In this document: piece after piece, positions 1 to 30,632 of the stretch
Position numbering within the stretch: the stretch's first letter is position 1
How the letters are laid out: the number at the start of each line of letters is the position of its first letter
IMG/VR virus record: IMGVR_UViG_3300033153_001485
Coordinates: 1-30,632 of that record
Source of the DNA: a virus
DNA length: 30,632 nt
Strand: one strand, 5' to 3'
The notes under the pieces: model-generated
Databases searched by the model: none
Told to the model about the DNA's origin: nothing
The model's input: the letters and a program-made list of their open reading frames with translations, nothing else
Made by a program: the position numbers and the translations under genes

Positions 1-146
1 GTCCGATACCCCTCTGTAAACTCCACCCGGCATCTATCAAGAGCCGTATAAGATACTTTCTGATTAAGTACATGGCTCATGCGCCAAACGATCCCTATAA
101 CGGCTATGATGAAAACCCCAAAAGCTGTGTATTCTCCAACGCTCAT
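1..146 (-). CDS. small N-terminally anchored membrane protein, 3' end cut off by window
   Basis: The ATG at 146 lies immediately after the TAA of the lipoprotein gene (147-149), and an AGGAGAGGGG stretch 4-13 nt upstream is a good ribosome binding site. The visible 48 residues begin MSVGEYTAFGVFIIAVIGIV. One hydrophobic segment covers about residues 8-22 and is followed by a polar stretch that is basic around WRMSHVLNQK. No stop appears before the window edge, so the C-terminus is missing. I do not recognise a family. The position after a small lipoprotein allows a lysis accessory role (inner-membrane spanin-like or holin-like) or superinfection exclusion, but nothing visible decides this. 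It is the most promoter-distal gene seen. Confidence 0.7.
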   Translation of the reverse strand, partial: MSVGEYTAFGVFIIAVIGIVWRMSHVLNQKVSYTALDRCRVEFTEGYR

Positions 147-326
147 TTATTCCCCTCTCCTATGATCGTACGAGCAATCAAATCGTATTCCATCTTTTAG
201 GCAGTACCAAGATAAATTATTATCTGTCCAGGTACAGTTATATCTTGCCGGCGCTGTTTCCGGTATCGTGCATCCGTTAAGAATCAAGAGTACGAATAAG
301 CACAGCTCTAGTTTGAGCAGCTTCAT
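147..326 (-). CDS. small cysteine-containing lipoprotein (candidate outer-membrane spanin or exclusion protein)
   Basis: From the ATG at 326 the product is 59 aa. It has a basic n-region (MKLLK), a hydrophobic core and the lipobox-like end LILNGC, with Cys19 as the predicted lipidated residue. The mature part is about 41 aa with three more cysteines (YNCTW, WYCLK, FDCSY). The frame is also open to an ATG at 368 with an AAGG 9 nt upstream, whereas 326 has no obvious Shine-Dalgarno. I prefer 326 because it gives a normal signal peptide. The gene overlaps the preceding one by 50 nt in another frame. Small phage lipoproteins are usually Rz1-type spanins or receptor-blocking exclusion proteins. 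The sequence is not notably proline-rich as Rz1 often is, so the function stays open. Confidence 0.6.
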   Translation of the reverse strand: MKLLKLELCLFVLLILNGCTIPETAPARYNCTWTDNNLSWYCLKDGIRFDCSYDHRRGE

Positions 327-468
327 TATAAATTGATGCAAGCATCCATCCTTTAGTAAGAAACTCATCCAGAGCCGCCTTAACTTGCGGCCTTGTCATG
401 CCGTCAATGTTAAGGATCTTAGAATATCTCTTCTGTACTGATCCTGTTGCTCCGTCTAATGTACCCAT
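277..468 (-). CDS. small hypothetical protein (63 aa)
   Basis: Begins MGTLDGATGSVQKRYSKI at the ATG at 468, which has an ideal GGAG 7 nt upstream. A longer open frame to 543 would overlap the previous gene and lacks such a site. The segment GMTRPQVKAALDEFLTKGW looks helical and the end (ASIYNEAAQTRAVLIRT) looks strand-like. No transmembrane segment or catalytic motif is visible. It starts right after the stop of the 108-aa gene and its 3' end overlaps the lipoprotein gene. I do not recognise the family. Confidence 0.65.
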   Translation of the reverse strand: MGTLDGATGSVQKRYSKILNIDGMTRPQVKAALDEFLTKGWMLASIYNEAAQTRAVLIRTLDS

Positions 469-470
469 TA

Positions 471-797
471 TTATACTCCTAACAAGTGTACAGTAAGCGA
501 TCCGGATGTAGGAGCTGTATCGCAAGTTGCAACAAGCCGCCAATACGGAAAGTAACTATCACAAGTTTGGTAAGTGTTTGTATTAGATGATACATCCCAT
601 GTGCCGCCAACATCAAAAGAGTTGCTAAAATCAGCGTGCATTGATGCCTGGCATTGGAAGGTAGCAGCTTGATTAAGGCCGTTCTCCAGGATTATTGTTT
701 TTAGCGTGTACTCTCCATTGAATACTGTATCTCCATCGTGATCATCAGTATCTCGTATAGCGAGAGCATCAAAGGTTTTCTCTCTTAATATACCCAT
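471..797 (-). CDS. beta-rich probable virion accessory protein (108 aa)
   Basis: The start at 797 forms a TAATG overlap with the stop of the upstream 175-aa gene, with AGAGAGAGG 8 nt before the ATG. The N-terminus begins MGILREKTF. The protein is rich in Thr, Asn and Asp with many short beta-prone runs, and it contains the segment FDVGGTWDVSSNTNTYQTC. This composition is typical of exposed fibre or head-decoration proteins. It carries no signal peptide or helix that would suggest an enzyme. I infer virion association from its place in a run of structural genes; no family is recognised. Confidence 0.65.
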   Translation of the reverse strand: MGILREKTFDALAIRDTDDHDGDTVFNGEYTLKTIILENGLNQAATFQCQASMHADFSNSFDVGGTWDVSSNTNTYQTCDSYFPYWRLVATCDTAPTSGSLTVHLLGV

Positions 798-1324
798 TAT
801 GTTATCCTCTCTCTATACATTATCAGATTCTCAACCGATGCTAAGGGCGTACCGGTTGATTTCGCCAAGACCTTGAATCCGGTTGTATAACCTACCGGGA
901 TATTGGGAGAATACCGGAAATTCTTGTTAGCAGTTTCCGCCCAAAAGGGTACATTGGTTGCGTTGGATAATCCTATTGATGCCAGCTCTGCCATCGTGAT
1001 CCGGATGCGTTCCGTTCCATCAACTTCAATGGTAATTTCAAAGTTAGCATTGGATCCGGTAATAGCAATAAAATCCAGCGTTCCTGTACCGGTTGTGCTA
1101 AACAATATATCATCAGTTGTTGTATTGAGAGTTAAGCCAATAGCATCAAAGTATGTTTTCATTTGATACTTCGTTGCTGATTCGCTGTCAGAGATGATCA
1201 CTTCGCTGCCGGACATATCAGCGGCAAGCCGATAAACGCCATCCCGAAGGATAACGCTTATCTTGTTGCCGAGATCATCATACAAACATACATTATTATC
1301 ATCGTAAATAGGATTATCAGCCAT
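797..1324 (-). CDS. beta-rich probable virion accessory protein (175 aa)
   Basis: I take the ATG at 1324 (MADNPIYDDNNVCLYDD), which has GGAG 7 nt upstream and overlaps the end of the 70-aa gene by 8 nt. The frame is open further upstream but without a ribosome binding site. The first 50 residues contain DLGNKISVILRDGVYRLAAD, a strand-turn-strand pattern often seen in phage fibre-associated proteins. The remainder alternates short strands with Gly/Thr-rich turns. No enzyme motif is visible. Its neighbours are a coiled-coil protein and another beta-rich protein, which points to the outer parts of the particle. Confidence 0.65.
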   Translation of the reverse strand: MADNPIYDDNNVCLYDDLGNKISVILRDGVYRLAADMSGSEVIISDSESATKYQMKTYFDAIGLTLNTTTDDILFSTTGTGTLDFIAITGSNANFEITIEVDGTERIRITMAELASIGLSNATNVPFWAETANKNFRYSPNIPVGYTTGFKVLAKSTGTPLASVENLIMYRERIT

Positions 1325-1529
1325 TGGCTTTCTCCATATTTGCATCGTACTTATCTTCCATGCGGATAAGTGTGGCATCCATCTTCGCTAAAAGATCTTT
1401 TGCCTGGCGCAAGGTTTTGTTTGCTTCATTTAACAACTGCAATTTTAGAGCTTCAACATTCCCGAAGTTTACCTGGATCTCGCCTGGCTTAGCTGCCGGG
1501 AGATCAACTTTTTTCGTTTTGTTGCTCAT
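1317..1529 (-). CDS. short coiled-coil protein (70 aa)
   Basis: Starts at an ATG at 1529 behind an AGGTAGG purine-rich stretch. The N-terminal 20 residues are basic and Pro-containing (KKVDLPAAKPGEIQVNFG). Residues about 24-66 form one helix with heptad-like Leu/Met spacing (EALKLQLLNEANKTLRQAKD, then LLAKMDATLIRMEDKYDANM). It could be a trimeric or dimeric stalk for the neighbouring beta-rich proteins. This is inference from pattern only, and no known family is recognised. The 3' end overlaps the next gene by 8 nt, suggesting translational coupling. Confidence 0.65.
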   Translation of the reverse strand: MSNKTKKVDLPAAKPGEIQVNFGNVEALKLQLLNEANKTLRQAKDLLAKMDATLIRMEDKYDANMEKANG

Positions 1530-1549
1530 CCTATTTACCTACCTTTCAT

Positions 1550-2509
1550 TTAAGCATCAGTACCCATAATAGTTGAGTACACGCTAACAGCGGCTCCTTG
1601 CCGGTTAGTCATGATAACCCTTACTGTGCCTGTTCCTGTGGCTGGTACTGATAGTGTTGGAGAAAATTCAATATAACCCTTATTGTCTTTCTCAGCAAAA
1701 GCAACTGCAACTGTTGCTAAGGAAGCTAAAGGCCCAAACTGTACTTCACATTTTGTCTTTCCCGATCCAGCAAATTCAACTCTGGATAGCTGGAAAGGCC
1801 CGGTTGATACTGTGTAATCATGATTATCAGAAGCTCCGGCTGCCGGAGATGCTGTTTTATAATCATGGATCGGCGTGCCACCTACTCCGCCAATTACAAC
1901 ATTGATTGATCCATCAGTATTGACGGCCATAGTATCTGTGCCATCGCTGATCGCAACATTATCTTGAGATGCGCTAAGATCCCGAATATCAAGATCTGTT
2001 GCAGTACATACAACATTCCATACGCCGGATTGCGTTACAGCAACAGTACCGGAGATAGCAACTGTGCCATCAACTGTGATCGCTCCGCCGCCATCATCAA
2101 TCGTAATGGAATTTCCGCCATCGTCAATACTAACATCGTTGGTAATGCCGGTTAGGGTTGTTACTGTTGTTACAGTTCCAATATCCCATGTTCCGGATTG
2201 CTCAGATGAAGTGATCATACGGCGATCAAGTGTCATACGAGCAAGGCCAATATCGCCCTCATCAACCGAATCAGTTGCAGTTTCATCAGCTAAAAACCCC
2301 TGGGCATTAACCTTATCTGTACCAATAGTAAACGCCGAATCATCAACATAGGCTGTTTCTAAGGTAACGGATGCGTTCACATCCAATTTATTGCCGGTAA
2401 CGCTAACAGCGTTGCCAGCGTTATCCGCCAGCTGGATAAACAACACATTTGAAGCTGTGTTTGCATCCTCTGTGCGTGATACCTGGGTTTTGAAAGCTGA
2501 ATCTGCCAT
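1550..2509 (-). CDS. repetitive beta-rich virion protein (319 aa)
   Basis: ATG at 2509 with GGAG 7 nt upstream. The middle third has short imperfect repeats (SGTWDIGTVTTVTT, then runs of SIDDGG/TIDDGG/TVDGTV, then SGVWNVV) that look like a stacked beta structure. The last 100 residues, from about DYTVSTGPFQLSRVEF to the end, look like a separate compact beta-sandwich domain. The N-terminal MADSAFKTQVSRTEDANTAS may attach to the particle. This arrangement of attachment region, repetitive shaft and terminal sandwich is common in phage fibre-like proteins. The precise role (tail, head fibre or accessory receptor binding) cannot be told from the sequence. Confidence 0.75.
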   Translation of the reverse strand: MADSAFKTQVSRTEDANTASNVLFIQLADNAGNAVSVTGNKLDVNASVTLETAYVDDSAFTIGTDKVNAQGFLADETATDSVDEGDIGLARMTLDRRMITSSEQSGTWDIGTVTTVTTLTGITNDVSIDDGGNSITIDDGGGAITVDGTVAISGTVAVTQSGVWNVVCTATDLDIRDLSASQDNVAISDGTDTMAVNTDGSINVVIGGVGGTPIHDYKTASPAAGASDNHDYTVSTGPFQLSRVEFAGSGKTKCEVQFGPLASLATVAVAFAEKDNKGYIEFSPTLSVPATGTGTVRVIMTNRQGAAVSVYSTIMGTDA

Positions 2510-2528
2510 TTTGTTTCTCCTTTTTTAG

Positions 2529-2783
2529 TTAAACATCTATTATTTCATCATTGCCGGCCATCTTTATCTTCTGGAGCAATGCTATTTTGCGCTTTGCTTC
2601 CACAATATCCATCGTTGTCATGTGCCGCTCTCGCTCTTTCGCCTTTAGAGCGATGTTGGTAATATCTTTTATATCTTGTTCAATCCGTACCAGCTGGCTC
2701 TTCTTGCTCTCCAGCAGCATCTCAAGATCATAGAGCTTAGCTGTGCTATCAGCCGGTACAAGATGTTGGCCTATATCTGCCAT
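2529..2783 (-). CDS. coiled-coil protein (84 aa)
   Basis: Starts at ATG 2783 in a TAATG overlap with the previous stop, with GGAG only 4 nt upstream. After a short N-terminal segment (MADIGQHLVPADSTA), residues about 16-77 form an almost continuous charged helix with Leu/Ile heptads (LYDLEMLLESKKSQLVRIEQ). No cysteines, signal peptide or enzymatic motif are present. It lies between two beta-rich proteins, like the other two coiled-coil proteins of this region, which hints at stalk or connector roles. The function is unknown. Confidence 0.65.
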   Translation of the reverse strand: MADIGQHLVPADSTAKLYDLEMLLESKKSQLVRIEQDIKDITNIALKAKERERHMTTMDIVEAKRKIALLQKIKMAGNDEIIDV

Positions 2784-3196
2784 TACGCTCCATATCCAAA
2801 CAATGAAGCATCAAAATCTTCATTGCCGGCGTTAAAATGTTCAACTGTTACTGTTACAACATCTCCAGGGCCTAATTCGTAAGGCGCTCCGGTATAATCA
2901 AAATCCTTATTAAGATCCGGCCCTGTCCTTTTAGTCCATACTGTTGTGCCATTTACTTTAAGCTTGTACTTTGCGTAATTTGTTCCGGATACAGCTGCGA
3001 TTACTAGATTCTCAAAAGTTGTTGCTGTAAAAACTTGCGTAATCAATGTTGTTTCCGTCAATGGCGCTATCCCAAGTGTACTAGCTTCCTTGAAAAACTT
3101 TGTCAAAGAGATGCCCTGTACAATAACATAGAGCGGATCTAATGGCGTTCCTGTTACCGGCGGCTGCGATACAACTCTTCTAAGTTCAACTGTCAT
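2783..3196 (-). CDS. beta-sandwich-type virion accessory protein (137 aa)
   Basis: ATG at 3196 sits 2 nt after the previous stop, and the Shine-Dalgarno is weak (GGGCC), so translation may be coupled. The C-terminal 80 residues contain YKLKVNGTTVWTKRTGPDLN and, later, YELGPGDVVTVTVEHF. This is a jelly-roll-like pattern of alternating strands ending in an aromatic-rich tail (DFDASLFGYGA). Such small sandwich proteins occur among phage decoration or adhesin proteins. I see no catalytic residues. The assignment to the virion is inferred from context. Confidence 0.65.
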   Translation of the reverse strand: MTVELRRVVSQPPVTGTPLDPLYVIVQGISLTKFFKEASTLGIAPLTETTLITQVFTATTFENLVIAAVSGTNYAKYKLKVNGTTVWTKRTGPDLNKDFDYTGAPYELGPGDVVTVTVEHFNAGNEDFDASLFGYGA

Positions 3197-3198
3197 AT

Positions 3199-3531
3199 TT
3201 AAGGCCCATTGTAGAAAAACTCCTGGATCACTTTATCATAGCGTACATAATTGAGCGTTGCCCGATTAGTCCATGCTGTTTCAAATTCAACCGGCGTATA
3301 GTTTCCGCTCTTCCCGGAGTTATAGTTAAAGTGATAAGTTAAAACTGATTCAGCAGCCGGATCAACAATCCGTACAATCATGTACAGGCCCTTCTCGCCG
3401 TTAATATCTCCAAGCGCTATGAAGGCATGATACTCCGGGTTTACTCCATTATCATCTCTTATGGATTGAAAATCAACTGTGCCATAAGAGCTGAGCTGTA
3501 CCCTCTGCTGCATATCATTGATCTGGCCCAT
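3199..3531 (-). CDS. hypothetical virion-region protein (110 aa)
   Basis: The ATG at 3531 has AAAGGA 9 nt upstream and follows the coiled-coil gene by 3 nt. The sequence MGQINDMQQRVQLSSYGTVD leads into a mixed fold that includes YHAFIALGDINGEKGLYMIV, and it ends in an aromatic segment (DKVIQEFFYNGP). It has no transmembrane segment and no recognisable motif. The regular strand spacing and position suggest a small structural or adaptor protein. I cannot name a family. Confidence 0.65.
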   Translation of the reverse strand: MGQINDMQQRVQLSSYGTVDFQSIRDDNGVNPEYHAFIALGDINGEKGLYMIVRIVDPAAESVLTYHFNYNSGKSGNYTPVEFETAWTNRATLNYVRYDKVIQEFFYNGP

Positions 3532-3534
3532 AGA

Positions 3535-3978
3535 TTATAATCCTTTTATCTGTTTCTTTATCTCATCAAGCTTAGCTTCCTTCTCTTTGCAGATCGCTTC
3601 TTGCTTCTTGAAGTTTTCTTTAGCGCTGGCTGCTTCCATCTTAGCTTGAGCGATCAGCTGCTCTTGATCAGCTTTATAAGTGGCAAAAGCCTTCCTGTTT
3701 CTATCAAGATCATACTTACCTTCTTCAACCTTTGTTGCTAAAGCTGCGTTCTCCGTCTTGATCCGGCGTGCTTCATTGGCTTCCTTAATAGGCTTCTCCA
3801 AATTATCCAAAGATCTTTCCCGATCCGCAAGCTCCGCTGCCTGTGCATCCAGGCTATTCTTTAAGATCCGGGCGCTGGCTGATAGCTGATTAGCTTCCGC
3901 TGTTTTCTGCTTAGCTTCTGCAAGCTCTGTATTGAGCGCATCCACTAGGCCCTGTGCTTTAATAAGTAAATCTTTCAT
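3535..3978 (-). CDS. long coiled-coil protein (147 aa)
   Basis: ATG at 3978 with GGAG 8 nt upstream. Nearly the whole protein is a charged alanine-rich coiled coil, from DLLIKAQGLVDALNTELAEA near the start to KEAKLDEIKKQIKGL at the end, with no proline except in a short break around NLEKPIKEANE. It lies immediately after three C1q-like domain genes. A structural stalk or a tail-fibre-associated rod is the simplest reading, but no homologous family is recognised. Confidence 0.7.
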   Translation of the reverse strand: MKDLLIKAQGLVDALNTELAEAKQKTAEANQLSASARILKNSLDAQAAELADRERSLDNLEKPIKEANEARRIKTENAALATKVEEGKYDLDRNRKAFATYKADQEQLIAQAKMEAASAKENFKKQEAICKEKEAKLDEIKKQIKGL

Positions 3979-4002
3979 TGTGCTATCTCCTAGTTAAAGG
4001 GT

Positions 4003-4512
4003 TTATGTTCCTATTAGAAATCCTTGAAATCTTGTTGCTGCTGGGCCACCACCATCATTTACTTTTACTACGCCCGTTGTTCCTGTATAAAGAACTTCAA
4101 CTTTGCAAGTATCGCCGGCTGTCATATAAGCAGTAGCGGCAACAGATTGATAATAAAAAGCAATAGCATTTAACATACTAAAATCATCAATTCCAGCTAT
4201 ATAATCCCCTACAAATAACTGTCCTGTCAATACTAACCTAACTAGAAATTGCGAGCAATTTGTTTGTATGCCACTCCATTGGATATTTGCCTTAAAGTCA
4301 TAATATCCATTTACCGGAGCTGTAAAAGAATAGGTTGTTGTATTGAAATTACTGCCTATGTCATAAGTTTCTTGACTAAATTGAACATCTTGAGCAACGC
4401 CACTTGAAACAATTAGATTAGCGCTGGATTTATACGCTTGAAACCCAACAAAAGGCGGCGTTGATCCTGGAGTAATTGTTCCTTCACTTGCTATATCCCC
4501 TGTTCGTACCAT
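4003..4512 (-). CDS. C1q-like jelly-roll protein (third paralogue, 169 aa)
   Basis: ATG at 4512, GGAG 7 nt upstream. After a short Gly/Pro linker (GTITPGSTPPFVGFQAYK) the rest forms one domain with the C1q-like signature YDIGSNFNTTTYSFTAPVNG followed by YYDF. This aligns with YDVGGYYDNTTYRFTPLVEG and FDTKGYYNTGTYRFTPLVAG in the two neighbouring proteins. The end (RFQGFLIGT) also matches in pattern. Bacterial and phage C1q-like domains trimerise and often bind surface ligands. I infer a fibre tip or decoration role. It is the most divergent of the three and lacks the upstream linker modules of the others. Confidence 0.75.
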   Translation of the reverse strand: MVRTGDIASEGTITPGSTPPFVGFQAYKSSANLIVSSGVAQDVQFSQETYDIGSNFNTTTYSFTAPVNGYYDFKANIQWSGIQTNCSQFLVRLVLTGQLFVGDYIAGIDDFSMLNAIAFYYQSVAATAYMTAGDTCKVEVLYTGTTGVVKVNDGGGPAATRFQGFLIGT

Positions 4513-4523
4513 AATCTTTCTCC

Positions 4524-5393
4524 TTATCTAATTAGGCATCCAGATAATACCATATTATCCCCTTGCTCTGTGCTTGCGCCAAACTGCGTTTGATAGGCAT
4601 AAGCTTCTATATAATCCGTTGTTCCATTCATTTCAACAAAGCCAGCAGCTACATTGTTATAATGGAAACCGCTTTGCAAAGCGCCAGAAACATTATTTTT
4701 GATCTGAGAAACAGCGCCGCTACCATTCCTAACTATTGTTGTAATCATTCTTGTACTTGCTGCCCAAGCGCCATCATTAGTCATTTGCCAAGATGCTTCA
4801 ATGTAGTACAATCCGGCAACCAAAGGCGTAAAGCGATATGTTCCGGTATTGTAGTATCCTTTAGTATCAAAAGTTTCACTATCGCAAGTGAAGTAAACAA
4901 CAGTATTATCGTTTAAGGATATTGTTCCGGTACTAAACGCTCTGAAAGCAACCGCATCATTTGTATCGGCGGAAGCTGGCGTTTGATATGTTGGAAGCGA
5001 TGCTGCTCCGGTTGAAGTGATTACATCGCCGCTCGTACCTGGCGCAAAGCGTACCCAGCTGGATCCGTTGTAATAAAGAAGATCGCCGGTAGTTTGGCCA
5101 GATATATCCAGGCCGCTTGCGTTGCCGTTCCATGTTGCTCCGGTATCAACAACAACAGCTCGCCATGTTCCGGAGATCGTTCCATAGCTTGAAATATCCA
5201 GCGTGGCAACTGTTGTGCTTGTGGCTGTTACATCATCCGGGATCACAATCTTGCCGTTGTTATCATAGATCGTAACAGAAACATATTGGCTATTAAGATT
5301 ATGATTTAATGCAATGGCTGATCCGCCTACTGTAATATCTTGAATGTAAGCCGGAGAGCCTAGATTGATTCCTGTTATCGCTGAAGTTCCCAT
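4524..5393 (-). CDS. modular fibre-like protein with C1q-like C-terminal domain (289 aa)
   Basis: ATG at 5393 with GGAG 7 nt upstream. Residues about 15-95 form a beta module (YVSVTIYDNNGKIVIPDD ... SSYGTISGTWRAVVVDTGAT) that also occurs in the 825-aa tail fibre. A linker with YYNGSSWVRFAPGTSGDVI and a GASLPTYQ motif follows, typical of phage fibre connectors. Residues about 147-288 form a C1q-like jelly roll (KGYYNTGTYRFTPLVAGLYY). It is probably a homotrimeric receptor-binding or accessory fibre protein. The shared module suggests it was assembled from parts of the main fibre gene or docks to the same partner. Confidence 0.8.
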   Translation of the reverse strand: MGTSAITGINLGSPAYIQDITVGGSAIALNHNLNSQYVSVTIYDNNGKIVIPDDVTATSTTVATLDISSYGTISGTWRAVVVDTGATWNGNASGLDISGQTTGDLLYYNGSSWVRFAPGTSGDVITSTGAASLPTYQTPASADTNDAVAFRAFSTGTISLNDNTVVYFTCDSETFDTKGYYNTGTYRFTPLVAGLYYIEASWQMTNDGAWAASTRMITTIVRNGSGAVSQIKNNVSGALQSGFHYNNVAAGFVEMNGTTDYIEAYAYQTQFGASTEQGDNMVLSGCLIR

Positions 5394-5404
5394 TGTTTAT
5401 CTCC

Positions 5405-5692
5405 TTAGTAAGGTAAAGATTCTTTCCAGCTATCGTATTCTTCTTGCGAGAAGCCAAGCTTCTGCATAAACCTTGCATCAAGATCATCCTTCTCTGCTTT
5501 CCTTGCGGCCTTCTTAGTAGCCTTATCCGCTTCTGCTGCCGGCCATGCAGCTTCAAGCTCTGCATCTGTTGGCTGCGGATCCGGAAGATTCCACTCAGTA
5601 ATCGTTTGAATATCGCCGGATTGTTCAACTCTCCAAGAAACATAACGATCTACATCCGGGAATAAATACATCAAGGTTGTGTTTGTATCCAT
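5405..5692 (-). CDS. small protein with a PxPTDxELEAAW segment (possible XkdW/tail-chaperone-like)
   Basis: ATG at 5692 with GGAG 8 nt upstream; 95 aa. The first 50 residues are beta-like (YLFPDVDRYVSWRVEQSGDI) and lead into WNLPDPQPTDAELEAAWPAA. That segment resembles the short domain found in XkdW-like and other tail-fibre-associated phage proteins. The rest is a charged helix (ADKATKKAARKAEKDDLDAR) ending KESLPY. Its place between two C1q-like fibre genes suggests an assembly chaperone or fibre partner. The family link is by eye and uncertain. Confidence 0.65.
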   Translation of the reverse strand: MDTNTTLMYLFPDVDRYVSWRVEQSGDIQTITEWNLPDPQPTDAELEAAWPAAEADKATKKAARKAEKDDLDARFMQKLGFSQEEYDSWKESLPY

Positions 5693-5710
5693 TTCAAAAT
5701 CTCCTTCATT

Positions 5711-6265
5711 TTATACTGCGTTTATAAGGGATGCGCCGAATGTAGTGTACCAAGCATTAGCAGTTTGCGTTTGCGCTCCGAAGCTATTGGCATATAATAT
5801 CATATCAAGATAATCGGTTGCTCCATCCATATAGAAAACGCCAGCATATTCCGTTGTTATATCCATATTTACCTGCGTAGCTCCAAACTTCTTTACCCCT
5901 CTGCCTTGCGTTAAGCTTCCGTTATGTCTAGCGTAACACATTACTCTTGCATTAACGATTCTTGAGCCATCATCATCCATATAGGCCGAGCCATAAACAT
6001 AATAATATCCTTCTACCAGCGGAGTAAATCTATATGTTGTGTTGTCATAGTAACCGCCTACATCGTAAATCTCGTTGTTTGCCGGTAAAACAACTTGCGT
6101 ATTATCTGGCAATGATGTTGTCGTGTTTACATTCGCAAAGAAGCCAATGAAATTTGGATCTCCACCGCCAGCTGCTTGAAATGTTGGCTGCGTTCCTGGC
6201 CCATTGGAAGTTAAAACCTGGCCTACTGTTCCATCCTCGTTAGGTATAATATCCCCATATTCCAT
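5711..6265 (-). CDS. C1q-like jelly-roll protein (first paralogue, 184 aa)
   Basis: ATG at 6265 with GGAG 8 nt upstream, just after the tail fibre gene. The N-terminal 35 residues are a fibre-type linker (GTVGQVLTSNGPGTQPTFQA) similar to the linker of the 289-aa protein. Residues about 38-182 are a C1q-like domain with DVGGYYDNTTYRFTPLVEGY and a conserved late segment DGATDYLDMILYANSFGAQT that matches NGTTDYIEAYAYQTQFGAST in the 289-aa paralogue. It is probably trimeric and surface exposed, acting in adsorption or decoration. No enzymatic motif is visible. Confidence 0.8.
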   Translation of the reverse strand: MEYGDIIPNEDGTVGQVLTSNGPGTQPTFQAAGGGDPNFIGFFANVNTTTSLPDNTQVVLPANNEIYDVGGYYDNTTYRFTPLVEGYYYVYGSAYMDDDGSRIVNARVMCYARHNGSLTQGRGVKKFGATQVNMDITTEYAGVFYMDGATDYLDMILYANSFGAQTQTANAWYTTFGASLINAV

Positions 6266-6277
6266 AATCTGATCTCC

Positions 6278-8755
6278 TTATGCTATTGGATAGAAAAATT
6301 GTCCATAAACATTTCTTGCGCCTGACGCTGTCCAAAGAACTGTGCTTTGTCCGGCATTTCCTAGTCCAAGATTGCATATATTTGTTCCGCTATTTATCCA
6401 TATACTTCCGTTTCCAGAAGCCGGAAAAGCTCCATTATCCCAAGTGTGTCCTAATGAAGTATACATTGATCCACCGGAATTACTATTAAATGGAAGTGTA
6501 AATGTAAAATTTGTTCCTGTTCCTGTTCCATTAAGATTAAATTCAACATAACATACCTTGCCAATTACATAATAATTTATTCTTTTTATGGAAGATGGAT
6601 TCATTCCAACTACTGTTGATGTTGGCCCATAATCTATCCAAGCTGTTTGGAATTGATCTTGTGCTACCCAATTTGCTCCGTCATATACGGCAATATCATC
6701 TGTTGCCTGTCCGGCAAGAGATAGATCGCTGGCAACTGATGAGTTAGTTGTACCAACATCCAATATAACGATATTCCAAGTACCGGATCTCGCTCCATAG
6801 CTGGTAAGATCAACTTGCAGATTATCGTTATCCGTAAGGGTAATATCATCTGGCATGATCAGCTTATCGCTGTCATTGAATATCTGTACCTGGCAATACT
6901 TATGCCCTAAGTTGTGAGCAAAGGAAGGCGTAAGGCCAACTCCGCTAGTAAACGCCTGGTAGAATGATGTTGTACTAACAACCTCTATCCCACGCATATT
7001 AAATATAAATCCGGTAGTGGTAGAATCTGCGATCAATACCGGCTTTATTACTGCTCCCTCTGTGGCCGGCGCTGTTGCTGTGATCGCTCCAGCTGTTTCG
7101 CTAAGGAAGTGAGCTTCGCCGGCTGTAAGGCCAGATAATCCTGTGATCCTTCCGCCAAACTGTACTGTAAAATCAGCTCCGGTTGCTGCCGTAACAACTC
7201 CAATAGATTCTGCTGTGGATGCTGCGGAAGCATCGGCTAATACATAGATCGTGCCGTTATGATAGATCCATTCCCCAACTGAGAAAGCATTGGCTTGCGT
7301 AACATCATGATCAAGCGTTGCTCCGCCGCCGCCGCCAGGGATCGTAACTGTTACAGCGCTGCCAACATTTGTTGCCGTTACTCCGGCTCCAACAAAATCA
7401 ATAGATGATACTGCTGCTGTTAGCTGTACGCTCTCATCCAAGATCTCAACTGATCCGCCGCCAGCGCCTAGATCTGCAATGGATTGCGCCGTTACTCTCT
7501 TTAGATTATCTGAATCATCAACATCGGCGATCAATACCTCATCAAGAGATGCTACTGTTCCGGCTGTGGTATTGGCAATATCAACAACAAGATTTCTAGT
7601 TGCTGAAATATCTCCGCCGCCAGCTAGTCCGGAAGTATTAACAGCTGTTGCTATTGAAACTGCGCTGTGATCCGTATGCTGTAAGAGTACATAATTTAAT
7701 AAGGTATTATGATCAACTGCTGCTTCATTAACTGTTAGCGTTATGAAATCTCCGCCATCTGCAACAGCTATTGAGCTTCCGGCCCGGATAACTCCATCGG
7801 CTGCCGTTGCTCCGATGTAATCTCTCGTTGCTGCCGCATCAACTTTAACTTGATCATTCGTGATGGAAGCGTGTACATGGAGCAGATCAGCGTTGGATCC
7901 ATCCGTTAAGGTTTCCATCTCAACTGCCGTAATATCTGTTGCGCCATCATTGGCTGTAATAATAGAATAATCAGCTGTAACATTTAATGTGCGATCAGCC
8001 TGTATCGTTCCGCCGCCGCTCAAGCCTGTGCCAGCAATAACTGATACAGCGCTATGATTGATATGCTCTAAGGCAACATAGTTGAGAAGCGCATTATGAT
8101 CAACAGCGCCGGGTATAACCGATAATGTAACAAAATCTCCGCCATCCGTCTTTAAGATCGTTCCATCTGTACGCAATACGCCAACTCCGGATGTTGCGCC
8201 TAGATAATCCGGTACTGCATCAACATCAACTTGAAGCTGGTAAACAAGATCCGGATAATTGGTAAGGCCATCCGCTGCATCATTCCAGCCGATAGGCCGG
8301 CCAGCTTCCGGTATAGGTAAGGTTGTATCAACTCCGGTAACAGTAATAGGCAAGACAAGCGCCCGGCCAAGTAATTCTGTAATCTGCTGATCTATCATAG
8401 TGCCTAGATCATAATCATCCTCAACTGTTTCCGCCGGGAAAGCATTGTAATCCGCATAGTTGCTCTCTTGAGTTTCATCATATTCCCGGTAAAGAGTGAT
8501 CTCATAATCTGCGCTCTGAGCATCATTAACAGTTATGGATCCGCCAACACCATCAGTATCAATCGCAACTGTATATCCCGATGCTCCGCCGTCATTATAT
8601 ATAAGCTCTGTTTCAATATCAGTTGTTGTATCAAGAATAACTGCTTTGATAGCTTCTGGAAAATCTATTAAGGCCCGGAAGGTAAAAGAGAATTGCGTTG
8701 CAATGCCATTCATTGCTTGCGGAGCCATCTTATTTGTTGTGCTTAATACTGTCAT
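6278..8755 (-). CDS. tail fibre protein with T7 gp17-like N-terminal attachment domain (825 aa)
   Basis: ATG at 8755 with GGAG 7 nt upstream, 12 nt after the giant ejection-protein gene. Residues about 1-155 follow the T7-type tail-fibre N-terminal domain (ATQFSFTFRALIDFPEAIKA ... DYDLGTMIDQQITELLGRAL), which attaches the fibre to the tail tube. The shaft contains two copies of a known fibre repeat at residues 218-235 and 347-364 (VDHNALLNYVALEHINHS; VDHNTLLNYVLLQHTDHS), followed by glycine-rich GLxGGG turns. A beta module at about 585-660 is shared with the 289-aa protein. The last 130 residues form a terminal knob with TGTNFTFTLPFNSNSGG and a C-terminal QFFYPIA. It is the probable receptor-binding fibre. 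No endosialidase-type or depolymerase motif was recognised. Confidence 0.88.
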   Translation of the reverse strand: MTVLSTTNKMAPQAMNGIATQFSFTFRALIDFPEAIKAVILDTTTDIETELIYNDGGASGYTVAIDTDGVGGSITVNDAQSADYEITLYREYDETQESNYADYNAFPAETVEDDYDLGTMIDQQITELLGRALVLPITVTGVDTTLPIPEAGRPIGWNDAADGLTNYPDLVYQLQVDVDAVPDYLGATSGVGVLRTDGTILKTDGGDFVTLSVIPGAVDHNALLNYVALEHINHSAVSVIAGTGLSGGGTIQADRTLNVTADYSIITANDGATDITAVEMETLTDGSNADLLHVHASITNDQVKVDAAATRDYIGATAADGVIRAGSSIAVADGGDFITLTVNEAAVDHNTLLNYVLLQHTDHSAVSIATAVNTSGLAGGGDISATRNLVVDIANTTAGTVASLDEVLIADVDDSDNLKRVTAQSIADLGAGGGSVEILDESVQLTAAVSSIDFVGAGVTATNVGSAVTVTIPGGGGGATLDHDVTQANAFSVGEWIYHNGTIYVLADASAASTAESIGVVTAATGADFTVQFGGRITGLSGLTAGEAHFLSETAGAITATAPATEGAVIKPVLIADSTTTGFIFNMRGIEVVSTTSFYQAFTSGVGLTPSFAHNLGHKYCQVQIFNDSDKLIMPDDITLTDNDNLQVDLTSYGARSGTWNIVILDVGTTNSSVASDLSLAGQATDDIAVYDGANWVAQDQFQTAWIDYGPTSTVVGMNPSSIKRINYYVIGKVCYVEFNLNGTGTGTNFTFTLPFNSNSGGSMYTSLGHTWDNGAFPASGNGSIWINSGTNICNLGLGNAGQSTVLWTASGARNVYGQFFYPIA
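7664..8104 (-). repeat. duplicated shaft module inside the tail fibre gene
   Basis: Two diverged 54-nt segments at 8051-8104 and 7664-7717 encode VDHNxLLNYVxLxHxxHS and are 387 nt (129 codons) apart in the same frame. Flanking sequence is also related (YLGATSGVGVLRTDG versus YIGATAADGVIRAGS, and GGDFVTLSV versus GGDFITLTV). This indicates an old tandem duplication of a shaft unit. Identity is much clearer in protein than in DNA. Confidence 0.8.
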
Positions 8756-8767
8756 TATAATTCTCCT

Positions 8768-11700
8768 TTATTCGTATAGGGCCGATTTGCTCCAAATTAA
8801 CCTTCTAGGATCGTAAGTATCGCCTTCGCTAAGATTTCCAATTCCTCTGATAGATCTTTTCAAAGCGCCATAAGGTACATTAACTCCAGAGAGTACGGCT
8901 ACATCTACCATTATATCAAAAACTGCTTCTGCATACTGCTCATTTTGAAACTTTTTAACTCCCCATCTAATATCATCAATTTTAGATTCCGCTGTAAGCA
9001 GCTTAGGATCATACCCTTTGATAGCGCTCATCGCCAATGTTCCGGCGATAGGTACAGAAGAGATCATTGATCCAATCGTTGCTTCAAGCCATGCACGCCA
9101 TTGCTCTTCTTCATCCTCTGGCCAATCCCAGCCGCCATGCGATACCCCATATATCATAAGATTAGATAACATGATTGATGCAATCGTTACCATCGCTTCT
9201 TTCTTCCGGCCTTCACTCCATGATGTAGTTGTATCAAATACCATCATATTATAAATCTGATTAAGCTGATTAGTAAACATTAACATCATGCGTAATACTT
9301 GATCATTTGTCCTATAAAGCTCTGGAAGATCTATCCGGCGGCCCTGTGGCTGCGTTTCTAAGAGAGCCTTATGCGCTAACTTAACAGCTCCTTCATGGCC
9401 CAGCGTTGCTTTGTTGCTATTATATACAGCATCAAATACACTCATTACCGCCCAGCGATCCATATTAAGGATCATCTTCATTGATTTCTGGCCAAGCCAT
9501 TGCTCTGCCATCTGCGCTTGCCGGAGAAAATCATTGCGATACATCTTGCTCGTACCTTGCATGATCTCGCCAATTTCTCTTTCAACAATCCTGTGAGCAA
9601 TAGAAGGATCAAGCTCCATGATCTTCTTCTGCAAATTCTTGTTAAAGAATACCTTGCCCATGCTGGTATATAGCTGCTGGAAGGATGTATATTTCAGAGC
9701 TAAATGCGCTGATGGAAACTGCTTCATTGCCGTAATAACATTAAAGCCAAGATAGAAAACGCCTAAAGATCTCCTGGCTGCTTTGAATCTTTCTCCAACA
9801 AAGTTTAAGCTGGTATATGCGCTGCGTGGATTGATGGCTTCCTTCATCCATCTATCAAAAACATCCCATGCTTCTTGCCCATGCTTATAAATAACTGCGT
9901 TTCTGAGATCCGCATCGTTAGATACATCGTTGTACATCTTTTGGATGCCGGCGTATTGAAGCAGATGCTCTTGATTATCAATAGCTCTGGCTGAATCTTC
10001 CATGAAGTTTAGGCTGATAGGCGATTGATGCTCATCTGCAATATCTTTTCTTGTAATAGTTTGGCCTTTAGGAGCTGATGCGAAATAAGATCTCCTTCCG
10101 CTATCACTTATAAAATCTGATCCCATATCTGCATCCGGATCCGCCTTCTTATCAAGGCGCTCTCTAAACATAGGGAAGTAATCAATTACATCTGCAAGCG
10201 ATATATTAAAAGCATCTGCCATCACTCTCTTAGTATCATCGTACTTCTCGCCGACAACTTCTTTAATCTCATCAACAGCCGCTACTGCGCCAGGATAATT
10301 CTTCTTTAGATGTGAGATAAACTTCTCATAAAGCGCTTCTTTAATCTTGTTACCATGAATGATTGCCGCCCGGCCTTCTTTGTTTCCGCTCTGAGCGTAC
10401 ATCGTCATTATGTTATTAACTTGATACTCCACGCCATCAATCTCAACACTTTTCCCTAGCTCAGCTGTGCCAATCCCATGCTTCTTAATGATCTCATCAA
10501 TCTTTGTAAGCCGGCCTATCTTGAGATGCTGCGCTATTGTTTCAGCGTGTTCAACAACATCATAAAACATACGCTCGCCAAACTTGCCAAAGATAGCTCT
10601 GATCATACGCAATGGCCTTGCCGGGCCATACTTCGCCTTGAGCGCTTGCCGCTTCATCTTCCCTAGTCCTACTCTCCTAAGATCCTCAGCAGATCCAACA
10701 TTCTCAATATCAACCCTTCCGCCGCCGGCTATGATCCCAGCTCCCCTCATGATCTCAGATGCCATCTGCTGCATCTCTTTCTTCTGGCGTAATGTGATCT
10801 TGCCGGCTTCAATCATCCTGGATACTCTGCGTGCTGTTGCAACAAGCTCATCCGTATTCATCTGGCCTAGAGCCTTGCGCTGTGCTGCTCTTCCGGTCTT
10901 AGGTTTTTGCCCTTTATCTATTGAAGCTTTAAGAGCTGCGCCTTGCTTAGATAATCCATCCCACTTGATAGGCCCTTGCTCTTTGCTCTCAAGGAATCTA
11001 TACATACTTGTTGCGATTCCTTTTCTTTGATGCGCATCTTCAACATCAATAGATGTTATCGTTATCAGCCCATCTTCTTTATTCTCTGTGTAATTTAACC
11101 ATCCAAGCGTATTACCATCCTTATCAATAGCATCAATAACTCTGGAGATTCCATTCTCTCGCTCTTTCCATAACTTTTCAGAAATCTCATACTCTGCTGG
11201 AGCTGTTAGAGTTTCAAGCAGCTTCTCAATCTTCTCCCGGTACTTAACATCCAATATATTCTGCGGCTTCTTATATTTCTTTAAGATCGCCTTAACCGCC
11301 TTCGCCCTTGCGTACCTATCAAGATAATTCTCATAGTTGTCCACGATGATCGCAATGGCCGGCGCAACATCTGCTTCGTTCTTAATAGAATCAATGGCAG
11401 TAAGGATCTTCCCAAAGTTGCGTATCCCGGATTTAGGTATAAGCTTCCTAGCCGCTGATGTGGCTTCCGCCCTAAGATCTTTGAGATCTTTCTTCCCTTT
11501 CTTCCGGCCAGCTTCAAAATCAGATAGCCGTTGTTTAAGGCTCTTGATCTCCGTTGTAATAACTGTTTTCTCATTCGCTTGTCTAATCGCATCATTAACC
11601 TCAGCAACCGCTTCTTTAGCGGATTGATAATCGGCTTCCAGCTGGATCAAGAAATCTCTAAACTCCATATCGCCTTCGCCGGTAAAAGAGCTGCCATAAT

Positions 11701-14700
11701 CATTCTTAGCTTCACTTGCGGCATCATCAAGCTTCTGGCCCTTAGCGGCCCGGTAGTATTTAGGCAATGCGTTAAACTCTTCATCCATCCGGCCTTCATC
11801 GTACCGCTGGATCTTATTCTTCCAGCTCTTGCGCTCTGCTTCATAGAAATCTAATGCTTCTTTAAGCTGGCTCTTCTCTTCGGCAAGGCCCTCTTTCTTT
11901 AGCTTCAACTCAGTAATACGCTTAAACATCTCTTTATACTTATCAACTCTGGAGCGCTTTGTTTCTTCTGCCGGAGTTTCTTTCTTGCCGTTGATAGCTT
12001 CATCAACAATGCTAGGGATGCTGATTGATTCTCCGGTAACGCCGGCTGCAAGCCTTGTACCAAATAAAGGCTGCCCAATATCTTCAACCTCAATTTTCAT
12101 TTGCGGCGTGATCTCAAATCCCATTTGCTGCTCTGGCATATCGCTTTCTGAATCTGCTGCCATCCGTTCTCTGATATATTCTTCCGCTTCTTCTTCTGAT
12201 CCAAGATCGCTAGTGATTACATTCGTGCCGCCAACTACTGAGAATGTTCCATCTCCGTCATTTACAACTCTCAGCTTCTCCGGATCTCCTTCAAACTCAA
12301 TCATCTCAACCTTAGATCCCCACTTCTTGATATACTTCTTCACAATAGTTGGAAGCATCTTATCGTAAAAGTTTTTATGCGCTGATCCATCGCCTACCTT
12401 TAGATCATCTCCGGTTAATGTTTTGATTGGATTATCCGCCCTAAAGTTTGTCCTATTCATATATGATAAAGCAGAAACTCTATCCGGCATACCATGTGAT
12501 GTAGATCCACCTTCGTATTTAGCAAACCATGATTCATTTTCTATAAACATCTTTAGCCGCTCTTTGGCCTGGCTCTCTGCTCTAAAAGTAGCTCTCTCGC
12601 CGCCAATAGGATTTCCATCTGCTATTACTCTCCAGAAGGCTACGCCCTTATATTCTCCGGATTTATACTCTGATTTCTCAAGAGAATACTTCCTATGGAA
12701 TACGCCGGTAACTTTCCCTAATTTAACAATATCTGTATCTCTTCCATCATCGCTCATATCTCCTTCGTTCTTCTTTATCCTTTCAGCAACATCTTCTCCA
12801 ACATTGGCAACAAGATCGTCATAATCTTCTATTTCTGTTGTTCTGGTATATCTTTGGCCCTTCTCAACAAACTCAATGTTATAAGATCCATCATCTTTTT
12901 TAGTGTATCTAATGAAATCAACATACTTCTCAAGGCTATATCTATCAGCTGATTGTTGGCCATTGATCCAGGCAACCTTTGTTGCGCCGCTCTGGATCGC
13001 AATCTTGATCGCCTGTTTGATCCCTAGCTCTTGCCAGCTGCTCTTAAACGGAGCATCCGGTACGCCTTCTCGTTCCATCTTAGCCTGGAAGATTATCGCC
13101 CTAAACGCATCGCCCTTCTGCTGGAAATCTGTTTTGTTTGTTACTTCCCATCTATCAGAGAAATCATCATGCGCAACAATAGCATCAATCGCTTCCTGTG
13201 TAGAATCAAAACCTAGATTGTCATTAGCATTAAGCACATCAGCAAGGCGCTCTTTCCTAAGAGCTATCTCCGCCGCTGTTACCTCTGGAATCTCAACTTT
13301 ATATCCATACTCCGGATCAACTTTCTTCCTAGCTTCTTCAAAGGTTATCTTCTCTGCCTTTGCAACTCTCTTGATCTCTTTTGTGCGCATCTCCCTAGCG
13401 TCTTTATGCCAATCGCTTTGCAGCTCTTCAAGGAATAAAACTTTGTTGCCGTCTTTATCTGTCCGGAAGTTAAGGCGTATATGGAATAAGATATTTTTCT
13501 CTAGCCAATGCGGATGCGTATAAATATCTGTTGGCGCTGGCCGGCGATCAACAACCTCTCCGGCTTCCTCTCCCATCTCGTAAGCCAGCCATTTCTCAAC
13601 TTCAAATAATACCGGATTGTTATAGCTGCTGTTTGAAAAATATACGACATACTCTCCATTAGTTCTTTTCTCAATAACCTTTCCAGATGGGTAAATAAGT
13701 AGGCTATCCAAATATCCGGGAGTTGTTATAAGATGCTCTTCTAATCCAGAGCGCTCTATCATGATGGCCCTGTTCTCTTCCGTATTCTCAATGATCTCCG
13801 GCTCTCCGCCTAACTGTTCTCTAGGCGTTACTCTGCCTGTGCCGATCTTCCCTTCCGCTTCATCCTTATTAAACTGTACAACCGCATCTTCTGCGCTCGT
13901 TGCATCCGGATAAAAGAATTTCCTCTTATCCTTCATCTTTATAACATATCCACGCTCGCCATCTCCCTCTGCTTTCTCAACCTTCTTTATATAGTTCCTT
14001 TTAAGATCAGCTTCTTTTATGGGAAGCTGTACAAGGATCTCCATATAATCTTCTCCGCCGGGTAAAACAAGATTCCCATATCCGTACTTTGTTTCCTCTC
14101 CGGATGGTACTCTTCCGGGCCGATCCATAGATCCAAGCTCATGTTCTTCTGCTCTAGCGGAGAAATGGCTGCCCTTTTGGAATAGCTTATTAAATTCTGC
14201 CTGTGAAGCTCCACGCTGTTTCGCTCTATGCGCAAACATCTCAGCTTCTTTCATCTTCTCGTATAGCTGCTCCGTTGTTAGATTATCTCTAACATTCTGC
14301 AAATAAAGTAACTCGCTCCAGGAATCATTAAAATCATCAGAAGATACCTCAACAATATCTGAGATGCCGCCCAAAGGCGCTTTCTCATTCTCCGCTTCAA
14401 GATAGGCCAGGCGCTCTTTCTCCGTTGGATCCAGCTCTCTCCGCTCAACCGGTACTCCCTTAAAGGTTATCTCAATCTTTACTTTGTGATCGTTGATGTA
14501 CTTTACGATCTCTTCTTGAGTAAACTTATCTTTTGATTTAAGGAAGTCTAAGATGCCGGTATATTCAATTTCTTCTTTGCTAAGGTTAAACTTGTTATTT
14601 TTGATACGGAATAAACCTTGCGCTTGCTGTGAAGATAGCTTTGCCGGAAGCTGTGTTGCTGCTACATTAAGGATATTAGATTTGAAGCTCTCATGCTCCT

Positions 14701-16447
14701 TGCTGTATGCTTCAATAGCGCTTCTCTCTAGGATCGCTTGAGCCTTTTCCTTATCTGTCATTTGCGGCTGAGCTGCTGGCGCTCCTTCAACCGGCTCTGC
14801 TATTCCAGCCTTTACTCTCGCCGCTGATACAGCTTCTTCAAAAGTATTCTTTATAATGGATCCTACTGCATGGCCTTCCTTATTCGTAAAGCTGGCCTTA
14901 AACTTTCCAGGATACTCTTTAGATTCTTCAACAACAGCTGCAACAGTTGGCCCAAACATCTTTGCCGTTTTCTTATCAAAATTAACTTCTTCCTTGCGTT
15001 CTCCGGCCTTCTGTGATTCTGGAATATCAAGCTCTCCACGATCCAGGTAATCATAAAATCTTTCGTTTAATCCATATCGCTCCTTCTCAGTAAGCTCTTC
15101 TCCACGCATCGCCTTATCAACCGCAACTCGCATCCATTCGTTTTCTTCTCGCATGAAGTCCATCAGCATACGATCTTTCTCAGATGCGGATGTGTAATCT
15201 AAGATCTGCTGCGCTTCTTGTTTAGTCTTTCCCCTTCTAATCATCTTCTTATAAAGGCTATCTCCGGCATACGATGTAACGCCGGGAATAGAAAAAGCGC
15301 CGGCCATTACGGATAGATCATCCCATCCGGGTACTGCCGCACGCATCTTATCCAGCACATTGCCATCTTCTGCGCCAAAATCTTCAATCCCAAAGATCGC
15401 TCGCATCTGATCGCCAACAATCTCTTCGCCAATTTCCTCTATGATCCCATCAAAGCCGCCCTTCCGGAAAGCTGCCGTTATCTTGCCATCAGAAGAGATC
15501 CAGCGCATGAATTGCTCAATGCCTTCTTTCGTTTGCTTATCAAGGCTCTTAGATATTCCCTTCTTGATCGGCCTACCTATCATCCGGCCAGCCGGCTTGA
15601 ATACCTTTGCGCCCATCATCTCAGAGCCAACTTCAATAAAAGCATCGCCATAAGCCTTAACAAAGCTCATCCATTTGCTCTCTTCCGGAGCATTTAGGAT
15701 CTCTACGCCCTTATCAGTTAAGGATATATTGGCAAATATCTGATTCTCAGCGTATTTCCGGCCATAAAGGTTATACATTACAGGCGTGCGGAGCGCTGTT
15801 TCCATCCCAAACTTCACGCTATGCCTAGCCAGCTTGCGTACAGCTCGTTTGGCTCCGGCTTTTGCAACCCCCTTAGCTACGCCTACGGCGGCCCTCTGCG
15901 TTATCTTCTTGCCCAAAGCTACCATTCCACCCGATGCGGCAAATTCAACCATGAAAGCCGGCATCTGGCTCGCTACACGATAAACATTAGCTCCCCAGCT
16001 GAATCCCCGGATCTGCTCTTCCGCCATCTTGCGCATGAAATCAACAACTTTATCCTCATCCTCATCCTTTTGTTTCCAATCCTTGCCATAATCATTCGCT
16101 TGCAGCCGATCAACAGAGCCTTTAACGCTAAAGGCATCAATGATCCCAGCTGGAGAAAAGGGTAAAAGCTCCCATTTGTTCTGCCTATGGAAAGCTTCTC
16201 CAATGCCAATAGGCCCTTCATCACGCAAAGCAATGCGCTCATCCTCAGAGAATACAGATAGCATACCTTCCATCTGCTGATCCGGATCTTCCTGGCGTGT
16301 TGCATAGTCTAAGTTAGTATCAAAGAGATAATCAAGATTCGTATCTTCATTCTTCTTATCAAAAAGATAGTCCAGCTTAGTTTCCTCAGCTACCGCAACT
16401 GCCGGATCCTTTGTTTCTTCCGCAAATAAGTGATCAAGATTGGCCAT
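8768..16447 (-). CDS. giant internal/ejection polyvalent protein with embedded GNAT domain (2,559 aa)
   Basis: Starts at ATG 16447 in a TAATG overlap with the gp15-like gene and occupies the position of T7 gp16, the last internal core protein. Parts in order: N-terminal LDYLF-type repeats (about 1-46); a membrane-active-looking region with AAVGVAKGVAKAGAKRAVRK (about 165-215); a large-polyvalent-protein type region with YGNLVLPGGEDY (about 790), FLEELQSDWHK (about 1005) and VAWINGQQSADRYS (about 1160); a coiled coil (about 1500-1560); a GNAT-like domain (about 1765-1860) with the acetyl-CoA loop motif DAHQRKGIATSMYRF; and a C-terminal region with hydrophobic segments (about 2415-2515). I found no lytic transglycosylase motif, unlike T7 gp16. 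It is probably packaged in the head and injected with DNA, forming part of the envelope channel and delivering enzymatic domains. The GNAT and SDWH-region calls are from motif recognition. Confidence 0.85.
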   Translation of the reverse strand: MANLDHLFAEETKDPAVAVAEETKLDYLFDKKNEDTNLDYLFDTNLDYATRQEDPDQQMEGMLSVFSEDERIALRDEGPIGIGEAFHRQNKWELLPFSPAGIIDAFSVKGSVDRLQANDYGKDWKQKDEDEDKVVDFMRKMAEEQIRGFSWGANVYRVASQMPAFMVEFAASGGMVALGKKITQRAAVGVAKGVAKAGAKRAVRKLARHSVKFGMETALRTPVMYNLYGRKYAENQIFANISLTDKGVEILNAPEESKWMSFVKAYGDAFIEVGSEMMGAKVFKPAGRMIGRPIKKGISKSLDKQTKEGIEQFMRWISSDGKITAAFRKGGFDGIIEEIGEEIVGDQMRAIFGIEDFGAEDGNVLDKMRAAVPGWDDLSVMAGAFSIPGVTSYAGDSLYKKMIRRGKTKQEAQQILDYTSASEKDRMLMDFMREENEWMRVAVDKAMRGEELTEKERYGLNERFYDYLDRGELDIPESQKAGERKEEVNFDKKTAKMFGPTVAAVVEESKEYPGKFKASFTNKEGHAVGSIIKNTFEEAVSAARVKAGIAEPVEGAPAAQPQMTDKEKAQAILERSAIEAYSKEHESFKSNILNVAATQLPAKLSSQQAQGLFRIKNNKFNLSKEEIEYTGILDFLKSKDKFTQEEIVKYINDHKVKIEITFKGVPVERRELDPTEKERLAYLEAENEKAPLGGISDIVEVSSDDFNDSWSELLYLQNVRDNLTTEQLYEKMKEAEMFAHRAKQRGASQAEFNKLFQKGSHFSARAEEHELGSMDRPGRVPSGEETKYGYGNLVLPGGEDYMEILVQLPIKEADLKRNYIKKVEKAEGDGERGYVIKMKDKRKFFYPDATSAEDAVVQFNKDEAEGKIGTGRVTPREQLGGEPEIIENTEENRAIMIERSGLEEHLITTPGYLDSLLIYPSGKVIEKRTNGEYVVYFSNSSYNNPVLFEVEKWLAYEMGEEAGEVVDRRPAPTDIYTHPHWLEKNILFHIRLNFRTDKDGNKVLFLEELQSDWHKDAREMRTKEIKRVAKAEKITFEEARKKVDPEYGYKVEIPEVTAAEIALRKERLADVLNANDNLGFDSTQEAIDAIVAHDDFSDRWEVTNKTDFQQKGDAFRAIIFQAKMEREGVPDAPFKSSWQELGIKQAIKIAIQSGATKVAWINGQQSADRYSLEKYVDFIRYTKKDDGSYNIEFVEKGQRYTRTTEIEDYDDLVANVGEDVAERIKKNEGDMSDDGRDTDIVKLGKVTGVFHRKYSLEKSEYKSGEYKGVAFWRVIADGNPIGGERATFRAESQAKERLKMFIENESWFAKYEGGSTSHGMPDRVSALSYMNRTNFRADNPIKTLTGDDLKVGDGSAHKNFYDKMLPTIVKKYIKKWGSKVEMIEFEGDPEKLRVVNDGDGTFSVVGGTNVITSDLGSEEEAEEYIRERMAADSESDMPEQQMGFEITPQMKIEVEDIGQPLFGTRLAAGVTGESISIPSIVDEAINGKKETPAEETKRSRVDKYKEMFKRITELKLKKEGLAEEKSQLKEALDFYEAERKSWKNKIQRYDEGRMDEEFNALPKYYRAAKGQKLDDAASEAKNDYGSSFTGEGDMEFRDFLIQLEADYQSAKEAVAEVNDAIRQANEKTVITTEIKSLKQRLSDFEAGRKKGKKDLKDLRAEATSAARKLIPKSGIRNFGKILTAIDSIKNEADVAPAIAIIVDNYENYLDRYARAKAVKAILKKYKKPQNILDVKYREKIEKLLETLTAPAEYEISEKLWKERENGISRVIDAIDKDGNTLGWLNYTENKEDGLITITSIDVEDAHQRKGIATSMYRFLESKEQGPIKWDGLSKQGAALKASIDKGQKPKTGRAAQRKALGQMNTDELVATARRVSRMIEAGKITLRQKKEMQQMASEIMRGAGIIAGGGRVDIENVGSAEDLRRVGLGKMKRQALKAKYGPARPLRMIRAIFGKFGERMFYDVVEHAETIAQHLKIGRLTKIDEIIKKHGIGTAELGKSVEIDGVEYQVNNIMTMYAQSGNKEGRAAIIHGNKIKEALYEKFISHLKKNYPGAVAAVDEIKEVVGEKYDDTKRVMADAFNISLADVIDYFPMFRERLDKKADPDADMGSDFISDSGRRSYFASAPKGQTITRKDIADEHQSPISLNFMEDSARAIDNQEHLLQYAGIQKMYNDVSNDADLRNAVIYKHGQEAWDVFDRWMKEAINPRSAYTSLNFVGERFKAARRSLGVFYLGFNVITAMKQFPSAHLALKYTSFQQLYTSMGKVFFNKNLQKKIMELDPSIAHRIVEREIGEIMQGTSKMYRNDFLRQAQMAEQWLGQKSMKMILNMDRWAVMSVFDAVYNSNKATLGHEGAVKLAHKALLETQPQGRRIDLPELYRTNDQVLRMMLMFTNQLNQIYNMMVFDTTTSWSEGRKKEAMVTIASIMLSNLMIYGVSHGGWDWPEDEEEQWRAWLEATIGSMISSVPIAGTLAMSAIKGYDPKLLTAESKIDDIRWGVKKFQNEQYAEAVFDIMVDVAVLSGVNVPYGALKRSIRGIGNLSEGDTYDPRRLIWSKSALYE

Positions 16448-17997
16448 TACTTTCTCATTCTCCTAATAACTTCTTCTGGCGTAACTCCATGCTTTGCTGC
16501 TGCGGCTTCTACATCAGCCATTGATGCGCCGGCTTCCTTCAATACCTCTGCATCAGAGAGCGGAGCTTTAGGCGCAAGGCCCTTATCTTCCCTCATGCTT
16601 CTGCGTACATTATCAGCCATCTTAGATTCGTACTTATCAATGATATTCATTGTGCGATCTTTTACGCTGATAAACTTATCTTTTGATCCGGCTGTTGGAT
16701 CGTAACTGTTAAGCTCTGATTCAAGATCCAAAAGAGCTTCGGCTGCTAGATGTGGTACTTTGAGATATTCCTTCATATCCTTGTACGCATCATCCATGCC
16801 GTAAACAACATAGCTCAGCGGCCAGATAGCAAGCTTCTGCTTTGCAATCTTATTCGCTGCGATATTCTTTTCTTCTTTTACAGTTGTATTTAGCTTCTGG
16901 ATGAATCCATCCTTATCCGCCTTAGTGATCCTTCCGTTGGTATGAAGATCTGTGATCATCTGCCTTGTTGCTTTTACGCCTTGCAGATATTCGCTAATAT
17001 CCTTCATTCCATCTTTTTTATCTGTGATTCCGTTTTGAAGTCCGGCAATAGCTAAAACAACCATTGCTTTAGATTCAGAATGGCTCTCTGCTTCAATCTT
17101 ATCAGAGCTGTTAAGTGATTTCTCAAGATCCTTAGCATCCTTATCGTTTAAGCCAAACTTCTTTTGCTGCTCCAGGAAATCCATCTTTTCAACATAGCTT
17201 TTCTCCGGATCATCTAAAACTGCATCTGTTTCTGCATACATAGCTTGCTCAAGGTTAAGCTGCTCAACCTTTGCAATGATCGCTCCCTGTGCGGCCATAG
17301 TAAGAATACTCTGCTTTGCTGCGCTCTTCTCTGATGGCTGCATATCAGAGCTATCAATCATCTCTAGCGCTTCCCGGATCTGGCCTTCCTGTGCCATCTG
17401 CAAATATCTTAGGTTATCCCAATCATCTATTTTCGCAAGCTCATTAGCAACATATACTGCGCTAACAGCGCCCTTATCAAAGGCTTCTTGTACAGCGGCG
17501 ATCTGCTTGTCCTTTGCAGCCTGGCCGCCGCCAGCAATAAATTCTTTTTTATTCTTTTCATGCGATGTAATGATCTCGCCCTGGTAGAATTGCTGAAACT
17601 TCGTGCGGAATAGTCCATCAATCTTTATGTTAGCTGCGGCTGTTTGATTGCTAGATGTGATGGCAAACTTAGCTCTAGCTTCATTGTTAGTGAAACCTTC
17701 CAGGGATCCTTCTCTAACCTTCTCAAGATCTTCATGGTATGTAGTAGAATTAGCATAGTCCGGATCCTTCTGCGCCCGGTTAAATATATCTCGCTGAGCT
17801 TCATCCATGAAATTCTGGCGATTGAGTGTTGTTGCAGCATCCTCAGCTTCTTGCCATACAGTTGCTACATCAGTTGCAACCTTGCCCATACCGGAGATGT
17901 TCTTCCCCATCTGCTGCTCTTGCGCCATATCTCGCATCTGAGTTGATGGCTCTGTACTCATCTGCTGGCTTGAATCGTATCCTGGTAGTTTTGCCAT
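16447..17997 (-). CDS. internal virion protein, T7 gp15-like (516 aa)
   Basis: ATG at 17997 with GGAG 9 nt upstream. It is almost entirely helical, charged and rich in Ala, Lys and Gln, with no transmembrane segment or catalytic motif. It begins MAKLPGYDSSQQMSTEPSTQ and contains MGKVATDVATVWQEAEDAAT, a pattern frequent at the start of podoviral internal proteins. It lies between a gp14-like protein and the giant protein, exactly where T7-like phages encode the second core protein. There it forms the periplasmic part of the ejection channel. The C-terminus ends in basic RRMRK. The function is assigned mostly by position and composition. Confidence 0.75.
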   Translation of the reverse strand: MAKLPGYDSSQQMSTEPSTQMRDMAQEQQMGKNISGMGKVATDVATVWQEAEDAATTLNRQNFMDEAQRDIFNRAQKDPDYANSTTYHEDLEKVREGSLEGFTNNEARAKFAITSSNQTAAANIKIDGLFRTKFQQFYQGEIITSHEKNKKEFIAGGGQAAKDKQIAAVQEAFDKGAVSAVYVANELAKIDDWDNLRYLQMAQEGQIREALEMIDSSDMQPSEKSAAKQSILTMAAQGAIIAKVEQLNLEQAMYAETDAVLDDPEKSYVEKMDFLEQQKKFGLNDKDAKDLEKSLNSSDKIEAESHSESKAMVVLAIAGLQNGITDKKDGMKDISEYLQGVKATRQMITDLHTNGRITKADKDGFIQKLNTTVKEEKNIAANKIAKQKLAIWPLSYVVYGMDDAYKDMKEYLKVPHLAAEALLDLESELNSYDPTAGSKDKFISVKDRTMNIIDKYESKMADNVRRSMREDKGLAPKAPLSDAEVLKEAGASMADVEAAAAKHGVTPEEVIRRMRK

Positions 17998-18009
17998 TAT
18001 TTATAGCTC

Positions 18010-18513
18010 CTATGCCAATCCTGGCCTTGAATTTAGCGGCTTTCCTGTTGGATTATCGCTGCTGCGGCCATATTTGCTGTACCAGCTGTTTGCTCCTTCT
18101 AAGATCGTTCCGCCAGCTGAGAATAAAGATGCTGTCCTCGCCGCTGCGCCGGATCTCTGAGCTTCATCTGCTGCGCTAAGCGATTGAGATTTGCTTAATT
18201 CAAGATTATAGTTTTCCATTTGCTTATCAAGCTGCGCTTCTGTCATGCGATCATTAACAACTTCTAAGAAAGATCCGGAATAATCATAGCCGCTAGATGC
18301 AACAGCTGTTGTTAGCTTGCCGCCTAATTGCCTAAGTACCCGATCCCATCTCTGTTTTGAGATCCCCTTCTTAACATCTATCGCTTCCGCTTGCTGCCGA
18401 TAAACCGCCGCATTATACTCTGCTGCCGCTTGAGCATCCTGGCCGGCCTTGATCTGGCCGTAAGCGTTCATTGCTGTACCGGCCAACATTAGTGCTGATG
18501 TAAATGCGCCCAT
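18010..18513 (-). CDS. internal virion protein, T7 gp14-like (167 aa)
   Basis: ATG at 18513 with AAGGA 5 nt upstream. The N-terminus MGAFTSALMLAGTAMNAYGQ is a short hydrophobic, glycine-rich segment followed by an Ala/Gln helix (AGQDAQAAAEYNAAVYRQQA). The middle has SSGYDYSGSFLEVVNDRMTE, a pattern recurrent in podoviral internal virion protein A. The C-terminus is Gly/Ser-rich (FSAGGTILEGANSWYSKYGR). In T7-like phages this protein inserts in the outer membrane as the first part of the ejection channel. Order (tail tube B, this gene, gp15-like, giant protein) supports the call. Confidence 0.82.
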   Translation of the reverse strand: MGAFTSALMLAGTAMNAYGQIKAGQDAQAAAEYNAAVYRQQAEAIDVKKGISKQRWDRVLRQLGGKLTTAVASSGYDYSGSFLEVVNDRMTEAQLDKQMENYNLELSKSQSLSAADEAQRSGAAARTASLFSAGGTILEGANSWYSKYGRSSDNPTGKPLNSRPGLA

Positions 18514-18521
18514 AGTATTCC

Positions 18522-20978
18522 TTATTTATCCATTGTTTTAAGTAATGGCATTATATCTAAGATGTGCATAGGTAACGGATTATCTTGCACAATCACAACT
18601 GTACCTTCGTAAACCCATCCGCCGGTAAACCGGATATTTGGGATCGTATCAGATACCAATGATTCCGGCGTTCCCATTAGAGTTTGTGGATCTCTAAGCG
18701 TTACATTGAAGAGCTTATTAAGCGATCCGCCTACTTTAATACCAAGCGTTTTATAAACTCTAAGGCCAAGCTGATACAGCCGCTTCTTCTTTCCTTGAGC
18801 TGTTCCGGTTGCTGATCCGGATTCTATTGAAAGTGTTTTGATCGCTGATCTGTAAGGAAGGCCAATAGATATTTCAAAGGCATCCTTCTCCATCGTTACA
18901 GATCCGGAAGAAACTGTTTGCTGCGTTTGTACAGCTCCATCCGCAAGGATAGATAAACTTTTTGCTTCCAGGTAATCTAATCCGGATAGCGTTGTTACGC
19001 TAACTCCCCATCTCTCCGCTGCGTATGTAAGGGAATCAAAATCAAAAGTTGATGTACCGGTAACAATCGTATCAGATGTAAAGCCGGTAATGATCATCTC
19101 GCCAACTGTGTTACCATCCGCATCCTTCGCCCGGATCCGCTGGCCAATATCGTTAGATTGAAAGATGCCGCTTGCAGCTGTTGCCGTAATAGATCCGGTT
19201 AATGCTGAAAGAGTTAAGCCGATGCCGGATGTTAAATCATAAACACTAAACTTTAATCCGGAATCAACATAGAAACATTCTGCCTGGCGCTTAGGTACAA
19301 CAGGATCCGCAAAGCGTTCAATGTACTTCCTAGCGATTCCGTTTATAGTTCTCTCCACGACAACCCACACTTCATCATACGGCCCTAGAAAAGATGGTAT
19401 CGTTGCAACTGATCTAAAGGATCCATCTGTTGTTTGCCTAGTCCATGCTTTAACTTGCTGATCCTCTTCTCTAACAAGCGTACACATCTGCCCATCAGTA
19501 CGCACGCAATAAAGCGTTGTATCCGGATTCTGCTGGTAAGCGATATTAGTAATGCCGCTCTCAGTTATATGCTCGCTAAGGATCGTCATATCAACTGATT
19601 TATAAGTATCAAGATCCCAATAGTAAAACAGCTCCCGGATCTTCCTTGATGCACGCTGTACATAATAAATAAAGTTAGCAATCTTCTGCGGCTGTACATT
19701 AAGAGATCCCCAGCCTGTTTGCCGGATAGCATTGGCGTTGTCCGGAGTAAGTGATATTCCGCTTGTTCCAGAGCTGGTAACAAACTCTCCGCCAAAAGTT
19801 CCGGTTGCAAGAGTTGTGCCGCTACTCATCCATTTAATATCATTGGCCTTTTCTGTGTTGAGCGTAAGATCTAACGCATCATCATCATTAGGCCCTCTTG
19901 TAAAATCATCATATATAAAAGGTTTTGATGCCCATTGTGTTTGCGGCTGATTATCTGTCCGGGCGTACCATCTGCGCCGCTCATGATAGGTAACAGTTGC
20001 CGGATAGCCAGATACATCGCTCCAGGATCCCTCGCTCCATTCAGTAGTTGCGCCTGGGCCTGTGCCTAAATTATCCGTTCCTTGCACATCTGCCGTAACG
20101 CTCGTTCCGGAAGCATACGCTGTGATCGTTACATACCCATTTTTCATTTGCCATATTGATCCCACATGGCCAGCTAAGAAGATTGATGCAGAAGCCGTAA
20201 GGGTAATTCCTGTGCCGGTATCGGCGGAAGGCGTAATCGTGGTAGGAGTAATGTTTAGATCTTGTACAGGGCCGCCAATAAAGGGTACATCAACAAGATT
20301 CCAATTATCAGCTGCTAGGCGGATAAGCTCCGCCGGCTTATGGGATCCATGCGTTAAGTTTACAACATCGTTTACTTGAGCATAATGCACATCAAATATC
20401 TCATCTGATGTATAGGTATGCGCAACTTCGTATATCTTCTTTGAGCTTCCGCCGGAGATGTAAGCTGTGTATCCGGTAGAATCAATAGGCGTGCCATCAA
20501 GATCTTTGATCGTGATGTTATTTGGATCAACAATGGTATTTACTCTGTACCGGTTGCCATTAAGCTCTGTCATGCCCACAATGCCGGAAACAACTATCTC
20601 ATCATTAAGAGAATATCCATGCGCTGTTATTGTTAGCTGGCATGGATTGGCTTGCGTTGCTGCTGTGATCGCTATTGGCGTTTCTGTTACAGCTGCGCCA
20701 AGCGTAAAGAAGCGGAAGTAAAACTCCCCAAACTCAAGAATAAAGGCATCCGCTTCATTGAAAACAAAGTCAATAAGCTTCGTATTCTTTAGCGGATACT
20801 TTGCCGGAGCAATATACTCCAAGCCGGGCCTATTCATGATCAAACCATAAGGCCGGATCAAACAATTCTCCGCAAGCTCAAGGCCATTGTAATACTGTTG
20901 AAGATCTGTGCGCCCATACATTACCGGAGAAACTTCGCCGGATGCAAAGGTTGCTGTAATTGGAGCCGCTTTAGGCAA
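18522..20978 (-). CDS. tail tubular protein B, T7 gp12-like, TTG start (818 aa)
   Basis: Forms the tail nozzle of the short tail. The N-terminus is characteristic (ITATFASGEVSPVMYGRTDL, then QQYYNGLELAENCLIRPYG). To include it, translation must start at a TTG at 20978, preceded by GGGGA 6 nt upstream; the first in-frame ATG would delete the conserved segment. The start overlaps the tail tubular A stop by 8 nt. Inserted beta domains follow at about 105-180 (LTITAHGYSLNDEIVVSGIV) and 260-320, then a conserved core with YHERRRWYARTDNQPQTQWA and a long C-terminal beta region. The length is in the usual range for this family. Confidence 0.9.
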   Translation of the reverse strand: MPKAAPITATFASGEVSPVMYGRTDLQQYYNGLELAENCLIRPYGLIMNRPGLEYIAPAKYPLKNTKLIDFVFNEADAFILEFGEFYFRFFTLGAAVTETPIAITAATQANPCQLTITAHGYSLNDEIVVSGIVGMTELNGNRYRVNTIVDPNNITIKDLDGTPIDSTGYTAYISGGSSKKIYEVAHTYTSDEIFDVHYAQVNDVVNLTHGSHKPAELIRLAADNWNLVDVPFIGGPVQDLNITPTTITPSADTGTGITLTASASIFLAGHVGSIWQMKNGYVTITAYASGTSVTADVQGTDNLGTGPGATTEWSEGSWSDVSGYPATVTYHERRRWYARTDNQPQTQWASKPFIYDDFTRGPNDDDALDLTLNTEKANDIKWMSSGTTLATGTFGGEFVTSSGTSGISLTPDNANAIRQTGWGSLNVQPQKIANFIYYVQRASRKIRELFYYWDLDTYKSVDMTILSEHITESGITNIAYQQNPDTTLYCVRTDGQMCTLVREEDQQVKAWTRQTTDGSFRSVATIPSFLGPYDEVWVVVERTINGIARKYIERFADPVVPKRQAECFYVDSGLKFSVYDLTSGIGLTLSALTGSITATAASGIFQSNDIGQRIRAKDADGNTVGEMIITGFTSDTIVTGTSTFDFDSLTYAAERWGVSVTTLSGLDYLEAKSLSILADGAVQTQQTVSSGSVTMEKDAFEISIGLPYRSAIKTLSIESGSATGTAQGKKKRLYQLGLRVYKTLGIKVGGSLNKLFNVTLRDPQTLMGTPESLVSDTIPNIRFTGGWVYEGTVVIVQDNPLPMHILDIMPLLKTMDK

Positions 20979-20988
20979 AGTATATCCC
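20971..20988 (-). promoter_or_regulatory. ribosome binding site that supports the TTG start of tail tubular protein B
   Basis: On the minus strand the order is GGGGA, six bases, TTG, then CCTAAAGCG. The TTG overlaps the TAA of tail tubular protein A, so initiation is probably coupled to termination of that gene. No ATG lies near a comparable Shine-Dalgarno in this frame. Confidence 0.6.
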
Positions 20989-21579
20989 CGATCTGTTTAC
21001 CGGAGAATAGCCATGTTTGGCATAGCTCCAAAGGTTATCATCAATCTGTGGCGGCGTTCCTTCCTGTGAATTTTCAGCCAATGCTTTAGGTAGAGATACA
21101 CCATCGTATTTCTCTATTAACAATTTGGCTTCTGTGTTGGAATTGAGTACAGCGTATGCCATATCACTTGCAAGCTTATCGGCAAAGGCATCTGTAAAGG
21201 ATGCGCTAAACTTCGTTGTATCTTTGAGATCAAAAACATATATGATCCCAATCTCTGATACATTCGTTATAAGTTTATCCTGTTCTTTGTGCCATGTTGA
21301 TCCCGGAGCGGATGTACCAAAGATCCGGATGATGTCAGATGGAAGCTGAAATATATTATTAACTTGATCAATGCTCCACGCTGGCGTGCCAACAACTTGA
21401 TTAAGCACAACTCTTTTAGCTGCAAAATTCCATAATACTTCACTCAATACGGATTTCCGGGATTCATCATAGAAGCGATTAGCAATGTTAGCTTCCGGCG
21501 TATCATCCGCTATATTGATTATTGGCTCCGCTCCAAGTAATGATAGCGCTCTATTTATAATCGTTGTCTTATCGGCCAT
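20971..21579 (-). CDS. tail tubular protein A, T7 gp11-like head-tail adaptor (202 aa)
   Basis: ATG at 21579 with AAGGAG 4 nt upstream. The N-terminal INRALSLLGAEPI and the following FYDESRKSVLSEVLWNFAAK are the typical opening of podoviral tail tubular protein A, which forms the ring between portal and nozzle. The central part has QLPSDIIRIFGT and the helix TDAFADKLASDMAYAVLNSN. The C-terminus has YGSP-like aromatic residues (YAKHGYSPVNRSGIYFA). Length and position directly before tail tubular protein B agree with the family. Confidence 0.88.
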   Translation of the reverse strand: MADKTTIINRALSLLGAEPIINIADDTPEANIANRFYDESRKSVLSEVLWNFAAKRVVLNQVVGTPAWSIDQVNNIFQLPSDIIRIFGTSAPGSTWHKEQDKLITNVSEIGIIYVFDLKDTTKFSASFTDAFADKLASDMAYAVLNSNTEAKLLIEKYDGVSLPKALAENSQEGTPPQIDDNLWSYAKHGYSPVNRSGIYFA

Positions 21580-21595
21580 TTTTCTCCTTTACTAA

Positions 21596-21621
21596 GGGAG
21601 CCGGGTATTAAACCGGCCCCC
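21596..21621 (-). terminator. GC-rich hairpin between cement and tail-tube genes
   Basis: On the minus-strand transcript GGGGGCCGG (21613-21621) pairs with CCGGCTCCC (21596-21604), giving a 9-bp stem with one G-U pair and an 8-nt loop (TTTAATAC). The downstream sequence TTAGTAAAGG is only weakly U-rich. It could be an inefficient terminator, or an mRNA end that protects the highly expressed capsid and cement messages. It is the strongest hairpin I see between virion genes. Confidence 0.55.
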
Positions 21622-21630
21622 CTATACACT

Positions 21631-22053
21631 TTAATTAGTGTAGTAAACAACCGATTTGATCGTACCGGTAATTGCTGCGCCGGCTACTGTAAGGATAATT
21701 CTTTCATCATCCGCATTAGTACCGATCACATACTGAGCGCCATCAACTAAGATGGTATTATCATCGCCAGCACTTGATACATCAACAGCCGCTTTATAAA
21801 GAGCAGCTGTGTTAGCATCTCCACAATTTACTGTTGCAGCGCCAAGAGCATCAAACTGCAATGCGATCCCATGCACAACTGCGCCAGCCGGTAATTCACA
21901 AATTACGATAGTATCAGCAATGTTTACTGCTGCTGCTTCATACACATCGCTCCAGATCTTAATACTAGACTTGATCAATCCTTGATCAATCCATGTAGTA
22001 TTAGATGTTCCAGCATCAAACTTTGTTACATTTACTCCTTTTACTTCTGCCAT
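21631..22053 (-). CDS. probable capsid cement/decoration protein (140 aa)
   Basis: I take ATG 22053 (MAEVKGVNVTKFDAGTS) because AAGGAG lies 8 nt upstream; the longer open frame to 22128 has no such site. The protein is beta-rich with small hydrophobic residues and includes IADTIVICELPAGAVVHGIA and QFDALGAATVNCGDANTAAL. Small proteins of this size and composition directly after the major capsid gene are often capsid cement proteins (the Bbp16 type in BPP-1-like phages). The family link is by pattern and position. A hairpin just upstream of its ribosome binding site may tune expression. Confidence 0.72.
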   Translation of the reverse strand: MAEVKGVNVTKFDAGTSNTTWIDQGLIKSSIKIWSDVYEAAAVNIADTIVICELPAGAVVHGIALQFDALGAATVNCGDANTAALYKAAVDVSSAGDDNTILVDGAQYVIGTNADDERIILTVAGAAITGTIKSVVYYTN

Positions 22054-22067
22054 TTGATCATCTCCTT

Positions 22068-22083
22068 GCCGGGCGTTGCCGGC
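22068..22083 (-). other. small GC hairpin abutting the cement-gene ribosome binding site
   Basis: GCCGG (22079-22083) and CCGGC (22068-22072) on the minus strand form a 5-bp all-GC stem with a 6-nt loop. The stem ends exactly where the AAGGAG site (22062-22067) begins. It may set ribosome access or act as an RNA processing or stability element. No U-tract follows, so it is not a terminator. Confidence 0.4.
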
Positions 22084-22147
22084 TCTAGGGTTAGTAAGTG
22101 TTGGATAAAGTTGCTGTTGCCTATCCACTCAGAGCTGCTAAGCAATC

Positions 22148-23023
22148 TTAGACTACGGCTGTTTCATCAGAATCTACACGCACAACCTTCTCTTCTTCAA
22201 GGCGTACTGTACCGATGTTAAGCTCATAGTAAACTTGCCATGAGTAGCTTTTATCAGCTCTCTCATCTGTCCGGATGTAAAGCATTTCCGGAGTACCACA
22301 ACAGATGCCGCTCTTCTGGAAGAATACAGAGCGTGAAACATTAGGATCAGTTGTAGTGTCAATGCGAGTTGATTTAATAATTTGGAAGCCATAGAATGTT
22401 TTAAGATCGCCGTTAAGCAGATTCTTTACATTCATGTAATCCGTTGATGTGGCTTGAGTATCCCCTAACAACTGCTGGATACAGGCCGGCGTGATCCATG
22501 CAAAGCGATCCCACTCATCAACATCAGCTTCATCTAACAACTGCCCAGCTTGACGGATCTTATCAATCGTCATAGCCGCTGCTCCGCCAGAATCAATGAT
22601 CTGGCCAGCCGGGAAGGTATTAGCCGTTCCGCCGTTCTCTCCGGATTGAGCTGTACCTAATGCAGCAGCATAGACATTATCATCTATCTGCCGGCCAATG
22701 GCCCTAGCTGCATTGATAGTCATTTCGGATTTTGGATCAGAAAGGATTTGAAGATTTACACTACGATCTAACAACCTTGCATCTGCATAGGTTGAGATGT
22801 AGGCCCAGCGGCGTTGTAGGTTAGGATCGTTCTCTGGCGTATCAACATTCAATCCGCCTTTAGGAGCCATCGCCCATGTACCGATTTGATCTTGAGAAAA
22901 GCTTTTCGCCTGTACATCGCTTTTCTGCATAACAGATCCGTAAAACTTTGAATACTGCTGTTGTGCGAGCGGTACAACATTGCGAGAAAACTGTTGCGCT
23001 CTTATTTCTAATTCACTAGCCAT
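22148..23023 (-). CDS. major capsid protein (291 aa)
   Basis: ATG at 23023 with GGGAG 8 nt upstream. The sequence fits an HK97-fold coat protein: an N-terminal arm (MASELEIRAQQFSRNVVPLA), then RRWAYISTYADARLLDRSVN, a helix with MTINAARAIGRQIDDNVYAA, and a central DKIRQAGQLLDEADVDEWDR followed by WITPACIQQLLGD. Near the C-terminus, YGFQIIKSTRID and SWQVYYELNIGTVRLEEEKV match the usual closing strands of phage coat proteins. It is directly preceded by the scaffold gene and a 132-nt gap, the longest gap within the virion operon. Assembled shells would be icosahedral with the cement protein as likely partner. Confidence 0.92.
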   Translation of the reverse strand: MASELEIRAQQFSRNVVPLAQQQYSKFYGSVMQKSDVQAKSFSQDQIGTWAMAPKGGLNVDTPENDPNLQRRWAYISTYADARLLDRSVNLQILSDPKSEMTINAARAIGRQIDDNVYAAALGTAQSGENGGTANTFPAGQIIDSGGAAAMTIDKIRQAGQLLDEADVDEWDRFAWITPACIQQLLGDTQATSTDYMNVKNLLNGDLKTFYGFQIIKSTRIDTTTDPNVSRSVFFQKSGICCGTPEMLYIRTDERADKSYSWQVYYELNIGTVRLEEEKVVRVDSDETAVV

Positions 23024-23155
23024 AATAACATCTCCCTTTAAGGATCTTTAACAATTAACTTTGAAGCCATCGTTGGGTATCCGGAAAGGGCCAACTCTGA
23101 TTTCCTGTTTTTGCAGGTCTTTACAGAGTATCTGCTATTTGAAACAAACTAATGA
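23024..23155 (-). other. 132-nt leader between scaffold and major capsid genes
   Basis: This is the longest non-coding stretch inside the head and tail operon. It contains two weak potential hairpins (CCTG/CAGG at 23104-23117 and a 5-bp GTTGG/CCAAC stem at 23072-23095) and the strong capsid ribosome binding site at its end. I see no convincing sigma70 promoter and no intrinsic terminator. It may hold a phage-specific promoter or an mRNA-stability element for the capsid message. Confidence 0.4.
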
Positions 23156-24193
23156 TCAAGCGGCTGGCTGTACAGGTATCGCTGGATTCATCATCTTTAG
23201 CAATGATTCAACATGGGTAACTCTTGCGAGCCTTTGGCTTTCCGGGATCATCTTTTGATTCCGTACACCGGCCCAATAATCATCATCACTATCACTCATT
23301 ATTTTATCATACTCCGTCTTAGCTTCTGCCGGAGTTTTGGTAAAGCTTGTTGCTGGATCGCCCATATCTCCAATCGTTCCTTCTGAGAATTGGCTGCCAA
23401 TATCTGCCAACATCTTTAATGCGATTGGATCAGCGCCGATCTTAGCGTTGATATATTCAAAATTCTCCTGGCTCCCGGCAAACTTATTCATCAATCCTTG
23501 CGCAAGCTTAACATTAGAATCGTATTTCAATCCCCATGCTGCGTTAAGCTCTGTCTTTGATTGATTAACAGATTCTTGATAATCAGCTTCGCCTTGTGAT
23601 TTGATGGCGCTTAGCATCTCAACATAATCTTCCTGGATCCCGGCGGCTTGCGCCGGCGTTAGCTTATGCTTATGCGCAATCTCTTGAAACTGCTCTGTGC
23701 CAAACTGTACTTGCTCCATGCCGGGAATAGGATTTGGCTGCCCTAGATCATATCCGGTTGCTTCATCCGGTACGCCTAGCGCTCTGTTAAGAGCTTCAAT
23801 AGCAATCGTATCATTCTCATCCTTCGGCAAGGCAACCTTATCATTCCCTAATAGAGAAGCAAGCTCAAGATGGCCTTTAACCATAGCTTCCTGGCTCTTG
23901 TACTTTGTTACTGATGGATTGTTTCTTAGATCTTCATTCAAGCCATCGTACCAATTCTTTGCAGCTGCCGGCGCTGGATCTGCGGCTGGAGCTGGATCAG
24001 CATTAGCTGCTGGAGCTGGATCCCCTGTATTGCCTGGCGCTAATGGCGCTGGATCATGTAAGGATGGATCTCCGGTTGCTGGAGCCGCTGCCGGAGCTGG
24101 ATCGCCACCGGTTGCAACTTCTCCACGATTGTTGTTAAGCACTTGCAAAATGCTCCTGGGCATAAAGTATCCGTTAGGGTTTATGGTATCCAT
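23156..24193 (-). CDS. capsid assembly scaffolding protein (345 aa)
   Basis: I take ATG 24193 (MDTINPNGYFMPRSILQ), 2 nt after the previous stop, with AGGAG 8 nt upstream. Residues about 30-78 form an Asp-Pro-Ala-rich low-complexity linker with five DPAP units. The rest is acidic and helical, starting NWYDGLNEDLRNNPSVTKYK and SQEAMVKGHLELASLLGNDK. It continues with GVPDEATGYDL and a C-terminal helix before PAIPVQPAA. This N-terminal pattern (NWYDGL..., short conserved helix, ...PDxATGYDL) recurs in podoviral scaffolds encoded directly upstream of the coat gene. It acts inside the procapsid and is expected to be released or degraded during maturation. No protease motif is visible. Confidence 0.85.
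   Translation of the reverse strand: MDTINPNGYFMPRSILQVLNNNRGEVATGGDPAPAAAPATGDPSLHDPAPLAPGNTGDPAPAANADPAPAADPAPAAAKNWYDGLNEDLRNNPSVTKYKSQEAMVKGHLELASLLGNDKVALPKDENDTIAIEALNRALGVPDEATGYDLGQPNPIPGMEQVQFGTEQFQEIAHKHKLTPAQAAGIQEDYVEMLSAIKSQGEADYQESVNQSKTELNAAWGLKYDSNVKLAQGLMNKFAGSQENFEYINAKIGADPIALKMLADIGSQFSEGTIGDMGDPATSFTKTPAEAKTEYDKIMSDSDDDYWAGVRNQKMIPESQRLARVTHVESLLKMMNPAIPVQPAA
23962..24106 (-). repeat. Asp-Pro-Ala coding repeat in the scaffold gene
   Basis: The segment encodes five DPAP units with alanine-rich spacers, and at DNA level recurring GGAGCTGGATC motifs on the plus strand. Such low-complexity coding DNA is prone to length change by slippage. The flexible linker separates the short N-terminal region from the helical body of the scaffold. 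Confidence 0.75.
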
Positions 24194-24195
24194 TG

Positions 24196-24456
24196 TTATT
24201 GCTCCTGTCTTTTGTAGATCTCTGCGATCTGCTCCGGATTCCATTCCGGATGCGTTAGGGTTTTTAAGGTTAATATCACATCTCTTTTACCAGCTTCGTA
24301 TTGAAGTTGATTAAGATCATCTCTAGGGCCACCATGATAGAAGCCACAAAATTGCTCAAGGAATTTCATTGTCCTCTCGCCGAGCGGCCCATTAAATGAA
24401 TAGTCCAGAGCTTCTTTGATAGCTTTAACATCGTTCTTATTTTTCAGATCTATCAT
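24196..24456 (-). CDS. Bbp19-like small phage protein (86 aa)
   Basis: Starts in an ATGA overlap with the portal stop (24453-24456). The core MKFLEQFCGFYHGG ... LQYEAGKRDVILTLKTLTHP matches the Bbp19 family pattern, in which a FL..LC.FF segment is followed by an EGKR.V.L.I segment. The family is common between portal and scaffold or capsid genes of podoviruses. Its role is not established; it is thought to be a small head- or assembly-associated protein. No enzyme motif is visible. Translation is probably coupled to the portal gene. Confidence 0.75.
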   Translation of the reverse strand: MIDLKNKNDVKAIKEALDYSFNGPLGERTMKFLEQFCGFYHGGPRDDLNQLQYEAGKRDVILTLKTLTHPEWNPEQIAEIYKRQEQ

Positions 24457-26111
24457 CTTAGGTTAGATGCTTTCCCTTCTGTTTGTGCTGCTTCCGCTGC
24501 GTTCTTATCTGCTTGCGTTGCATCCTTGCCGATCTGTGATGCTGCGCCGGCCATTTGCATCTGCTGCATCTGCTCTTGCATCTTAGCTTTGGCCATCCGG
24601 ATCTCGCCAACTTCCTTGTTATCAAAGATCATGGCTGCCGGAGCATTGGTAATTCCCCATAGCTCATCAATCGTTGCATCAGCATTGATCTTATCAAGCG
24701 CTTCCGGTTTATATTGTGCGATCTGTCCGGCGATTGTCATAGCATTAGAGAAGTTATCAAGCTCTGATTGGCGCTGTGCTTGAGCAAGGCGGCCAACAAA
24801 CTTAACATCATACTCCGGATTCATCAACATCTCTTCCGGCATCTGCGGCAACCGGCCTTTACGCCAGAGCATTGCAATCGTTCTTTCAACAAGCGGCTGT
24901 AATACATCGCTCATATACCGGCCAACTGCCGGGCCTAACATCGTCATTTGCTCATTGGCTCGCTGCATCACTTCCGGTACTGTCATTTGCTTTGTGATAT
25001 TCTGGAAGTTAATGAAGGCTCCCTTAAACATCATGTTGCCGGCCTTCTCTGCATAATACTCAAGCTCCGCCTGGCCGATAGCAAGGTTGCCATAGTTGCC
25101 GATTGGAGATATATCTTTTGTTGGATCTAACTTTGTGCGCTTATAAATGTTTACTGCTCTAGGATTGAAATTCAAAGGCGCTAAGAATCCGCTATCCGGT
25201 ACGGCAATAGGCGGATCTGTTTGTTTCATAGCTGCTCTAAGGATCGTATCAGCCATCGTATTCAACATTCGTACCCAGGGCAAGGCTTTCATCGCCGGAG
25301 AGAAGCCGTATGTAATGCGTGGCCGCTTGTAAAAGCGATGCGCAACTGCCGGCATCTCGTTGAATCCATCTTCCATCATGATCTTTTGGCTCTTAACTTC
25401 TACCCATACCCCTCGTACAGCCATGTTATCCTTCGTACTCTTGCCGTATTCCTTTAATACTCTAGGGCCAAGATAAAGGATGTACTCATATTTCTTATCC
25501 GGATCTCTTTTATTCTTGAGCGATTCAATAATAGCAACATCAACTTTATCTCCAAACTTCGTGAAGGCTTGCTCAGCTGTATATTCAAAAGGTACATAAA
25601 ACTCTAAAGGCTTCTCCCTGGCATCTTCTGTAATGTAAGTTGATCTGATCGGCAAGTTATAGAAGCGTACATCATCTTCCGGATCCTCTTCCAGCATCAT
25701 AACTGATGTACCATACACGCCGGAGCTTTTATAAAAGATCGGCATCTGATTGTAGAAGTTGGATCTATTCAGCACAAAGTTTACTTCATCGGCCACATCT
25801 TGCATCCATTGGCGTACCGGCTGCTTATCTCTAAGCTTCTTATCCGGATGATCAAGAGAAAACCATTTGGAAGCTGATGGCGTTAAGTAATTTGCTACGC
25901 CGGAAGCCAGAATGTCAGCAAGCTCAAGAGAAGTAGAATCAAGCAAATAAAGATAATCAAGTTCAGTACCGGGATAATAGCTTCTGTTAATGTTTTCAGC
26001 TTCAACATAAAAGTAATCATGCAGCGTTTGGTAGTAGGTATCAAAGTTGCTCCTTTGGCCTTTGAGCGTGCCTTTATGCTTTACGATCTTCTCTGCGCTA
26101 AGTTCTTGCAT
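24453..26111 (-). CDS. portal protein (head-to-tail connector, 552 aa)
   Basis: ATG at 26111 with AAGGAG 8 nt upstream, in a TAATG overlap with the acetyltransferase gene. The N-terminal region contains the hallmark LDYLYLLDSTSLELADILAS followed by GVANYLTPSASKWFSL, typical of T7-like head-to-tail connecting portals. Further family-like parts are VYGTSVMMLEEDPEDDVRFY (clip and wing region), ITYGFSPAMKALPWVRMLN and PVIQ-type helices around MTVPEVMQRANEQM. The last 50 residues are a Gln/Met/Ala-rich barrel helix (AKMQEQMQQMQMAGAA). Twelve copies form the DNA channel at one vertex, contacting terminase during packaging and tail tubular protein A afterwards. Length agrees with podoviral portals of about 500-560 aa. 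Confidence 0.92.
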   Translation of the reverse strand: MQELSAEKIVKHKGTLKGQRSNFDTYYQTLHDYFYVEAENINRSYYPGTELDYLYLLDSTSLELADILASGVANYLTPSASKWFSLDHPDKKLRDKQPVRQWMQDVADEVNFVLNRSNFYNQMPIFYKSSGVYGTSVMMLEEDPEDDVRFYNLPIRSTYITEDAREKPLEFYVPFEYTAEQAFTKFGDKVDVAIIESLKNKRDPDKKYEYILYLGPRVLKEYGKSTKDNMAVRGVWVEVKSQKIMMEDGFNEMPAVAHRFYKRPRITYGFSPAMKALPWVRMLNTMADTILRAAMKQTDPPIAVPDSGFLAPLNFNPRAVNIYKRTKLDPTKDISPIGNYGNLAIGQAELEYYAEKAGNMMFKGAFINFQNITKQMTVPEVMQRANEQMTMLGPAVGRYMSDVLQPLVERTIAMLWRKGRLPQMPEEMLMNPEYDVKFVGRLAQAQRQSELDNFSNAMTIAGQIAQYKPEALDKINADATIDELWGITNAPAAMIFDNKEVGEIRMAKAKMQEQMQQMQMAGAASQIGKDATQADKNAAEAAQTEGKASNLR

Positions 26112-26569
26112 TATTTAATCTCCTTCATAAATTGGATCTCAAAGGGCCGGTATCCCATACGCTCATAAAATCTTGTGAGCTTTTCTTTGCCGCTATTGCA
26201 CATTAAGCACATAACCACGCATGAGCATCCTAAGTTTTTTGCAGCTTCTTCAAAGTATTGGAGTAGCGCCCGGCCATTAGCTCTGTGATCTTTCTCCACA
26301 TACCACATTACCTCTTGCAGCGCCAGATCTCCATTAGTCATATTCTCTTGTTTAACGCCGGCAATAACGCCAACAACCTTCTGATCAACAACAAGGAAGA
26401 AACTGATCTCCTTTAATATCTGTGTCATTTGTACCATGCGCTCGCCTTCAACCGCAAGGCCGTACTCTGCTAAGCTCTCATCGCTAAAAGCTTTGCATAG
26501 CCTTTTAATATCCGGATCATAAGATGGCTGATAGCGTGTGATCCTAAACTCTTTTATTGCTGTTGTCAT
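26111..26569 (-). CDS. GNAT-family N-acetyltransferase (152 aa)
   Basis: ATG at 26569 in a TAATG overlap with the preceding gene. The fold order fits GNAT: an N-terminal segment MTTAIKEFRITRYQPSYDPD, strand FLVVDQKVVGVIAG, strand plus acetyl-CoA loop EVMWYVEKDHRANGRALLQY, helix FEEAAKNLGCSCVVM and the final KLTRFYERMGYRPFEIQFMK. The loop R-A-N-G-R-A is a variant of the canonical Q/RxxGxG/A motif. Similar genes lie next to terminase and portal genes in many podoviruses, where the substrate is unknown; host or virion protein acetylation are both possible. It is one of two GNAT-like domains in the window. Confidence 0.85.
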   Translation of the reverse strand: MTTAIKEFRITRYQPSYDPDIKRLCKAFSDESLAEYGLAVEGERMVQMTQILKEISFFLVVDQKVVGVIAGVKQENMTNGDLALQEVMWYVEKDHRANGRALLQYFEEAAKNLGCSCVVMCLMCNSGKEKLTRFYERMGYRPFEIQFMKEIK

Positions 26570-26964
26570 TAAGCGCCTGTTAATGTTTTAAGATTCATAT
26601 TGCTTTGCTCAACCTGGGTTAATCCTCTTGCGCTGGTATAGTTTGGCTTATTGCGTGCGATCCCTCGCCGGCGTGCATCCGTTTCCTTCTTAGCTAACTC
26701 TGCGGCCCGGTCATAGGATGGCTCTTCTTCCTTTAACTTTGCCTGGCCCGGAAGCTGCGGCAATGGATCCTTCTTTGTCATGCTCTGGAATCCCTTGTAA
26801 GCGCCGTATGCTGCCAATCCGGTAACGCCAACTCCAATCGCTGTTGCCGTTGCTGTACCGGCTGTTGCGCCAAAGGCTACGCCAATAGCTGTCATCATCA
26901 CGCCAAAGCGCTTATCAGCGTGTTTCATTGGATCGTACTGATGGTATGTATGGATATAGCTCAT
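26569..26964 (-). CDS. small glycine-rich membrane-like virion protein with C-terminal NLKTLTG peptide (131 aa)
   Basis: ATG at 26964 with GGAG about 10 nt upstream, overlapping the end of the previous gene. Residues about 20-60 are a long Gly/Ala/Thr-rich hydrophobic region (GVMMTAIGVAFGATAGTATA ...). The C-terminal half is polar and basic (KKETDARRRGIARNKPNYTS). The last residues are SNMNLKTLTGA, nearly identical to the end of the 109-aa neighbour. Proteins of this build, located between terminase and portal genes in podoviruses, are often annotated as internal or virion-associated proteins. The role is unknown; membrane interaction during DNA entry is one possibility. Confidence 0.7.
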   Translation of the reverse strand: MSYIHTYHQYDPMKHADKRFGVMMTAIGVAFGATAGTATATAIGVGVTGLAAYGAYKGFQSMTKKDPLPQLPGQAKLKEEEPSYDRAAELAKKETDARRRGIARNKPNYTSARGLTQVEQSNMNLKTLTGA

Positions 26965-26968
26965 TGCT

Positions 26969-27298
26969 TTATTCTCCGGTTAAAGTCTTTAGATTCGTTT
27001 GTGATCTATCCTTAACTGATAGGCCAAGCTTTGAAGTCCGTACTGTACTGTTATCTTGAGATCTGCGGCGATTCTTGCGCCGATCTGATCCAGCCTTAGC
27101 TGCTGCATCCTTAGTTGCTTGAGCTGCTGCCGCTCTGTTATCTGATGCGATCTTCTCATTGGATGCGATCTGTGCGTTTTGAGCGTTTCTAAGGCCGCTT
27201 GCCTTGCGCTTCGTATCATTACTCTTGTAAGCTGAGTATCCGCCTACTACTGCTGCTGCTATTCCGGCATAAACTAAAGTTGATGTTAAGATAGCCAT
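26969..27298 (-). CDS. small membrane-anchored virion-type protein with C-terminal NLKTLTG peptide (109 aa)
   Basis: ATG at 27298, with GGGGG 7 nt upstream. Residues 3-24 (ILTSTLVYAGIAAAVVGGYS) form one transmembrane segment. An Ala/Lys helix and a very basic patch follow (GSDRRKNRRRSQDNSTVRTS). The C-terminus is DRSQTNLKTLTGE. A STVRT segment before the LKTLTG end resembles the STIxT...KTLLG ends seen in small podoviral virion proteins. The end is shared with the 131-aa neighbour despite different bodies. Function is not known; an internal or membrane-active virion component is the likeliest. Confidence 0.7.
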   Translation of the reverse strand: MAILTSTLVYAGIAAAVVGGYSAYKSNDTKRKASGLRNAQNAQIASNEKIASDNRAAAAQATKDAAAKAGSDRRKNRRRSQDNSTVRTSKLGLSVKDRSQTNLKTLTGE

Positions 27299-27302
27299 TT
27301 CA

Positions 27303-27563
27303 TTACCCCCATATAAAGTGATACCCTAGCGCCATCATGCCGGCTATCATTAAGATTGAAAGTACGATCCGCTTCCATTTAGGTTGCGCCCATACCCATT
27401 GCGATAAAGTTTTACCGGTAGATGCTTTCAGTACCAGCTCTGTAATGCCAAACAGCACAAGCCAGGCCACTAGAAACCAGCCTTGATAGATCATCCCGGT
27501 TGCAAAACAGAATACCGGAGCTGCCAGCTGCAAGATTGTAAGCACATATTCGTTAGGCTTCAT
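27303..27563 (-). CDS. three-helix membrane protein, holin candidate (86 aa)
   Basis: ATG at 27563 in an ATGA overlap with a 43-aa ORF. Three hydrophobic segments are visible: residues about 7-25 (VLTILQLAAPVFCFATGMIY), 27-44 (GWFLVAWLVLFGITELVL) and 68-84 (IVLSILMIAGMMALGYHFIW). The basic loop before the third is QPKWKRIV. Size and topology fit class I holins, which form inner-membrane holes at lysis. No endolysin is encoded nearby, so this is a candidate only; it might also be a membrane protein for DNA entry or exclusion. The Shine-Dalgarno is weak, and expression may depend on coupling. Confidence 0.7.
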   Translation of the reverse strand: MKPNEYVLTILQLAAPVFCFATGMIYQGWFLVAWLVLFGITELVLKASTGKTLSQWVWAQPKWKRIVLSILMIAGMMALGYHFIWG

Positions 27564-27691
27564 GTTACCAATCCATTGCTTGTTGTTAATGTTCCGGCCT
27601 TGATCTGCTTCAAGCGCCTGGATGCTTCTCCGCTGCGTGAATGTAGATCAACAAACTTCCGGATCAAGATTCGCTTTGATCTCTTTACCAT
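27560..27691 (-). CDS. small basic overlapping ORF (43 aa)
   Basis: This ORF starts inside the 3' end of the 87-aa gene in another frame and fills the otherwise empty 84 nt before the membrane protein. The product begins MVKRSKRILIRKFVDLHSRS, then GEASRRLKQIKAGTLTTSNG, and is strongly basic. Its TGA overlaps the ATG of the membrane protein (ATGA), a coupling used elsewhere in this operon. The ribosome binding site is weak. It could be a separate small protein or the end of a frameshifted form of the 87-aa protein. Evidence is arrangement and sequence character only. Confidence 0.5.
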   Translation of the reverse strand: MVKRSKRILIRKFVDLHSRSGEASRRLKQIKAGTLTTSNGLVT

Positions 27692-27911
27692 CTGTTTTAG
27701 CTTTCTCATCAATGCTCTCCCATCGCTTGATCGCTTCCATAAAGTTTAGCTCCGGTACAATCTGGCTGCCGTATTTGCCGGTTGTTGCGTGAGCGCCTAA
27801 GCGTATTGCGCAAAAGTAAACTAACCATTTAGGCATCTTCCATGCGATCTTCATCATCCATCGCTCTTTGATCTTATTGTATTCGTGTTTGATCTCCCAC
27901 ATTCGTATCAT
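27648..27911 (-). CDS. conserved-looking hypothetical protein with CAIRxGAHATTGKYG segment (87 aa)
   Basis: I choose ATG 27911 in a TAATG overlap with the terminase stop; a GTG at 27920 and an ATG at 27902 are alternatives. The N-terminal 25 residues are basic (MIRMWEIKHEYNKIKERWMM). The centre MPKWLVYFCAIRLGAHATTG and KYGSQIVPELNFMEAIKRWE resembles a small protein often found beside terminase in T7-like podoviruses. A single short amphipathic or weakly hydrophobic helix (WLVYFCAIRLGA) is visible. The function is unknown. The last 44 nt overlap the 43-aa ORF. Confidence 0.65.
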   Translation of the reverse strand: MIRMWEIKHEYNKIKERWMMKIAWKMPKWLVYFCAIRLGAHATTGKYGSQIVPELNFMEAIKRWESIDEKAKTDGKEIKANLDPEVC

Positions 27912-29266
27912 TATCTCCACCCGGCTATCTTAAATAGGTTGCCTTCTTGTTGCCCGGCTACTCTTGTTGCCGGAGTTTTGAAATCTTCATTTTCCTCTAT
28001 CTTCTTGCCAATAAACTGCGATGCGTAATAGGCCATCATGATTGAATCAGCTGGATCCGGAGATTTGAAGCCTTTGCTGCGCATGATCTCTTTGCTGATG
28101 ATCATCTTCTGGCCATTGCTCTTGTGCGTGTACATTACTGTAAGCAATGAATCAATCGTCATTTGCGGCAGCTGGCCCATGTATCCCATCTGGATCAGAT
28201 CCGCAAGCTTATGAAACCACTCTGTTTTAACATTTCCATAGCTGTTGAAGCTCTCAACATGATCTTTGCCGCTCCATCCGCCATGAAATTCATTGATGTT
28301 ATACTTCAATTCACTCAATCTATCGCATACGCCTACCAATCCATCCGCATCAATGGCAACAGAATCAAGCTTAAAGCGTGTCATTAAGTCCACTATGCGC
28401 CCGGTAGATTCCATCAAGTTCTTTTTACCCCAGCGCTCAATGTGCTTTACATCCCATTTCAGCGGCCCTCGCTTCTGTAAGATCGTTGCTACGCATTTAT
28501 CTTCGCCGTACCGGGCCAGATCCACGCCCATTACCATCTCATGCGCTCCGCATCCAATAAACTCTGTCTTTGCGCAATCATCAAGCTTCTGCTCAGTAAA
28601 TAGGAAGTTATCAGCTTCCTCTAAAGGATCTCCCAGCCAAATATGGCCGTAATCATCCGGCCTGTTGGCCTTGCATAGCTCAGCTTCATGAATCAACTCC
28701 CGGCTGCAATAAGGATTCTCAAAGTAATCTATGTGAATATGCAAGCAATCTTCACGATTAACAAACTCTTTATATACCGGATCATTCTTTAGATGCCGAT
28801 TCATTGTAAAGAAGATCTTAGCTTTGCTCTTCCGGATCGTTGGTATCAGAATATCAAGCGTATGCTGCGTGATCGCTTGCGCTTCATCAATCCAAAGTAT
28901 ATCAACTCCCTCTAAACCTTTGATGTTTACTGATCCTTGCTCCCGGAAGCCTTTGAAATTGATTGTTGTACCGGTTGCCCGATGCACAATCTTGCTGGCC
29001 TGTACTTCAAAATTCAACTGATTTTCAATGATCAAGTCTTTAAGAATCGTGTAAACTGATTCATCAATGCTCTTCTGGATCTCTCTGCCGCATACGATCC
29101 TTAGCTTAAAATGGCCGGCTAGGTATAGAAGGAAGCGAGCAACTGCCTGGCTCTTGCCGCCACCTCTGCCGCCTTCGCCTAAGAAATATCTAAAAAGATC
29201 AAACTTATCAACAAACTGCAACAGCTTTGCCGGTACATCTAACATCTTTGGAAGCTCTAAGCTCAT
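27911..29266 (-). CDS. terL: terminase large subunit (451 aa)
   Basis: ATG at 29266 directly abuts the TerS stop. It is the ATP-driven DNA packaging motor and nuclease. Walker A is GGRGGGKS (residues 32-39), Walker B ILWIDEA (123-129, catalytic Glu128), and a motif III-like IFFTMN follows. The C-terminal RNase H-like nuclease has acidic residues in VMGVDLARYGEDK (about 247), VAIDADGLVG (about 305) and SPDPADSIMMAYY (about 415). The length is normal for the PBSX/Terminase_3 type. It acts at the portal with the small subunit encoded just before it. Confidence 0.95.
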   Translation of the reverse strand: MSLELPKMLDVPAKLLQFVDKFDLFRYFLGEGGRGGGKSQAVARFLLYLAGHFKLRIVCGREIQKSIDESVYTILKDLIIENQLNFEVQASKIVHRATGTTINFKGFREQGSVNIKGLEGVDILWIDEAQAITQHTLDILIPTIRKSKAKIFFTMNRHLKNDPVYKEFVNREDCLHIHIDYFENPYCSRELIHEAELCKANRPDDYGHIWLGDPLEEADNFLFTEQKLDDCAKTEFIGCGAHEMVMGVDLARYGEDKCVATILQKRGPLKWDVKHIERWGKKNLMESTGRIVDLMTRFKLDSVAIDADGLVGVCDRLSELKYNINEFHGGWSGKDHVESFNSYGNVKTEWFHKLADLIQMGYMGQLPQMTIDSLLTVMYTHKSNGQKMIISKEIMRSKGFKSPDPADSIMMAYYASQFIGKKIEENEDFKTPATRVAGQQEGNLFKIAGWR

Positions 29267-29815
29267 CTAATGGCCTTCTTCCTCATCAATCGCATCGTTT
29301 GATACAGCATCCGGGCCGATATTAAACTTAACTTCCTTACCATCCTTCTTGATCGTTGGCATCTCAACAACTCTGTGCGTATTATCAATCTCTTGCTTAT
29401 CTGCCCATCCGTAATTGTTTTTAGCGTTAAAGATCCCTGGTACTGCTGGAATCTCGCCGCTTAGCATCCCATCCTCAATGTACTGCTCGCAAATATCCTT
29501 CGCCTTTTTTATAGTGTCAAAAAATTCCGGGCGTTCTTGATAATTTAAGAGCGTTTGCCTGGAAGTATTTAACGCAACTGCTAGGCCTGTAATACTATAC
29601 GGCTTCATGCGCCGGAGTATCCTGTTCCCTTCACGATCAAGCTTAGGGATCCATTCCATAATGAATCCGCCTTGCGGATCCTTAATAGGCTTATCGGCAT
29701 CATCAAGCGTGCGGATCTGAATCCAAACCTCTTCCCAGCAGCTCGCAAAGTAAGCTTCAACCGCTTCTTCAAGCTTTTCCGGCGTTTCAAAGATCAGCGG
29801 CCTTCCGGCTGTCAT
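29267..29815 (-). CDS. terS: terminase small subunit (182 aa)
   Basis: ATG at 29815 overlaps the preceding stop (ATGA), with GGAG 10 nt upstream. It recognises the packaging site and feeds DNA to TerL. The N-terminal AGRPLIFETPEKLEEAVEAY and the helix-turn-helix-like SITGLAVALNTSRQTLLNYQ are typical of TerS. The oligomerisation part contains FFDTIKKAKDICEQYIEDG and the frequent closing pattern GIFNAKNNYGWADKQEID. The C-terminus is acidic (DAIDEEEGH), as expected for a TerL-contacting tail. Confidence 0.92.
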   Translation of the reverse strand: MTAGRPLIFETPEKLEEAVEAYFASCWEEVWIQIRTLDDADKPIKDPQGGFIMEWIPKLDREGNRILRRMKPYSITGLAVALNTSRQTLLNYQERPEFFDTIKKAKDICEQYIEDGMLSGEIPAVPGIFNAKNNYGWADKQEIDNTHRVVEMPTIKKDGKEVKFNIGPDAVSNDAIDEEEGH

Positions 29816-30054
29816 GCTGATTCTGCTCCTGGTACGATTTTCTTTTCTTCCGGATCATCACTTGCGCCATCGTTGTTACCGCTGGCTGTTTCTGTTTCTT
29901 CACAAGGTTGAGCGGATCCAGCCGATTGAGTATCTGCATCGCTAATTGGCGCATCTTGAATCTCCATCTCCGGCTCTACAACAGCTGCCGGGTTTCGCTT
30001 TGCCTTAATTTCGGCGTTGATTTCTTTTGCTGATTTTGCTTTTTCAATTCCCAT
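29812..30054 (-). CDS. acidic low-complexity protein upstream of terminase (80 aa)
   Basis: I take the ATG at 30054 (MGIEKAKSAKEINAEIKAKR), which lies 8 nt behind AAGGA; ATG 30060 is possible in a TAATG overlap. The first 25 residues are a basic helix. The remainder is Asp/Glu/Ser/Gly-rich and probably disordered (EPEMEIQDAPISDADTQSAG and a later DDPEEKK). It has no recognised domain. The position before terS suggests a packaging or early-late transition accessory role, without direct evidence. Confidence 0.65.
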   Translation of the reverse strand: MGIEKAKSAKEINAEIKAKRNPAAVVEPEMEIQDAPISDADTQSAGSAQPCEETETASGNNDGASDDPEEKKIVPGAESA

Positions 30055-30059
30055 GATCA

Positions 30060-30203
30060 TTATCCTTTGCTTTGAGCGGCTTGTTTGCGTTTCCGCCAAG
30101 TATCTTCGGCTTCCTGGTACTCTTCTGGAGTTAGGAATCTAAGTTTTAGCTTTCCTTCATCCAGCGCCTTCTTGATTTTATTAAACTCTTGATCTGATAG
30201 CAT
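30060..30203 (-). CDS. small charged protein, first gene of the virion operon (47 aa)
   Basis: The product begins MLSDQEFNKIKKALDEGKLK and ends in a basic helix with EDTWRKRKQAAQSKG. The stop overlaps the next start region (TAATG). There is no normal Shine-Dalgarno: the only purine run (AAAGGGA) lies 14 nt upstream, inside the hairpin whose U-rich tail directly precedes the ATG. Translation may therefore be weak or regulated. Codon content and the overlap support a real gene, but it could be leader sequence. Confidence 0.55.
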   Translation of the reverse strand: MLSDQEFNKIKKALDEGKLKLRFLTPEEYQEAEDTWRKRKQAAQSKG

Positions 30204-30234
30204 AAATAGAAAAGGATCCCTTTGGATGGGATCC
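30204..30234 (-). terminator. intrinsic-terminator-like hairpin in the operon leader
   Basis: On the minus strand GGATCCC (30228-30234) and GGGATCC (30214-30220) form a perfect 7-bp stem with a 7-nt loop (ATCCAAA). TTTTCTATTT follows immediately. It lies about 110-140 nt downstream of the strong promoter and ends 1 nt before the first ATG. Unless overcome, it would stop transcription before the packaging and virion genes. Confidence 0.68.
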
Positions 30235-30244
30235 GGTTGCTCAG

Positions 30245-30264
30245 ATGTTTAGATTATTAAACAT
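30245..30264. promoter_or_regulatory. perfect 7-bp inverted repeat in the leader
   Basis: ATGTTTA and TAAACAT are exact inverted arms separated by 6 nt (GATTAT). It lies between the promoter and the terminator-like hairpin. As DNA it has the size of a dimeric repressor or activator operator; as RNA it would be an AU-rich hairpin that might pause polymerase or serve in antitermination. Confidence 0.5.
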
Positions 30265-30353
30265 TGAATAGTTCATAGTTTTAGTAGGAAGTTTGTAACC
30301 CGGTTATCCCCTCTCCGGAATGGATCAAAACGCAAACTGCGCTAGATATTCTA

Positions 30354-30382
30354 ATTATATATAGGAATTAAAGGATTTACAA
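30354..30382 (-). promoter_or_regulatory. strong sigma70-like promoter driving the virion operon
   Basis: On the minus strand a -35 element TTGTAA (30377-30382) and a perfect -10 element TATAAT (30354-30359) are 17 bp apart. Transcription should start near 30346-30348. The promoter lies in the only sizeable gene-free stretch (30204-30390) and points at the first packaging gene. Just downstream the transcript can form a small GCGCA/TGCGT hairpin followed by T residues. Confidence 0.75.
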
Positions 30383-30390
30383 GAAAAGAT

Positions 30391-30486
30391 TTACTTTTTT
30401 TGCTGCGGCGTTTCAATCTGGCAAGGACATTTGCCGGGTTTTTTCTTCGTTGTTCTGCATATAGGGCAAACAATTTTCTTACTCAT
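30391..30486 (-). CDS. 31-aa cysteine-rich mini-protein (possible zinc knuckle)
   Basis: ATG at 30486 overlaps the stop of the upstream gene (TATGAGTAA), with GGAG 4 nt upstream. The product MSKKIVCPICRTTKKKPGKC continues PCQIETPQQKK. Four cysteines in the order C7-x2-C10-x9-C20-x-C22 could bind one zinc ion, and the body is very basic, consistent with nucleic-acid binding. It lies immediately before the strong promoter, where some phages encode late regulators. Function unknown. Confidence 0.6.
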   Translation of the reverse strand: MSKKIVCPICRTTKKKPGKCPCQIETPQQKK

Positions 30487-30632
30487 AGCGCTCCGGCAAA
30501 GGCATAAACATATTATTCTTTGATATTTTTAGATGTTTCTTTACTGCTGATTTTGTAACTGCGTACCTTGCTTGCGGCTTCGTGCTTTTATATTTAAGCT
30601 TCCCACAATTTATTAACACATGGATAACTTCA
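30479..30632 (-). CDS. 3' end of an unrecognised gene, 5' part outside window
   Basis: Fifty codons are open from the window edge to a TAA at 30479-30481, which overlaps the start of the 31-aa gene. The visible C-terminus includes KSTKPQARYAVTKSAVKKHL followed by KISKNNMFMPLPERYE. The first stretch is basic and could be a helix-turn-helix or simply a basic helix. With only the C-terminus visible I assign no function. It belongs to the gene block upstream of the late promoter. Confidence 0.55.
   Translation of the reverse strand, partial: EVIHVLINCGKLKYKSTKPQARYAVTKSAVKKHLKISKNNMFMPLPERYE

Follow-up and report, generated by a model that had tools for sequence, protein, structure and literature searches.

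Organization of the late-operon start

The window, that is, the whole stretch of DNA analysed here, comprises the 30,632 bases of an IMG/VR virus record, and its genes of interest are all on the − strand. The late operon is opened by a 47-aa gene, followed by a small gene, the terminase subunits TerS and TerL, and then the virion genes, among which PHROG matches identified a head-tail adaptor, a major head protein and a tail protein. Residues 1-43 of the first gene product had no PHROG match. Most of the virion genes are preceded by an AGGAG-type Shine-Dalgarno; the first gene has only a weak AAAGGGA, embedded in the terminator hairpin and about 13 nt from the ATG, in agreement with an earlier note on this DNA, which had claimed that this gene lacks a free Shine-Dalgarno. 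Further along the − strand, a GNAT-like acetyltransferase gene, judged by the look of its sequence, lies just before the head-tail adaptor gene (26111-26569), and several consecutive tail-end proteins encoded at 4003-6265 look alike (e.g., 4003-4512, 4524-5393 and 5711-6265) and may serve as alternative receptor-binding parts. The features at the start of the operon are collected in Table 1.

Table 1. Features at the start of the late operon, in window coordinates.
Feature	Position	Strand	Basis and details
31-codon CPIC...CPC (zinc-ribbon-like) peptide gene	30391-30486	−	ends 8 nt before the −35
Predicted late promoter	30354-30382	−	−35 TTGTAA 30382-30377, spacer 17, −10 TATAAT 30359-30354
Untranslated leader of the predicted late transcript	30204-30347	−	aligned leaders of the window, L002 and L015
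Small GC hairpin near the 5' end	30331-30342	−	centroid fold
Conserved leader hairpin	30283-30314	−	RNAalifold on three leaders, covariation, shuffles, covariance model; 5' side AGAGGGG 30314-30308, loop AUAACCGGGUUACAAAC 30307-30291, 3' side UUCCU 30290-30286, bulged A 30285, CU 30284-30283
ATGTTTA-N6-TAAACAT inverted repeat	30245-30264	−	perfect in the window; arms 30264-30258 and 30251-30245
Predicted intrinsic terminator	30204-30234	−	stem GGATCCC (30234-30228)/GGGATCC (30220-30214), 7-nt loop, U-rich tail TTTTCTATTT (30213-30204) abutting the ATG (30203-30201); dG −12.7 kcal/mol
First late-operon gene, 47 aa	30060-30203	−	homologues in L002 and L015
Terminase small subunit (TerS)	29267-29815	−	phrog_606, E 3e-26
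Terminase large subunit (TerL)	27911-29266	−	phrog_3717 and phrog_2

The earlier note had described a TTGTAA-17 bp-TATAAT promoter, a small GC hairpin in the leader, a perfect ATGTTTA/TAAACAT repeat, and a 7-bp hairpin with a U-rich tail ending at the first ATG, and all four were found in place. The promoter matches the consensus at 10 of 12 positions, and transcription is predicted to start at about 30347, as deduced from the position of the −10 element, giving a leader of about 140 nt. When the late strand was scanned over 30.6 kb, this was the single noncoding promoter with at least 10/12 matches, and the terminator was the sole strong intrinsic terminator, the one other candidate being weak and within coding sequence. 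Dinucleotide shuffling of the 190 nt that precede the ATG gave a promoter with 10/12 or more matches in 3-5% of the cases. A terminator abutting the ATG was generated in 0/3000 shuffles of the window, 0/3000 of its relative L002 and 4/3000 of its relative L015. Over 3.6 kb, promoter-like sites numbered 8 versus 6.0 in shuffles and terminator-like sites 3 versus 3.5; because these counts are near the shuffle expectation, the motifs alone are not significant, and it is their position and conservation, not motif counts, that set this promoter and terminator apart from chance.

Conservation of the unit and of a leader hairpin

A TerL search gave 80 loci, and the diverged relatives whose contigs reach far enough for comparison were L002 and L015, with TerL identities to the window of 84% and 63%, respectively; L001 is the same phage as the window and was left out as an independent case. 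The promoter, leader, terminator and ATG of a homologous first gene were found in the same order in the window, L002 and L015, and the first-gene homologues showed 60% (L002) and 36% (L015) identity, with a conserved start codon. At the matching place, the promoter reads TTGACA-18-TATAAT in L002 and TTGACA-18-TATTAT in L015, and a similar small GC hairpin near the leader 5' end was found in L002 and was absent from L015. The earlier note had suggested looking for conserved stem pairing in related phages, and the terminator is indeed kept: its block has nearly the same letters in L002 (45/47 positions) and is in place in L015 with another stem, AGGGUCAG/CUGGCCCU, which is lengthened on both its inner and outer sides (dG −21.4 kcal/mol); despite the replaced stem, L015 has a longer U-tract and an almost equal distance to the ATG. 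On the sequences compared, the promoter-leader-terminator stretch is a real, conserved regulatory unit. Upstream of the late promoter, L002 (~3715-3730) and L015 (~3770-3784) have a common 15-mer, CAACATAATGTTTAA, which is near-palindromic and perhaps an operator.

The ATGTTTA repeat is conserved in sequence, yet one pair is broken in L002 and one in L015 with no compensatory change, and it was dropped as a conserved structure; it may be conserved simply as sequence, or act as a DNA dyad or a weak hairpin. The conserved, covarying element is instead the hairpin at 30314-30283, which the earlier note had missed. Its arms are GUGAGAG with UUCUC-A-AC in L002 and AGUGGGG with UUCCA-A-CU in L015, and all three leaders share its 7 bp, the unpaired A bulging from the 3' arm and a loop of the form RUAAC..G..CAAAAC. 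Within this set of three leaders (window, L002 and L015, all metagenomic), 21 of 21 cells hold standard pairs and 4 of the 7 pairs are altered on both sides, while sliding the partners leaves no more than 62% of the cells paired. Since the helix had been picked from the very alignment that was scored, shuffled alignments were searched for an equally good one, and it was found in 0/1000 column-shuffled and 0/1000 block-shuffled alignments. In addition, a covariance model built from the window and L002 recovered the L015 leader at the expected place with an E of 5.5e-4 in 233 kb (next match, E 1.2), a score that draws on sequence plus pairing and on a structure chosen with L015 in view. When 84 sources, TerL relatives for the most part and with early regions included, were searched with the model of all three leaders, no additional copy turned up, so the hairpin was present in one copy per phage, at the late promoter, and the lack of a second copy fits a late-only signal. 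The stem is weak alone, and minimum-energy folding of the naked leader RNAs does not predict it; a protein could stabilise it. This hairpin is newly recognised here, and the leader RNA motif matches no Rfam family.

Wider searches with DNA patterns for the leader motifs, the promoter-terminator spacing and the terminator block returned only the near-twin of the window, L002 and L015, and scans with the TerL, first-gene and YqaJ-like proteins likewise limited the leader family to these phages. A partial resemblance was observed in L014 (64% TerL identity), which has GAGG-AUAACGAU-CUUC plus a 7-bp stem with a U-tract before an ATG; its candidate stem is weak and was not recovered by the covariance model, and we regard it as a tentative further case. 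L231, with a promoter, GGATAACCG and a terminator, but between unrelated head genes, was left out as probably matching by chance, and L012 was a chance match. The L231 stretch (8491-8650, in an unrelated phage contig) shows the same order of elements, namely TTGACA-17-TATAAT, a GGCGGATAACCGCC hairpin and a strong terminator. Known phages gave no DNA match to the window, their TerL relatives had less than 32% identity among the matches listed, and bacterial genomes gave one weak match.

Early region and search for an antiterminator

The early genes were read from partial contigs of two phages, one nearly identical to that of the window (L001/L011) and one related to it (L002/L013). Upstream in L011 and L013 there is a leftward early operon with RusA (PHROG and Pfam match) and, by reading of the sequences, recombinase-like and YqaJ-like proteins, as well as a short stretch running rightward that holds a small ORF, the CPIC...CPC peptide gene and, in L011, an HNH gene. 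The rightward small ORF (L011 ~7120-7300; L013 3371-3583, − strand) has its ATG about 7 nt past a TATAAT (TATAATTTTCAACATGGC in both), suggesting a leaderless or nearly leaderless transcript, and its product, MASKTNSKPQIDKARPRLSGSHPG..., matched no family. The folds of the early rightward region were not clearly better than shuffles when structured RNA was looked for. The predicted structure of an early protein common to all three phages was of low confidence (pLDDT 69.5, pTM 0.55), with no PDB match at E <0.001.

Six-frame searches of the partial contigs L011, L013 and L132 gave no match to Q21-type (PF06530) or Q82-type (PF03589) antiterminators, nor did the partial early contigs to the AlpA type (PF05930). 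The NusG-type model (PF02357) also had no match in the three partial contigs, and the control was positive in 11 of 14 genomes. The lambda-Q model (PF06323) gave no match in the early contigs, and the control genomes gave no match either. PHROG and Pfam scans of selected ORFs found no known Q family. As to a polymerase of the phage's own, PF00940 had no match, the control likewise giving none, and by eye the ORF lists of the window and L011 held no obvious phage RNA polymerase candidate. The earlier note had thought a Q-type switch unusual in a phage with a T7-like virion layout, an argument that is weak: the head-tail adaptor and tail protein do match PHROG families, yet gene order and promoter type were judged common, a terminase-first order and a host-type promoter being frequent in short-tailed phages without their own polymerase.

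Lambda-type phages keep Q at the spot just before the late promoter, and here this spot is taken by the CPIC...CPC peptide gene, also found in L011 (7770-7865) and L013 (~3118-3249, − strand). Over 16 codons, it differs from its L013 counterpart by 6 synonymous and 0 nonsynonymous changes; no homologue was found in the L015 contig. The peptide is a possible candidate regulator. On the opposite strand, inside this gene (30415-30440, +), there is a terminator-like hairpin with a dG of −12.5 and a U-rich tail, and a similar inverted repeat is visible in L013.

Proposed regulated read-through and its alternatives

We propose, with a probability of about 0.5, that this unit is the control point of the late operon, where the host polymerase would stop at the leader terminator unless an antitermination factor, probably recruited by the hairpin, permits read-through. 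Judging from the sequence, the promoter is expected to be active with host RNA polymerase and the terminator to be an active stop for it, so that the polymerase would start at 30382-30354, make the leader and stop unaided at 30213-30204, immediately ahead of the first gene. A factor, which we infer to be a phage protein, would permit read-through late in infection, and the packaging and virion genes would be transcribed as one unit. Regulation of this read-through is the natural reading because the unit is conserved and the late strand of the window has no other good promoter or terminator, and the covarying hairpin suggests that a polymerase modification is loaded via RNA; the hairpin at 30314-30283 is probably the loading site of the antitermination machinery. 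The Q-type late switch put forward in the earlier note stands as to its layout, a conserved promoter-leader-terminator unit before the packaging and virion operon; no Q21-, Q82-, AlpA- or NusG-type gene accompanies it in the early contigs.

A leader hairpin that is needed for read-through of a leader terminator has been described for LoaP (PMC12691694). In agreement with our proposal, the LoaP/dfn leader of Bacillus velezensis contains a hairpin and an intrinsic terminator in the 5' leader (PMC12691694). However, LoaP is a NusG paralogue, and the three partial contigs have no NusG-family gene; its hairpin is of the UNCG type, in contrast to the RUAAC..G..CAAAAC loop; and it serves an antibiotic cluster, whereas the unit in the window serves a phage late operon.

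The lambdoid pR'-qut-tR' units with Q (lambda Q, Q21 and Q82) share with the window a host-type promoter, an untranslated leader, an intrinsic terminator and a late operon, and probably the dependence on read-through. A Q-like switch, in which a phage protein binds the promoter DNA between the −35 and −10, joins the paused polymerase and makes it ignore the terminator, with some other role for the hairpin, is unlikely in our view. It would account for a layout equal to that of the lambdoid pR'-tR', AlpA and GafZ targets, lambda Q, AlpA and GafZ all being described as loading at promoter DNA (PMC6606751, PMC7969949, PMC11150451). AlpA (Pseudomonas) and GafZ (Caulobacter) are proteins unrelated to Q that do the Q job at a promoter-terminator unit, and therefore missing Q families do not exclude antitermination. 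The window promoter also has a direct repeat with a 9-bp period, matching at 7/8 positions (shuffle fraction 0.016), and its −10 is followed immediately by a −10-like TAGAAT; in the window, L002 and L015, a −10-like TARART lies directly 3' of the −10 (about −6 to −1). However, the spacer repeat fades in the relatives (shuffle fraction 0.10 in L002 and 0.33 in L015), and it was dropped as a Q-binding element, standing out in the window alone, with inconsistent relatives; no convincing Q-binding element was found in the promoter spacer of the window or the relatives. Neither a Q21- or Q82-family gene nor an AlpA match was found in the partial early contigs. Moreover, lambdoid Q, AlpA and GafZ recognise promoter DNA, and a switch of this kind leaves the covarying RNA hairpin unexplained.

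The same hairpin bears on an equally improbable alternative, an unregulated attenuator or insulator, where the terminator would block upstream early transcription and pass a fixed fraction of polymerases from its own promoter with no specific antitermination. The U-tract of the window is interrupted (TTTTCTATTT), and therefore termination may be partial; since the operon has no further strong terminators, processive antitermination is not required and one leaky terminator could suffice, and no antiterminator was found in the early contigs. Against this, the terminator follows the promoter in each of the three phages, and an insulator would be oddly placed there; the conserved leader hairpin is also left without an explanation.

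Quite unlikely is a cis-acting RNA like HK022 put, which acts as RNA alone in early operons, with two stem-loops and no protein required (PMC9378689). The leader RNA would itself modify the polymerase, and a short, conserved, structured RNA near a phage promoter is indeed present, while no antiterminator gene was found in the early contigs; HK022 putL, of about 70 nt, is also located just downstream of an early promoter (PMC9378689). Nevertheless, here one stem covaries and the second inverted repeat loses one pair per relative, whereas put has two stem-loops; the hairpin occurs once, only at the late promoter, with the terminator about 50 nt downstream; and if the RNA acted autonomously, the terminator would have no use as a switch.

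ALTERNATIVES examined further comprised a leader peptide, pairing between the leader and a terminator arm, the ATGTTTA repeat, the promoter-spacer repeat and a plain leaky terminator. That the terminator-like hairpin acts after transcription, on 5' mRNA stability, processing or translation of the first gene, and resembles a terminator by chance, is very unlikely: it abuts an ATG without a free Shine-Dalgarno, and TTTATTTATG or TCTATTTATG is conserved in all three leaders, but the U-rich tail right after the stem was kept in the three phages though the stem changed, and a U-tract is needed by a terminator and not by a stability hairpin. The least probable is attenuation by alternative RNA folding or leader-peptide translation, of the trp or riboswitch style: in the window, GGGAUAACCGG can pair with the 5' arm of the terminator, CCGGAUCCC (−17.2 kcal/mol, shuffle fraction 0.016), and an 11-codon ORF (MNYSMFNNLNI, matched in L002 by another of 11 codons) ends shortly ahead of the terminator. 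In the relatives, however, the competing pairing does not surpass shuffles (L002, 0.67; L015, 0.59), conserved mutually exclusive folds were not observed, the L015 frame continues across the terminator, a well-placed Shine-Dalgarno is not apparent and no Rfam riboswitch was matched. Both the leader peptide and the trp-like pairing were discarded as conserved mechanisms, as was a long-range pairing with a 5' GUUUUG, which by eye was strong in L002 only.

The unit may represent a new class of phage late antitermination, in which a hairpin in the late leader takes the place of promoter DNA in loading an antiterminator from an undescribed family, or works by itself, to open a virion operon of at least 29 kb; we advance this possibility tentatively. 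Because its pairs covary, the hairpin lends itself to direct tests by compensatory mutation, and it offers a concrete RNA element for fishing out an antiterminator. Late antitermination is best known from the lambdoid phages of enterobacteria; with a conserved terminator gate and a leader RNA motif, and no recognised Q, in uncultured phages, the strategy would be wider.
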